Shown piece after piece: positions 1-58,177 of a stretch of DNA of 58,177 nt (position 1 is the first letter of the stretch; every line of letters begins with the position of its first letter). The stretch is from an uncultured Synergistales bacterium (GTDB lineage Bacteria > Synergistota > Synergistia > Synergistales > Aminobacteriaceae). Location of the stretch: NCBI GenBank assembly GCA_905235735.1, contig CAJOMU010000009.1, positions 1 through 58,177 on the forward strand, given 5' to 3'. The notes under the pieces are model-generated. The model was given only the letters and a program-made list of their open reading frames with translations, had not been told where the DNA came from and searched no databases. Both the position numbers and the translations under genes were made by a program.

Positions 1-936
1 TCATAGATTCTGTGTTCGTCTTCAGGGCTTAACGGTCGTGAAATAAATTCCGTGTCTATGTCTTCTGCATCGCTGAATACCTGCACAATTTCAGAATTGT
101 AGAACCATTCAGTTGGAGCTTCGAGATTCGTTGTGAGTAATTTTTTGCGATACCATAGAGATTCATTTACCCTGAGTGAACTGTAATTCTGATTGAATGG
201 CAATATCTCCAGTACACATTTTGTATTCATGACATGCTGCAGAACTTCATCGTATGTCAGGAAATTCGTTGTGCGTCGGCTCACATAATGTATATCATCA
301 GCATATCTCTGTTCACTATCAGGAACTCCTGATACCCAGAAATCACATCTCAGACCTGCACCTTTCAATTTCTCATAAACAGAAAGTATTTTGCTCATTC
401 TGTCTTTAGCCTGAGCTACAAAGAACACATCAGTCTGATGCTCTGGTTCAAATTTCTTCTCAGGCAGTACACAAGGCCAGTAATCCATGAATAGCAATCC
501 AAGTTTTTCAGCATCGCTTCGGTTGAATGTGATCCCAGCATCGTAATAATCTTTCATATGATGCCAGCGTTCCATTAATTCGCTTTGAGTATCATCAACA
601 GGGTCTCTGAAATAGAATATCAGCCTGCAATCCATGCTTCAGATAATTCCGTGAATATGCAAGTCTAAATCCGTCCTGGAAAATAAAATATGCTTTCTTA
701 TCACATGATATGCCTGAATCATTCAATATCACTCTGTCCCACACAGAATGAAACGGAAGCTCAATTATTCTGTTTAACTTCCATGACGTATGCATTCGGA
801 AAATCTTATCAATGAATCTGCTGGTGATGTTAGTGCTCAGAATTGCACCGTGTGATTTTGCTGAAGGAAGGAATCCTCCTATTGGATTGCCGAAGATTAC
901 GAACTGTGAGCTGTTACGATTATTCTGCTTCATCAT
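1..936 (-). pseudogene. Frameshifted polysaccharide-locus protein, 3' end off the left edge
   Basis: Two minus-strand reading frames make one apparent gene. The first (595-936) starts MMKQNNRNSSQ and runs about 102 sensible residues to YLKHG, then leaves frame and stops. The second frame, open from about 635 to position 1, continues with CRLIFYFRDPV, AGITFNRSDAEKLG and DYWPCVLPEKK and runs off the window. Dropping one G of the GG at about 632-633 would join them. I cannot name the family. The composition and the position four bases after the sugar transferase (ATGA overlap at 933-936) suggest a surface-polysaccharide protein, possibly glycosyltransferase-like. A small real deletion is as likely as a one-base error, since the join looks a few residues short. 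An ATG at 635 could start the second part separately. Confidence 0.6.
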
Positions 937-1541
937 GTCCGCTTCTCAATGCTGCCTGTTCCGCCCTCAACTACTCCTTCATGAGTGAAGACGTTCGTTA
1001 TTGTTCGTATTATGCACATGCAATCGAACATGAAGGATTCACGCTGAACATATTCACCGTCATACTTGGCCTTCTCGGTAATCTCTAACTCATCGCGTCC
1101 GTTAATCTGTGCCCATCCTGTTAAACCTGGACGTATATCATTCGCACCGTATTTATCACGTTCACGAATCAAATCATCCTGATTCCATAATGCTGGTCTT
1201 GGTCCGACGATTGACATATCACCCTTCAGAATATTGAATATCTGCGGCAGTTCATCAATCGAATATTTCCGCATCCATCTTCCGCATTTCAAGATATACT
1301 GTTCGGGATTATCGAGCAAATGTGTCGGCGTATCATGAGGCGTATTCATCTTCATAGACCTGAACTTGTACATCATGAAAAATTTTTTGCCCTTCCCGAT
1401 TCGTTTCTGCCTGAAGAATGCAGGGCCTTTATCCTCAAGTTTAATGATGAGCGCAAAAATCAACATCGGAACTGCGAGAATGAACAGTGCCAGTAATGAA
1501 AGAATGACATCGAGAATACGTTTAATGAATAACTTATACAT
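933..1541 (-). CDS. Undecaprenyl-phosphate sugar phosphotransferase (bacterial sugar transferase family)
   Basis: This enzyme would transfer a sugar-1-phosphate from a nucleotide sugar to undecaprenyl phosphate at the inner face of the membrane, the first step of a surface glycan. From the chosen start (MYKLFIKRILD) it is about 202 residues. A membrane segment lies near residues 10-35 (SLLALFILAVPMLIFALII), followed by the family core: GPAFFRQKRIGKGKKFFMYK-like box, KFRSM, SIDELPQIFNILKGDMSIVG, GPRP, and RPGLTGWAQINGRDEL. The length fits the small single-domain PglC/WcaJ-core type. An upstream in-frame start at 1595 exists, but the start at 1541 sits directly below a -10 box. The stop overlaps the next gene by four bases. 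Specificity cannot be read from sequence. Confidence 0.88.
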   Translation of the reverse strand: MYKLFIKRILDVILSLLALFILAVPMLIFALIIKLEDKGPAFFRQKRIGKGKKFFMMYKFRSMKMNTPHDTPTHLLDNPEQYILKCGRWMRKYSIDELPQIFNILKGDMSIVGPRPALWNQDDLIRERDKYGANDIRPGLTGWAQINGRDELEITEKAKYDGEYVQRESFMFDCMCIIRTITNVFTHEGVVEGGTGSIEKRT

Positions 1542-1548
1542 GAAAGAA

Positions 1549-1554
1549 ATTATA
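1549..1554 (-). promoter_or_regulatory. Candidate -10 box giving a leaderless sugar-transferase mRNA
   Basis: On the minus strand a perfect TATAAT ends seven bases before the ATG at 1541, and no Shine-Dalgarno sequence is present. The normal start point would fall on or next to the A of the ATG. No good -35 is visible. Confidence 0.4.
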
Positions 1555-1562
1555 TCGCAAAG

Positions 1563-1590
1563 TTGACAAAAAAGTTTTAACTGATAAAAT
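1563..1590 (+). promoter_or_regulatory. Strong sigma-70-type promoter for tRNA-Gln
   Basis: TTGACA at 1563-1568, a 16-base spacer, and TAAAAT at 1585-1590 preceded by TGA (extended -10). Transcription would start near 1597, about 40 bases before the tRNA. It is divergent from, and interleaved with, the sugar-transferase promoter region. Confidence 0.7.
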
Positions 1591-1636
1591 TTCACGAGTG
1601 CTTAGAGATTAAGACACACAGAATAAAAATCAAAAT

Positions 1637-1710
1637 TGGGAATTGGTGCAACGGCAGCACGCTTGACTCTGGATCAAGTAATTGGGGTTCGAATCCCTGA
1701 TTCCCAGCCA
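1637..1710 (+). tRNA. tRNA-Gln (anticodon CTG)
   Basis: The acceptor strands TGGGAAT (1637-1643) and ATTCCCA pair, followed by the discriminator G and an encoded CCA ending at 1710. The anticodon arm is CTTGA-CTCTGGA-TCAAG, giving anticodon CTG. The T arm has loop TTCGAAT. The gene is 74 bases including CCA. It has its own promoter upstream and a terminator about 30 bases downstream, so it is a single-gene unit. Confidence 0.93.
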
Positions 1711-1740
1711 GAAATTTTTTAAGACGACGGACGAAATTAT

Positions 1741-1778
1741 TCCCCTGTTTAGAAATAAATCTAGGCGGGGGGATTTTT
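1741..1778 (+). terminator. Rho-independent terminator after tRNA-Gln
   Basis: A long hairpin (TCCCCTGTTTAGA pairing with TCTAGGCGGGGGGA, one bulge, loop AATAAA) spans 1741-1773 and is followed by TTTTT. It separates the tRNA from the symporter. Confidence 0.85.
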
Positions 1779-1805
1779 GCGTCTCAGGGAGGATTCGATT
1801 CACAC

Positions 1806-3212
1806 ATGCTCACTTTCATTATCATCTATGCCGTAATTCTTGTTGCTCTCGGTGCGTTTATCGGCAGGCGTGCGAAGAATGCATCGGATTTCTTTGTTGC
1901 CGGAAGGAATTTCAGTTCCGGCTTATTGTTCACAACTCTCATTGCCGCTAATCTCGGTGCAGGTTCAACTGTAGGTGTTACTGCCTTAGCGTATCAGCAT
2001 GGCCTCTCCGCATGGTGGTGGATTGGGAGTGCAGGAATAGGTTCAATGATACTTGCGTTCATCGTAGGCCCTCGAATCTGGAGAATATCACGCGAACATA
2101 ATTTTTATACTCTCAGTGATTATCTTGATGAACGTTACAGTAAATTTTTCTCAGGTGTAATTTCACTCATGATGTCTGTGGGGACACTCGCACTATTCGC
2201 AGGTCAGTTACTGGGCATCGCATGGATACTCGAAGTTGTTGCTGATGTTCCGAAGACACAGGGAGTAATAGCGGGTGCAATCGTTACGACATTATATTTC
2301 GCCGCAGGAGGGTTATTGTCGAGTGCAATCGTGAATATCATTGAGGTTGCAGTGATTCTAATCGGGTTCATCATCGCATTGCCGTATGCATGGAGTTACG
2401 CAGGAGGTATTGAAGGCGTTCATGCAAGTGTTAGTTCCGAATCATATTTTGATTTCTTCGGAATGGGTAGCTCTGCCATAATCGGATATATCGTTATGCT
2501 TGTGCCTTCGTTCTTCATATCGCCTGGTCTAATCGGAAAAGTTTTCGCCGCAAAGAATGAACGTGCAATCAAAATCGGTACGGCCATGAATGGAATCGTT
2601 CAGCTTATATTTGCAGTTATTCCCGTCTTAATCGGAATGTGTGCGTATTCATGTTTCCCTGATTTGACCCGCGCAGATTTAGCTTTGCCCACAGCAATGA
2701 AAAATATGATGCCGTTCTATGCCGCAATTATCGCATTAGCCGCCATATTTGCCGCAGAGGTCAGCACAGCAGATACAGTGTTATACATGCTGGCAGGTTC
2801 TCTCGTGAATGATTTATACAGACGGTTCATTAATCCGAATATCAGCGACAAAAAATTATTATGGTCATCGCGAATCACAAGTTTAATCTGCGGGATTATC
2901 GGTGTGTTTCTCGCATTGAAACTTGAAAGCATAATCTCTGCATTAACGATATTCTATTCACTCATGAGCGTATCTCTTTCTGCTCCGTTAATCTTCGGAC
3001 TGTTCACTAAACGTGCATCTAATTTCGGTGCAGTTCTTTCGGCAATTCTCAGTGTAGGATTGACTGTGTACATGACATTTGGAGGTTTCGGAGGCGGGAT
3101 TGTTATTGCAGGAGTGAGACTGAATGCATCAACGTGCGGAATAATATTGTCGTTTATCGTTATGTCGTTATCGTTGCTGAAAAATCTGAAAAAGGATTCC
3201 CCTGAACATTAA
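1806..3212 (+). CDS. Sodium:solute symporter family (SSS) transporter
   Basis: A 468-residue integral membrane protein with about 13 hydrophobic segments, the size and layout of the SSS family, which imports a solute together with sodium. Family features include an N-terminal helix followed by RRAKNASDFFVAGRN, the segment NLGAGSTVGVTALAYQHGLS, then YTLSDYLDERYS, and later AAEVSTADTVLYMLAGSLVNDLY, close to the SSS sodium-site helix. The start is set by GGAGG at about 1789-1793. The substrate (amino acid, pantothenate, sugar or another) cannot be told. It follows the tRNA terminator, and no clear promoter of its own is visible. It converges on the FAD oxidoreductase with a shared hairpin between them. 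Confidence 0.87.
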   Translation: MLTFIIIYAVILVALGAFIGRRAKNASDFFVAGRNFSSGLLFTTLIAANLGAGSTVGVTALAYQHGLSAWWWIGSAGIGSMILAFIVGPRIWRISREHNFYTLSDYLDERYSKFFSGVISLMMSVGTLALFAGQLLGIAWILEVVADVPKTQGVIAGAIVTTLYFAAGGLLSSAIVNIIEVAVILIGFIIALPYAWSYAGGIEGVHASVSSESYFDFFGMGSSAIIGYIVMLVPSFFISPGLIGKVFAAKNERAIKIGTAMNGIVQLIFAVIPVLIGMCAYSCFPDLTRADLALPTAMKNMMPFYAAIIALAAIFAAEVSTADTVLYMLAGSLVNDLYRRFINPNISDKKLLWSSRITSLICGIIGVFLALKLESIISALTIFYSLMSVSLSAPLIFGLFTKRASNFGAVLSAILSVGLTVYMTFGGFGGGIVIAGVRLNASTCGIILSFIVMSLSLLKNLKKDSPEH

Positions 3213-3223
3213 TCTCAGGGGAA
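3197..3223. terminator. Bidirectional hairpin between convergent genes
   Basis: A perfect nine-base inverted repeat (TTCCCCTGA / TCAGGGGAA) overlaps the symporter stop codon. The minus-strand side is followed by TCCTTTTTC, so it is the better terminator for the FAD oxidoreductase. On the plus strand the T run lies about 10 bases further on. Confidence 0.75.
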
Positions 3224-3235
3224 CAATTTCACTTT

Positions 3236-5455
3236 TTATATTCCTGACGCTATCACTGCCGCCTTCACTACTATATCTGCTGCTTCACCTTTTGTTACAG
3301 GGCTTCCGTATCTGAACTCTGAATCACGTCTGTATATCTCAAGTGCTCCAAGTCTAGCGAGAATATTCACGTACTCCGAATTTCTGTGCTTGCTGATTCT
3401 GAATGGTATCCGCACATTCTTGTCGTATTTTGCATTCTTCAAGTTAGGGAATGCATCACATACGGCCTTCGCAAAATCTCCCCTTGAGACGAAATTATGA
3501 AGTTTATCGTCAAATACTTCCCATTCTCCTGATACACCTGCTGATGCCCTCGCACGATCTAATATTCCATTCGTATCCAGCTTCGTTATCATGTCGTTCA
3601 CTCCGAATACTCCTTTGTCTGCTCCTCTGATTACTGCCATAGCAATCACAGGGTCTTCAATCCAGCCTAAATTGAATGACGGTGCATGAGGATATTCATT
3701 CGCAGGGATGAGGCCATGAATATTAGAGATCTGCACGCTCTTATTTGCAGGGTGATCTTCAGGAACGTCGGAGTAATGGCACAATGATAAATCTACATTT
3801 GAGTTCAGTAGTTCCCATTGAACTTGTATTGCATGAATCTCTTTCGGAAGTTTATTCTCCCTCGCACAAAATGCCGCTAATGCTCCGGCTGCCTGTCCTG
3901 TCATCATGGTTATGGGCTGAAGACGTAATGCACCTGCCGCAAGACGTGAGGCTGATATGTTCTTCTCTGCCGCAATCAATCCGTCCGTATCCTCTGGAAT
4001 CAGAATGCTCATAGGAACTTGAAACGGCCCTCTTGGCCTGTTCGTTATCGATGAGCTTGAACGTTCATTGAATTCCCATTCCATATCTGAATCCGTATTT
4101 GCTCCGTGCAAATCGAGAATGTAACCTCCGATTGCAATTGCATCAGGAAACTCATGACTCGTCTGACCATCACGATAGCTCAGTGAATTTTGCAGAATCT
4201 CATGTGAGGTCAGCGTATGCTTTCCGATTATCCTTCGTGCTTCCCGTACATAGGGCATGGGCGGCATATGTCGTGCTATCTCCTGCCATTCACGAGGAAG
4301 TGTACGAGCTGCTTCAGGGAGAATTCTGTTATTGTATTCATCATCTGCAACTGACCAGTCCTCGCCTAGTTCATGCTGTATATAGTAGATGAAGTGCAAT
4401 GTCTTAATGAGTGCTTCACGTTCAACCTGCAAACGTAAGTTCCTATCCTCAAGATATGCTATAGGAAGTCCTCTTCGTCCGTTCCATGAATACGTTCCTG
4501 GATAATCATTTGCCCAGTTCACGCTGGTCTTCGTGATGTATTCTCTTGTGGCTCTGTCAGCATCATAGTTATACGGGTTCGATGAATCAGGAAGCCCTCT
4601 GTATGAATTATGCGTTGCGAAGTTCACGGGAGTATCAACGGGGTATTTGTTCCTGAAGTTGAAGCCGTCTGCGGTAACGAAGCTCTCATAGTTTCGTTTT
4701 GCAAGTTCGTAGCCTGGTAATGGAGAAAGAGGTCGCAGATAATTCGGAACACCTGCCGGATATTTTTTGAGTATCGCTGTCCATGTTATATCCTGAATCA
4801 TTGAGTCTGAATTCGGAAATTTCGATACACTGTTGCCGATTCTGTACTGCGTCTTTGAGAGCGGCAATATATCTCCGTATTCAGTTGCATCAATCAGAAC
4901 TTTGCATGTATATCTTCGTGTTGATTTATCCGGCAGTTGAACTGTTACTCCTGTTACCCTTCGTTTATCTTTTTCGACAGCGATTATGTTCGAGTTCATC
5001 ATGAAGTCTATCGTGCCCCGTCTGCGTGCATCGTTTATCATCGCGATTAATGCGTCCTGTCCTATATGCGGCTCAAATGCAATGCTTCTTGTTGATGTCC
5101 AGTATGCAGTGCCCATAGACTTGCCTCGTGAATCGTAATAGTTCTTCAGTCTCGTAATGAACTCCTCGTATATTCCGCTCATTTGTCTGCTCATGTCGTC
5201 CATTGTTGAAACTCCTGCTGCTGTAGCCTGACCTCCAACCCATGAACCTGATTCAACAACGAGAACATTAACACCCATTCTTGCGGCCTGAATTGCTGCT
5301 GATATTCCACCTGTACCTGCTCCTGCGATTATGATGTCGTATGTGCTTTTGATGCTTCGTGTTCCTGAAGCTGAATATGAAGAAGAAGGTGAAAGTGAGA
5401 TTAGCAGAAATGAGATGAACATTATCCGTAAAAATTTTATATTTATGACATTCAA
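3236..5455 (-). CDS. Exported FAD-dependent oxidoreductase with SLH-like C-terminus
   Basis: A 739-residue protein of the FAD_oxidored type. It begins with a signal peptide (hydrophobic FLRIMFISFLLISL, then SPSSSYSASG). The dinucleotide-binding box GAGTGGISAAIQAARMGVNV follows at about residue 44, with ESGSWVGGQATAAGVS after it. Further family motifs are DATEYGDILPLS in the middle, and AAEKNISASRLAAGALRLQP with MMTGQAAGALAAF near residue 520. The last ~170 residues resemble degenerate S-layer homology repeats (GADKGVFGVND, VSRGDFAKAVCDAFPNL, ILARLGALEIYR, YGSPVTKGEAADIVVKAA), which would tether it to the cell surface. The substrate is unknown. The start is TTG at 5455 behind GGGGAGG, 12 bases upstream. 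It is divergent from ribD. Confidence 0.83.
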   Translation of the reverse strand: MNVINIKFLRIMFISFLLISLSPSSSYSASGTRSIKSTYDIIIAGAGTGGISAAIQAARMGVNVLVVESGSWVGGQATAAGVSTMDDMSRQMSGIYEEFITRLKNYYDSRGKSMGTAYWTSTRSIAFEPHIGQDALIAMINDARRRGTIDFMMNSNIIAVEKDKRRVTGVTVQLPDKSTRRYTCKVLIDATEYGDILPLSKTQYRIGNSVSKFPNSDSMIQDITWTAILKKYPAGVPNYLRPLSPLPGYELAKRNYESFVTADGFNFRNKYPVDTPVNFATHNSYRGLPDSSNPYNYDADRATREYITKTSVNWANDYPGTYSWNGRRGLPIAYLEDRNLRLQVEREALIKTLHFIYYIQHELGEDWSVADDEYNNRILPEAARTLPREWQEIARHMPPMPYVREARRIIGKHTLTSHEILQNSLSYRDGQTSHEFPDAIAIGGYILDLHGANTDSDMEWEFNERSSSSITNRPRGPFQVPMSILIPEDTDGLIAAEKNISASRLAAGALRLQPITMMTGQAAGALAAFCARENKLPKEIHAIQVQWELLNSNVDLSLCHYSDVPEDHPANKSVQISNIHGLIPANEYPHAPSFNLGWIEDPVIAMAVIRGADKGVFGVNDMITKLDTNGILDRARASAGVSGEWEVFDDKLHNFVSRGDFAKAVCDAFPNLKNAKYDKNVRIPFRISKHRNSEYVNILARLGALEIYRRDSEFRYGSPVTKGEAADIVVKAAVIASGI

Positions 5456-5533
5456 GGTGAAAAGAATCCTCCCCAGATAAAAATGATTGTAAATATTACA
5501 CCTAACATTGTAGAATACACGAAAAAAATCTCT

Positions 5534-5548
5534 GGAGGCATTAATATT
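5534..5548 (+). promoter_or_regulatory. Ribosome-binding site that points to an ATT start for ribD
   Basis: GGAGG at 5534-5538 is the only Shine-Dalgarno match near the ribD start. Seven bases downstream is the in-frame codon ATT (5546). The nearest ATG (5567) is 28 bases from it, and the upstream ATG near 5483 has none. Promoter-like TAGAAT occurs around 5511. Confidence 0.5.
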
Positions 5549-6562
5549 TTACAAAATAATATATATATGCGCCGTGCGTTATCGTTAGCTTCACTCGGAT
5601 TAAGAAAGACATCGCCCAATCCTATGGTAGGCTGTGTGATAGTGAAAGACGGAAGGATTATCGGAGAAGGCTGGCATAAACGTTACGGACATTCACACGC
5701 GGAGATAGAAGCGATAAATGATACAATGAATCACAATGAGAGTGTTCGAGGCTCAACAGTATATGTTACGCTTGAACCATGCAGTCATTACGGCAAGACT
5801 CCTCCGTGTGCTAATCGTCTGGTTGAAGAGGGAGTATCTGAAGTCGTAATTGCGATGCGAGATCCGAATCCCAAAGTGAATGGACGAGGCATAGAGATAT
5901 TACGCAAAGCAGGAATAAAGGTTACGGAATCGGATTCAGAAATTGAACGTGAAGCTAAGAATATCAATCGCGGTTTCATCTTCGCACATAAGTATCATCG
6001 TCCCTTCATCACACTGAAGGCGGCAATGACGTTAGACGGGAGATTATGTTTACCCAACGGGAGCAGCAAATGGATTACGGGCATAATGTCGAGAACGTAT
6101 GCACATAAACTGCGGGCTGAGAATGATGCTGTTCTTGTGGGAGTGAATACAGTCCTGAATGATGACCCAGAACTCACAGTACGCAACGTAACAGGCATAA
6201 ATCCGATTCGAGTCGTTCTTGACCGTCATGACAGAACACCGTTAAACGCAAAAGTACGAGACTGCATTATTCTGCATCATGAGAATCTGAATGAGGCCAT
6301 GAGATATTTAGCTGAACAAGGGATATTGACGTTAATGGTTGAAGGAGGAGCGGAAGTATTGAGTTCATTCATTCGTGAGGGACTTGCAGATTACGTGAAC
6401 TTTTTCTACTCGCCGAAAATTTTAGGAAGCGGCAAAGGAATACATGCAGAAATGGGAATTGAGAGCGTGAGAGATTCGCTGAGAATAAAGAATGTGAAGT
6501 ATACGCAGTTAGGAGAAGACATAATGATAGAGGGAAGGTTATCATGTTCACCGGACTTATAG
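5546..6562 (+). CDS. ribD: Bifunctional riboflavin biosynthesis deaminase/reductase RibD
   Basis: Catalyses the second and third steps of riboflavin synthesis: deamination of diaminohydroxyphosphoribosylaminopyrimidine, then NADPH reduction of the ribose. The N-terminal deaminase domain shows YMRRALSLAS, TSPNPMVGCVIV, the zinc-site HSHAEIEAIN and PCSHYGKTPPCANRL. The C-terminal reductase domain (from about residue 140) shows PFITLKAAMTLDGRLCLPNG, SSKWITG and MVEGGAEVLSSFI. About 338 residues from the chosen start. I prefer ATT at 5546 because it fits the Shine-Dalgarno site and gives the usual few residues before YMxxAL; ATG at 5567 is the conventional alternative. It heads ribD-ribE and overlaps ribE by 19 bases. 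No FMN riboswitch fits in the short upstream gap. Confidence 0.93.
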   Translation: MLQNNIYMRRALSLASLGLRKTSPNPMVGCVIVKDGRIIGEGWHKRYGHSHAEIEAINDTMNHNESVRGSTVYVTLEPCSHYGKTPPCANRLVEEGVSEVVIAMRDPNPKVNGRGIEILRKAGIKVTESDSEIEREAKNINRGFIFAHKYHRPFITLKAAMTLDGRLCLPNGSSKWITGIMSRTYAHKLRAENDAVLVGVNTVLNDDPELTVRNVTGINPIRVVLDRHDRTPLNAKVRDCIILHHENLNEAMRYLAEQGILTLMVEGGAEVLSSFIREGLADYVNFFYSPKILGSGKGIHAEMGIESVRDSLRIKNVKYTQLGEDIMIEGRLSCSPDL

Positions 6563-7179
6563 AGACGATAGGAACAGTGAGAAAATTTCATCAGACAGGA
6601 ACGTTTTACACATTGAGCATTGAATCATCATTCACGAATGAGCTTGTTACTGGACAGTCAGTATGTGTTAGCGGGGCATGTCTGACGGTAACGAGGAAAT
6701 CAGGAAGCATATTTGATGTTGAGATGATGCGTGAGACATTCATACGTACATGGTTCGGGAAATCATTGCGTTCTGGTACGAAAGTGAATCTTGAACGTGC
6801 ATTGAGGTTGACTGACAGGTTAGACGGTCATTTAGTGCTTGGCCATGTTGACGGAATTGCAGTGCTGAAGGAGATTAGTGGACGTGAAACGAAAGAAGCA
6901 ATATTTGTTCCAGAAGATAAGAGCCTGCTTCGAGGAATAGTTGAGAAGGGATCGGTGTGCATAGATGGAGTGAGCTTGACGGTGATTGATGCAGGGAGTT
7001 CGAGTTTTTCTGTTGGATTGATTCCGGCTACATTAGAGGCTACGACACTGGGAGGACTGAAGAGCGGGAGTATGATAAATCTTGAGACAGATATATTAGG
7101 GAAATATGTTGAGAGGCTCACTATGAATCAATCAGACAAAAACAGAGGCGATTATCTGACTTCACTTTTGTTGATGTAA
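6544..7179 (+). CDS. ribE: Riboflavin synthase, alpha subunit type
   Basis: Dismutates two 6,7-dimethyl-8-ribityllumazine molecules into riboflavin and the pyrimidine precursor. The 211 residues contain the two expected lumazine-binding repeats: the first opens with MFTGLIETIGTV and has SVCVSGACLTV; the second begins near residue 98 with GHLVLGHVDGIA and has GSVCIDGVSLTV. The C-terminus is GKYVERL followed by a short tail. It is translationally coupled to ribD by a 19-base overlap and is followed by a rho-independent terminator, so ribDE form one unit separate from ribA-ribH. Confidence 0.94.
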   Translation: MFTGLIETIGTVRKFHQTGTFYTLSIESSFTNELVTGQSVCVSGACLTVTRKSGSIFDVEMMRETFIRTWFGKSLRSGTKVNLERALRLTDRLDGHLVLGHVDGIAVLKEISGRETKEAIFVPEDKSLLRGIVEKGSVCIDGVSLTVIDAGSSSFSVGLIPATLEATTLGGLKSGSMINLETDILGKYVERLTMNQSDKNRGDYLTSLLLM

Positions 7180-7194
7180 TATGCAATTTCAAGA

Positions 7195-7225
7195 GTGCCG
7201 GTGATTTTTCATCGGTGCTTTTTTT
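7195..7225 (+). terminator. Rho-independent terminator after ribE
   Basis: A ten-pair stem (GTGCCGGTGA with TCATCGGTGC, including G-T pairs) with a TTTT loop spans 7195-7218 and is followed by seven Ts. Confidence 0.8.
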
Positions 7226-7228
7226 ATG

Positions 7229-7258
7229 TGCTAATATATTTTTCACGCAAAGGAGATG
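7229..7258 (+). promoter_or_regulatory. Extended -10 promoter and ribosome-binding site of the DUF4160 cassette
   Basis: TGCTAATAT at 7229-7237 is an extended -10. CGCAAAGGAGATG at 7246-7258 carries the Shine-Dalgarno site. A near copy of both elements recurs at 7790-7818 before ribA. Confidence 0.6.
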
Positions 7259-7260
7259 CT

Positions 7261-7533
7261 TTGATTATGATGTACCCATTCATGACACTTAATGACGACA
7301 CAGAGATAACACATTCGGAAATGTATTGCGACGGAAGCGTGAAAGTTTGCATAGAAACACCGACAGATAACGGTTTCAAGAGTGCTGAATGTTGGCTGCC
7401 GATGTACAGGTGGGAAGTTCACGGTTATTCGTGGCTTGAGATGCAATATCTGAGGCATCTTGTCATAAAGAATGAAGAGTTATTCATGAAGTACTCGCAA
7501 GATGGAGGAATTACCTGTGCCGACTATTTTTAG
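7261..7533 (+). CDS. Small conserved protein paired with DUF4160
   Basis: A 90-residue soluble, acidic protein (YPFMTLNDDTEITHSEMY, AECWLPMYRWEVHGYS, CADYF at the end). I do not know an experimentally assigned function. Small proteins with this F(V/M)TLxDGTEIxHS-like opening are often encoded directly before a DUF4160 protein, and I infer a functional pair. The start is TTG at 7261, five bases after AAGGAG; ATG codons at 7267 and 7270 are alternatives. It lies between the ribE terminator and DUF4160, which it overlaps by 17 bases. An antitoxin-like role is possible but unproven. Confidence 0.7.
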   Translation: MIMMYPFMTLNDDTEITHSEMYCDGSVKVCIETPTDNGFKSAECWLPMYRWEVHGYSWLEMQYLRHLVIKNEELFMKYSQDGGITCADYF

Positions 7534-7795
7534 GCTGGGGAGGTACGTTGTGTATTTCTGGACTAATGAAGGAGAACCCAACGAACCTATACATGTTCAT
7601 ATTGCCGTAGGACGTGCAGTTGCTAATGCTACGAAGATATGGATAACCAGAGATGGTAAAGCTATTGTAGAAAATAACAACTCAAGGATTCCAGATAAGG
7701 GGTTACGAAGACTCATTGAGGCCATCGAAAAAGATAGCGAAATTGTTATAGAAGAATGGCGAAAATATTTTGGTGAGGTCAGATATTTCTGCTAA
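7517..7795 (+). CDS. DUF4160 domain protein
   Basis: A 92-residue protein matching the DUF4160 pattern: [18 protein letters not shown] near the start, then [23 protein letters not shown], and a helical C-terminus ([24 protein letters not shown]). The family is often found in small two-gene units in bacteria; toxin-antitoxin roles have been suggested, but biochemical function is unsettled. I chose GTG at 7517 because GGAGG lies eight bases upstream; an ATG at 7502 is also in frame but overlaps that Shine-Dalgarno site. The 3' end contains the promoter-like sequence for ribA. Confidence 0.8.
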
Positions 7796-7818
7796 TATAC
7801 TGTCCGCAAAGAGAGATG
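7790..7818 (+). promoter_or_regulatory. Extended -10 promoter for ribA-ribH inside the DUF4160 3' end
   Basis: TGCTAATAT at 7790-7798 followed by CGCAAAG and GAGATG (7805-7818) nearly copies the 7229-7258 region. Transcription would start near 7805, so it could restart expression after the ribE terminator. Confidence 0.55.
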
Positions 7819-7826
7819 ATGAAAGA

Positions 7827-8489
7827 TTGAATTGTCATGACCATAAACATGAACACGAAATAATTATTACTCATAATGAATATAAACGCGTTGAGAAAAA
7901 ATTAACCGTACCAATTCCAACTGAATACGGAACATTCAACGTAAGCGCATATAGAAGCATAACACAAGATGATGATTCTCATACTCACCTCGCGTTAGTC
8001 ATGGGTGATATATCATCAGATACCCCAGTTCTCACACGCATACACAGTGAATGCTTCACTGGTGATGTCCTCGGTTCACTCAGATGCGACTGCGGGCCTC
8101 AATTGCACACAGCATTGAAGATGATTGCACAGGAGAAACGCGGTGTATTATTGTATATGCGTCAGGAAGGGCGGGGAATTGGATTGCTCAATAAACTTCG
8201 TGCATATAAACTTCAGGATGAAGGTCTTGATACCGTTGATGCAAATGTTGCTTTGGGTTTCCCCCCCGACATGAGAGAATACGGTACAGGCGCAGAAATC
8301 CTAAAGGACTTGGGACTTAAACGCATACGTCTCATGACAAATAACCCCTGCAAGATTTCAGGACTTGAAGAGTACGGAATCGAAATCGTCGAACGTGTGC
8401 CTATATTAATACGTCCGAATGAATTCAATGAGAGATATTTAGACACAAAAGCTGTTAGAATGGGACATATGATGAAGGAGGAACAATAG
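7827..8489 (+). CDS. ribA: GTP cyclohydrolase II (stand-alone, no DHBP synthase domain)
   Basis: Opens the GTP ring in the first committed step of riboflavin synthesis. Diagnostic features are the zinc site [50 protein letters not shown] and [11 protein letters not shown]. The protein is about 220 residues from TTG 7827 and lacks the N-terminal 3,4-dihydroxybutanone-phosphate synthase half found in fused RibBA. In its place is a short His-rich leader (HDHKHEHE). A further upstream in-frame TTG at 7770 overlaps DUF4160 but would precede the likely transcription start. It is followed by ribH after two bases. A C7 run at 8261-8267 lies in the conserved FPPDM segment. No other ribB candidate is seen in the window. 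Confidence 0.9.
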
Positions 8490-8491
8490 AT

Positions 8492-11919
<3,428 letters not shown>

Positions 11920-11920
11920 C

Positions 11921-12757
11921 TCACCTGAACATAAGCATAATAAACATTATCACTGACATTAGAACACATGCTCCTGATACACACAGATTTATCATCAGGA
12001 GCTTCTTTATGTTCATATTCTTTCCGTCATTTGAATCATTTGCTCCTTTCTTCTTCACTGTCTCATCTACTGCATCTCGTACTTCATGAAGCAATGCAAT
12101 GTTATTCTGTTCGTTCATTGCGTTAATCTCTCGTGATAGTTCCTGAAGTTCCTTCGTCTGCGTTTTCGCCTGAGCCTTAATAAGTCCCTCAAGGGCAGGA
12201 AGAGTTTCATTCAGAAGTTTATCCAGCATACCGTTATTCTGAATCACATCAGGTGCATCCGGGTTATGATTCACGTTTACATTCACACTGTCATATTTAC
12301 GGCTCATACTTGCATACGTCTCGCTGAACTGCTGTATTCCTGTTATTAATTCACTGATGAGTTCTCTAATCTCATTGAGCTTCTCATTTGTTCCTGCAAA
12401 CATTTCATCGTAATTATTCACGTTCACATTCTCATTCGTATTCTCTCTCTGTAATTTCAGTTCTATATTCTCAGGCAATTTCGTTATCGCTTTCTTCAAT
12501 GCAGATATTTCATCAGATAGTGTTCCGATTGACTGCATCATTACGCTTCTTCCTGCTCTGCTGTCGTCTATGCTTGTTCGTATGCTTCGTTCTATCTGTG
12601 TACGCAAATCACTTCCTGCTCTGCTAGTGCGTTCAATTGCACTCATGAATTCTCCCGTCGGAATTGAAGTGCTCAGAGACTTTGTGAGTGATGGAAGCAT
12701 TGACGATGCAAGCTCAGAGACTAAACGCGCAGTTGTTGGGTCTAAATCGTCGGGCAT
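11921..12757 (-). CDS. Coiled-coil protein with C-terminal membrane anchor, unknown function
   Basis: About 278 residues from the ATG at 12757 (MPDDLDPTTARLVSEL). I recognise no family. The protein is largely helical and charged, with Asn/Val-rich spacers (ENVNVNNYDE and SVNVNVNHNPD) and long coiled-coil stretches (IGTLSDEISALKKAI, LQELSREINAMNEQN). It ends with one hydrophobic helix (LLMINLCVSGACVLMSVIMF), so most of it should lie in the cytoplasm with a tail anchor. It is divergent from hemC with a 65-base gap. A scaffold or sensor role is only a guess. A longer frame starting at 12871 would run across the hemC promoter and start, so I reject it. Confidence 0.7.
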   Translation of the reverse strand: MPDDLDPTTARLVSELASSMLPSLTKSLSTSIPTGEFMSAIERTSRAGSDLRTQIERSIRTSIDDSRAGRSVMMQSIGTLSDEISALKKAITKLPENIELKLQRENTNENVNVNNYDEMFAGTNEKLNEIRELISELITGIQQFSETYASMSRKYDSVNVNVNHNPDAPDVIQNNGMLDKLLNETLPALEGLIKAQAKTQTKELQELSREINAMNEQNNIALLHEVRDAVDETVKKKGANDSNDGKNMNIKKLLMINLCVSGACVLMSVIMFIMLMFR

Positions 12758-12785
12758 GTTAAAATTCTCAGCTCCAGTTAAAATT

Positions 12786-12794
12786 TGTGATAAT
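12786..12794 (+). promoter_or_regulatory. Extended -10 promoter of hemC
   Basis: TGTGATAAT (hexamer GATAAT at 12789-12794) lies about 13 bases before AGGAGG (12807-12812), in the divergent gap. No convincing -35. Confidence 0.45.
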
Positions 12795-12822
12795 GAAAGT
12801 ATAACAGGAGGCACAAAAACTT

Positions 12823-13677
12823 TTGAGGGAAATAAAAATAGGAACGCGTTCAAGTCCTCTTTCGATTGCACAGACGAATATCATTGCAGACGAGATTATG
12901 CGGACATGGCCTGATATAAAAATTACACTCGTTAAGATTAAGACATCGGGAGATAAACATATGCTGCCATTCACAAATAATCCAGCAGGCATTAAGGGAA
13001 TGTTTACGCTTGAACTTGAGAATGCATTATTGAATCATGAGATTGATTTTGCGGTTCACAGCCTAAAGGATATGCCAGTCAATATAAATTCATCTCTGCC
13101 AATCATCGCATATTCACACCGTGAAGACCCAAGAGATGCACTCATAATGAAATCAGGAAATGTGATAGGTTCATCATCGTTACGAAGGAGGCTTCAGCTT
13201 GAAAGATTATATCCTGAGATGAAGATTGTTGCTGTGAGAGGGAACGTGAACTCACGAATAAGACGCATGAATGAAAGAGAATATGACGGTCTCGTTCTTG
13301 CAGTTGCAGGATTAAAGCGTCTTGGCCTCGAAAATAGAATCACGAAGATATTCGCGATTGATGAGATTATGCCTGCACCAGGTCAGGGAATACTTGCGTG
13401 TCAGGGTAGAGCTGACGAGGATTATGCGTATCTTGAATGCGTGAATGATACTCTATCCCATGATTCTGCACTCGCCGAACGAAGTTTCTCACGTTCACTG
13501 AATGCGGGCTGTAACGTTCCAATAGGTGCATATGCAGTCGTTGATGATGATATGCTCATGCTAAGAGGACTGTACATCGATGAGGCGACAAAGAGATTCT
13601 ATGAGGGAAGTATTACGGGCAGAAGATGTGAGGCTGAATCACTAGGTAAAAGATTAGCGGAGGTGATTATGTCATGA
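12823..13677 (+). CDS. hemC: Hydroxymethylbilane synthase (porphobilinogen deaminase)
   Basis: Joins four porphobilinogens into hydroxymethylbilane. 284 residues, a little shorter than the usual ~310. Motifs include IKIGTRSSPLSIAQT at the start, FAVHSLKDMPV, GSSSLRRRLQLERLYP, RGNVNSRIRRM, PAPGQGILACQ, and LNAGCNVPIGAYAV, whose Cys would carry the dipyrromethane cofactor. The start is TTG at 12823, ten bases after AGGAGG. The stop overlaps the next gene (ATGA), forming a tetrapyrrole operon hemC-cobA/hemD. Confidence 0.95.
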   Translation: MREIKIGTRSSPLSIAQTNIIADEIMRTWPDIKITLVKIKTSGDKHMLPFTNNPAGIKGMFTLELENALLNHEIDFAVHSLKDMPVNINSSLPIIAYSHREDPRDALIMKSGNVIGSSSLRRRLQLERLYPEMKIVAVRGNVNSRIRRMNEREYDGLVLAVAGLKRLGLENRITKIFAIDEIMPAPGQGILACQGRADEDYAYLECVNDTLSHDSALAERSFSRSLNAGCNVPIGAYAVVDDDMLMLRGLYIDEATKRFYEGSITGRRCEAESLGKRLAEVIMS

Positions 13678-15092
13678 ACGCTAAAGTATATCTTGTTGGT
13701 GCAGGGCCGGGCGATTCTGGATTACTGACGCTCAGAGGTTATGAAGTTCTGAAACGTTCTGATGTTGTGATTTATGACAGACTGGTTAATGATTCAATTC
13801 TTGCGATGATTCCTGAACATGCAATCATGATTGATGCAGGAAAGTCATCGGGTAATCATACGCTCACTCAGAGAGATATTGAATCACTCATGATTGAACA
13901 CGCAAGAGAAGGAAGAGTTGTAGTTAGGCTCAAAGGAGGCGACCCTTTCATGTTCGGCAGAGGAGGCGAGGAAGCAGAATCACTCATGAAGGCGGGAATA
14001 GATTTCGAGGTTGTTCCGGGCGTTACGTCCGCAATATCTGTACCGGCTTATGCTGGTATTCCCGTTACGCATAGAGATTACTGCTCCGGTATTAACATTT
14101 ACACTGCTCATGATAAGAACAATCTCATTCCTGAACTCACGAACACGGCATCAATATTCCTAATGGGAGTATCAAATTCACATGCACTTCAAGAAAAGCT
14201 GTTATGCTCGCTAAGTCCTGATACACCGTGTGCAGTAATCGAACGGGGCACAACATCAATGCAGAGGGTCATACATACGAGACTAGATTCACTTCATGAT
14301 TCGGTCATGACGAATCACATTGAGCCTCCAGCAGTCATAATCACAGGCAATATTGCAGATATGAATTTAAATTGGCGTTCACATCTTCCGTTGAGGGATA
14401 AGCGAATCATAATCACGAGGCCGGAATCCAGAGCAGAAGAATTATCGAGAATGTTACGTGATGAAGGTGCAGAGGTAATATCAATGCCAACGATTAAGAC
14501 TTCAGTCATTCACCATGCATTAGACGGCATTAATCTCTCTGGTTATGACTGGGTTGGGTTCACCAGTGTTACGGGTGTGAATGCATTCTTTGAGCTGTTA
14601 TGCGAATCTCGAAAGGACATTCGCGAACTTGGCCATGCTAAGATTGCCGCTATTGGAAACGCTACACGTGATTCTCTTCATGCACATGGTCTTAACGTAG
14701 ATTATATTCCAGATGTATTTGACGGTGTTCATCTTGCAGAAGGATTATCAAAAATGGGCGGACGTATCTTAATGTTCAGGGCTTCAGAAGGTACGAAGGA
14801 AATAAACAATATTTTCATGAAATACGGAATTGCATTCACAGAGGTTTGTATTTACAGGACTGATTATGTAAAATTAAAACACGTTCCAAAATTTGCAGAC
14901 ATAATTATATTTACGTCAGCTTCAACTGTCAGAGGCTTCACACATAATATCGATACAATGCGTGATGTCATTGCGGTATGTATTGGTTCGCAGACAGCAG
15001 AAGAAGCAAGGCGTGAAGGTTTCACACGTATCAGGATTGCGGAAGGGGCATCGGTCATAAAATTATTTGAGGCTGTAATGTCTCTTGCGTGA
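13674..15092 (+). CDS. Fused uroporphyrinogen-III C-methyltransferase / uroporphyrinogen-III synthase
   Basis: A 472-residue fusion of CobA (SUMT) and HemD. The N-terminal ~240 residues carry [42 protein letters not shown] and [20 protein letters not shown], the SAM-dependent methylase that makes precorrin-2. The C-terminal half, from about residue 242 ([18 protein letters not shown]), is the synthase that closes the macrocycle with ring-D inversion ([34 protein letters not shown]). No precorrin-2 dehydrogenase/ferrochelatase part is present. The order hemC then this fusion is typical of anaerobes that feed siroheme or cobalamin synthesis; a CbiL-like gene lies at 49.6 kb. Confidence 0.94.
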
Positions 15093-15122
15093 TAAATATT
15101 TTTATTACGGAGGTCTTGTTTC

Positions 15123-16097
15123 ATGCGTAAATTTTTGTTGGCAGTTCTTCTTGTTGCTTTAATGGCTTCGTTCGCATTTGCTGAAGGTGAGAAGTATGAG
15201 AGCAAGTATCTTGATGTTTCTCTTGAGACGAATCAGGTCAATCTCTATGAGAACATTCCGTTTGCACAAGGTTACTGGAGTGGTGCTATGCTCTATGCTC
15301 TTCACATGGACATTCTTGTTCCCGCTTCAAAAGAGCCTATGCCCTTAATCGTATTCATCACAGGAGGCGGTTTCATTATGGCTCCCAAAAACAACTGGAT
15401 TCAGCAGAGAATGAGACTTGCACAGGCAGGTTATGTTGTCGCTAGTATTGAGTACCGTTATGCTCCTCTCTCGCAATTCCCACTTCCATTGGAGGACTGC
15501 AAGACTGCAATACGTTGGCTAAGAGCACATGCAGATATGTACAACATCGATGTGAATCGTGTAGGCGTACTCGGAAACAGTGCAGGAGGTTATCTCTCGG
15601 CATTCGTAGGCTTAACGAATGGCATGAAGGAATTCGACAAGGGAGATTTCCTCGACTATTCAAGCGATGTCTTATGTGCGGCAGACATCTTCGGAATTTC
15701 TGACCTGAAAAATATCGGAATGGATTACGATGAAGAGAATCAGAAAGGCCATGCTTCAGCCGGAGCAACAGAAGCACTTTGGGCATTGGGTACACCGACA
15801 TTCGGAGGCAAGGACGGAGGAGTTCTCGCACATCCTGAAGACACAGCATATGCAAGCCCGATTACATACGTTGAGAAGAATTCTGAGCGTTTAGTTCCGA
15901 TGTTACTCATGCATGGTACAGCTGATACTTTAGTTTCACCTGGACAGACAGATATACTCTTCCAGGCATTGAAGGCTAAAGGCGCTGATGTTGAACGTTA
16001 CGTTGTGAATAATGCAGCTCACGGTGGGCCGTATTGGGTTCAGGAGCCTGTGATGAAGATTATGGTTGATTTCTTCGATAAGTACCTGAAGAAATAG
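15123..16097 (+). CDS. Secreted alpha/beta-hydrolase, acetyl-esterase/feruloyl-esterase-like
   Basis: 324 residues with a signal peptide (KFLLAVLLVALMASFAFAEG). The hydrolase fold shows the oxyanion region VFITGGGFIMAP, YRYAPLSQFPLPLEDCKTAI, the nucleophile box GVLGNSAGGYLSA, the acid region MHGTADTLVSPGQT and the His in NNAAHGGPYW. This fits the BD-FAE/esterase-lipase group, which removes acyl groups from carbohydrates or small esters. RBS GGAGG lies nine bases before the ATG. Located 30 bases after the hem fusion and followed by a terminator, so it may be read with hemC or separately. Confidence 0.88.
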   Translation: MRKFLLAVLLVALMASFAFAEGEKYESKYLDVSLETNQVNLYENIPFAQGYWSGAMLYALHMDILVPASKEPMPLIVFITGGGFIMAPKNNWIQQRMRLAQAGYVVASIEYRYAPLSQFPLPLEDCKTAIRWLRAHADMYNIDVNRVGVLGNSAGGYLSAFVGLTNGMKEFDKGDFLDYSSDVLCAADIFGISDLKNIGMDYDEENQKGHASAGATEALWALGTPTFGGKDGGVLAHPEDTAYASPITYVEKNSERLVPMLLMHGTADTLVSPGQTDILFQALKAKGADVERYVVNNAAHGGPYWVQEPVMKIMVDFFDKYLKK

Positions 16098-16115
16098 TGA
16101 AGTGAAATTCTATGT

Positions 16116-16150
16116 GCCTCTTCTGGATTCATCTGGAGGAGGCGTTTTTT
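16116..16150 (+). terminator. Rho-independent terminator after the esterase gene
   Basis: A stem of about 12 pairs (GCCTCTTCTGGAT with ATCTGGAGGAGGC) spans 16116-16143, followed by GTTTTTT. It overlaps the 3' end of the convergent ATPase gene. Confidence 0.8.
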
Positions 16151-17115
16151 ATGTCTCGTATCAAGTTCTCCATTAACGTCATACTTCCTGAATCATTCAT
16201 ACCTTCTGTCTGTTTGAACATCGCATACAGTCTATCCTTTTGTGAACGCGTAAGCATGTCTTCAACTTCAATTATGCCTGCTCTGAGTTCCTGAAGTTTT
16301 GCTGTAGTGTTCAACTTTGCATTATGTCTGCTCTCTTTGCTCAGTGAACGTGCTTTCTCTGCCGCACCTTTAACGATTATGTTCATATCGAATTCCGGCT
16401 GTATATCCGGCGAAATTCCAGCGAAGATTTTCCTGACTAACGGAACATTGCATACTCCTCCAGTCATTATGAATCTGTCAGGCTTATACACTCTCAGCAA
16501 CTTATCTGCCGTATGTGATGCCCTCTTAATCTGAAAGTATATCAATCTCTCGAAATCATCCCGCGTAATCTCTCGTTCATGCCACCTCAGACTATCACGT
16601 TCAGACAGCACATGTTTAATCCTCATTGCCTCACGAAGAATAGCCTCATCAATCACAGTAATCAATCGCAAGTCCGCGATGTATTCCGCAAATGTTTTGT
16701 CGAATGAATCTCCTGATATATCATCAAGAAGTTCAGTAAAGAGAATATCTCCGTGATTCAGAAATACGAAATCAGTTTTAGATGCTCCCATATCACAGAT
16801 GAGAATATTTTCATCTTCAGGAAGGATTAAACGCATTGCCTCATGTGATGTTATAAGTTCAGTCTCACCGCTGAAACCTTTAGACTTCGCATTGAACATA
16901 ATATCCTCGCGTTGTCTTCGGGAGAATGTTTCAGGGATTGCAATCACGCATGAGAATACAGGCTCATCAAAGAACACTTCAGCTTCTTCCCTGAGAGCAT
17001 TAACGTCAAAGCCTTCAAGAGTCGCAATGATTCTAGTGCTGAGACTGTCTGAATATGCCAGTTTAGATGTCTTCGTTCCCGCATCAATTCCTACGCATAC
17101 ATTTGAGCCTGCCAT
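16129..17115 (-). CDS. Hsp70-like ATPase without a substrate-binding domain
   Basis: A 328-residue actin/Hsp70-fold ATPase. Visible motifs match the Hsp70 nucleotide-binding domain: phosphate-1 VGIDAGTKTSKLAYS, AIPETFSRRQREDIM (the DnaK VPAYFNDAQR region), phosphate-2 LICDMGASKTDFVFL, ISGDSFDKTFAEYI (the GGEDFD region), ITRDDFERLI and adenosine MTGGVCNVPLVRKIF. After about residue 265 there is only a short helical tail (KLQELRAGIIEVEDMLTRSQKDR) and no beta-sandwich client-binding domain or EEVD-like end. It overlaps mtaB by 32 bases in the operon prmA-mtaB-this gene. Candidate roles are a specialised chaperone or a regulatory ATPase; the function is unknown. Confidence 0.75.
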   Translation of the reverse strand: MAGSNVCVGIDAGTKTSKLAYSDSLSTRIIATLEGFDVNALREEAEVFFDEPVFSCVIAIPETFSRRQREDIMFNAKSKGFSGETELITSHEAMRLILPEDENILICDMGASKTDFVFLNHGDILFTELLDDISGDSFDKTFAEYIADLRLITVIDEAILREAMRIKHVLSERDSLRWHEREITRDDFERLIYFQIKRASHTADKLLRVYKPDRFIMTGGVCNVPLVRKIFAGISPDIQPEFDMNIIVKGAAEKARSLSKESRHNAKLNTTAKLQELRAGIIEVEDMLTRSQKDRLYAMFKQTEGMNDSGSMTLMENLIRDIKNASSR

Positions 17116-18403
17116 TTACTGCCCCCTTCACTTTTGCTTTCACAATCTCATTATCGTTTCCTTCATCACATTCTGCTTCCATATAGTGTCTTGTATGTCC
17201 CGTATTATTGCTCTCAATCAGGATTTCAACGTCTGAGTTCACGAATCGATTCACGTATTCATCATAGAGTTCATGACCGAGTGATATTGCCTGTGATGTT
17301 CGTGCTGTCTTCACGTCATGAGGAATTTGATTCGTCATTGATGCCGCGATTGTTCCTTCACGCTTCGAGTATGGAAATACATGAACACGGCCAAGTCCTG
17401 CACGCTTCATTACGTTCAATGTGTTGATGAACGCAGAATCGCTTTCACCAGGAAAGCCCACGAGAATATCACTTGAGATGTGCAAATCATCACCGAGAAC
17501 AGAACGTGCTTTATCGCAGACACGTATGAACTCATCGGATGTATAGCCCCGTCTCATTGATGACAGAACAGAATCATCTCCGCTCTGTAACGGAAGGTGC
17601 AGATGATGACAGAATGATTCACATTCACAGAGAGAATCAAGAAGATTATCATCAAGACAGAAAGGTTCAAGTGAGCCGAGACGTAAACGATGAAGTTCAT
17701 GAATCTTTGAGACTTCACGAATCAGTTCCGCAAGTGATGTGCTTATGTCTTTTCCGTATATCCCCAAGTGTATCCCTGTCAGAACAATCTCCTTTGTTCC
17801 CTTCTGAATCAGTCTCTCAATCTCAGCTATAACGTTCTCCTTTGGTCTGCTCACTGGTCTTCCTCTGAGAAACGGAATTATGCAATATGTACAGAAATGA
17901 TTACACCCGTCCTGAATCTTAATGAAAGCTCTCGAATGCATAACCGTTTGATTTATTGCAAGTTCTTCCCATTCCCACGAATCTATCTGCGTCCTGACAT
18001 CTGCAAATTTTCTTCCTTCATGAATCATTGCCTCTATCATTTCAGGCAGAACATCTTTTCCGCGATTGCCAGCTAGAATATCAATTCCGAGTTCACGGGC
18101 TGTACTTTCATTTACACTTTGAGACCAGCAGCCGCATACTGCAAGTACACCTTCACTTCCTAATATGCGTCTAACACGACGAATGAGTTTTCTGCACTTT
18201 GCATCTGCCTCACGAGTTACTGAACATGTTATGATTACTCCTGCACTTATTCCTTCACTGAGACTTTCTGAAATTTCCGCACCTCTGGCCATGAGTGAAC
18301 CTGCAATGTATTCACCTTCACATAAACTCGTCCTGCATCCGAAGACATGAACGTATATTTTCTTTCCCTTTAGCCCCATGCTTTGACTGCTCTGCATCCC
18401 CAC
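17084..18403 (-). CDS. mtaB: tRNA methylthiotransferase, MtaB-like (t6A37 methylthiolation)
   Basis: A radical-SAM methylthiotransferase that adds a methylthio group to N6-threonylcarbamoyladenosine at tRNA position 37. 439 residues. The N-terminal cluster-binding domain has cysteines in HVFGCRTSLCEGE, ITCSVTREADAKC and AVCGCWSQS. The radical SAM motif is IQDGCNHFCTYCIIPFLRGR, followed by IVLTGIHLGIYG and LPLQSGDDSVLSSMRRGY. A C-terminal TRAM-like region follows (EILIESNNTGHTRHYMEAE). It overlaps prmA by 34 bases and the downstream ATPase by 32. An ATG at residue 9 (MGLKGKK) is an alternative start. Assignment to MtaB rather than MiaB rests on length, neighbours and motif style. Confidence 0.88.
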   Translation of the reverse strand: MGMQSSQSMGLKGKKIYVHVFGCRTSLCEGEYIAGSLMARGAEISESLSEGISAGVIITCSVTREADAKCRKLIRRVRRILGSEGVLAVCGCWSQSVNESTARELGIDILAGNRGKDVLPEMIEAMIHEGRKFADVRTQIDSWEWEELAINQTVMHSRAFIKIQDGCNHFCTYCIIPFLRGRPVSRPKENVIAEIERLIQKGTKEIVLTGIHLGIYGKDISTSLAELIREVSKIHELHRLRLGSLEPFCLDDNLLDSLCECESFCHHLHLPLQSGDDSVLSSMRRGYTSDEFIRVCDKARSVLGDDLHISSDILVGFPGESDSAFINTLNVMKRAGLGRVHVFPYSKREGTIAASMTNQIPHDVKTARTSQAISLGHELYDEYVNRFVNSDVEILIESNNTGHTRHYMEAECDEGNDNEIVKAKVKGAVNGRLKCMRRN

Positions 18404-19317
18404 CAGTCTCCGAATTTCATTTCCTTCTCGATTGTCATTCCCGAACTCTCAAGCACAGATATGAACGTGTAGCTTTCAACGTTAGTCATCCCTGAGAATA
18501 TCGCGCAACCTTTCGGCTTCAATGCTCGTCTGACATCAGGGAGCATTGCAAGATTAGGATTGAGCAATATGTTTGCTGTGAGAATATTAACCTGATCTCT
18601 GAATCCTTTCAGTAAATCAGCGACGGATAAAGTACAGACCTTCGGATTAATTCCGTTGAGGTTCATGTTTCGCTTGGCCTCTTCTATTGTTGTTGGGTCA
18701 ATATCACGAGCAATAGCCTTATCTGCTCCCAGTTTCAACGCCGCTATGAATAATATTCCCGTTCCAGTTCCAACATCAAGAATTACATCTCCTGCCTTCA
18801 CTGCCTCCTCAAGAAGTGTCAATGCAATTCTCGTGCTTTCATGATAACCTGTTCCGAACGCAGTAGCAGGATAAATGTATATCGGAGTTCTCTCAGGGTA
18901 TGCTTTCTCTTTCTCATGCCATGGGGCCATGACGACAAGATTCTTCCCAACGGGCAAAGGAGGAAATGCATCGTAATGCTGAGTCTCCCAAGGCTGATTT
19001 GATGTCTTGTAGCATCGTGATATTTCAATCCCTTTAAAGGCAGGGTCTTTGAGGAAATATTCAAGTTCTGCCGCAAGTTCATCAATTCCGATTGAACTGT
19101 TATAATGCGCCTTCAAAAATAATCTGTATTCGCCTAAGTCATTATGTTCAACTGTAATTTCAGAACCAATTGAATTTGATATTGCCGCAACCGTACTCAT
19201 TAACTCTTCTTTTGTTGAACGGTCATTCTGAGATAATGCTGTGCTGAATTCAACTGTCCACCAGTAATTATTTTTCTCGTCTTGTGCTTTCTTGAAAATT
19301 TCAAGTTCATCCTGCAT
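18370..19317 (-). CDS. prmA: Ribosomal protein L11 methyltransferase
   Basis: Methylates ribosomal protein L11 using S-adenosylmethionine. 315 residues, usual length. The N-terminal ~130 residues are the L11-recognition domain (NNYWWTVEFSTALSQND). The SAM domain shows PATAFGTGYHESTRIALTLL, ILDVGTGTGILFIAALKLGA, ARDIDPTTIEEAKRNMNLNG, and ILTANILLNPNL, close to the NILA/P box. It heads the prmA-mtaB-ATPase operon and is divergent from the CapA gene. prmA next to mtaB is a common pairing, usually beside the dnaK heat-shock cluster, which is not in the window. Confidence 0.92.
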   Translation of the reverse strand: MQDELEIFKKAQDEKNNYWWTVEFSTALSQNDRSTKEELMSTVAAISNSIGSEITVEHNDLGEYRLFLKAHYNSSIGIDELAAELEYFLKDPAFKGIEISRCYKTSNQPWETQHYDAFPPLPVGKNLVVMAPWHEKEKAYPERTPIYIYPATAFGTGYHESTRIALTLLEEAVKAGDVILDVGTGTGILFIAALKLGADKAIARDIDPTTIEEAKRNMNLNGINPKVCTLSVADLLKGFRDQVNILTANILLNPNLAMLPDVRRALKPKGCAIFSGMTNVESYTFISVLESSGMTIEKEMKFGDWWGCRAVKAWG

Positions 19318-19349
19318 ATTAATTAACTAAGTCCTTTGTTTTGATTTTA

Positions 19350-19358
19350 TGCTATTAT
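19350..19358 (+). promoter_or_regulatory. Extended -10 promoter of the CapA-like gene
   Basis: TGCTATTAT at 19350-19358, with transcription expected near 19366, about 40 bases before the ATG at 19407. No clear -35. Confidence 0.5.
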
Positions 19359-19406
19359 ACAGTCATTCCATTACACAGATTAATTCTCTATTTAAGGAGT
19401 GATTTT

Positions 19407-20585
19407 ATGATCCGCAAATTCTTCACTCTCATTATGTTTTTGCTCGCGTTATGTGAGGTTGTTCATGCAGAGACTAGAGCACGTTTCATTTTCATCGGGG
19501 ACATTATGGTTCATCAGCAGCAACTTGATGCGGCACTCTACAAAGGCAAGGACAAAAGCAGAAAAGGCACATATGATTTCAATCCGCAGTTCAGAAGAAT
19601 CAAACCGTTAATTGAAGATGCGTTCCTTGTCGGTAATCTCGAAACTGTATTTGCAGGTACAGGCAAGAGACTTCATTATTCAGGATACCCGTTGTTCAAC
19701 ACTCCTGACACTTTCACTGACACACTGAATGATTTGAAAATAGATTTGCTGACACTCGCGAATAATCACATGTTCGACAGGGGCAGTGCAGGTGCAAGAC
19801 GTACAACTGAAGTGTTAGATTCTGCTGATCTAAATTGGGTTGGTCTTGGCCTTGATGATATTCCCTCAAATGATGCAGTACTATTAGAGAATGACGGAAT
19901 TACTGCGGCATTCGTGAATTATTCATACGGGAGCAACTTATGGCCGAAGTCGAGTGATGTGCATCTAAACACGATAAGCGAGACCCGCATAAAGGCAGGC
20001 ATTGAACGAGCAAAATCTCTAAGTCCTGATGTGATTATCGCGTTATTTCACTGGGGAAATGAGTATCACTTTCAACCAAATGTTCACCAGAAGAACGCGG
20101 CTAACTGGGCATTCAATAGCGGAGCAGATTTGATTGTAGGCACACACCCTCATGTATTGCAGCCCGTTGAAGTAAGAATTGAGAGTGATGATACTGTGAA
20201 GGCAGTTGCGTGGTCATTGGGAAATTTTGTGTCGTTTCAGCGAACACTTCCAAGAGAACGAACATGCATATTATCTGCTGAGTTTTTGAAGAATGATGAA
20301 GGGTTTACACGTCTCGTGAGAATTTCAGTTGCACCTCTTTATGTTGTTGCACCTGGACAGAAACGCACAGAGGTAACGTATGCAGGAAGCAATGAAGACA
20401 TAATCGGGAAATTAAATTTTGATGGCCTGAGCAAATCACAGCTCAATAATCTTCGTTCAATCGGAAAGAATGTGCTTGAGTTTCTTGGCGCACAGAACAG
20501 ATTCGATGAGTATGGGTTCAATATTCTGTGGAGCGAAGAATCGTTTGATGTATTGCCTGTAAGTAGAAGGAAATCACCGAGATAA
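19407..20585 (+). CDS. Secreted CapA-family metallophosphatase-like protein
   Basis: 392 residues with a signal peptide (KFFTLIMFLLALCEVVHA). The CapA/poly-gamma-glutamate-synthesis fold shows FIFIGDIMVHQQQLDAAL, LVGNLETVFAG, LLTLANNHMFDRGSAG, ALFHWGNEYHFQP and LIVGTHPHVLQPVEV, the conserved metal-site segments of this calcineurin-like family. Members are surface or periplasmic and linked to capsule or polyanion handling, but the exact reaction is generally unknown. The start is ATG 19407, seven bases after AAGGAG; an upstream in-frame start at 19341 lies inside the promoter and is rejected. It converges on the SH3 gene with one base between stops. Confidence 0.88.
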   Translation: MIRKFFTLIMFLLALCEVVHAETRARFIFIGDIMVHQQQLDAALYKGKDKSRKGTYDFNPQFRRIKPLIEDAFLVGNLETVFAGTGKRLHYSGYPLFNTPDTFTDTLNDLKIDLLTLANNHMFDRGSAGARRTTEVLDSADLNWVGLGLDDIPSNDAVLLENDGITAAFVNYSYGSNLWPKSSDVHLNTISETRIKAGIERAKSLSPDVIIALFHWGNEYHFQPNVHQKNAANWAFNSGADLIVGTHPHVLQPVEVRIESDDTVKAVAWSLGNFVSFQRTLPRERTCILSAEFLKNDEGFTRLVRISVAPLYVVAPGQKRTEVTYAGSNEDIIGKLNFDGLSKSQLNNLRSIGKNVLEFLGAQNRFDEYGFNILWSEESFDVLPVSRRKSPR

Positions 20586-20586
20586 T

Positions 20587-21292
20587 TTATTCGAGTTCAG
20601 CATAATCTGCGTATACCCAGCCTTCATAGCCTGATGAAGTGCGAACGTGATACCATTCTTCATTACTGTCAATGAATATTACGCGGTCGCCTGTGTTCAA
20701 CTGGTCTATAACTCTCGCTTTAAGACTGGGTTTAATTCGCAGGTTCACTTTATCTCCTTTGATGACTGCATATGATTCTGAACTTCTGCCGTTTATTGCA
20801 TTGTCCAGAACGTCATAAACCTGATATGCACGTTCTCTTTCGTCAGGAAAATCTTTGTAGGATTCCCTGTAAAGATATTCTGCATGTTCAAGCAGCTTTA
20901 TAGTTTTTTCTCCGTGAGATGTCATTGCAAATTCAACATCAGGATTCACGCCTAAATCTATAAGCTCAGAGACTAAAGCAGCATTCAGAGCTACTACAGC
21001 CCATTGAAGAGTATAATTTCCCCATTCAAGAATATTTTCGCCTCTCTTCCTGCCCTCACGAACAAGTATAGTCATTATTCCTCTGTGAGGATTCCCTGCA
21101 ATCGTCATGAATAATTTCTCGTTAGCTTCCCATTCATAACCGGCTTTGAGCATTCGTTCAACTTTTGCCGCATCAGTTGTCTTTAATGCTATCATGCTGG
21201 TGAATTCTTCAGACTGGGACACCCGGCTTCGCTGAATATGAAGTATCTGACATCGTTAGAATTATAATTACTGTGATAAGAACCTTAAGCAC
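20587..21292 (-). pseudogene. Secreted SH3-domain protein with a frameshift after the signal peptide
   Basis: The main frame (20587-21222, from GTG 21222) gives a protein with ankyrin-like helices at the front (KVERMLKAGYEW, LVSELIDLGVNPDVEF) and a bacterial SH3 domain at the end (DKVNLRIKPSLKARVIDQL, WYHVRTSSGYEGWVYADYAEL). It lacks a signal peptide and a ribosome-binding site. Just upstream, in another frame, GTG 21292 has AAGGAG nine bases before it and encodes a clear signal peptide (LKVLITVIIILT then SDTSYSAKPG) that stops after a few codons. Removing one G from the GGG at about 21222-21224 fuses the two. It is either a one-base error or a real inactivation. SH3b proteins of this kind usually bind the cell wall. 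Confidence 0.72.
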
Positions 21293-21316
21293 TTTTCAAT
21301 TCTCCTTTATGTCTTT

Positions 21317-21322
21317 TATAAT
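21317..21322 (+). promoter_or_regulatory. -10 box of mazG
   Basis: A perfect TATAAT; transcription would start near 21329. That is about 13 bases before the GGGAGG site and 26 before the proposed ATT start. Confidence 0.5.
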
Positions 21323-21341
21323 ATTATATCTTGCATTTAAT

Positions 21342-21357
21342 GGGAGGAATTAATATT
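21342..21357 (+). promoter_or_regulatory. Ribosome-binding site that points to an ATT start for mazG
   Basis: GGGAGG (21342-21347) is followed after seven bases by the in-frame ATT at 21355. The in-frame ATG at 21340 overlaps the Shine-Dalgarno site itself, and TTG at 21331 lies at the predicted transcription start. Confidence 0.5.
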
Positions 21358-22158
21358 AACAATTCACATTATTTTGATGAAATCGTAAACATCATTGAAA
21401 GATTACGCGCTCCAGACGGCTGCCCATGGGACAGAAAGCAGACCCTCGAAACATTACGAACTCCGATAACAGAAGAAGCATACGAACTTGCAGACGCAAT
21501 CACGAGACATGACATGAGAGACATCAAAGAAGAAGCCGGAGATTTATTGCTTCAGGTAGTATTCGTTGCATCACTCGCAAAGGAACAGGCAGAAGGTGCA
21601 TTCAATATGCAGGATATTGTTCGTGGTATATGCGACAAACTCATACGCAGACACCCTCACGTGTTCGGCAATGTTGACGCTAAAGACAGTGATGAAGTTT
21701 TACGGAACTGGGAACGAATCAAGAAGGAAGAACGCAGAGAGAAACATGAAGATACATCAATACTCTCAGGAATTCCCGAAGGTCTGCCGCCTTTGCTCAA
21801 AGCGAATCGTATTCAGGGTAAAGCTGCTCATGTCGGATTTGACTGGCCAAAAGGTGATAACACGCTATTATTCGCTAAACTTGATGAAGAAGTTGCTGAA
21901 CTCAAAGAAGCATCACATGGAGATGACCTTGAACACACAGCAGAAGAGATTGGCGATGTCCTGTTCGTTACGGTGAATATCGCAAGAAGATTAGGCGTTG
22001 ACCCGGATGCAGCATTGAACATGGTATGCAGGAAATTCAAAGAGAGATTTGCATTCATGGAACAGTGTGCAAGGGACGAAGGCAAAGAATTATCTGACTA
22101 TACGCTTTCTGAACTTGATTCATTCTGGGATAAAGCAAAAGAAATTTTAAGGAGGTAA
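21355..22158 (+). CDS. mazG: Nucleoside triphosphate pyrophosphohydrolase MazG
   Basis: Hydrolyses (d)NTPs to NMPs and pyrophosphate, a house-cleaning role. About 267 residues with two tandem MazG domains. The first has RLRAPDGCPWDRKQT, EEAYELADAI and EEAGDLLLQVVF. The second has KAAHVGFDWP, DEEVAELKEA and EEIGDVLFVTVNIARRLGVDP. The EExxE/D metal ligands are present in both. The start is uncertain: the best ribosome-binding geometry selects ATT 21355, while ATG 21340 is the conventional choice. It is followed five bases later by the deacetylase gene. Confidence 0.93.
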   Translation: MNNSHYFDEIVNIIERLRAPDGCPWDRKQTLETLRTPITEEAYELADAITRHDMRDIKEEAGDLLLQVVFVASLAKEQAEGAFNMQDIVRGICDKLIRRHPHVFGNVDAKDSDEVLRNWERIKKEERREKHEDTSILSGIPEGLPPLLKANRIQGKAAHVGFDWPKGDNTLLFAKLDEEVAELKEASHGDDLEHTAEEIGDVLFVTVNIARRLGVDPDAALNMVCRKFKERFAFMEQCARDEGKELSDYTLSELDSFWDKAKEILRR

Positions 22159-22163
22159 TTATT

Positions 22164-22979
22164 ATGAGAAAATTTTTTCTGGCACTCTGCATTATTGCAC
22201 TGATTTCTTCAGGTTCTTACGCTTCGGACGAAAACAGAGCGTATTTTCCTCCCGTCCTGATGTATCACGAAATCAATATGCCCCCAAAGAATACATTTGA
22301 CACTACACCAGAGGCATTTGAATCACAGCTCGACTGGCTGAAAGATAACGGCTATGAGACATTATCACTCGAAGATTTCATCGCTTACGTCAAAAAGGGC
22401 GAAGGCTTCCCGGAAAAATCTGTGCTGATTACATTTGATGACGGTTATAAGGGTATATATGATTACGCATTCCCAGCACTTAAAAAACGCGGAATGAAAG
22501 CTGCATTTTTCATTACAGCAAGCACAATCGGGGGCATTAAAGGAACGAACTACCCGCATATCACGTATGCACAGCTCGCAGAAATGGCCGCTAATAATAA
22601 TATGTCGATAGGTTCTCACACGATTTCACATTTTCGTATGACCGAGTTAAGCAGTGATGCACTGAAAATAGAAGCAGCTAAATCGAAAATGATTCTCGAA
22701 AATTTCACAGGCAGAAAGATTCAGGCGATTGCATATCCCGAAGGCTATTACAACGAGGCTGTAATTGAAGCTGTGAAAGAAGCAGGCTATGAAATTGCGT
22801 TTGCAGTTCAGGACAGAGGATTATTCGGTCATGAAGCACATTTCAGTATACCGAGAATATACACGGGGCTTGAGCTGGCAGACCATGATAACAGGTTATT
22901 TAAAGAGTTTGTGAAAAACTACAGGGACATGCCTGAAGATGCATTCAAAGAACGCTGGAAGCCTATAGAGAAAAAATAA
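22164..22979 (+). CDS. Secreted polysaccharide deacetylase (NodB-type)
   Basis: 271 residues with a signal peptide (KFFLALCIIALISSGSYA). The NodB fold shows VLMYHEIN, the metal-binding ITFDDGYKGIYDYAFPALKK, AFFITASTIGG, the His pair in IGSHTISHFRMTEL, and IAYPEGYYNEAVIEAVKEAG. Such enzymes remove N- or O-acetyl groups from peptidoglycan, chitin-like or exopolysaccharide chains outside the cytoplasm. GGAGG lies eight bases before the ATG and mazG ends five bases upstream, so the two are cotranscribed. Confidence 0.92.
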   Translation: MRKFFLALCIIALISSGSYASDENRAYFPPVLMYHEINMPPKNTFDTTPEAFESQLDWLKDNGYETLSLEDFIAYVKKGEGFPEKSVLITFDDGYKGIYDYAFPALKKRGMKAAFFITASTIGGIKGTNYPHITYAQLAEMAANNNMSIGSHTISHFRMTELSSDALKIEAAKSKMILENFTGRKIQAIAYPEGYYNEAVIEAVKEAGYEIAFAVQDRGLFGHEAHFSIPRIYTGLELADHDNRLFKEFVKNYRDMPEDAFKERWKPIEKK

Positions 22980-22981
22980 AG

Positions 22982-22987
22982 TATAAT
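22982..22987 (+). promoter_or_regulatory. -10 box before the carboxyltransferase gene
   Basis: TATAAT right after the deacetylase stop. Start of transcription near 22994, with GGAG about 16 bases downstream of it. No -35 consensus. Confidence 0.4.
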
Positions 22988-23025
22988 ACAGGCAAAAATC
23001 CACAGAATAAAGGAGAAAAAAATTA

Positions 23026-24423
23026 ATGGCAGGAGAAAAAAGAGTACGTATCACTGAAACAGCTCTTAGAGACGCTCACCAGTCTTTGATTGCAACACGA
23101 ATGAGAACAGATGATATGCTTCCTGTTCTTGAATACATGGACAATGCAGGTTACTGGGCACTTGAGATGTGGGGCGGAGCAACTTTCGATTCAGCAATGA
23201 GATTCCTCGATGAAGACCCGTGGGAAAGACTGAGATTGATTCGAGCACGTGTGAAGAATGCAAAGTTACAGATGCTCTTACGTGGTCAGAACCTCGTCGG
23301 CTATCGTCATTACGCAGATGATGTCGTTCGTGAGTTCGTCAAAAAGGCTGTCGGAAATGGAATCGATATAGTCCGATGCTTTGACGCTCTCAATGACTTA
23401 CGCAACGTTGAAGTCGCCGCAGATCAGGTGAAAAAGGAAGGTGCACATCTTCAGTTATGCATGAGCTACACACTTTCACCAGTGCACACGCTCGAAACTT
23501 TTGCGGGAATGGCGAAAAAAATGCAGGATATGGGTGCTGATTCAATTGCGATAAAAGACATGGCCGGTCTCATTGGCCCAATGGACTGCGCTAAACTCGT
23601 TGCCGCAATCAAAGAGAAGGTTGATGTTCCCGTTGAACTTCACAGCCACTATACGACAGGACTTGCGAGCATGGCCTATCTTGCAGGAATTGAAGCAGGT
23701 GCAGAGATAGTAGACACAGCAATATCACCGTTCTCACTTGGAACATCACAGCCTCCAACTGAATCACTTGTTGCCGCACTTGCAGGTTCGGAATATGACA
23801 CAGGAATCGACATCGAGAAGTTGCTTCCGATAACGATGCACTTCAAGAAACTCCGCGAGAAATACAAAGCCCTTCTGCCGGAAATTTCTGGTGTAGACAT
23901 CAACATTCTGCGTTATCAGATTCCAGGCGGAATGTATTCAAACATGGTCAATCAGTTACGCGAGATGAATGCTCTCGACAAACTTGAAGACGTTCTGAAC
24001 GAAGTCCCAGTTGTACGTAAGGCTATGGGTTATCCTCCGCTTGTTACACCTTCAAGCCAAATGGTCGGCACTCAGGCAACAGTAAACGTTCTGCGCGGAC
24101 GCTGGAAGAGTTTCCCGAAGGAAATCCGTCAGTACTTCTTGGGATATTATGGACAGCCTCCAGCACCAGTAGACCCTGAAGTTCAGAAAATGGCAATCGG
24201 GAAAGAAGAACCCATTACATGCAGACCTGGTGAAAAGATTCCGCCCGAAATGGAACAGGCACGCAAAGACGCTCAGCCCTGGATGCTTCAGCCGGAAGAT
24301 GCATTGACTTGGATTATGTTCCCGCAGGTAGCAAAGGACTTCCTCCCGAAGAAATACGCAAAAGCAAACAAGCGCGATGTAGGTCTTCAGGCACAGGCTG
24401 CTCCAGAGGCATATCCTGCATAA
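23026..24423 (+). CDS. Biotin-dependent carboxyltransferase subunit (OadA/PycB/5S type), no biotin domain
   Basis: 465 residues of the HMGL-like carboxyltransferase family found in oxaloacetate decarboxylase alpha, pyruvate carboxylase subunit B and transcarboxylase 5S. Motifs: ITETALRDAHQSLIATRM, LEMWGGATFDSAMRFL, LRGQNLVGYRHYADD, SIAIKDMAGL and metal-binding VELHSHYTTGLASMAYL. The conserved carboxylase region follows (GGMYSNMVNQL). The protein ends at about residue 465 (AAPEAYPA) without the biotin-carrier domain and its MKM motif, so a separate biotin protein must be encoded elsewhere. GGAG lies 10 bases before the ATG. Whether it works in a sodium-pumping decarboxylase or in pyruvate carboxylation cannot be decided here. 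Confidence 0.87.
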   Translation: MAGEKRVRITETALRDAHQSLIATRMRTDDMLPVLEYMDNAGYWALEMWGGATFDSAMRFLDEDPWERLRLIRARVKNAKLQMLLRGQNLVGYRHYADDVVREFVKKAVGNGIDIVRCFDALNDLRNVEVAADQVKKEGAHLQLCMSYTLSPVHTLETFAGMAKKMQDMGADSIAIKDMAGLIGPMDCAKLVAAIKEKVDVPVELHSHYTTGLASMAYLAGIEAGAEIVDTAISPFSLGTSQPPTESLVAALAGSEYDTGIDIEKLLPITMHFKKLREKYKALLPEISGVDINILRYQIPGGMYSNMVNQLREMNALDKLEDVLNEVPVVRKAMGYPPLVTPSSQMVGTQATVNVLRGRWKSFPKEIRQYFLGYYGQPPAPVDPEVQKMAIGKEEPITCRPGEKIPPEMEQARKDAQPWMLQPEDALTWIMFPQVAKDFLPKKYAKANKRDVGLQAQAAPEAYPA

Positions 24424-24428
24424 CATAA

Positions 24429-25388
24429 ATGGACATTGCTTTAAACGGGGACGGTTTCGTTCAGGCTCGTCTGCTTGGGGCTAATGATGAAAACTTCAAA
24501 GCCATTGAAGCCCGTTACCCTGTTACGCTTTCAGTTCATGACGGGGTCGTTCGTGTGAGCGGCCCTGATTCTGAACCTGTTCGTATTGTTTCACACTTAA
24601 TCCGTGAATTAGCTTCCGTTGCAGAGAAAGGCCATGAGATTCATGAAGCTGATGTACGTTCAGCAATGGACGCATTAGCAGAAGGCCATGAACTTAATCT
24701 CAATGCATTGTATTCCGAAATCATATGCACAACTGCACGAGGCAAACCAATTCGAGCAAAAACACCAGGACAGCGAAAATATATCAGGGCTATCAGAGAC
24801 AATTTCATTCTCTTTGCGACTGGCCCTGCTGGAACTGGCAAGACATATCTAGCAGTATGTGAGGCAGTCTCAATGCTGAAATCTGGAAAAGTAAACCGTG
24901 TTGTTCTCGTTCGTCCGGCTGTTGAAGCAGGAGAATCACTCGGTTATCTTCCCGGAGATTTGCGAGAAAAAGTTGAACCTTATGTTAGACCCTTATACGA
25001 TGCATTTTATGATTTGCTTTCTCCTGAAAAATTTCTGCGTTATGCTGACAAAGGCGTAATTGAAATTGTTCCCTTAGCTTACATGAGAGGAAGAACATTA
25101 AACGAGAGTTTTATCATTCTCGATGAGGCTCAGAATACTACACCTAAGCAGATGAAAATGTTCCTTACGAGATTAGGCTTCGGGTCTAAGGCAGTCGTTA
25201 CGGGTGATATAACGCAGGTTGATTTGCCCGGCAATGCACCTTCAGGATTACGGAGCGTTAAAGGTATTCTCGGAGGCATAAGCGGAATAGGATTCATTGA
25301 CCTCACTGATGCAGACGTTGTGAGACATGAAATAGTTCAGAAAATCGTACAGGCATATGCACGCTATGAAAATGAGACAAAAAACTAA
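24429..25388 (+). CDS. phoH: PhoH-family ATPase
   Basis: 319 residues. The N-terminal KH-like part (about 1-95) precedes a P-loop ATPase domain with Walker A ATGPAGTGKTYLAV, RPAVEAGESLGYLPGDL, Walker B FIILDEAQNTTPKQMKMFL and VTGDITQVDLP. PhoH-like proteins are RNA-linked ATPases of unclear detail and sit beside ybeY in many bacteria, which fits rRNA maturation or quality control. The ATG is five bases after the carboxyltransferase stop and has no clear Shine-Dalgarno site, so translation may be coupled. The 3' end overlaps pgpH by 32 bases. Confidence 0.92.
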   Translation: MDIALNGDGFVQARLLGANDENFKAIEARYPVTLSVHDGVVRVSGPDSEPVRIVSHLIRELASVAEKGHEIHEADVRSAMDALAEGHELNLNALYSEIICTTARGKPIRAKTPGQRKYIRAIRDNFILFATGPAGTGKTYLAVCEAVSMLKSGKVNRVVLVRPAVEAGESLGYLPGDLREKVEPYVRPLYDAFYDLLSPEKFLRYADKGVIEIVPLAYMRGRTLNESFIILDEAQNTTPKQMKMFLTRLGFGSKAVVTGDITQVDLPGNAPSGLRSVKGILGGISGIGFIDLTDADVVRHEIVQKIVQAYARYENETKN

Positions 25389-27447
25389 ACCCAGAATATT
25401 ACTAGAATCAGAAAAGAATTTTTTTCAGCGCATTAACTTCAACTTCATATCTAAGTATATAGGGCCGGTTATCTTCCTCATTATTGCAGGAATAATTCTG
25501 GTAATTTTACAATGGACATTGCTGATAAAGAAAAATGAGAGTTTCTCAGTCGGTCAGCCTGCAGCGGAAACTTATCGTGTAATCTCTCACATGCGCTATG
25601 ACGATCAGGATGCGGTGAAAGCTCTTCGCAATATGGTCAGTGATAGCGTCGTTGGCGTTACTGTCCGTGATGTATCTGCGAAATCCAGACTGCAAAGAAG
25701 ACTTGAGGCACTTGAAAACTTGCAGATGAATGAAGCTGTGCCGTCATATTTCTCACGTATGCCCGAAGCATTACTGCGGACTGTAACTGAATTAAATGAT
25801 ACTGACAAAGCACGCATTATCAACACTGCATACAATATAGGCAGCTCATACATAGACAGGCTTGAAGCAGGAAATACGACATTCAGCTCATCAGAAGCCT
25901 CTGCAATATTATGGGATGAGATCAACAAGCAGGTTAGCTCGGTAAAGGATGCAAATTTAATTTATCAGATACTTTCAGGATTCGGAAATCTAAGTCTCAG
26001 AACTGATGATGATTTAACCTTACTCGCTAAACGTGCCGTCGCTGATGATGTTCCTGAACTCGACAGGAGATTTGAACCAGGTGATGTTATTGCGGCAAAA
26101 GGTGAAATCGTTACACCTCAGAAAGCATTATTACTCAGGCTTCAAGGTTACACTGAGGATGTCTTTCCTGCTGCTGAAATTTACGTTGTGATTGCATGTG
26201 TCCTTGCACTCCCGTTATGGTCTGATATTCTAAGAAGAGGAGCAGGCGAGCAAAAAACTACATGGTGGGCAATAGTGATAGTGATAATAACTGCGTGGAT
26301 ATGTGAAATTCTTGCGGCTAGTCTTGGTGTCGCAGGTGCAGGTACACTTCCTGCTGTTACGTTTGCTTATCTCTGCATACCTGATTACATCGCTTTCTGT
26401 GTATCATTAATCGCCACAGTATCGGGAATATTTATAGTTCTGGGTCTGGCTATCTCAAAGACAATTCTTATTGCGGCAATATCAGTTATATCCGTAACTT
26501 TAGGATTCTATTTCATCAGAAATCTTGAAACAAAACGTCAGGTCTGGCAACGCATTACGTTGATGTCATTTATTCTTGTGTGCTCGCGTGTCATGATACG
26601 AATGCTTCAGGGGACAATATCATTCAATAATGTAGAATTTTGGCAGGAAGCATTATTATTCTTTGTGTTTGATATTTTTTCAACTCAGATTACTTTGTTC
26701 GTCCTTAGTTTCCTTGAAGAATATATCGGTGTGCTTTCAATTCTAACTCTGAGGGAGGCAAGTTATCCTTCAAGCCCACTTCTTCGGGAACTTCAGCGAA
26801 ATGCTTCGGGTACATATCAGCATTGTCTCACAATAGCGACACTGATTGAAGCTGTCGGTATCAAATTGGGAATGGATGTTAATCTCCTCAGGGCAGGCGC
26901 ATATTATCATGATATAGGGAAGTTACGCAGACCTCAGTTCTTCGTTGAAAATCAGGGAGGCGGTGCAAATCATCATGATGAAATGTCTCCGATGTTGAGT
27001 TCTCTCACTATTATTGCTCACGTCAAAGATGGTCTCGAAATGGCATGGGAAGCTAAACTCCCGAAAAGAATCCGCGACTTCATAGCTGAACATCATGGCA
27101 CTACATGCACCAGATACTTCTATAATAAGGCTCTGGCTATGGGTGAGAAAGTTGAACGTGAAGATTTCTGTTATCCAGGCCCTGCTCCACGTTCAAGAGA
27201 GACGGCACTGCTCATGATAGTAGATTCAGTTGAAGCAGCAGTGAGAGCACAGAATATCAGAGACATACAGCCTGAGACAATCAGGAAGACAGTGAATCAG
27301 GTTGTGCAAAGCAAGATAAATGAAAATCAGTTCGACCATGTGAATTTTACGTTTAACGATTTAACATGCATTAAGGAAACTCTCACTTCAGTTCTGATTT
27401 CGATGTATCACACGAGGAAAGTTAAGAAAATAGAGAAGAGGTTATAA
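25357..27447 (+). CDS. pgpH: 7TM-HD phosphohydrolase, PgpH-like (cyclic-di-AMP phosphodiesterase family)
   Basis: 696 residues in the 7TM-HD (YqfF/PgpH) layout: one N-terminal membrane helix (YIGPVIFLIIAGIILVIL), an extracytoplasmic domain of about 230 residues, seven membrane helices around 270-460, then a cytoplasmic HD domain. HD residues are visible in GTYQHCLTIATLIEA, GAYYHDIGKLRRP, NHHDEMSPM, EHHGTTCTRYF and MIVDSVEAAVRA. Characterised members hydrolyse cyclic di-AMP. Position between phoH and ybeY matches the conserved phoH-pgpH-ybeY order. Internal starts at 25366 and 25372 are possible; no strong Shine-Dalgarno site separates them. Confidence 0.92.
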   Translation: MHAMKMRQKTKPRILLESEKNFFQRINFNFISKYIGPVIFLIIAGIILVILQWTLLIKKNESFSVGQPAAETYRVISHMRYDDQDAVKALRNMVSDSVVGVTVRDVSAKSRLQRRLEALENLQMNEAVPSYFSRMPEALLRTVTELNDTDKARIINTAYNIGSSYIDRLEAGNTTFSSSEASAILWDEINKQVSSVKDANLIYQILSGFGNLSLRTDDDLTLLAKRAVADDVPELDRRFEPGDVIAAKGEIVTPQKALLLRLQGYTEDVFPAAEIYVVIACVLALPLWSDILRRGAGEQKTTWWAIVIVIITAWICEILAASLGVAGAGTLPAVTFAYLCIPDYIAFCVSLIATVSGIFIVLGLAISKTILIAAISVISVTLGFYFIRNLETKRQVWQRITLMSFILVCSRVMIRMLQGTISFNNVEFWQEALLFFVFDIFSTQITLFVLSFLEEYIGVLSILTLREASYPSSPLLRELQRNASGTYQHCLTIATLIEAVGIKLGMDVNLLRAGAYYHDIGKLRRPQFFVENQGGGANHHDEMSPMLSSLTIIAHVKDGLEMAWEAKLPKRIRDFIAEHHGTTCTRYFYNKALAMGEKVEREDFCYPGPAPRSRETALLMIVDSVEAAVRAQNIRDIQPETIRKTVNQVVQSKINENQFDHVNFTFNDLTCIKETLTSVLISMYHTRKVKKIEKRL

Positions 27448-27450
27448 TTC

Positions 27451-27936
27451 TTGAAGTTATCATTGTGCATTAATTCCACTGATGAATCCGAAGACGCAGA
27501 TAGTAATACTAACTCAGATTACCCGTACATAAACAAGATTGCAGGAGTTCTTGAAGATGAACTCACGAAATTTTATCCCATCTCAAAGAATTATGAGCTT
27601 GCAGAGATTTCAATAACATTCATGAAGCCCGAAGAGATTCGTACACTCAATCATGAATACAGAGATGTTGATGAAGCTACTGATGTACTATCATTCCCGA
27701 TGGATATTAATGAAAGTGAAAATATGCCCGTCTTATTGCTCGGCGATATTGTAATCTGTCCCGATGAAGTTGAACGCCTTCATCCTGAACTTGAATCACA
27801 GGAGGCCATGTGCTTAATGATTGCGCATTCATTCCTTCATCTGATTGGCTATGACCATGACACTGAAGAGAAGCAAATTGAAATGTGGAAGATTCAGGAC
27901 GCAATAAAAAATAGAATGCTGGAGGCAATAAGATAA
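27451..27936 (+). CDS. ybeY: Endoribonuclease YbeY (rRNA maturation factor)
   Basis: A zinc-dependent single-strand RNase needed for 16S rRNA 3' processing and ribosome quality control. 161 residues. Motifs: ISITFMKPEEIRTLNHEYR, TDVLSFPMD, LLGDIVICPDEV and the metal site IAHSFLHLIGYDHD (H-x3-H-x5-H). TTG start at 27451 with GAGG nine bases upstream, three bases after pgpH. The stop overlaps the corC start by one base. Confidence 0.94.
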   Translation: MKLSLCINSTDESEDADSNTNSDYPYINKIAGVLEDELTKFYPISKNYELAEISITFMKPEEIRTLNHEYRDVDEATDVLSFPMDINESENMPVLLLGDIVICPDEVERLHPELESQEAMCLMIAHSFLHLIGYDHDTEEKQIEMWKIQDAIKNRMLEAIR

Positions 27937-29237
27937 TGGCAGGAATAATCGCAGGGTTAATTATTTTGTTACTGTTATCGGCATTCTTCAGCGGAGCAGA
28001 GACATCAATCACAGCAACAGGTACAGGTAAGTTACGGACACTTCAGGAGATGGGAAAATATAAATTCCTGAACTCAACGTTTCAATGGCTCATCAATGAT
28101 ACTCAGGAAGCATTGACCGTTTGTCTCATTGCAAATAATGTCGTGAATATCTCAGCCAGTGCACTTGCATCAACAATCGTTCTTGAATTATTCGGTGCCG
28201 GTGCATTGGTTGCTGCTGTTCCGATACTTACGGTTCTAATCGTGATATTTGGTGAAATTCTCCCAAAGAGTGCGGCTATGGTTTACTCAGAGAATGTCTT
28301 AATCTTCGCTGCTCCGATTCTGCGTATTCTTGCGTTCCTGATTACGCCAATCGCTTGGGCAATGAGGAAATGTGTTACGTTCATAGGTATGCTGTTACAC
28401 ATTGATTTGGGAACTCAGCAGGTATTCGTTACGCGTGATGAGATTGAACAGGTAGTGAAGATAGGCGAAGAGAGCGGCGCATTAGAGGCAAATGAACGCA
28501 GAATGATTGACGGCATAATAGATTTCGATGAAACGCGTGTGCATGAGATTATGATTCCGAGAACTGACATGATTGCTCTTGAGGCTAATGATACTCTCGC
28601 TGAGGCTGTTAATCTCTTCATTGAGCAGGGACATTCAAGAATACCAGTGTACGAGGAAAGCCCTGATAATATTATCGGCATACTTTACGTGAAGGATACC
28701 CTGAAGAATTTACTTGAGAGCAATCTATCCTGTGAGGTAAGAACTCTATTACGTAAACCAATATTTGTGCCTGAGACCATAAGAACATCTGAAGTTCTTG
28801 AAGCAATGAGACGCGAACATATTCACATCGCTATTATAGTTGATGAATATGGCGGTGTTGCAGGTATCGTTACAATGGAGGATATACTCGAACAGATTGT
28901 AGGCGAGATTCAGGACGAATATGATCAGGAGATACCAGAGATTCAAAAAATGGAAGACGGTTCATATTTAGTTCAGGGGAGCATAAGCCTTGAGGATTTA
29001 AGTGATGCATTAGGCTCTGAATTCACAAGTGATGATGCTGAAAGTCTAGGAGGTCTTGTTCTGATTCTTTCAGGGAGTTTTCCTGAAGAAGGTGAAGTCT
29101 TCAAGTACGGGAACTGGATAATCAAAGTCATGGAGCTCGAAGATCATCGCATTAAAGAACTTAGCCTGCGAAAAATTGAAGAGCAAACAGAAGAGGAAGT
29201 TATATCAGATGAAACGGTCAGACAAAAGCAGGATTAA
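27936..29237 (+). CDS. CNNM/CorC (HlyC) family membrane protein with CBS pair
   Basis: 433 residues: a DUF21/CNNM membrane domain with about four helices (residues 1-170, including GAETSITATGTGKLR and FGEILPKSAAM), two CBS domains (about 205-325, with IMIPRTDMIALEAND, HSRIPVYEESPDNIIGILYVKD and IIVDEYGGVAGIVTMEDI), and a C-terminal CorC/HlyC domain (DGSYLVQGSISLEDL, ESLGGLVLILSG). Family members are linked to magnesium/cobalt or sodium transport; several are Mg2+ exporters. GGAGG lies 10 bases upstream. It ends the phoH-pgpH-ybeY-corC operon block. Confidence 0.9.
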   Translation: MAGIIAGLIILLLLSAFFSGAETSITATGTGKLRTLQEMGKYKFLNSTFQWLINDTQEALTVCLIANNVVNISASALASTIVLELFGAGALVAAVPILTVLIVIFGEILPKSAAMVYSENVLIFAAPILRILAFLITPIAWAMRKCVTFIGMLLHIDLGTQQVFVTRDEIEQVVKIGEESGALEANERRMIDGIIDFDETRVHEIMIPRTDMIALEANDTLAEAVNLFIEQGHSRIPVYEESPDNIIGILYVKDTLKNLLESNLSCEVRTLLRKPIFVPETIRTSEVLEAMRREHIHIAIIVDEYGGVAGIVTMEDILEQIVGEIQDEYDQEIPEIQKMEDGSYLVQGSISLEDLSDALGSEFTSDDAESLGGLVLILSGSFPEEGEVFKYGNWIIKVMELEDHRIKELSLRKIEEQTEEEVISDETVRQKQD

Positions 29238-30294
29238 TCGTGTGAGAGGCAGCATGATCGGAGGTGCTGCAGGTGATGCATTAGGATATCCAGTTGAATT
29301 CATGAGACTTAGAGAGATAAAGAAGGTTTATGGTTCTGAGGGCATAACTGAATATGATCTTAACCCTCCGTTTTTACCTCAGTCAGGATTAGGCTTCATT
29401 TCTGATGATACACAGATGGCCATGTTCACAGCTAACGGAATTCTCATGTATGACGCAAGAACTCATGATGATACTCTTCCTCATTGCGTCTACAGGGCAT
29501 ATCTTGACTGGCTGAAGACACAATCACCACGAACTGGCGGAAAGAATGAATCTCATTGCACGTGGCTATATGAGATACCTGAACTTCATCACAGGCGTGC
29601 ACCTGGAATTACATGCACAGCTTCACTTTCAAGCGGGGAAATGGGTACGATTCATGAACCTCTGAATGACAGTAAAGGCTGTGGAGGCATAATGAGAGTT
29701 GCACCCTTAGCACTGAGATATATTCCTGAGAATGACGATGATTTTTACATGCTCGATTCTTACGGCGCAGAGATTGCCGCAATCACTCACGGACATTCAT
29801 TAGGCTGGCTTCCCGCTGCACTGCTCACACACATTATCGCAAGGGTCATGCAGTCATATTCACTCACTGATGCAATACGTGAGGCATGGAAAATGAATCG
29901 CACTCTCTTTGACGGCTTAATCTCTCAGAGACACTTTGACGAGATGAATGAACTCCTTGAACTCGCAATTGAACTCGCAGACTCAAAGTATGATGACGAA
30001 AATAACTTTAAGGAGATTGGACAAGGCTGGACAGGTGATGAGACATTAGCGATTGCATTATACTGCGCACTGAGATATTCTGATGATTTCTCAAAGGCAC
30101 TTATCGTATCGGTCAATCATGACGGAGACAGCGATTCAACTGGTGCAGTTGCAGGGAACATAATGGGTGCAATGCTGGGCTATGATGCCATTGCTGACAA
30201 ATGGAAAGATAATCTTGAACTCAGAGATTTAATTCTCGAACTGTCCGATGATTTATGCTCGGATACCTGGCCGGAAGGGAGATATTCACGATGA
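29209..30294 (+). CDS. ADP-ribosylglycohydrolase family protein
   Basis: 361 residues of the DraG/ARH fold. Di-metal site segments are visible: GSMIGGAAGDALGYPVEFM, ISDDTQMAMFTANGI, GCGGIMRVAPLAL, THGHSLGWLPAALL and NHDGDSDSTGAVAGNIMGA. Members remove ADP-ribose from arginine or other acceptors, or cleave related metabolites; the acceptor is unknown here. The start is ATG 29209 behind GAGGAAG, inside the 3' end of corC (29-base overlap). It is followed by a DUF1810 gene through an ATGA overlap, suggesting a linked function. Confidence 0.9.
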   Translation: MKRSDKSRINRVRGSMIGGAAGDALGYPVEFMRLREIKKVYGSEGITEYDLNPPFLPQSGLGFISDDTQMAMFTANGILMYDARTHDDTLPHCVYRAYLDWLKTQSPRTGGKNESHCTWLYEIPELHHRRAPGITCTASLSSGEMGTIHEPLNDSKGCGGIMRVAPLALRYIPENDDDFYMLDSYGAEIAAITHGHSLGWLPAALLTHIIARVMQSYSLTDAIREAWKMNRTLFDGLISQRHFDEMNELLELAIELADSKYDDENNFKEIGQGWTGDETLAIALYCALRYSDDFSKALIVSVNHDGDSDSTGAVAGNIMGAMLGYDAIADKWKDNLELRDLILELSDDLCSDTWPEGRYSR

Positions 30295-30746
30295 ATGAAC
30301 ATAGTCTTGAAAGATTCATTGAAGCTCAGAACGATAAAACTTACGGGAGCTATGAGAGTGCACTTAATGAGATTAAGAACGGGAAGAAACGTACTCATTG
30401 GATCTGGTACATCTTCCCTCAGCTTAAAGGTTTAGGCAGAAGTTACAATGCACACTTTTACGGCATTGATGACGTTGACGAAGCTAAACGTTATCTCGCA
30501 CATCCTGTTCTGGGTGCAAGACTGAATGAAATCACGCATGCATTGCTGAACCTGAAGGAGAATAACCCGTTTAAAGTAATGGGCAGTCCAGATGATATGA
30601 AACTGAAATCATGCATGACCCTCTTCGCATACATATCTGAATCTGATTCAGTGTTTCAGAAAGTTCTCGATAAATTCTTCTTCGGTGAGACCGATGACAC
30701 TACTATACATATTCTCAAAGGCCAAGCTCCGATAATGAATTCATGA
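30291..30746 (+). CDS. DUF1810 family protein
   Basis: 151 residues matching DUF1810: SLERFIEAQNDKTYGSYESA, the signature THWIWYIFPQLKGLGRS, YLAHPVLGARLNEIT, and MKLKSCMTLFAY near the end. Biochemical function is not established. Its start (30291, ATGA) is coupled to the ADP-ribosylglycohydrolase gene, which suggests work in ADP-ribose metabolism, but that is inference. Its last 32 bases overlap the end of dnaE on the other strand. Confidence 0.87.
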   Translation: MNEHSLERFIEAQNDKTYGSYESALNEIKNGKKRTHWIWYIFPQLKGLGRSYNAHFYGIDDVDEAKRYLAHPVLGARLNEITHALLNLKENNPFKVMGSPDDMKLKSCMTLFAYISESDSVFQKVLDKFFFGETDDTTIHILKGQAPIMNS

Positions 30747-33700
30747 GTTTTTCTCCGTTCACATTAGTGTTGCTGATACATACATGCCTCATTTCATTTT
30801 CATCATGAAGCTCTAGTATCAGCACTGCTTTTCCTGAACACCCGTTAATCTTCGTTGTTAATTCTTTTGGTGTTATGCGGCTGAAGTCTGACGCATTTAT
30901 CTTGATGTTCACGTATCTCTGAGCATATTCATCTAGTTCTTCAGACGGTATCACTGCATCAAGTATCAACTGATTTCTGTCATCAACTTTTCCCACTGCT
31001 ACACATAACATTCCTGCTTTCAGTTTGCTTTTTATGTTCTCCCATTGCTTTGGGAATGCTATTGCCTCAATTCCGTGTTCTGCATCCTCTATCTGCAATG
31101 TACACATCATTGTCCCTTTCTTCGTCTGCTTCTCCTTGAATGATGTTATTATTCCTCCTATACATGCCTTTATTGATTCACCCTTCCAGTATGTCAGCTG
31201 AGATATTGTGCAGTTCGTGAACGGAGATATTGCTTCCTGATGTGATTCATACGGATGACCTGATATATATAGTCCTGTAACTTCTTTCTCGTAATCAAGC
31301 CTGGTACGCTCGTCATAATCAGGTACATCAGGCATATCTGGTTCTGTCTGTTCCTCTTCTGGAATTAAATCGAACAATGATAACTGCGCTGTAGGTTTTG
31401 AGACTTTCTGTGCCGCTTCTATCATTAGGGGCAATGCTTGAATCATTCTTGCTCTGTTGCTCATAATCTCGTCAAATGCTCCGGCCTTGATTAAATTCTC
31501 TATTGTTGCCTTATTCATCGCTCTTAGGTCTATTCTCTTCAAAAAATCCCATAATGATTTGAATGCTCCGTTTTTATTACGTTCTGCTATTATCATCTGT
31601 ACTGGATTATGTCCCATTCTTGATACTGCACCGAGACCAAAGCGAATAACTTTTCCTACAGCAGTGAAATTTTCCATTGATGAATTTATATCAGGCGGCA
31701 GAACAGGAATTCCAGATTGACGGACTTCAATGACATAATGACCCAGAACTTCCTTTTTCGCTTTCATCTGGCTGGACAAATACGCACTCATGAATTCTGT
31801 CCTGTAATTCGCCTTCAAATATGCCGTATCATATGAGATTAATGCATACGCCGCACTATGAGACTTGTTGAAACCATAACCTGCAAACTTCTCTATGTTA
31901 TCGAATATACTTCCTGCTGTCTCCGCATCTATATTATTTTTCTCTGCACCCTCAAGGAATTTTGCCCTTTGTGCCTGCATTACTTCTACTTTCTTCTTTC
32001 CCATTGCACGCCTCAATATATCTGCCTCTCCAAGCGTGTAACCTGCAAGTACACTCGCCGCCTGCATTACCTGTTCCTGATACAGTATCACTCCGTAAGT
32101 TTCCTTCAGTACAGGTTCAAGCAATGAATGTGCATATACGGGTTCAGCTCTTCCATGCTTGCAGTCTATGTACTGGTCAACCATACCTGAGTCTAACGGG
32201 CCGGGCCTGTACATTGCGAGAGCGGCAACTAAATCTTCAAATCTGTCTATCCTTAGCTTCCTTAACATTGCTCGTATTCCGTCTGATTCAAGCTGAAATA
32301 CTCCTATCGTATCGGCTTCCTGCAATAATTTGAACGTAGCAGTATCATTCATCTCATCGTTTATTCTGTTCAAATCAGGAATTTCCTTCCCGTTATTCCT
32401 GATGTTCTCTAGTGCCTCTTCTATTATTGACAGTGTGCTTAGTCCAAGAAAATCCATTTTCACGAGGCCGAGTTTCTCCACAGGTTCCATTGTGAATTGC
32501 GTTACTACCTGACCCGTTTCACCTTCTCCTAATCTCTTAACTGGCACTATGTCCGTTATCGGTTCTGGACTTATCACTACTCCTGCCGCATGTTGTGATG
32601 TATGTCTGGCCAGACCTTCTATGCTTCTTGCCTTGTCTATTATGTTACGTGCAATCAACTCTTCATCGTGAATTTTCTTGAGGTCTGGATTTTCTTCTAT
32701 TGCCTTATCCAGACTTTTAGCCATTACAGGGATTAATTGTGCTATCCCGTTCGTTACAGAATAATCTGCACCCAATGCACGCCCCACGTCCTTTACTGAC
32801 TGCCTGCCCTTCATACGTCCGAAAGTGATTATCTGCGCTACATGGTCAGCTCCGTAATGACTCGATATGTACTTCAAAAGTTCATCGCGTCCCTTGTCAG
32901 ATACATCAGTGTCTATATCTGGCATTGATATTCTCTCAGGATTCAGGAAACGTTCAAACAGAAGGTGATACTTCAAAGGGTCAAGTTCCGTAATCTTTAA
33001 GCTCCATGCCACAACAGAACCTGCCGCACTTCCTCTGCCTGGCCCTATAGGAATATTCATTTTCTTGGCCGCCTTGATTATTCCCGACACTATCAGGAAG
33101 TATGCGCTGAATCCCATCTGCGTTATCACTCCTAATTCATACTCAAGACGTTTCGCATATTCCTCTGTTACATCTCTTCCTTTTGTCGCAAATCTCTCAT
33201 GCAAACCATCACTAGCTTCTTTTCTCAATTCATCATCAGGAGTAACGCCGTCTTCGAGTTTAAGATTTGGGAGGAGATAATCTATATCTGGTTTCATCTT
33301 GAGCTTAACATCGCATCTCTCTGCTATTTCCAGTGTGTTCGTCAATGCTTCGGGCATGAAATCCTCAAATGCCGCATACATTTCATCTGGGGATTTCAGA
33401 TAGAAGTCATTGCTAGTGAATCCGAATGCATCATCGCTAGCATCAGCATGAGTGTTTATCTTCAAAAGTAACTTGTGCCAGTCATAATCTTCACGTTCAA
33501 GATAATGCGCATCACCTGTAGCTATCACTGGAATTCCTGTCTTTTGCGATATTTCCTTTATAGCTTCGTTCACTTGTTTTTGTTGTGGAAGACTATTAGG
33601 CATTATCTCAAGGAAAAAATTCCCAGCACCCATAGTCGATTGATACCAGTTAGATAAATTTGTTGCCTCTTCCATATTCCCTGACAGAATCAATTGCGGA

Positions 33701-34119
33701 ATCTCACCCGCAAGACATGCACTAGACGCTATTATTCCTTCGTGATATTTCCCTAAGAGTTCATGATCTATTCTAGGCTTGTAGTACATTCCATTAGTGT
33801 TAGCTATAGAGATTAACTTCATTAGATTATGCCAGCCCGTATTATTCTCAGCTAGAAGTATCAGATGATTATAACGTTTCTCACGAGAGTTTATTCCAGT
33901 GGGAGATACATATGCTTCACAGCCTAATATTGGCTTCACACCCTGAGCTTTGCAGTTCTCGTAGAATTCTACAGCTCCGTACATTACTCCGTGATCTGTC
34001 ATTGCTACTGCCTTGCTTTCCCATTCTGCAACTTTCTTAGCAAGTGCCTTTGTTCGTATAGCTCCGTCTAGCAAACTGTATTCTGTGTGAACATGTAAGT
34101 GCACAAATTCTTTCGTCAT
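30715..34119 (-). CDS. dnaE: DNA polymerase III subunit alpha
   Basis: The replicative polymerase, 1134 residues, DnaE1-type length. The N-terminal PHP domain opens with VHLHVHTEYSLLDGA and has AMTDHGVMYG. The palm carries GPGRGSAAGS, PDIDTDVSDKGRDELL (first two catalytic Asp) and KMDFLGLSTLSII (third Asp). The fingers region includes ALAMYRPGPLDSGM and YQEQVMQAA; then FNKSHSAAYA. The C-terminal OB fold starts near residue 960 (IGGIITSFKEKQTKKGTMMC). It overlaps dnaX by four bases, so the polymerase and clamp-loader subunits are co-translated. Confidence 0.97.
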   Translation of the reverse strand: MTKEFVHLHVHTEYSLLDGAIRTKALAKKVAEWESKAVAMTDHGVMYGAVEFYENCKAQGVKPILGCEAYVSPTGINSREKRYNHLILLAENNTGWHNLMKLISIANTNGMYYKPRIDHELLGKYHEGIIASSACLAGEIPQLILSGNMEEATNLSNWYQSTMGAGNFFLEIMPNSLPQQKQVNEAIKEISQKTGIPVIATGDAHYLEREDYDWHKLLLKINTHADASDDAFGFTSNDFYLKSPDEMYAAFEDFMPEALTNTLEIAERCDVKLKMKPDIDYLLPNLKLEDGVTPDDELRKEASDGLHERFATKGRDVTEEYAKRLEYELGVITQMGFSAYFLIVSGIIKAAKKMNIPIGPGRGSAAGSVVAWSLKITELDPLKYHLLFERFLNPERISMPDIDTDVSDKGRDELLKYISSHYGADHVAQIITFGRMKGRQSVKDVGRALGADYSVTNGIAQLIPVMAKSLDKAIEENPDLKKIHDEELIARNIIDKARSIEGLARHTSQHAAGVVISPEPITDIVPVKRLGEGETGQVVTQFTMEPVEKLGLVKMDFLGLSTLSIIEEALENIRNNGKEIPDLNRINDEMNDTATFKLLQEADTIGVFQLESDGIRAMLRKLRIDRFEDLVAALAMYRPGPLDSGMVDQYIDCKHGRAEPVYAHSLLEPVLKETYGVILYQEQVMQAASVLAGYTLGEADILRRAMGKKKVEVMQAQRAKFLEGAEKNNIDAETAGSIFDNIEKFAGYGFNKSHSAAYALISYDTAYLKANYRTEFMSAYLSSQMKAKKEVLGHYVIEVRQSGIPVLPPDINSSMENFTAVGKVIRFGLGAVSRMGHNPVQMIIAERNKNGAFKSLWDFLKRIDLRAMNKATIENLIKAGAFDEIMSNRARMIQALPLMIEAAQKVSKPTAQLSLFDLIPEEEQTEPDMPDVPDYDERTRLDYEKEVTGLYISGHPYESHQEAISPFTNCTISQLTYWKGESIKACIGGIITSFKEKQTKKGTMMCTLQIEDAEHGIEAIAFPKQWENIKSKLKAGMLCVAVGKVDDRNQLILDAVIPSEELDEYAQRYVNIKINASDFSRITPKELTTKINGCSGKAVLILELHDENEMRHVCISNTNVNGEKLMNSLSELGL

Positions 34120-35825
34120 TCTTCTGGTTCTCCTTCTTCTGGAATGTCCTCGTCTGAAACTGACTTCTCTATCCTCAAAATTTCTTCTGTCTTCAGTCCT
34201 GCAAGTCTTAAACCGCTTAGGAATTCATCTATTTTCGTTGAACTTGAAACTTTCGGTTTCGTATCTTCTGACTTAATTACTGGCTGAATTTCTAACTGAA
34301 TTTCTGGGTCAATTTCTTCTGGTTTCAACTGCTCTTCTGATTTCTCTTCTATTTTCGTGTTCAGCGTCAGGTCTGCTTCTGCTGGTTTCTCATTCTTGTA
34401 TAACAGTTTTCGGCATATTATCTTTTTATCCTCGTATTGTACGATTATGTCTTTATACTCTGGAAATATCTCCCGTAATTCTGCCGCATTTCTCTCCGTC
34501 TTCATATATGACCAGCTATATGAATGTCTCACCGAAACAGTTAAAACTCCATTATCATCATTAACGTCCGAAGCATAAAGCCAGCAGTGAATCAAAAAGT
34601 TTTTCGTCAGTGCCTTATCAAGTAATTTATCTTTCAGTACTTCATCATTCAACAGCTCTGTTTTTACTGGCTCAGCTTTTATTGGCTCTGTTCTGGTCGT
34701 TACTCTCGGAATATCTATCTCTTGTATTTGTTGAGTTAATCTAACTTCTGGACTGCCTTCAAGAAACAGCATGAACATTCCAAGCAGAATATCAGGCTTC
34801 ACTCCTCTTCTGGCTTCAGATAATATCCTAACAATAACGTTCAGCAGTGCATTAAGGTCTTCCGTTTTCCAATTCGATGCTTCTTCTTTCAGGAATGCTT
34901 TTTCCTGTTCCGATGCCCCTAGTTTATCCTCTATATTCTTCCATTCAGAAATTAACCAGAGATTGCGTACAAGTGAGAACATTTCTTCAAATACTCTCAA
35001 ACCTGATGCCCCCGAATCAAACATCGACTTCAACATAATATATCCTTCTGGTGGTTCTGCTCTGAATGTCCGTATAAATCTTTCAAATGCTGTTCTGCTA
35101 CCTGCACCTGTAATGCGTTCAACGTTCTCTAATGTAATATCGCCTGATGCTATTACCTGCTCAAGTAATGATAATGCATCACGCAAAGCTCCGTCAGCCT
35201 GACGCGATATTTCCCATAATGCATCACTCTCTGCATTCTTTATTTCCTCACATTCGCATACATAATTCAGTCTCGAATATATGTCCTCTGGTGTTATGCT
35301 GTGAAACGGTATGTGCTGACATCTTGAACGAATCGTAACAGGGACTTTCTGAGGTTCAGTTGTGGCCATGATGAATATCACGTATTCAGGAGGTTCTTCA
35401 AGCGTTTTAAGTAGGGCGTTGAATGCACCAGTTGAAAGCATGTGCACTTCATCAATGATATATATTTTCCACTTTGAATTGAACGGTGCAAGTGTTACGT
35501 TTTCCTTTAGACCTCGTATGTTCTCTACTCCGTTGTTACTTGCTCCATCTATTTCTATTACATCGAGACTTTCACCCGCAGTTATTGCTGTACAGTTCTC
35601 ACATTCACCGCATGGTTCAAAACCTTTTGGGTTCTTGCAGTTCAATGCCTTCGCAAAAATTCTTGCCGCTGATGTTTTCCCGCAGCCTCGTGAACCTGAG
35701 AATAAGTATGCATGACTGACTGTATTCCTCGTTATTGAGTTCGTTATTATTTCTACTGCTGCTTTCTGTCCGATTACATCACCAAACGTCTGCGGCCTGT
35801 ACTTATTAAACAAAGAGACTCCCAA
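34116..35825 (-). CDS. dnaX: DNA polymerase III subunits gamma/tau (clamp loader)
   Basis: 569 residues. The AAA+ clamp-loader core begins SLFNKYRPQTFGDVIGQ, with Walker A SGSRGCGKTSAARIFA, a four-Cys zinc module (CKNPKGFEPCGECENC), DEVH box YIIDEVHMLSTGAFNALLK, and the sensor region TTEPQKVPVTIRSRCQ. The tail after ~370 is Glu/Lys-rich, as in tau. The start is TTG 35825, eleven bases after GGAGG (35837-35841); a GTG at 35837 sits inside that site and is rejected. I found no clear slippery heptamer for making a short gamma form. It is the first gene of dnaX-dnaE and is divergent from the next unit. Confidence 0.95.
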   Translation of the reverse strand: MGVSLFNKYRPQTFGDVIGQKAAVEIITNSITRNTVSHAYLFSGSRGCGKTSAARIFAKALNCKNPKGFEPCGECENCTAITAGESLDVIEIDGASNNGVENIRGLKENVTLAPFNSKWKIYIIDEVHMLSTGAFNALLKTLEEPPEYVIFIMATTEPQKVPVTIRSRCQHIPFHSITPEDIYSRLNYVCECEEIKNAESDALWEISRQADGALRDALSLLEQVIASGDITLENVERITGAGSRTAFERFIRTFRAEPPEGYIMLKSMFDSGASGLRVFEEMFSLVRNLWLISEWKNIEDKLGASEQEKAFLKEEASNWKTEDLNALLNVIVRILSEARRGVKPDILLGMFMLFLEGSPEVRLTQQIQEIDIPRVTTRTEPIKAEPVKTELLNDEVLKDKLLDKALTKNFLIHCWLYASDVNDDNGVLTVSVRHSYSWSYMKTERNAAELREIFPEYKDIIVQYEDKKIICRKLLYKNEKPAEADLTLNTKIEEKSEEQLKPEEIDPEIQLEIQPVIKSEDTKPKVSSSTKIDEFLSGLRLAGLKTEEILRIEKSVSDEDIPEEGEPEE

Positions 35826-35878
35826 TGAACATAACACCTCCTAATTTTTCAGCTACTTTATCACGATATTTATATCTG

Positions 35879-35887
35879 TGCTAGAAT
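35879..35887 (+). promoter_or_regulatory. Extended -10 promoter for the 35.9 kb unit
   Basis: TGCTAGAAT at 35879-35887; transcription would start near 35895, before the GGAG about 10 bases upstream of the ATG. Confidence 0.5.
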
Positions 35888-35926
35888 TTCGATTATCACA
35901 TATTTTCAAAAAGGAGTTAATGTTTT

Positions 35927-36352
35927 ATGCCAATGCAAATCACTCTTGATGAGTTATTAGGCATGTTAGTTTCAAGAGTTGAAGATTTAGCTTTAAACAA
36001 TGAGAATCAAAAAAGCCGCTTCAATATCATGTTCAGAATGCTCTACAAAAAAGGCCTCTTCAATGAAAAAGATGTCCTCGATTCAATTCGCGAAGAAAAC
36101 AAAATCCTTCTCGAACTTGGAATCATTAAAGCCATGCCTGATGATAAAACTCTCAAAGCAGCTGCGGATAATCTCATGCAATGGATTAAAGGAGACACGA
36201 AAGAGATTAAGCGTTCAATTGAAGAACTTCAGAAACGTATTCAGGAAGCTGATGAAAAACAGAATGCTCCAAAAATCACTACAGCTCCTGCTGGCGTGTT
36301 GAATGAATTGGACAGGCTTGGCGGAAATAATAACAAGAAACTGATACTCTAA
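35927..36352 (+). CDS. Small helical protein, unknown function
   Basis: 141 residues, predicted soluble and almost wholly helical. It opens with MPMQITLDELLGMLVSRV, continues with RFNIMFRMLYKKGLFNEKDV, and has a coiled-coil stretch (KEIKRSIEELQKRIQEADEK) before a polar tail (RLGGNNNKKLIL). I recognise no family. It has its own promoter and Shine-Dalgarno site (AAGGAG) and is followed after one base by the sugar dehydratase gene, so the two are cotranscribed. A link to envelope synthesis is only positional. Confidence 0.75.
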   Translation: MPMQITLDELLGMLVSRVEDLALNNENQKSRFNIMFRMLYKKGLFNEKDVLDSIREENKILLELGIIKAMPDDKTLKAAADNLMQWIKGDTKEIKRSIEELQKRIQEADEKQNAPKITTAPAGVLNELDRLGGNNNKKLIL

Positions 36353-36353
36353 A

Positions 36354-38186
36354 ATGTCAGCATTCAAAGAACAATGGCGTAAAGTCTCCGGCATGGGCTA
36401 TGTAGTTGCCCTGCTCGATTTCCTTCTGCTAGCACTTGCTGTCTATCTGGGATATGCATTGAGGCTAGGCATAATCATTCCCCGTTACTTTAACGACTGG
36501 ATACATGTTATGCTCATCATTCCGACTGTCTGCGTTATCGTCTTTGCACTGTTCGGACAGTACTCAACTATATGGCAGCATGCAGGAACAGAAGACTATA
36601 TGAAATTCCTCTGGCTGTATGTCATTTCAATACTCGCTTCTCTCCTCGTGAATAGTCTCCTGAAGCTCGCAGTATTCCCTCGAACATCTTTTGCCGTCTC
36701 TTTCTTTGCGGGATTGTTCCTGTGTGGTGGACTGCGATTCTCATGGCTTATGGTTAAGACTATTCATGTGGGTAAAAAGTCCGAACGTCTGAAGACCCTA
36801 ATTATCGGAGCTGGTGAGGCTGGTACTTTCTTAGCTAGAGACCTCATGCGAAATGAAAGCGAATTATATCCCGCTGCTTTCCTTGATGATGATGAACATA
36901 AAACAGGAAGACATATCTCAGGCATTAAAGTTCTCGGAACTACACGAGACCTTAAAATTATTCTTGAACGTGAACACTTTGACGTTGTGCTTATCGCTAT
37001 TCCTAGTGCAAATGGAAAGAAGATACGCGAGATATATAACACTCTCTCTGAATTGAACGTGCAGGTTCGAATTCTACCCAGCCTTAGAGAACTCGCTGAC
37101 GGTAAAGTCTCCGTCTCTGGTATCCGAAAAGTAAAACTCGAAGACTTATTAGGACGTGAACCTGTTAGAATGAGCCTTGAGCCTTCCATGAATTACATCA
37201 GGAATAGATGCGTCCTTATTACTGGTGCAGGTGGTTCTATAGGAAGTGAAATTGTTCGTCAGGTTTTACACAATGAGCCTTCTGAAATTATTGCGCTCGG
37301 TCATGGCGAACAGTCAATATATTTGCTCAGTGAACATTTGCCTGAACACACGAATATTCCAGTCAGAACCGTTATTGCTGATGTCGCTGATGAAGTCTCT
37401 ATGCGTGATGTTTTCTCAAGATTTAAGCCTGAAGTCATCTTCCATGCCGCCGCACATAAACATGTCCCCTTAATGGAATTCAATCCCAGAGAGGCCATGA
37501 GAGTTAATGACTTGGGAACTAGAACTATCGCTCGTCTTGCTGGTGAATTCAATACTAAGCGTATGGTCATGATTTCAACTGATAAGGCCGTTAATCCCTC
37601 AAGCGTTATGGGTGCTACTAAAAGATTAGCTGAGAAAATCCTTGAACGTGAACAGCACTTACACCCTGAGACTAAGTATATGGCTGTTCGATTCGGAAAC
37701 GTCTTAGGCAGTCGAGGAAGCGTTATCCCTAAGTTTGAAGAACAAATTGCTTCTGGTGGCCCAGTTACCGTTACTCACCCTGATATGAAACGATATTTTA
37801 TGCTCATTCCTGAGGCTGTCAGTCTCGTCATTCAGGCTGGAGCTTTAGGTCATGGAGGAGAGTTATTTGTGCTTAACATGGGTGAACCTGTCGTCATTAA
37901 AGAAATGGCAGAGTTATTGATTCGTCTTTCTGGGTTTGAACCTTACAAGGACATCAATATAGTCTATACGGGTATTCGTCCAGGCGAAAAACTATATGAA
38001 GAGTTATTCTATGATGAAAATGCTGTACACGGGACTTTACACCCAAAAATCTTCGTGAGCAATATTAAAGCTGGACAAGATACAGATTTCGCTGAATTAG
38101 ATACAACTCTGGAATATGCATTGAGACACCCTGAAGATGCGCTAAAATTATTGAAACAACTAGTTCCTGAATTTTTAAGAGTATAA
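36354..38186 (+). CDS. Membrane nucleotide-sugar 4,6-dehydratase (PglF/WbpM/CapD type)
   Basis: 610 residues: four N-terminal membrane helices (about 15-125), a first Rossmann-like domain (LIIGAGEAGTFLARDLM, near 140), then the catalytic short-chain dehydrogenase domain with VLITGAGGSIGSEIVRQ near residue 282. The active-site region MISTDKAVNPSSVMGATKRL has Met in place of the usual Tyr before x3-K, as in the WbpM/PglF class. It would convert UDP-GlcNAc to the 4-keto-6-deoxy sugar used for diNAcBac, QuiNAc or related residues in surface glycans. Ends 50 bases before pgsA, which is convergent. Confidence 0.92.
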   Translation: MSAFKEQWRKVSGMGYVVALLDFLLLALAVYLGYALRLGIIIPRYFNDWIHVMLIIPTVCVIVFALFGQYSTIWQHAGTEDYMKFLWLYVISILASLLVNSLLKLAVFPRTSFAVSFFAGLFLCGGLRFSWLMVKTIHVGKKSERLKTLIIGAGEAGTFLARDLMRNESELYPAAFLDDDEHKTGRHISGIKVLGTTRDLKIILEREHFDVVLIAIPSANGKKIREIYNTLSELNVQVRILPSLRELADGKVSVSGIRKVKLEDLLGREPVRMSLEPSMNYIRNRCVLITGAGGSIGSEIVRQVLHNEPSEIIALGHGEQSIYLLSEHLPEHTNIPVRTVIADVADEVSMRDVFSRFKPEVIFHAAAHKHVPLMEFNPREAMRVNDLGTRTIARLAGEFNTKRMVMISTDKAVNPSSVMGATKRLAEKILEREQHLHPETKYMAVRFGNVLGSRGSVIPKFEEQIASGGPVTVTHPDMKRYFMLIPEAVSLVIQAGALGHGGELFVLNMGEPVVIKEMAELLIRLSGFEPYKDINIVYTGIRPGEKLYEELFYDENAVHGTLHPKIFVSNIKAGQDTDFAELDTTLEYALRHPEDALKLLKQLVPEFLRV

Positions 38187-38223
38187 AAAAAAATAATCCC
38201 CCTGCCTCCTTGACATGGGGAAT
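38187..38223 (-). terminator. Probable terminator after pgsA (minus strand)
   Basis: On the minus strand TCCCC ... GGGGA encloses a 15-base loop and is followed by TTATTTTTTTTT. The stem is short, so this is a moderate call. Confidence 0.45.
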
Positions 38224-38235
38224 TTTCCTTCAGAA

Positions 38236-38796
38236 TTATCCTGTTATTATACTGCTCCCTTTTATCATATAATCCATTCCTGACCACACCGTTAATATCA
38301 TAGCTATCCACATTACTATCATTCCATAGGGGATATTCAGTATCAGCATTATTAATGCCGCTATCTGACAGCACGTCTTCAGCTTTCCTCCCTTTGAGGC
38401 CGCTATTACTACTCCCTCCGCCGCCGCTACCAGACGCAACCCTGTTACTATGAATTCACGCGTTATGATTACCATAACTATCCACGCTGGCAGACGGTTC
38501 AGTTCTATCAGTGCTAACATGGCCGCTATCACCAGTACTTTGTCCGCAAGTGGGTCTATGAACTTCCCAAGTGTAGTTACTAGCTTGTACTTTCGTGCTA
38601 TATAACCGTCAAACGCATCTGTCAGTGAGGCTATTATGAATACTAACGCCGCAACTACATCTCCCCAGCTTAATCCAGGAATATGTCTCGTTACTGGCGC
38701 ATCAATCCTCAATGATAAAAATAATAGTACTACAGGTGCAAGAAATACTCGTATTAGACTTAAAGTGTTAGGGACATTAAATATCTTTGAGTGCAA
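38236..38796 (-). CDS. pgsA: CDP-diacylglycerol-glycerol-3-phosphate 3-phosphatidyltransferase
   Basis: Makes phosphatidylglycerol phosphate, the committed step to anionic phospholipids. 186 residues, multi-spanning. It begins FNVPNTLSLIRVFLAPVVLL and carries the CDP-alcohol phosphotransferase signature D-G-x2-A-R-x8-G-x3-D-x3-D (DAFDGYIARKYKLVTTLGKF followed by IDPLADK). It lies 25 bases downstream of the J-protein gene on the same strand. Confidence 0.93.
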   Translation of the reverse strand: MHSKIFNVPNTLSLIRVFLAPVVLLFLSLRIDAPVTRHIPGLSWGDVVAALVFIIASLTDAFDGYIARKYKLVTTLGKFIDPLADKVLVIAAMLALIELNRLPAWIVMVIITREFIVTGLRLVAAAEGVVIAASKGGKLKTCCQIAALIMLILNIPYGMIVMWIAMILTVWSGMDYMIKGSSIITG

Positions 38797-38821
38797 GATT
38801 AATTCACCTCTCCATGAATGA

Positions 38822-39694
38822 TTATAAACCTAGCTTCGATAATTCTTCCCATAATGCTTTTTGTTGTTCGTTCACTCGTCTCGGTATGTCTATCCTCACC
38901 CTCACATACATATCTCCTCTACTACCATCTCGTTTTGGCATTCCCTTTCCTCGTAGTCGCATCTTCTGTCCGTCCTGAAGCCCCGCAGGCATCTTCACTT
39001 CAACATATCCTTCAAGCGTCTCTACAGTAATATCCTTCCCTAGTACAGCGTCCCATACTGGCACATGCACTTCACACAGCAAATCATATCTATCTATCGT
39101 AAATCTCTTGTGCTTTGCTATATGAACGTTCACATATATGTCTCCGCCTCCCTCTGACTTTCCAGGCAGCGTAATTCTTGAACCTTCCGTTATACCTTTA
39201 GGCAGCTTTACGCTGAGTTTCCTGTTCCCTAGCAATAACGTATGTGTTCCAGCTTCAACAACATCTTCAAGAGAGAGCGTCAGATTTGCTTCTGTGTCTC
39301 GATTCACTGTTCTATGTCTGCCTGAAAATATATCCTCAAATCTGTTAAACCTTCCTCCCGTGTTCCCAAATATCGACTGGAAGAATTCACTGAAATCTCC
39401 CATATCTCCATTTCCTCCAAAGTCCACACGCTCCCAGCCAGGCGGCGGAGTGAAATCCTCTCCCTGCTGCCAGTTCATTCCTAACGTATCATATCTCTGA
39501 CGTTTATCGGGGTCTTTCAGCACTTCATATGCTTCGTTTATCTCCTTGTATTTCTCCTCCGCTCCCGCTTCCTTGTTTACATCGGGGTGATATTTCTTCG
39601 ATAACTTCCTATATGCCTTCCTTATTTCCTCTGGCTTCGCTTCCCTGCTTACTCCTAATATCGCATAGTAATCCTTATATTTCATTCTTATCAT
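38822..39694 (-). CDS. J-domain co-chaperone, CbpA/DnaJ-C type
   Basis: 290 residues. The N-terminal J domain (YKDYYAILGVSREAKPEEIR, YRKLSKKYHPDVNKEAG with the HPD motif) stimulates Hsp70. A Gly/Phe-rich linker follows (about 75-110), then two beta C-terminal domains (LTLSLEDVVEAGTH, KLPKGITEGSRITLPGKSEG, VKMPAGLQDGQKMRLRGKG). The DnaJ zinc fingers are absent, so this is the CbpA type. An ATG at 39685 is an alternative start. It precedes pgsA. Confidence 0.9.
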   Translation of the reverse strand: MIRMKYKDYYAILGVSREAKPEEIRKAYRKLSKKYHPDVNKEAGAEEKYKEINEAYEVLKDPDKRQRYDTLGMNWQQGEDFTPPPGWERVDFGGNGDMGDFSEFFQSIFGNTGGRFNRFEDIFSGRHRTVNRDTEANLTLSLEDVVEAGTHTLLLGNRKLSVKLPKGITEGSRITLPGKSEGGGDIYVNVHIAKHKRFTIDRYDLLCEVHVPVWDAVLGKDITVETLEGYVEVKMPAGLQDGQKMRLRGKGMPKRDGSRGDMYVRVRIDIPRRVNEQQKALWEELSKLGL

Positions 39695-39745
39695 CTCTTC
39701 ATTGACTAAATTTAACCTTATAGTGAAAGTTTAGCATTCTATCTC

Positions 39746-39779
39746 AAAAATACAAGCTCCCCTATTCTATTAGGAGAGC
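39746..39779 (-). terminator. Rho-independent terminator of the surface-protein operon
   Basis: On the minus strand GCTCTCCTA and TAGGGGAGC pair (39756-39779, small loop), followed by TTGTATTTTT. It lies 16 bases after the stop of the beta-helix gene. Confidence 0.75.
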
Positions 39780-39795
39780 CTGTTCTCTGAATCTA

Positions 39796-42700
39796 CTATC
39801 TGCGTTTGAAAATCAGGACTAATGCTAGAAGGCCAAGACTTAACGCGTTACAACCGCCTCCTCCGCCTCCTCCTGATGAACTTCCGCTGTTGTTGCCGTT
39901 ATTGCCGCCACTGTTACCGCCGCTATTTCCGCCGCTGTTACCACCATCGTTGTTGCCGCCACTATTGCCGCCATTGTTGCCGCCGTCATCGTCGGTCGGA
40001 GATGATCCCTTCTGAATCAGCCACATCGAACCCGTTATCGCTCCGTCTTCCGCTCCGTCAGGCACTACTAGCAATTTTCGGCTACCTGCTCCCAGTAACT
40101 GCGGGCCGTCCGCTTCATTTCCACTGGCGGTTACATTCGCTAGATACGCTGTTAGTTCTATATTCAGACCTTTGTTGCCGTCTGCCTTCGTTAGCTTCAA
40201 CGACTGGTTCGTATATGCGTCCTTTCCACTCACTCCTGATCCTCCGATTACCTCAAATACGCGGTTCGCTCCCTCAAAATCTATTCGTAATGTCTTGAAG
40301 AGTTCGTCCGCTAGAGTAGCATTCACCGTCTTCTCCGATAAGTCATACCCAAATAATGACTTCATCTCACTTCCGCTGAATCTCCACGTATATACTAGAC
40401 CAAATACATCACCGTTGCTCCTCTCATGGAAGTTTATGTTTGCCGCTGCATTCTTTGAAGGAATATAGCCTGAGGCTCTGTAGCTCGTCAATGTGTTGAA
40501 TTCGGGGGTTGAGGTTCTTAAATCCGTTATCTGCGTCGCACTATTTGCATTCCACGCCGATTTAAATTCCCTCTGGAAACTTGAGGCCTTCACTCCTGCA
40601 CCGTTCTCATCTACGAGACTTACCGCTATATCATGCTCCGCTAACTCCTGTATAAATGACGCGAAATATGTCTGATATGCCGGTGAGATATTTAGATAGC
40701 TGTATTGACCAGATACCCGCACTGCACGGCTGTCCTTAGCTGGTACACCTCCCGCTGTGTTCCGCTTCGTTGATACCGTTATCGTTACGTAGCTGTTATT
40801 CGCTGTCGTTGATAGTGCTGTAATATTGCCTTTCTGGTCTATTCGCACTATGCTTGGATTCGAACTTGACCATGTTACCGGCTCACATCCTGTATTATCT
40901 CCGCCGTATGCAGTTCTGCCGTTTGAATATCTCACCATTGCGATTAGGCTTGCTGTCTGTCCTATGCTCCTTATTGTGTTTGGAATTCCGCTCATCGTTA
41001 TGCTCTGAACTGTGTAGGTCGTTATTGGTTCGCTGGGATTGCCTGATATCGTTCCGTCAAACATAACTGCTCCGATGTCTAATGCGGTATTCGTTGACCA
41101 CCTGTCTGCTCCTCGTTCATCGTATCTTGGGAATGATGCACTGTATGAAGTATCGATGATGTTCGTGGCTCTGTCTGCATCAGCAAGCGTTACATCTTCA
41201 CTGAGCATTATCGTCTGAAGTCTAAGCTGTCCGTCATCAGCGAGGGTTGAGCCTATAAAAGGTGGTTTCTCCGAATCTAATATGTTGTCTTTCAAAGCTC
41301 CGTTATCTCCGAAGAATGTCGACTTTGTCCAGTCTTCATTGGAACGGTCGGTTTCTGCACGGTTAGGCTGAGCTGTCCATGATGTTGACCCTGTCGATGA
41401 ATCACCTGAAAATTTTCCCACTCGGTTGAACCCCAATGAACTCGATGAACATTCCCCTAATGAACATATATCTCCGCCGTAATTCGCTGTGTTTCCTACT
41501 ACTATCGTTCCGCCAATTGAGAGATTTCCCTGTGTTGATACCCAGATGCCTCCGCCCATATTAGTCGCTGAATTTCCTCCCGATACTGAACTTGCCGTTA
41601 TCGTACAGCTAATTACATTCACCTTTCCTGGTCCAACTAATGCTAGTCCTCCTCCGTTTGCATTAGTACCTGAAGCCTGGTTGTCCGTGAACGTACAATT
41701 TTGGACTGAACTCTCCCTTACGTTTCTCACGTATATAGCTCCGCCCATTACGTCTGATGTTCCTCTTGCTGTGTTTGTGTCAAATGTTGAACGTTCTATT
41801 GTTGTCCTGTCGATATCAAGGAAAATTGCCCCTCCGCCTGAAACGGCCTCACCTGCACTGCCTGATGATGTGTTCCGTCTGAACATTGAGCATTCGAGAT
41901 TGAATTCTGCGTTCTGGCGGCTGAAGTATATTGCTCCTCCGCTGTTCTGAGCATTGTTGCTGTAGAAATAGCTGTACTTCACCGCTAAGGATGATTCGCT
42001 TCGGATTGCTCCACCATACTGAGCATTCACGCTTGATCCGTCTGAACCGTTCATTGTGAAGGTCGACTGCGTTATCGTTACGTTCGTACAGTTCTTGTCA
42101 ATGTATACTGCTCCTGCAGAATGTCCCGCCGCATTCTCGTTGAAGTATGAATTGTTGATCGTTACTTCTGCTTCGTCTGCCGTGATAGCTCCGCCTGAAC
42201 CGTTGCTCCTGTCCGATGCCTTATTCTTCTTGAAGATTGTAGTCTCGATTTTCAGACTGGCTTCATCTCCGTCGTCAGTGTATGTGTCATCCTTGCCTGC
42301 GAAAATTGCTCCTCCATGACCGCGAACTGAAATATTGCCTTCAAAGTCGGAACTCGTTACTGTGATGTCCAAACCATAAATTGCACCGCCGTATCTGTTA
42401 GCCTGCTGATTGTTTATCTTTGAATTGCTTACATTAATTTTTCCTCTTGCACTGTTCAGAAAGCCTCCGTCGTAATACCGCGCTGTATTCTGTATTGTTA
42501 TCTCTACACCACTGATTACTATATCTACATTCTCACTGTTCGTGTAGACTGCTCCGCCCTTATTGAATGCTGTGTTATTCGCGAACACATAATTTGATGT
42601 CAGTGTGAGTGTCTCACTGGTTGATGTTCCTGCGAGATATATTGCTCCTCCCTTGCCTGCATCTCCTTCAATTAATGTATCATCTGTTGTGCCGCTCGTT

Positions 42701-44280
42701 GAGTTCGTATTGAATTCTCCTGATGATGGGAAGTTCGATACCGCGATTCCCCACCAGATTGCACCGCCGTCACCATATGAACCGCTGTCAGTGTTTGCTT
42801 TGTTCTGACTGAATGTCGGTGTAGATGAGAAAGTTACTTCCTTCGTTCCACTCACTACGCAGAGTGCACCGCCGTCATCATCTGCTTCATTTACAGCAAA
42901 TGCCGCTGAACCTGAATATGTCAGTGTACCTCCGCATGTGTATACTGCACCGCCATCATAAGCCTTGTTCGCATTGTAATTCGCACTCGTGAAGCTCACT
43001 GTTCCGTCTGAGAGATATAATGCTCCTCCTAACGTTGCTGTGTTGCTGATGAATGATGCTGATCCGAATTCTAATGCATCTGTTCCAGACATACATACAG
43101 CTCCTCCGAATCCAGAATCAATATTTGAAGGCTCTGAATCTGCCTGACCTTTTTCATATGATGTATAATTTTCTCTGAACGTTACGGTTGAGTCTTTATT
43201 TGCTATTTTACCTCTTCCATCAACATAGATTGCTCCTCCATTGCCTGAAGGTGCACCATTCTTGTCGAATGTTACTGTACCTGCCAGTTCAAGCACCTGA
43301 CCTGATGATACATAGATTGCTCCTCCATTGCCTGACTGTGCTGTATTCGATGTGAATGTTCCTGATACACTTACTGTTGTTGTGTCTGATGCCTCTGCAA
43401 GATACATCGCTCCGCCGTTATCGTTTGCTATATTATCGGTGAATGTGAATGTCCCTGATGTTGCCTTGCTGCCTGATGACACGTACATTCCTCCGCCATT
43501 TTCTGTGGCTGTGTTCTTGTTGAAGGTCAATGTCTCTGATGATGATATTTCACTTCTTTCTGATACATATATTGCTCCGCCATTCCCGTCTGCTGTATTG
43601 CCTGTGAATGTGTTCGTGCCTGTGAAGTTCACCGCATTGCTTGATGATGTGTAGAGCGCCCCTCCGTTGGAAGCCTCATTTGACGTGAATGTACAGCCGT
43701 TGAATGTTGCTTTGCCTTTATCTGCGATAAGTACTGCACCGCCTATTGTATTTCCGTCATCATCTTTCTCTGGTGATATACAGTTGTTGAACGTTACATT
43801 GTTGAATTCTGCTTCACCGTCTGAAATACTCACGCCGCCTCCGTTTGAACCTCCTCTGAGAGTTATATTCGCGAGTACAAGTTTCACATCAGAATAGCTT
43901 ATGACAAAATGCCTGCCATCACTATTTGGAATGTTTATCGTTCTTTGTCCGCTTCCTGAAATCGTTATGCTCTTCAGGCTTGAATAATTAGAACCGTCTA
44001 TCTCAATCGTTGATTTAGGAGTATCATTCTTCTGCATGATTATTTGAACATTCTCAAACAAACTTTCAGTACTCGTAAATTCTTCCGCATAATCTAACGC
44101 CTCTTCAAGTGTTTCCGCATACGCAGGCTTATTTACCTTCCCTTCATCATCGTATTTCGTGTAGTCATCATTGATATTATCCGTTACGTAGATTATCGGA
44201 TCTTGGCTTGCTCCTAATGCATAGCCTGATACACTCAATGCCAGAATTAACGCAACTACAAACAAAATTGTTCTCTTCAT
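39796..44280 (-). CDS. Giant Pmp-like beta-helix surface protein with GGCN (Synerg-CTERM) tail
   Basis: 1494 residues. A signal peptide (RTILFVVALILALSVSGYALG) precedes a right-handed beta-helix of roughly 950 residues, built from repeats that alternate GGA(I/V/L/M)(Y/F) and FxxN motifs (for example SNGGALYTSS, TFTGNTADGNGGAIYVSE, FTDNIANDNGGAMYLA), as in chlamydial polymorphic membrane proteins. A bacterial Ig-like stretch follows near residue 1090-1165 (VTWSSSNPSIVRIDQKGNIT), then a module of ~240 residues ending VVPDGAEDG. The tail is a Gly/Asn/Ser linker, GGGGGGGCNA, a hydrophobic stretch (LSLGLLALVLIF) and KRR. Probably exported and surface-sorted. It starts one base after the stop of the next protein upstream, behind GGAAG. 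Confidence 0.88.
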   Translation of the reverse strand: MKRTILFVVALILALSVSGYALGASQDPIIYVTDNINDDYTKYDDEGKVNKPAYAETLEEALDYAEEFTSTESLFENVQIIMQKNDTPKSTIEIDGSNYSSLKSITISGSGQRTINIPNSDGRHFVISYSDVKLVLANITLRGGSNGGGVSISDGEAEFNNVTFNNCISPEKDDDGNTIGGAVLIADKGKATFNGCTFTSNEASNGGALYTSSSNAVNFTGTNTFTGNTADGNGGAIYVSERSEISSSETLTFNKNTATENGGGMYVSSGSKATSGTFTFTDNIANDNGGAMYLAEASDTTTVSVSGTFTSNTAQSGNGGAIYVSSGQVLELAGTVTFDKNGAPSGNGGAIYVDGRGKIANKDSTVTFRENYTSYEKGQADSEPSNIDSGFGGAVCMSGTDALEFGSASFISNTATLGGALYLSDGTVSFTSANYNANKAYDGGAVYTCGGTLTYSGSAAFAVNEADDDGGALCVVSGTKEVTFSSTPTFSQNKANTDSGSYGDGGAIWWGIAVSNFPSSGEFNTNSTSGTTDDTLIEGDAGKGGAIYLAGTSTSETLTLTSNYVFANNTAFNKGGAVYTNSENVDIVISGVEITIQNTARYYDGGFLNSARGKINVSNSKINNQQANRYGGAIYGLDITVTSSDFEGNISVRGHGGAIFAGKDDTYTDDGDEASLKIETTIFKKNKASDRSNGSGGAITADEAEVTINNSYFNENAAGHSAGAVYIDKNCTNVTITQSTFTMNGSDGSSVNAQYGGAIRSESSLAVKYSYFYSNNAQNSGGAIYFSRQNAEFNLECSMFRRNTSSGSAGEAVSGGGAIFLDIDRTTIERSTFDTNTARGTSDVMGGAIYVRNVRESSVQNCTFTDNQASGTNANGGGLALVGPGKVNVISCTITASSVSGGNSATNMGGGIWVSTQGNLSIGGTIVVGNTANYGGDICSLGECSSSSLGFNRVGKFSGDSSTGSTSWTAQPNRAETDRSNEDWTKSTFFGDNGALKDNILDSEKPPFIGSTLADDGQLRLQTIMLSEDVTLADADRATNIIDTSYSASFPRYDERGADRWSTNTALDIGAVMFDGTISGNPSEPITTYTVQSITMSGIPNTIRSIGQTASLIAMVRYSNGRTAYGGDNTGCEPVTWSSSNPSIVRIDQKGNITALSTTANNSYVTITVSTKRNTAGGVPAKDSRAVRVSGQYSYLNISPAYQTYFASFIQELAEHDIAVSLVDENGAGVKASSFQREFKSAWNANSATQITDLRTSTPEFNTLTSYRASGYIPSKNAAANINFHERSNGDVFGLVYTWRFSGSEMKSLFGYDLSEKTVNATLADELFKTLRIDFEGANRVFEVIGGSGVSGKDAYTNQSLKLTKADGNKGLNIELTAYLANVTASGNEADGPQLLGAGSRKLLVVPDGAEDGAITGSMWLIQKGSSPTDDDGGNNGGNSGGNNDGGNSGGNSGGNSGGNNGNNSGSSSGGGGGGGCNALSLGLLALVLIFKRR
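39856..40005 (-). repeat. Gly/Asn-coding low-complexity repeat
   Basis: Imperfect short units reading Gly-Gly-Asn-(Ser/Asn/Asp) on the minus strand encode the flexible linker before the GGCN box. Copy-number change would keep the frame when whole codons are gained or lost. Confidence 0.7.
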
Positions 44281-44281
44281 G

Positions 44282-46273
44282 TTATCTTCCTTCTTTCTTG
44301 TAGATTATTGCGAGAATCATTAAGGCCGCTGATATTCCAAATACTGCATTGCATCCTCCGCCTCCTCCTGAACCTCCAGTGCTGCCCTTATTGCTGCTGT
44401 TGTCGCCGCTTTTATCTTCACTGTCGACAGGTATCTCAGGGTTCACAATTGAGCCGGTCGGTGCAACAAAAAACGTCATCTTCCATTTGTTATCTTCAGT
44501 GCCGTCTCGTACCACTATGTAATCTTTATCCTGAAGAACTGAATTATCAGGCACTATGCTCAATTCTGGCCGCAATCCGTCTCTCGTTCCGTTCATCAGC
44601 ATAACTATAAAGCTCACCGTGATTAATCCTCTGTCATTATCCTGCGTAATCCTTCCTCTGTTCTCATCAAAGAAGACTTTTATCTGATCTGAATATACCC
44701 CTTTGTTCATGAGTTCCTGCGATAAGTTCCAGGGATTCGCCTTCCCGTCTGTTTCCGTTAGCAGGTATATCTCGTAATTATCCGCAAACATCTCCTCTAT
44801 GCTTCCGCTCTGTCTCCATTCGTCTGCCATGTTATTCCACCATGTTCGGTCTGATATTTGCGTTACCGGAATGTTTATCGTTATGTGCAATGGCAGTATT
44901 CCCTCTGTGCTTGAACTTCTTAGCTGTGCAGGTATCGTATGATTCACCGTGAAATACTGTATCGCTGTGGCTGGTATCCCCGTTGACGTTCTGCTTACTG
45001 AACTCGACGTAAATGTTCCTGTCGCTGGTGAGACTGTCCTAATGCTCCCTGTTATACGCGCAATGTTGTCGTAGAAGTTCATGCTGTCATTAGGTCTTGG
45101 CTGATATGCCGTTATCTCAAACATGTTGAATCTTCCCTCACTTGCAGGATATTTATACGTCTCTCCTAATCTCTTTCCGTAGATTATTCTGTGATTCAGT
45201 CTCAGGTCAAATAAACCCGTTCCGTATGTATCATTTACTGGGAATAGTCTCAGCGGACGCTTGTTTTCTTCGTTCACGTTATACGGTCTCCTGTACACGG
45301 TCACTAGTCCTGGTGCTATGTTGCTCGCTGGTGCTAACTGAAATTCCCGCTCAATGTCCGTCGTTCCCTGTAGTCTGGGCAGATCAAACTTCCATGTCTG
45401 CGGATATACCCACTTATTGCTCTGTCCATCATATGCCGCATATCTATACGATGTATGATTCACAACTTCAGTCGTAAGGTAATAATTTATTCGAGTGTTA
45501 TCCGTGTTCAGATCATCTACTGGAACAAATACCCATTGAAGTCCGCCTGTCGTCTTCTCGTCTGTCAGATACCATATATCACGGTCATATGCTGTGATGT
45601 TTCCGTCATTGTTCGATGAATCTCTCAGCGTCATTCTCAATTCTAATGGTTCTTCCTGCGCTCCATACGGACTTACATTTGCTATCACCATAGGTCTGGG
45701 TATTCCCTGCGCTGGTGTTGCTGATGGGACCTGCTGGAAATAGAAATACTGCGCTACCGTATCATATCGGTCTGATGCCCTGTTCCGATCAAGCACAAAT
45801 GAATACTTCCTCCACGTCTCATCATATCCAGTTCCAGGATGCCCCTTCGCTTCTTTCATGTCCGTGTAGGGTACATCATTCTCATTCGTCATCGTTGAGA
45901 GTGATAGGTTAGGCGTAGCTACATCAAACCTCATCGTAGGTGAACGAAAATTCATGTCGAACTCAGCATGTCCGTCTATTGTCGTAATGAAGAACGTATG
46001 CAAACTCCTGTCCGTTATCTCATTCTCTGATTTCCCACTCAGTACGTCTAGTACCGATTCCTCATTCATCAGTACATCTCCTGACACATCAATCGCACTC
46101 TTATGCGAATCTCCGAACGTGTTCGCCGCTTTGTTCAGAATCATCCATTGATAGGACTTCCCTGATGGGCCTTCAAGATCATCAAACTGATAATCCGCGT
46201 AAGTTACTCCGCATAATCCTACCGCAAGAATACTCAATGTTCCTGCGGCAATAATAAAACGTTTCAGTTCCAA
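44282..46273 (-). CDS. Secreted protein with GGCN (Synerg-CTERM) tail
   Basis: 663 residues. A signal peptide (FIIAAGTLSILAVGLCGVTYA) is followed by a ~580-residue extracytoplasmic region rich in aromatic, Asn and Thr residues, with no domain I can name (segments such as SYQWMILNKAANTFGDSH and TVAQYFYFQQVPSA). Near the end is IVVRDGTEDNKW, matching the VVxDGxED of the neighbouring giant protein. Then come a polar linker, GGSGGGGGCNA, a hydrophobic helix (VFGISAALMILAII) and YKKEGR. The start is TTG 46273 with AGGAGG nine bases upstream. One base separates its stop from the beta-helix gene, so the two are co-translated. Confidence 0.82.
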   Translation of the reverse strand: MELKRFIIAAGTLSILAVGLCGVTYADYQFDDLEGPSGKSYQWMILNKAANTFGDSHKSAIDVSGDVLMNEESVLDVLSGKSENEITDRSLHTFFITTIDGHAEFDMNFRSPTMRFDVATPNLSLSTMTNENDVPYTDMKEAKGHPGTGYDETWRKYSFVLDRNRASDRYDTVAQYFYFQQVPSATPAQGIPRPMVIANVSPYGAQEEPLELRMTLRDSSNNDGNITAYDRDIWYLTDEKTTGGLQWVFVPVDDLNTDNTRINYYLTTEVVNHTSYRYAAYDGQSNKWVYPQTWKFDLPRLQGTTDIEREFQLAPASNIAPGLVTVYRRPYNVNEENKRPLRLFPVNDTYGTGLFDLRLNHRIIYGKRLGETYKYPASEGRFNMFEITAYQPRPNDSMNFYDNIARITGSIRTVSPATGTFTSSSVSRTSTGIPATAIQYFTVNHTIPAQLRSSSTEGILPLHITINIPVTQISDRTWWNNMADEWRQSGSIEEMFADNYEIYLLTETDGKANPWNLSQELMNKGVYSDQIKVFFDENRGRITQDNDRGLITVSFIVMLMNGTRDGLRPELSIVPDNSVLQDKDYIVVRDGTEDNKWKMTFFVAPTGSIVNPEIPVDSEDKSGDNSSNKGSTGGSGGGGGCNAVFGISAALMILAIIYKKEGR

Positions 46274-46294
46274 TTTATTTTGCCTCCTACTTAA

Positions 46295-48514
46295 TTATTT
46301 TCTCGCACTGCGGGCATGTCCTCTTTGACTTCTCGCATTGCGTCTTTCACTTCTGTCTGATCTTTCTGTTCTGTCTGTTCTATCTGTCCTTTCTGCTCTC
46401 TCCGCTCTACGTGATGCTCTCGATGTATGCTTCTCCTCCTCTGGCTGTACTGGTTCTTCACGATTCAGTTCCTCGTCCGTTGGTACAGGTTTAGGCTCTG
46501 GTTCTGGCTTCTTCTTAACGGGCTTCCATGATAGCGCACTCGTTATCACTGAAAGATAGCTTAATGGGTTATCCCTCGCATCATGCGCAAAGCAGTCGTT
46601 GATTCTTCTGGCATATTCTGAATAACTCTTCTCCTCTAGTATCTGCGCTAGGTCGTTTAAGGCTGAACTCGCTAATGCATTTCCCGATGGAAGTGAATTC
46701 ATGTCTTCAGCAGATTTCATTCTGACACAGAGATTCGAATCTTCTCCTGAATTCATGAAAAACCCTCCGAGCTTTTCATCCCAGAATTTTTGTATCATAA
46801 CATCTGCTAATTCCTTCGCACATGTAAGCCAGTCATTCAGCTGTTTCTCTCCTGCTCCAAAATGCTTTGATGCCTTGTACAGCTCAACTATTCCCCACAG
46901 GAAATACGCATAATCCTCAAATACCGCATCTATCTCTAACTTTCCGTTAATCCACCTGCGTAACCATTTCCCTGACTTATCCCGCAAATTCTTCTGAAGG
47001 AATAATGCGTTACGTTCCGCAATGTCCTTCCATTCCGTTTGGTTGAATGCTACTGATGAATATGCAAGTGCTCCCAACATTAAACCGTTCCAGTTCATGA
47101 GTATCTTGTTGTCGCTGTTCAGGGGATAACGTCTGTCTCTCGCTTCAAGCAGTAACTTCCTGCATTCGTACAGTCTGCCTCCTACATCTGCCGCACGAAT
47201 TCCGTAACGCTTGGCCAGGTCAGTAACAGTTGAGGCCTCATACAGAATATTCCACCCGATTTGTGCACCCGCAACTTCATTGCCGAAATTTCCTCCTGGT
47301 AAGACCGCATATGCCGCACAGAATAGACCTGCATCACCTTCAGGAAGAATGCGTTTTATCTCGTCTTCAGTCCAAAGGTAATATCTGCCTTCTCCGTCAA
47401 CAGTATCACCGTCAATTGCAGACCTGAAACCCTGCGAATATGATGTACTGTCAGAGAAATCTCGCGTAACACAGAATATAATATCTTCAGCAATAAGCCT
47501 GTGAAATGAATTCTGTCTTAGTTCCTCCGCCTTACTCGCCGCAAGAAGTATCATTGCCTGGTCGCATAAGAGTTTCTCAAAGTGCGGAACTAACCAACGT
47601 TCATCAATAGCATAACGTGAGAAGCCTCCTCCTAAATGATCATGAATTCCTCCTCTCCACATTCTGCGTAACGTTATGTCCGTCATCGTGAATGCATCAC
47701 TCTTATCCCGCTTACCTGCTCCTGAACTCTCCTTTGCCTGCTCAAGTAGAAAGGCTAACTTCTGTGCTTCCGGGAACTTTGGAACATGGCCGAATCCTCC
47801 CCATTGAATATCAAATACACGTCTCATGTCATCAAGTGCTTCATATGCGACATAGCTTTTGATTTTTCCGCCCCTCTTCGCATACCCAGATAAGACATCA
47901 AACCTCTCTTTCACACTCTCAGCAAGAACATCTGCGGCTCTGTAAATGTCATCTCTCTGCATATGCCACATCCATTTAACGCGTGGCAGTAGTTCCGTTA
48001 TTCCCGGCATCTGTCCTGTAGTGCGCTTAGGTAACCATGTAGTGCAGAAGAATGGTTTAGCTTCAGGTGTCAGGAATATATTCAGAGGCCAACCTGCACT
48101 CCCATTCTGAACCCTGCATATCTCCATAAACAGGCTGTCTATATCCGGGTGTTCCTCACGATCAACACGTACAGATATGCATGAACTGTTTAGCATACCT
48201 GCAACTTCGGAATTCATGAAGCATTGAGTGTCCATGACTGAGCACCAGTGTGATGAAGAGTATCCTATGTTCAGGAATACGAATCTGTCTTCACGTCTCG
48301 CAGTATCAAATGCCTCACTGCACCACGAATACCAGCCTACAGGACTATTTGCCTGTCTCAGAAGATATATTCCTGACTCACTGCCAAGATGATTTACGGG
48401 AACAAATACACGCTTTGAACTCTGCTGAAATTCCGTAACCTGAGAATGTTCAGAGTATTCACCATAAGCGGCAAGAGGGCCAAGTTCATTAGTGAGCGGA
48501 TTTGTTATCGGCAT
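46295..48514 (-). CDS. DUF255/YyaL-like thioredoxin-domain protein with Arg-rich tail
   Basis: About 739 residues. The N-terminal thioredoxin-like DUF255 domain shows WCSEAFDTARREDRFVFLNI, GYSSSHWCSVMDTQCF, RVDREEHPDIDSLFMEI and GWPLNIFLTPEAKPFF. Most relatives have a CHWC pair, but here the first Cys is Ser (SHWC). A long alpha/alpha-toroid follows (FPEAQKLAFLLEQ, GGGFSRYAIDERWLVPHFEK, DNKILMNWNGLMLGALAYSS), as in SSP411/spermatogenesis-associated protein 20. The last ~70 residues are a Pro/Glu segment and a tail of RAERTDRTERSDR-type repeats. It overlaps the HAD gene and precedes the two GGCN-tail genes. Function of the family is unclear. Confidence 0.85.
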   Translation of the reverse strand: MPITNPLTNELGPLAAYGEYSEHSQVTEFQQSSKRVFVPVNHLGSESGIYLLRQANSPVGWYSWCSEAFDTARREDRFVFLNIGYSSSHWCSVMDTQCFMNSEVAGMLNSSCISVRVDREEHPDIDSLFMEICRVQNGSAGWPLNIFLTPEAKPFFCTTWLPKRTTGQMPGITELLPRVKWMWHMQRDDIYRAADVLAESVKERFDVLSGYAKRGGKIKSYVAYEALDDMRRVFDIQWGGFGHVPKFPEAQKLAFLLEQAKESSGAGKRDKSDAFTMTDITLRRMWRGGIHDHLGGGFSRYAIDERWLVPHFEKLLCDQAMILLAASKAEELRQNSFHRLIAEDIIFCVTRDFSDSTSYSQGFRSAIDGDTVDGEGRYYLWTEDEIKRILPEGDAGLFCAAYAVLPGGNFGNEVAGAQIGWNILYEASTVTDLAKRYGIRAADVGGRLYECRKLLLEARDRRYPLNSDNKILMNWNGLMLGALAYSSVAFNQTEWKDIAERNALFLQKNLRDKSGKWLRRWINGKLEIDAVFEDYAYFLWGIVELYKASKHFGAGEKQLNDWLTCAKELADVMIQKFWDEKLGGFFMNSGEDSNLCVRMKSAEDMNSLPSGNALASSALNDLAQILEEKSYSEYARRINDCFAHDARDNPLSYLSVITSALSWKPVKKKPEPEPKPVPTDEELNREEPVQPEEEKHTSRASRRAERAERTDRTDRTERSDRSERRNARSQRGHARSARK

Positions 48515-49145
48515 CTGCAATATCTTTCAGTTCAGTTAGTGTGTCTATACTTTTCCACGCACCCATTTGCTTGAAATCCTCATGAGTGAAATTCCCCTTT
48601 GTTATCCCTATTGAACGTACATGTGCCGCCTCCGCTGTTACAATGTCAATATCTGCATCACCTACATACACTGTTTCGGAAGCAGGAATATGCATGTGAG
48701 ATAACAATTCATTGAGCATAGCAGGATTAGGTTTGTACGGAAGTTTACCGTAGGGTTCAAGTGCTCCTACAATCTCATCGAAATATTGAGCGAGACCAGT
48801 ACGTTCTAAAACAGTTCTGGGATATTCCCTGTTAGAGAGCACAGCAAGTTTAATCCCGCGTTCATGTAATGCTTTCATTGTAGGGATAGTATCATCGAAC
48901 GGACGAATTAAATCACGTTCATAGATAGCAGTAGCCTCACGGTAAATTTTCACCCATTCCGGCCTGTAATCGCCTAATAGACCTTCACAGAAAGTAGGCA
49001 AAGGAGTAGCGATATATTTCATAGTGAGTTCATGCGAAACTTCGGGCAGACCTTCATGACGAGCAACATAATTGAAGGAAGCCATAAGTGCATAACTAGA
49101 ATCGACAATAGTCATATCGTGGTCAAAAACCATTAAGTTAATCAC
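48489..49145 (-). CDS. HAD-family phosphatase (phosphoglycolate-phosphatase-like)
   Basis: About 218 residues. HAD motifs: I in MVFDHDMTIVDSS (catalytic Asp pair as DHD), II in KLAVLSNREYPRTVL, the Lys in YGKLPYKPNPAMLNELL, and III in TVYVGDADIDIVTAEAA. The helical cap lies between motif I and II. Such enzymes clear phosphorylated by-products or sugars; the substrate cannot be told. GTG 49145 is the likely start, 11 bases after AAGGAG; a codon at 49157 falls within that site. It sits between the two-helix membrane protein and the DUF255 gene. Confidence 0.87.
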   Translation of the reverse strand: MINLMVFDHDMTIVDSSYALMASFNYVARHEGLPEVSHELTMKYIATPLPTFCEGLLGDYRPEWVKIYREATAIYERDLIRPFDDTIPTMKALHERGIKLAVLSNREYPRTVLERTGLAQYFDEIVGALEPYGKLPYKPNPAMLNELLSHMHIPASETVYVGDADIDIVTAEAAHVRSIGITKGNFTHEDFKQMGAWKSIDTLTELKDIADADNKSAH

Positions 49146-49160
49146 GTTCGAGTACACTCC

Positions 49161-49562
49161 TTAACGCCTAAGATTATTGCCCATATTCCTGAGCATATCA
49201 TTACGCTGCTGAGTCGGGCTATTTGAATTCTGGACTGCGGGCTGAGACCAGTATGCTTTTGCATGGGTTGTAAGTTTGCCGACCATATCGATGCCGAACA
49301 TACGAAGTAGAACACTAACACCGAGAAAGAGCCATAACATAACAGCGAGCGTAGCAATAATTCTGAAACTTGCGGTTATTGTTCTGTCTGCTGTGCGTTC
49401 AAGCTCTTTAACTTCACGTTCAGCCTGTAATCTTTCCTCACGAGTGGAATGCTTTTCTCGTTGAAGTCTGAAGATGCGCCACAAGGAAGCACCACCTTGT
49501 GCCCATTGCCATAGGCCTAACAGAAAGATAGTAGCGGCTACGAATGCGAGTAATGTAATCAT
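49161..49562 (-). CDS. Small two-helix membrane protein, unknown function
   Basis: 133 residues: a membrane helix at 1-18 (MITLLAFVAATIFLLGLW), a charged coiled-coil of about 40 residues (REERLQAEREVKELERTADR), a second helix (IIATLAVMLWLFLGVSVLL), and a polar tail with Gln/Asn. I recognise no family. GGGAGG lies 12 bases before the ATG. It is the first gene of the minus-strand operon leading to the GGCN-tail proteins, and is divergent from the CbiL-like gene. Confidence 0.75.
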   Translation of the reverse strand: MITLLAFVAATIFLLGLWQWAQGGASLWRIFRLQREKHSTREERLQAEREVKELERTADRTITASFRIIATLAVMLWLFLGVSVLLRMFGIDMVGKLTTHAKAYWSQPAVQNSNSPTQQRNDMLRNMGNNLRR

Positions 49563-49587
49563 GAAAAATCATAACCTCCCTTCAGTG

Positions 49588-49596
49588 TGATATTAT
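49588..49596 (+). promoter_or_regulatory. Extended -10 promoter directly before the CbiL-like gene
   Basis: TGATATTAT at 49588-49596, nine bases from the ATG at 49606. There is no Shine-Dalgarno site on this strand, so the mRNA may be leaderless or nearly so. Confidence 0.5.
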
Positions 49597-49605
49597 AAAC
49601 TCACA

Positions 49606-50292
49606 ATGAATATTTTTGTTGCAGGCATTGGGCCTAGTGAATATGAATTAATAACGTTATCAGCTCTGGAATGTGCAAAACGTTCTGATATTATTATTGT
49701 TCCACGTTCTGAGATGAACACTGCGGGAATGTCTGAGAGAATAATAATGCATCACGTGAAGGATAAAAAGATACTTGCGTTACATTTTCCGATGAAGAAG
49801 GAAGAAGCAGAATGTGTGAAAGAGATAGAAGAACAGTTAATGCGTTATGAATGGGAAGATATAAATAACATACTCTTTCCTGTGATAGGGGATTCAGTGT
49901 TGTATTCGACAGCAGATTATTTTATCCGGGCATTCAGAAATATACTTCCTGAAGTGAGGGTTGAATTCATTCCGGGAATATCGGCACATTCATTAGCGGC
50001 ATCATATGCAAAAAGGTTTCTTGCGATGAGAGATGAGATATTCTCTGTAGTATCAGGAACATCTGACCCTGAGAGGATACTCGCGTCAATGAGGGCATCA
50101 GATGTAATTGCGATATACAAGCCACGTGCAGTGAAGTATCTTAAAGAACTAGTAATGAGAGCAGGAGATTTCGGGAAGATAATACGCGTTGATTATGCTG
50201 GCATACCAGAGAAGGAACGTATATATGAAGGAATAGATTCACTTGAAGACATACGAGACTACATGAGCATAGTGATATTATGGAAAAGATAA
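49606..50292 (+). CDS. Tetrapyrrole methylase, precorrin-2/cobalt-precorrin-2 C20-methyltransferase-like
   Basis: 228 residues of the SAM-dependent tetrapyrrole methylase fold: IFVAGIGPSEYELITLSALE, AKRSDIIIVPRS, ILFPVIGDSVLYSTADYFI, and EFIPGISAHSLAASYAKRF, the second fold half. The length and VIGDSVLYSTADY match the C20 methylase (CbiL/CobI) better than other members, so it would act in corrin synthesis using precorrin-2 from the cobA-hemD product. No other cobalamin gene is adjacent. It overlaps the GGDEF gene by 13 bases. Exact position specificity is inferred. Confidence 0.72.
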   Translation: MNIFVAGIGPSEYELITLSALECAKRSDIIIVPRSEMNTAGMSERIIMHHVKDKKILALHFPMKKEEAECVKEIEEQLMRYEWEDINNILFPVIGDSVLYSTADYFIRAFRNILPEVRVEFIPGISAHSLAASYAKRFLAMRDEIFSVVSGTSDPERILASMRASDVIAIYKPRAVKYLKELVMRAGDFGKIIRVDYAGIPEKERIYEGIDSLEDIRDYMSIVILWKR

Positions 50293-51134
50293 ACGTATAT
50301 GTGAATTCATCGAAACTATCAGAGGCCATGAAGGAAGAAGAACCGTCATGCAGATTTTACGTGCTTAAAGAACCCGTACATGAAGGGACGAACATAATAA
50401 TCACGAAAGACCTTCCAGAGAGCAGGAACTCATCAGTGAGATATGTTTTGTGTACATCATCACCGGAGAAGTTACGTTCAGAACAGCTTGAAGGTATATA
50501 TATGGTATGGCCATTTCCATTGACGAAGGCATTAGCAAAGTTTTATTTCCGAAGATTACTAGAGGGCTTAAAGATAGAGAGCCAGCATACGGAGGAATAT
50601 GAAGAATACCAGAAGAGATTAACGGAGATGGCGCATCAGGATTACCTGACGGGACTTGCTACACGCTGGTACTTACAGGAATACGTGAAGAACACAGAGC
50701 ATGAAGAGAACATAACATGCATATATTTTGACCTGGATCGTTTCAAGGACGTGAATGACACATACGGGCATCAGGCGGGGGATCGGGCATTAGCGGCAAC
50801 GGCTGAGATGATGGAGAATGAATTTTCGGAGGGATTTTGTGCGAGAATGGGCGGAGATGAATTCATGATAGTGCTGGCAGGTGAACGGGATATATCTGAA
50901 GTTGAGCAGAAGGTGAATGACTTCATGAATAAACTGTTAGGCTATTATGCAACGACAAGAACGATGAAGAAGCTATCAGTGAGTGCAGGAATATCGCAGA
51001 GACTAAAAGGAGAGGAGAAGAGCATAGACAGACTGATACATGAGAGTGATTTAGCATTATACCGAGCGAAGAGGGGAGGACGTTCATGCTGTAAGATATA
51101 TAGTGCATCAATGGAGAATACAGCCGGGAACTAA
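50280..51134 (+). CDS. GGDEF-domain protein (probable diguanylate cyclase)
   Basis: 284 residues. The N-terminal ~105 residues look like a compact alpha/beta, receiver-like domain (RYVLCTSSPEKL, VWPFPLTKALAKFYFRRLLEG) without clear phosphorylation residues. A short helical linker leads to a complete GGDEF domain: AHQDYLTGLATRWYLQEYV, CIYFDLDRFKDVNDTYGHQ, GDRALAATAEMM, CARMGGDEFMIVLAG and RLIHESDLALYRAKRGGRS. The active-site GGDEF is intact, so cyclic-di-GMP synthesis is likely. The RxxD inhibitory site just before it is not present. No membrane segment. Overlaps the CbiL-like gene and is followed by the PIN-like gene. Confidence 0.88.
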   Translation: MEKINVYVNSSKLSEAMKEEEPSCRFYVLKEPVHEGTNIIITKDLPESRNSSVRYVLCTSSPEKLRSEQLEGIYMVWPFPLTKALAKFYFRRLLEGLKIESQHTEEYEEYQKRLTEMAHQDYLTGLATRWYLQEYVKNTEHEENITCIYFDLDRFKDVNDTYGHQAGDRALAATAEMMENEFSEGFCARMGGDEFMIVLAGERDISEVEQKVNDFMNKLLGYYATTRTMKKLSVSAGISQRLKGEEKSIDRLIHESDLALYRAKRGGRSCCKIYSASMENTAGN

Positions 51135-51138
51135 AAAG

Positions 51139-51723
51139 ATGAATTATTATTTTATAGATTACGAGAATGTAGGTTCAGAGGGACTAAATGGAATAAACGC
51201 ACTAGATGAGAATAACAGTGTGTATATATTTTACAGCAGGAATGCGGACAAGATTACGTTTGATATTCACATGCAGCTGAATGAATCGAAGGCCCTAATA
51301 ACATACAACAAGGTGGAGGCTGGGCATAAGAACGCATTAGATTTTCAGTTATCATCATACGTGGGATATGTGATACATAAGGATACAGAAGGGGAATACT
51401 TCATAGTCTCGAAGGATAACGGGTTCAATACGCTAATATCATTCTGGGATAAGTTTAAAGTGAAGCTCTCAGTAATTCAGAGCATAAGCAACCAAACACC
51501 AGCACCAATGAAACCGGCCGAGCCAACAACGAAGGAGATACGGGAGAAGCTATCAGGACAGATAACGGATAAAGCGGTGCTAACGGAAGTAGTGAAGATA
51601 ATCAGGAGCTATAAGACGAAGCAGGGCATCAATAATGCATTAGTGAAGAAGTATGAGAGTCAGAAAGCCGGAGAGATATACAAGATAATCAAGCCATTAT
51701 TAGCCTATAAAAAAGGAAGTTAG
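51139..51723 (+). CDS. PIN-like domain protein with C-terminal helical domain
   Basis: 194 residues. The N-terminal ~115 residues resemble a PIN/NYN-like nuclease fold with spaced acidic residues: YYFIDYENVGSEGL, EAGHKNALDFQLSSYVGYVI and FIVSKDNGFNTLISFW. A Pro-rich linker (NQTPAPMKPAEPTT) leads to a short helical domain (EVVKIIRSYKTKQGINNALV), which may bind RNA or a partner. Similar proteins occur in bacteria without a proven role. The start is ATG 51139, four bases after the GGDEF gene; an upstream frame start at 51103 overlaps that gene and is less likely. Confidence 0.72.
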   Translation: MNYYFIDYENVGSEGLNGINALDENNSVYIFYSRNADKITFDIHMQLNESKALITYNKVEAGHKNALDFQLSSYVGYVIHKDTEGEYFIVSKDNGFNTLISFWDKFKVKLSVIQSISNQTPAPMKPAEPTTKEIREKLSGQITDKAVLTEVVKIIRSYKTKQGINNALVKKYESQKAGEIYKIIKPLLAYKKGS

Positions 51724-51732
51724 TGATATAAT
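51724..51732 (+). promoter_or_regulatory. Consensus extended -10 promoter of the antiporter gene
   Basis: TGATATAAT (TGn + perfect TATAAT) begins next to the PIN-gene stop. Transcription would start near 51739, leaving a leader of about 36 bases with GAGG. Confidence 0.6.
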
Positions 51733-51774
51733 CTCGGATTTGAATTAACTACGAAACGAGGCATCTATAACTTC

Positions 51775-53049
51775 ATGTTTTTACTACTGAAAACGGCATT
51801 TGCATTATCAGCTGGTCTGATGATGACACGTATCTTCAAACTTTCAGGTTTCAAATTTCCAGATGTAACAGCATTTTTAATCGCAGGAGTATTAGTAGGG
51901 CCATATGTATTGGGCAGTATGCACATAGGATTCAGTTCCAGTGAAGAACTTGCGGAGGTGGGCATACTCTCGAACATAGCATTAGGATTCATAGCGTTCG
52001 ATATAGGGTCAGAGTTCCGAATGTCGATGTTAAAGACGATGGGGAAGTCAGCATTATTCATCGGAATATTTCAGGCAGTAAGTGCGACAGTACTTGTTGA
52101 CATAGCATTAATATCACTGAGCAAATATCTTGGCGATAACATTCTTCCTGTTCCAGTTGCTATAACATTGGGAGCGATAGCATCAGCCACAGCACCTGCA
52201 GCAACGTTAATGGTAGTGCGACAGTTCAAAGCGAAAGGCCCTGTAACGGATTTACTTCTACCGATAGTGGCATTAGATGATGCGGCAGGATTGATTATAT
52301 TTGCAGTTTCAATCGGAGTAGCACAGGCCATGAACGGAGGTATACTGAACCTGACATCGATAATCATAAACCCACTGACGGAAATCATATGTTCATTCAT
52401 ACTGGGGACGATAATGGGAGCAATACTAACCCAGCTAGAGAAATTGTTCTTTTCAAACACGAACCGATTATCAATGACGATTTCGTTTGTACTGATGACG
52501 ATAGCATTATCATCAACGGAATTTTACGTTGAGAATGTTCGCATAGGTTTTTCATCATTGCTTGTATGCATGACATTGGGAACAGTATTTTGCAATTTCA
52601 GCGAGTATAGTGCGGACATAATGCATAGATCAGAGAGATGGAGTGCACCGTTATATGCGATATTCTTTGTATTGTCAGGAGCGAGATTAGAGCTATCGGT
52701 ATTCAAGTACGGAGATGTAATGCTGATAGGGATTGTGTACATAGTAGTGAGGTGTATGGGAAAATATTTCGGAGCATCAATCTCAAGTACGATAATGAAA
52801 TGCAATGAGAATGTGAGAAAGTATTTAGGGATAACATTATTTCCGCAGGCGGGAGTAGCATTAGGAATGGTATTGAGTGCGCAGTCATTAGGTTCAGAGA
52901 TGGGAAGTATGATTCGTAATATAATACTATTTAGTGTGTTAATATATGAATTAGCTGGGCCATTAATGACGAGAACGGCATTAATGAAAGCCGGAGAAAT
53001 AGAACCTAAATTACCCGAACAGGAACACCGAAAGAGATTTATATCATAG
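51775..53049 (+). CDS. Kef-type cation:proton antiporter (CPA2 family)
   Basis: 424 residues with about 12 membrane segments. Features: FPDVTAFLIAGVLVGPYVLG, NIALGFIAFDIGSEFR, ATAPAATLMVVRQF and LLPIVALDDAAGLIIFAVSI, which carries the Asp-Asp typical of the ion-binding helix, and later GARLELSVFKYG and LFPQAGVALGMVLSAQS. No C-terminal RCK/TrkA domain, so regulation by nucleotides is not expected from this chain. It probably exchanges Na+ or K+ for protons across the inner membrane. Own promoter upstream; 26 bases before the glycan cassette. Confidence 0.88.
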   Translation: MFLLLKTAFALSAGLMMTRIFKLSGFKFPDVTAFLIAGVLVGPYVLGSMHIGFSSSEELAEVGILSNIALGFIAFDIGSEFRMSMLKTMGKSALFIGIFQAVSATVLVDIALISLSKYLGDNILPVPVAITLGAIASATAPAATLMVVRQFKAKGPVTDLLLPIVALDDAAGLIIFAVSIGVAQAMNGGILNLTSIIINPLTEIICSFILGTIMGAILTQLEKLFFSNTNRLSMTISFVLMTIALSSTEFYVENVRIGFSSLLVCMTLGTVFCNFSEYSADIMHRSERWSAPLYAIFFVLSGARLELSVFKYGDVMLIGIVYIVVRCMGKYFGASISSTIMKCNENVRKYLGITLFPQAGVALGMVLSAQSLGSEMGSMIRNIILFSVLIYELAGPLMTRTALMKAGEIEPKLPEQEHRKRFIS

Positions 53050-53075
53050 AATAATAAGAAGGGAGCAGAGCAATC

Positions 53076-54275
53076 ATGAAGAGGATTGCAATAGTAGGAG
53101 GATGCGGTCATGTAGGTTTTCCTCTTGGCCTTGCATTGTCCAAAGGTTGCACAAAATACGTAACTGGGGGGGGGCAAAATTACGTAGACCTCATTGACGT
53201 AAACACCGAAGTCATAAACGAAATCAATGCCGGAAAAGTCCCGTTTCAGGAAGAAGGAGCAGAAGAGATACTGAGAGAAGCACTTGAAGCGGGAACATTG
53301 AAAGCCACATCGGACATGAACAGCGTCAAAGAAGCAGATGCAGTGATCTTCGTAACAGGAACGCCAGTAGACGAACACTTGAACCCAAGAATACGAGACA
53401 TAACCAGCGTAATAAAGTTATATCTTCCGTACATGAAGCCCAATCAATTAATCATACTTCGTTCGACAATTTTTCCCGGAGTATTCAGAGTAATCGAGAA
53501 CATGTTGACGAAAGCCTTCAATGTGAAACCCAAACTCGCATTCTGTCCTGAAAGAATCGTACAGGGAAGAGGAATTCAGGAGATATTCACATTGCCGCAG
53601 TTAGTATCAGGGAACTCAGCCGAAGCAATTCACGAAGCCTCAGAGATATTTTCGCGTATAGCACCGAAGATAATAGAACTTGAACCTGAAGAAGCAGAAC
53701 TTGCGAAGCTCCTCACAAATTCATGGAGGTACTTGGAGTTTGCGATAGCGAATCAGTTCTACATGATGGTAGAAGAAAAAGGTTACGACTTCTACAAGAT
53801 ACTGAACGCTTTATCAGATGATTATCCGAGAGCGAAACATTTTGCGCGTGCAGGATTTGCGGCAGGGCCATGCTTATTTAAGGATACCATGCAGTTAAGT
53901 GCATTCTATAACAACAAGTTCTTTCTAGGTCAGGCAGGAATGCTCGTGAATGAAGGACTTCCTGATTTCGTAGTGAGTCAGCTAGAGAGACGCATGGGTT
54001 CACTGAAGGACAAGAAGATAGCGATACTTGGAATGACATTCAAGGCGAATAACGATGACACGAGAGAGAGTTTATCATTCAAGGTTAGAAAAAATCTTGA
54101 GTTCAGAATGGCAGAAGTTCTCATACATGACCCATATCTGAACACAGCCTCACTTGAGGAAGTATTATCGCAGGCAGACGGAGTGATACTCGGAGTACCG
54201 CACAAAGAATATCAGAACTTGAAGATAGAAGTTCCGTATGTAGACTGCTGGAATGTGTGGAGAAAGAAGAATTAA
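53076..54275 (+). CDS. Nucleotide-sugar dehydrogenase (UDP-glucose/GDP-mannose family) with G9 tract
   Basis: 399 residues. NAD-binding IAIVGGCGHVGFPLGLALSK, then VIFVTGTPVDEHLNPRIRDI, RSTIFPGVFRVIENM, FCPERIVQGRGIQEI, the catalytic segment FAAGPCLFKDTMQLSAF and C-terminal domain ILGMTFKANNDDTRES. The enzyme oxidises the C6 hydroxyl of a UDP- or GDP-sugar to a uronic acid for surface glycan. Between the first beta strand/helix and LIDVNTEV is an extra stretch, CTKYVTGGGQN, encoded by a run of nine Gs flanked by imperfect direct repeats (53152-53186). Any one-base change in that run would truncate the protein after about 35 residues. GGGAG lies 10 bases upstream. Confidence 0.9.
   Translation: MKRIAIVGGCGHVGFPLGLALSKGCTKYVTGGGQNYVDLIDVNTEVINEINAGKVPFQEEGAEEILREALEAGTLKATSDMNSVKEADAVIFVTGTPVDEHLNPRIRDITSVIKLYLPYMKPNQLIILRSTIFPGVFRVIENMLTKAFNVKPKLAFCPERIVQGRGIQEIFTLPQLVSGNSAEAIHEASEIFSRIAPKIIELEPEEAELAKLLTNSWRYLEFAIANQFYMMVEEKGYDFYKILNALSDDYPRAKHFARAGFAAGPCLFKDTMQLSAFYNNKFFLGQAGMLVNEGLPDFVVSQLERRMGSLKDKKIAILGMTFKANNDDTRESLSFKVRKNLEFRMAEVLIHDPYLNTASLEEVLSQADGVILGVPHKEYQNLKIEVPYVDCWNVWRKKN
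53152..53186 (+). repeat. G9 tract flanked by direct repeats
   Basis: CAAAATACGTA (53152-53162), then ACT, nine Gs (53166-53174), then CAAAATTACGTA (53175-53186). It lies inside the dehydrogenase reading frame, currently in frame. Confidence 0.85.
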
Positions 54276-54276
54276 C

Positions 54277-55299
54277 ATGAAGATATTAGTTACAGGTTCA
54301 GCGGGATTTATCTGCGGTTATCTGGTTGAAGAGCTGCTCGAACGAGGCCATGAAGTAATCGGCATAGATAATTTCTCGAAGTACGGCAAGGTTGAGAAGA
54401 GTTACGACAATCACCCGAACTATCACTTTGTAGAAGGCGATGCAAAGAACACGGGCTTAATGAAGGAATTGATTTCAGATTGCGACCAGGTATTAGCATC
54501 AGCGGCGATGATAGGAGGAATATCATACTTTCATCATTACGCGTATGATTTGCTTGCGGAGAACGACAGGATAACGGCCTCAACATTTGACGCGGCGATA
54601 TGGGCGCATGAACACAGGAAGTTGAAGAAGATAAACATACTGAGTTCAAGTATGGTGTATGAATCAGCGGAGAAATTCCCAAGTCATGAAGGAGATGAAC
54701 ATAAATGTCCTCCTCCATTGAGCACATACGGATTTCAGAAGTTAGCATGTGAATACTATGCACAGGGAGCAAATGAGCAATACGGTCTGCCATACACGAT
54801 AATACGGCCATTCAACTGTGTAGGAACAGGTGAGAAGCGAGCGTTATGTGATAGTGAGATACTCTCAGGGAATGTGAAACTCGCAATGTCTCATGTAGTA
54901 CCTGATTTAGTGCAGAAGGTCTTGAAGGGTCAAAATCCTTTGCATATTCTGGGTTCAGGAAAACAGGTGAGGCATTACACATACGGAGGAGATTTAGCGA
55001 GAGGAATTCGTATGTGCATTGAGAGTGATAAATCAGTCAATGAAGATTTCAATCTGTCTACACCAGTATCAACGAGTGTATTAGAACTAGCACAAGCAAT
55101 CTGGAAGAAGATACACGGTGATTCGCTTCCGTTTTCATATGTCAGTGATGAACCATTCAAGTATGACGTACAGATGAGAGTACCAGATACGGAGAAGGCA
55201 GAACGATTGTTGGGTTTCAGGGCCGAGACGACACTAGATGAGATTTTAGACGAAGTAATTCCGTGGATAAGCGAGCAGGTGAGGACGGGCGGAATATGA
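54277..55299 (+). CDS. NAD-dependent sugar epimerase/dehydratase
   Basis: 340 residues of the extended short-chain dehydrogenase family: ILVTGSAGFICGYLVEEL at the start, GHEVIGIDNFSKYG, the region ILSSSMVYESAEKFPSHEGD with the catalytic Ser/Thr, STYGFQKLACEYYA (Tyr-x3-Lys), and YTIIRPFNCVGTGEK. It acts on a nucleotide-linked sugar; the product cannot be identified. ATG 54277 is one base after the dehydrogenase stop; an earlier in-frame codon at 54253 overlaps that gene. Ends with an ATGA overlap into the GT2 gene. Confidence 0.9.
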   Translation: MKILVTGSAGFICGYLVEELLERGHEVIGIDNFSKYGKVEKSYDNHPNYHFVEGDAKNTGLMKELISDCDQVLASAAMIGGISYFHHYAYDLLAENDRITASTFDAAIWAHEHRKLKKINILSSSMVYESAEKFPSHEGDEHKCPPPLSTYGFQKLACEYYAQGANEQYGLPYTIIRPFNCVGTGEKRALCDSEILSGNVKLAMSHVVPDLVQKVLKGQNPLHILGSGKQVRHYTYGGDLARGIRMCIESDKSVNEDFNLSTPVSTSVLELAQAIWKKIHGDSLPFSYVSDEPFKYDVQMRVPDTEKAERLLGFRAETTLDEILDEVIPWISEQVRTGGI

Positions 55300-56009
55300 T
55301 ACTGAGCATAATAATTCCGGTCTACAATGAGGGAGCGAATATCAGGCAAGCAATAGATGCGATAAATGCAAAGCTGAAGTATGAGCATGAGATATTAATC
55401 GTATATGACTTTGACGAGGATAACACTTTACCTGTGATTCGTGAACTTGGCCAGGCTAACATAAAGCTTGTGAAGAATGCATACGGACGAGGAGCATTGA
55501 ACGCAATCAAGACGGGACTAGCATCAGGAACAGGGAAGTATGAGATAGTAACGATGGCAGATTTGTCAGACCCACCTGAAGTGATGAACTCGATGATTGA
55601 AGTTGCGGAACAGGATAATGCATCAGTCATATGTGCATCTAGATACATGAAGGGCGGTTCACAGCATACGCATTCATTGAAGATGTTCATCAAGGGAATA
55701 ATGTCTCGTACAGCAGGAGTGAGTTTGTACTGGTTTGCAGGAGTACCTACACATGACGCAACGAATAGCTTCAAGCTGTATGCAAAAACATTTCTAGAAA
55801 GGGTAACGATTGAGAGCAGTGGAGGCTTTGAGCTTGGAATTGAACTTGTGGTGAAGGCGTTTGCAATGGGCTTATTGATTCGGGAAGTTCCAACGGAATG
55901 GCACGACCGCACAGCAGGACAATCACGTTTCAAGATAATCAAATGGCTTCCGAATTATCTTCACTGGTACATATATGCATTTACGCACAGACGAAAGAGG
56001 CAAAAGTAA
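55296..56009 (+). CDS. Family 2 glycosyltransferase (dolichol-phosphate-mannose-synthase-like)
   Basis: 237 residues, soluble GT-A fold: LSIIIPVYNEGANIRQAIDA, ILIVYDFDEDNTLPVIREL, YGRGALNAIKTGLASGTGKY, MADLSDPPEVMNSMI (DxD-like metal site) and a C-terminal TEWHDRTAGQSRFK. It transfers a sugar to a lipid or glycan acceptor. No C-terminal membrane helices, unlike many relatives. The start (55296) overlaps the epimerase stop, and the methyltransferase follows after 12 bases. Confidence 0.9.
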   Translation: MILSIIIPVYNEGANIRQAIDAINAKLKYEHEILIVYDFDEDNTLPVIRELGQANIKLVKNAYGRGALNAIKTGLASGTGKYEIVTMADLSDPPEVMNSMIEVAEQDNASVICASRYMKGGSQHTHSLKMFIKGIMSRTAGVSLYWFAGVPTHDATNSFKLYAKTFLERVTIESSGGFELGIELVVKAFAMGLLIREVPTEWHDRTAGQSRFKIIKWLPNYLHWYIYAFTHRRKRQK

Positions 56010-56021
56010 GGAAGGATAATA

Positions 56022-56705
56022 ATGGAACTTGAGAAGTTATATTCAAACCGGTTTGAATCAGATACATGGAAGAAACGTAATGCACTCTGGAAGATTTTAT
56101 GTGATGAGTTCTTCAGCAAATATCTCAAACCTTCAGATGATATTCTTGACTTGGCCGCTGGTTATTGTGATTTTATCAACAACATATGCCGTGATAATCA
56201 CATGGGCAGACGTATAGCAGTAGACCTGAATCCAGATGTGAGAGAACACTCAGCACCTTTCGTTGAAGTTCATAATACGATGGCACAGAATCTCAGCTTT
56301 CTCGATGATAATTCGATTGATGCAGTCTTCGTATCAAACTTCTTCGAGCATGTACGCGACAAGGATGACATAATCGCAATCTTGAATGAATGTCTGAGAG
56401 TTCTGCGCGTCAACGGGAAAATCATGATTCTTCAGCCGAACATAAAGTATCTTCCGGGACAGTACTGGGACTTCTTCGATCACTACACGCCGTTGACCGA
56501 GAAGAGTATGTGTGAAGCATTGAGTATATCTTCTGTAAGGGGGGGGGGGTACAGCATAATTACTGTAATTGATAAATTTCTGCCCTATACAACAAAGAGT
56601 CGTCTTCCACAATATGACTGGATGATTAAGCTGTACTGTCATTGTCCATTAGCGTGGAGGATATTGGGAAAACAGATGTTCATGATTGCCGAAAAAAGAA
56701 CATAA
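56022..56705 (+). CDS. SAM-dependent methyltransferase with G11 tract
   Basis: 227 residues of the class I methyltransferase fold: DDILDLAAGYCDFINNI (motif I), RIAVDLNPDVREH, MAQNLSFLDDNSIDAVFVSN, FFEHVRDKDDIIAILNECLR and GKIMILQPNIKYLPGQYWDF. The C-terminal part has FLPYTTKSRLPQYDWMIKLY. Such enzymes in glycan cassettes cap or decorate sugar chains. A run of eleven Gs (56539-56549) encodes part of SSVRGGGYS near residue 175, in frame at present; loss or gain of one G would cut off the last ~50 residues. GGAAGG is seen before the ATG. Confidence 0.87.
   Translation: MELEKLYSNRFESDTWKKRNALWKILCDEFFSKYLKPSDDILDLAAGYCDFINNICRDNHMGRRIAVDLNPDVREHSAPFVEVHNTMAQNLSFLDDNSIDAVFVSNFFEHVRDKDDIIAILNECLRVLRVNGKIMILQPNIKYLPGQYWDFFDHYTPLTEKSMCEALSISSVRGGGYSIITVIDKFLPYTTKSRLPQYDWMIKLYCHCPLAWRILGKQMFMIAEKRT
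56533..56554 (+). repeat. G11 tract flanked by a short inverted repeat
   Basis: CTGTA (56533-56537), AA, eleven Gs (56539-56549), then TACAG (56550-56554). It lies inside the methyltransferase gene. Confidence 0.85.
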
Positions 56706-56724
56706 TGATCGAGGAGGGAAAAAA

Positions 56725-58177
56725 ATGACAGAGGATAGAAAATATATCAGGATATTCTATACAATAATTGCGTTCATAACGTTATTCAAGTTCGGTATGT
56801 CAAGTATAACTACAGGGCTTGATGTATCATGGGTATACGCAATCAACAGGTTCTTCAATGAAGGCGTTTTATGGGGTCATGATGTAATGTTCACATATGG
56901 CCCTCTAGGATTCATAATATGTCCAATGAATATTGGTAGCAACGCAATAATTTCACTTGCATACTGGATATTCATGGCAGTATCTGCAGGTTTAATCTTC
57001 TCGTATATATTTTTCTCAGAACGTAACTCTGTCATAAGTTCACGAAAAGATAATATACTAATCTCGTTTACGCTATTCTATTTGGGAAGCTGTGTATTCG
57101 GAAGACTTAGCAGTGAATATGCGAATACATTCATGATTTTATGCCTGCTGTCCTTATGCTGGCTCTCTGGCAAAATCAAATTTTTATTCATGGCCTCACT
57201 CTTATGTGTATTGTCATTATTCACGAAGTTCAATTCTGGTGCAATCGATATGATGACGATAGTTATGTTTGCTCTGATGTTTCGCCCATCTAAATATCTT
57301 CCCGTTCTGCTAATCATCCCTGTACTCTTCTTAATATGCTTCATGATTTATAATCCATCATTGATGGAACTGTACTATTACGTAAGAGGTGCTTATGAAA
57401 TATCTTCGGGCTATATATCTGCGATGAGTTTAACTTTACACATAAAAATGGCAGTCTTTTTTTTGATGTGCTCTGTGGTGCTTGCAGTTATTCTTATTAA
57501 GGCAGATTTTTTCAGAATAAAGCATTCATTTAAGTATGCGATGTTATTTGCAATACCAGTATTCGGATTATTCAAGCATGCTTTTACGCGTGCGGACGGT
57601 CATATGCTGATGTTCATGCCGAATTTGTGTTGCTGGCTTTCAGTTTATGTTCTCTTCATGCACCATGAGCTTCACATGAGGCGTTTATTCTCGAAAATCC
57701 TGAAAGTATGTTTATGTGCGGCATTTGCAGTATCATTTGTAGTATCATTAACTGGCTTAAATGATGCTGATTATCGTTTTCAGTTCGTGATAAGGAATGC
57801 ATTAACGAACCCTCTATTTGAATTCTGGAATAATGTGTCATCAGTAAGAGACATAAAAGATATTAAAGATGCGCGAGAATTAAAACTGCCTTCAGAGTTC
57901 ATTGAAACCATCTCGAATGATACCATGACGATATATCCGTTTGAAATCTCATTTGCGGAAGATATTCCGAACTATAAGCCAATGCCAATTTGCCAGGCCT
58001 ACAGTGCATATACCTCATGGCTTGATGAACAGAACGCAGAATTTTTCTCAGAGGATAATGCTCCAAAATTCATAGTCTTCAATACAGACGCAATAGACGC
58101 AAGATTTCCGTTGATTGAGTGCCCGCAGTCTTGGCTTGAGATATTCAGACGTTACGCAATAAGACTTCATGACATGG
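56725..58177 (+). CDS. Large multi-pass membrane protein, glycan-cassette type, partial at right edge
   Basis: An open frame of 484 codons with no stop up to the window end. ATG 56725 follows GAGGAGGG by six bases. About 10 membrane segments are seen over the first ~360 residues (for example YIRIFYTIIAFITLFKFG, IISLAYWIFMAVSAGLIFSY, YLPVLLIIPVLFLICFMIY), with a loop DVMFTYGPLGFIICP after the first helix. A soluble region follows (FIETISNDTMTIYPFEISFA, AYTSWLDEQNAEFF). The layout suggests a membrane glycosyltransferase or polysaccharide assembly protein, but no signature fixes that. It is the fifth gene of the glycan cassette. Confidence 0.8.
   Translation, partial: MTEDRKYIRIFYTIIAFITLFKFGMSSITTGLDVSWVYAINRFFNEGVLWGHDVMFTYGPLGFIICPMNIGSNAIISLAYWIFMAVSAGLIFSYIFFSERNSVISSRKDNILISFTLFYLGSCVFGRLSSEYANTFMILCLLSLCWLSGKIKFLFMASLLCVLSLFTKFNSGAIDMMTIVMFALMFRPSKYLPVLLIIPVLFLICFMIYNPSLMELYYYVRGAYEISSGYISAMSLTLHIKMAVFFLMCSVVLAVILIKADFFRIKHSFKYAMLFAIPVFGLFKHAFTRADGHMLMFMPNLCCWLSVYVLFMHHELHMRRLFSKILKVCLCAAFAVSFVVSLTGLNDADYRFQFVIRNALTNPLFEFWNNVSSVRDIKDIKDARELKLPSEFIETISNDTMTIYPFEISFAEDIPNYKPMPICQAYSAYTSWLDEQNAEFFSEDNAPKFIVFNTDAIDARFPLIECPQSWLEIFRRYAIRLHDM

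Follow-up and report, generated by a model that had tools for sequence, protein, structure and literature searches.

A run of nine guanines inside a nucleotide-sugar dehydrogenase gene is very probably a translational contingency locus, one of about a dozen switches in its genome, by which a glycan would be turned ON and OFF at random. The run lies in a contig of 58,177 nt from an uncultured Synergistales bacterium, hereafter called the window, and among named relatives those nearest to this genome, MAGs of Synergistales/Synergistaceae, come from reindeer, red deer and goat rumen, in agreement with the Synergistota assignment of the first-pass annotation. The mechanism, repeat-mediated phase variation, is a known one, and comparison between genomes supports it well here.

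In the proposed mechanism, DNA polymerase slippage on the run would add or remove Gs: 9, 12 or 15 Gs would give the full dehydrogenase, and other lengths an early stop. The enzyme would tolerate the gain or loss of a glycine because the run encodes a flexible loop. Cells would thus switch the dehydrogenase, and hence presumably a surface glycan, at random, and the presumed benefit would be escape from phage, from immunity, or from both.

The G9 run and its gene cluster

The proposed switch and the gene that carries it are the following:

53166 to 53174, + strand: G9 run, the proposed switch (read directly; frame computed for each length; orthologs carry G12, G12 and G10)
53076 to 54275, + strand: nucleotide-sugar dehydrogenase of the UDP-glucose/GDP-mannose family, 399 aa, ON in the assembly (ORF, Pfam, PDB relatives, AlphaFold2 model)

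The 399-codon ORF contains the run in frame. Its product is a member of the UDP-glucose/GDP-mannose dehydrogenase family, predicted to oxidise a nucleotide sugar: the N, central and C domains of the family (Pfam UDPG_MGDP_dh; PF03721, PF00984 and PF03720) all exceed their curated cut-offs, as expected from the first-pass annotation of the gene, and the solved relatives in the PDB include a UDP-ManNAcA dehydrogenase. When the frames were computed for each run length, a full-length protein (398-401 aa) was obtained only with 6, 9, 12 or 15 Gs. All other counts end translation at 36-41 aa, within about 10 codons of the run, close to the truncation near residue 35 that had been anticipated from a single slip.

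In the AlphaFold2 model (mean pLDDT 76.5), the run-encoded glycines, at about residues 31-33, belong to the loop that follows helix 14-22 and precedes strand 36-40, that is, the alpha1-beta2 loop joining the first Rossmann helix to the second strand. Residues 28-31 have a pLDDT below 50 and form a disordered loop in the model, and one glycine more or fewer at this position should be harmless. Outgroup dehydrogenases (Gastranaerophilales and Kiritimatiellae) lack a loop insertion of about 9-10 residues; relative to them the tract does sit within an insertion, in line with the one that the annotation had described against the family pattern.

A comparison of the tract across related genomes had been suggested as a check, and it revealed several lengths. 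The window allele has G9 and is ON; the ortholog of a reindeer MAG (G012), 95% identical, and that of a goat rumen MAG (G005) both have G12 and are ON; in G022 the run is G10 and OFF, with the two halves of the gene in different frames; and the red deer MAG (G036) carries a tract-less allele with GGG at the run position. In two further genomes the assembly breaks at this site: in G028 the contig stops after 11 Gs and the remainder of the gene starts another contig, and in G034 a contig ends near the tract site. Three of the four readable tract alleles are therefore ON, and drift is not proven for the dehydrogenase by itself.

The window holds a second long run, absent from the first-pass annotation, in the same gene cluster:

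54277 to 55299, + strand: NAD-dependent epimerase/dehydratase adjoining the dehydrogenase (ORF, PF01370; start codon picked by eye)
55296 to 56009, + strand: family 2 glycosyltransferase of the same cluster (ORF, PF00535; start codon picked by eye)
56022 to 56705, + strand: methyltransferase interrupted by the G11 run (ORF, PF08241)
56539 to 56549, + strand: second run, G11, ON, full protein with 8, 11 or 14 Gs (orthologs G8, G12, G7 and one tract-less allele)

The methyltransferase is three genes on from the dehydrogenase, after the epimerase and the family 2 glycosyltransferase, and its computed translation stops at 178-183 aa with G counts other than 8, 11 and 14. Among its orthologs we found G11, G8, G12 and G7, in addition to the tract-less allele, in which the frame is broken. 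For both genes the length differences are those between species (MAGs), and slippage within a single population is inferred.

Two side observations concern this cluster. The tract-less methyltransferase ortholog, from G034 (L237/L242), has an inverted repeat, TTGCATG-TGTTTT-CATGCAA, where other species have the G-run. A homolog of the family 2 glycosyltransferase in a Gastranaerophilales MAG is interrupted by G10 (L055:6559-6568), and about 20 homologs have no run.

A genus-wide set of long G-runs

As the annotation had supposed, such runs are beyond chance. Under a first-order Markov model, the window should contain 0.02 G/C runs of at least 9 and has 2; the genome (2.1 Mb) should contain 0.9 and has 11. 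In 442 kb, both strands considered, runs of 5, 6, 7 and 8 Gs number 76, 10, 4 and 3, and those of at least 9 number 11; since the counts rise again at this length, the long runs form a separate class. Every one of the 37 genus genomes from the first search has them, with 2 to 59 per genome.

The tract set collected from the genus genomes comprises 158 tracts, with lengths of 9-23 and a mode of 10-12. Of those inside genes, 105 place G and 9 place C on the coding strand. Among the tract genes with at least 60 open codons on both sides, 16/60 are in frame and 44/60 out of frame, and the in-frame share is near the one third that random drift in run length would give. A Pfam scan of 40 tract genes returned mostly glycan or surface genes: GT92, Caps_synth, GT2, GT4, GT11, polysaccharide pyruvyl transferase, LicD and FdtA, besides SDR, sulfatase, acyltransferases, radical SAM, one histidine kinase and a polymorphic-membrane-protein-like repeat protein, with 9/40 lacking a match. 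In the window genome, with frames judged by eye, the GT92, Caps_synth, dehydrogenase and methyltransferase genes are ON, and the radical SAM, VOC-family, FdtA and SDR genes are OFF.

The intergenic tracts present a different layout. In 13/34 of them, the run is preceded by a TTGACA box (with up to one mismatch) and followed by a TATAAT-like box, against 1.4 in shuffled sequences (maximum 4), and the same layout is found in 3/102 intragenic tracts, against 2.6 in shuffles. The spacers are mostly 18-21 nt long, and in the window genome three runs of this type are followed by an ATG 48-71 nt further on. Runs in promoter spacers would tune transcription through their length, which is the already known, here predicted, transcriptional form of phase variation. 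In Neisseria porA, a homopolymer lies between the -35 and -10 boxes and its length sets the promoter spacing. Intergenic runs of the genus, though not the dehydrogenase run, resemble it in lying between the same two boxes, where their length would likewise set the spacing. The switches of the genome would thus comprise coding G-runs, mostly in glycan genes, and runs in promoter spacers.

Taken together, we found what would be expected of contingency loci: length beyond chance, an effect on frame or spacing as judged by sequence, ON/OFF length differences between genomes and, among the tract genes scanned, a bias towards glycan and surface genes. The length-dependent ON/OFF switch in a glycan gene that the first-pass annotation had described is thus upheld by the dehydrogenase orthologs, and the switch does not stand alone but belongs to a genus-wide set.

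A glycine-rich loop kept for its structure, with no switch involved, is plausible at this position of the dehydrogenase model and would agree with the ON state of the window genome and of two orthologs. We consider it very improbable, given the G10 OFF ortholog and the tract-less allele, the large out-of-frame share among tract genes, and the fact that glycine does not need pure G codons. Long homopolymers can also slip during RNA synthesis, and slippage of the transcript or of the ribosome could mix frames from any DNA length, making the run a dimmer rather than a DNA switch. Nevertheless, the DNA length itself differs between orthologs of both the dehydrogenase and the methyltransferase, and no such action is possible for the runs in promoter spacers, which leaves this reading little room.

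At least 13/138 tracts have a contig end within 60 bp, as counted by hand, against about 0.5 expected, an excess which fits length heterogeneity and equally poor sequencing. That the runs are artefacts of assembly or sequencing, for example two-colour poly-G signal joined into contigs, is nonetheless the least credible explanation, since MAGs from several studies carry them at the same codon position, tens of genomes have them within contigs and with a constant strand preference, and their flanks bear a motif. A by-product of lost mismatch repair is ruled out: MutS_I and MutL_C domains are present in the window genome and in nearly all genus genomes, so that slippage would proceed more slowly than where these proteins are missing. 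One genus genome (G005; C72 and C98) has two MutS_I matches, one of them in an open frame that is shorter (426 aa).

Long G-runs of another kind were seen in Gastranaerophilales and similar gut MAGs (G067-G074; loci L053-L060, L071 and L074), with 37-176 runs of at least 9 each. In G068, 169/176 runs are exactly 10 long, nearly all as C-G10-C, and along its contigs C1-C5 the runs keep one orientation over whole contigs, with a single flip in C3 at about 123-163 kb. Such a pattern suggests a fixed-length, replichore-polarised element rather than a slippage tract.

Shared flanks and the origin of the tracts

The sequences beside the two window runs are the following:

53152 to 53162, + strand: left copy of a direct repeat, CAAAATACGTA (read directly; G012 has CAAAATATGTA instead)
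53175 to 53186, + strand: right copy of the direct repeat, CAAAATTACGTA (read directly; similar 3' flanks at other tracts of the window genome and G012)
53157 to 53165, + strand: instance of a shared 5' motif, TACGTAACT, abutting the G9 run (7.7 bits; the site is within the motif training set)
56521 to 56529, + strand: another occurrence of this motif, TGAGTATAT, separated from the G11 run by 9 nt (8.2 bits)

The 5' flanks of tracts in unrelated genes share the motif T[ACG][CA]G[TC]AA[TA]T (approximately TNMGTAAWT). Its log-likelihood by EM is 113, against 46-53 for random windows; a 16-mer model on the non-redundant intragenic tracts reaches 139, against 65-82, with sites mostly ending 0-7 nt from the run. 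In these non-redundant intragenic tracts the motif was observed 23 times, against 3.5 in dinucleotide shuffles, and exact 11-mers common to non-homologous 5' flanks number 50, against about 5 expected. On held-out tracts (G027, G010 and G031; n = 78), 23 exceed 7.5 bits, against 3.3% of background windows; on G012, 9/23 do, and 10/12 matches above 6 bits lie 9-10 nt from the run. Among the held-out tracts, the non-redundant intragenic ones have the motif in 8/41 cases, against 1.3 in dinucleotide shuffles (maximum 5), and the remaining ones in 13/27, partly as a -10 box read backwards; the signal is thus weaker in intragenic tracts. At short G-runs, a scan of 442 kb found no enrichment of the motif.

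Several explanations of the motif were rejected. It is not a product of the protein sequence, being present in all reading frames; composition alone is discarded by the shuffles, for the non-redundant intragenic tracts and for the held-out ones alike. It is not an in-gene promoter: -35-like hexamers occur 5' of 14/74 intragenic tracts, against a background of 0.18, and the promoter-like layouts of intragenic tracts do not exceed those in shuffles. Finally, it differs in sequence from the CodY box of Synergistetes (PMC9318921). The shared 5' motif, confirmed on held-out genomes, is real, and an unexplained extra beside the known mechanism of phase variation.

One reading is that contingency tracts are marked by a specialised DNA element, made up of about TNMGTAAWT and an AT-rich spacer and ending a few nt 5' of the G-run, which would help tracts to arise or to slip, for example through stalling of the polymerase, nicking or directed addition of Gs. 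We regard this as speculative and rather unlikely; if true, new phase-variable genes would be made by a system, not by chance. The shared flanks may reflect selection for surroundings in which slippage is easier, or else a bias in mutation.

Homologs with and without tracts bear on how the runs arise. An Arg-Gly-Gly-Gly stretch, CGCGGAGGAGGG, in the tract-less L278 corresponds to A-G12 in its homolog L198; the tandem paralogs of L144 are about equally long with and without the run; and in a GT4 family a loop of about 7-11 residues is found whether or not it holds the run. Such equal or similar lengths speak for a change of the existing sequence rather than for an inserted cassette, and inside genes we found no close alleles differing by one clean insertion. 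The authors of PhasomeIt list four routes to new contingency tracts, including glycine codons that become a G-run (PMC6321876), and our three cases fit this route.

Alternatively, the run could have arrived in a small mobile cassette, made of motif and G-run and inserted into many genes. The 5' flanks common to unrelated genes, the flank likeness, which is greatest for the window genome and G012 and extends there to the 3' side, and the dehydrogenase loop longer than in outgroups would all agree with it. The same authors expect repeats that spread by recombination to be surrounded by similar sequence, and observed this only for cj1421c/cj1422c (PMC6321876). Within most of our genomes, flank similarity across unrelated genes is no higher than between genomes, so recent copying is not a simple answer. 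Moreover, around tracts in general, permutation revealed no locus-specific inverted repeats (p 0.7-0.9) and at most weak direct repeats (p 0.02-0.14 by window size), and tract and tract-less homologs differ in place. The cassette thus appears very improbable.

The nearly identical repeats of 11 and 12 nt flanking the G9 run, which the first-pass annotation had pointed out, do exist: along 53152-53186 the order, read directly, is CAAAATACGTA, then ACT, then GGGGGGGGG, then CAAAATTACGTA. Its proposal that the run arose when the left copy was duplicated locally did not hold up and is most unlikely, since G012, whose ortholog is 95% identical, has an imperfect pair and G005, G022 and G028 have none, the flanks belong to the motif common to unrelated tracts, and the general direct-repeat signal is unclear.

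Two single cases in G012 may be recorded here. A 145-nt intergenic stretch with G10, which has a pilin gene on one side and a GspF/PilC-like gene on the other (names by eye), is absent from the window genome (L274 vs L168). At G012:C19:11186-13068 (L280), a tract-interrupted GT4 gene is directly followed by a second ORF that repeats only the GT4 C-terminal half, 81% identical; it has its own ATG and begins at the residue following the G-run, and domain swapping is possible.

Comparison with known systems

In the open-access literature, we found no earlier account of phase variation driven by repeats in Synergistota. How new contingency tracts are born can be tested directly in this genus, thanks to the shared 5' motif and to the numerous homologs with and without tracts. 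For metagenomics, G-runs break contigs and make genuine glycan genes resemble pseudogenes.

The poly-G genes of Helicobacter canadensis, in another phylum, offer a partial parallel: homopolymer-driven phase variation there is reported to include C-terminal sequence switching (PMC2823697), and the GT92 run of the window genome lies 22 codons from the gene end.

The closest likeness is with the poly-G loci of Campylobacter (PMC6321876). There too, runs are mostly 9-12 long, mainly intragenic and in surface-modification genes, G is on the coding strand with few poly-C tracts (5% there, 9/114 here), and the share of ON genes is near neutral drift. The two differ in phylum, in the maximum run length, which reaches 23 in the Synergistota genus, and in the surroundings of the repeats, which are similar only for the cj1421c/cj1422c pair in Campylobacter, whereas here a 5' motif is common to tracts. 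With up to 59 G-runs per genome, this uncultured ruminant-gut genus would rank with Campylobacter in its reliance on contingency genes.
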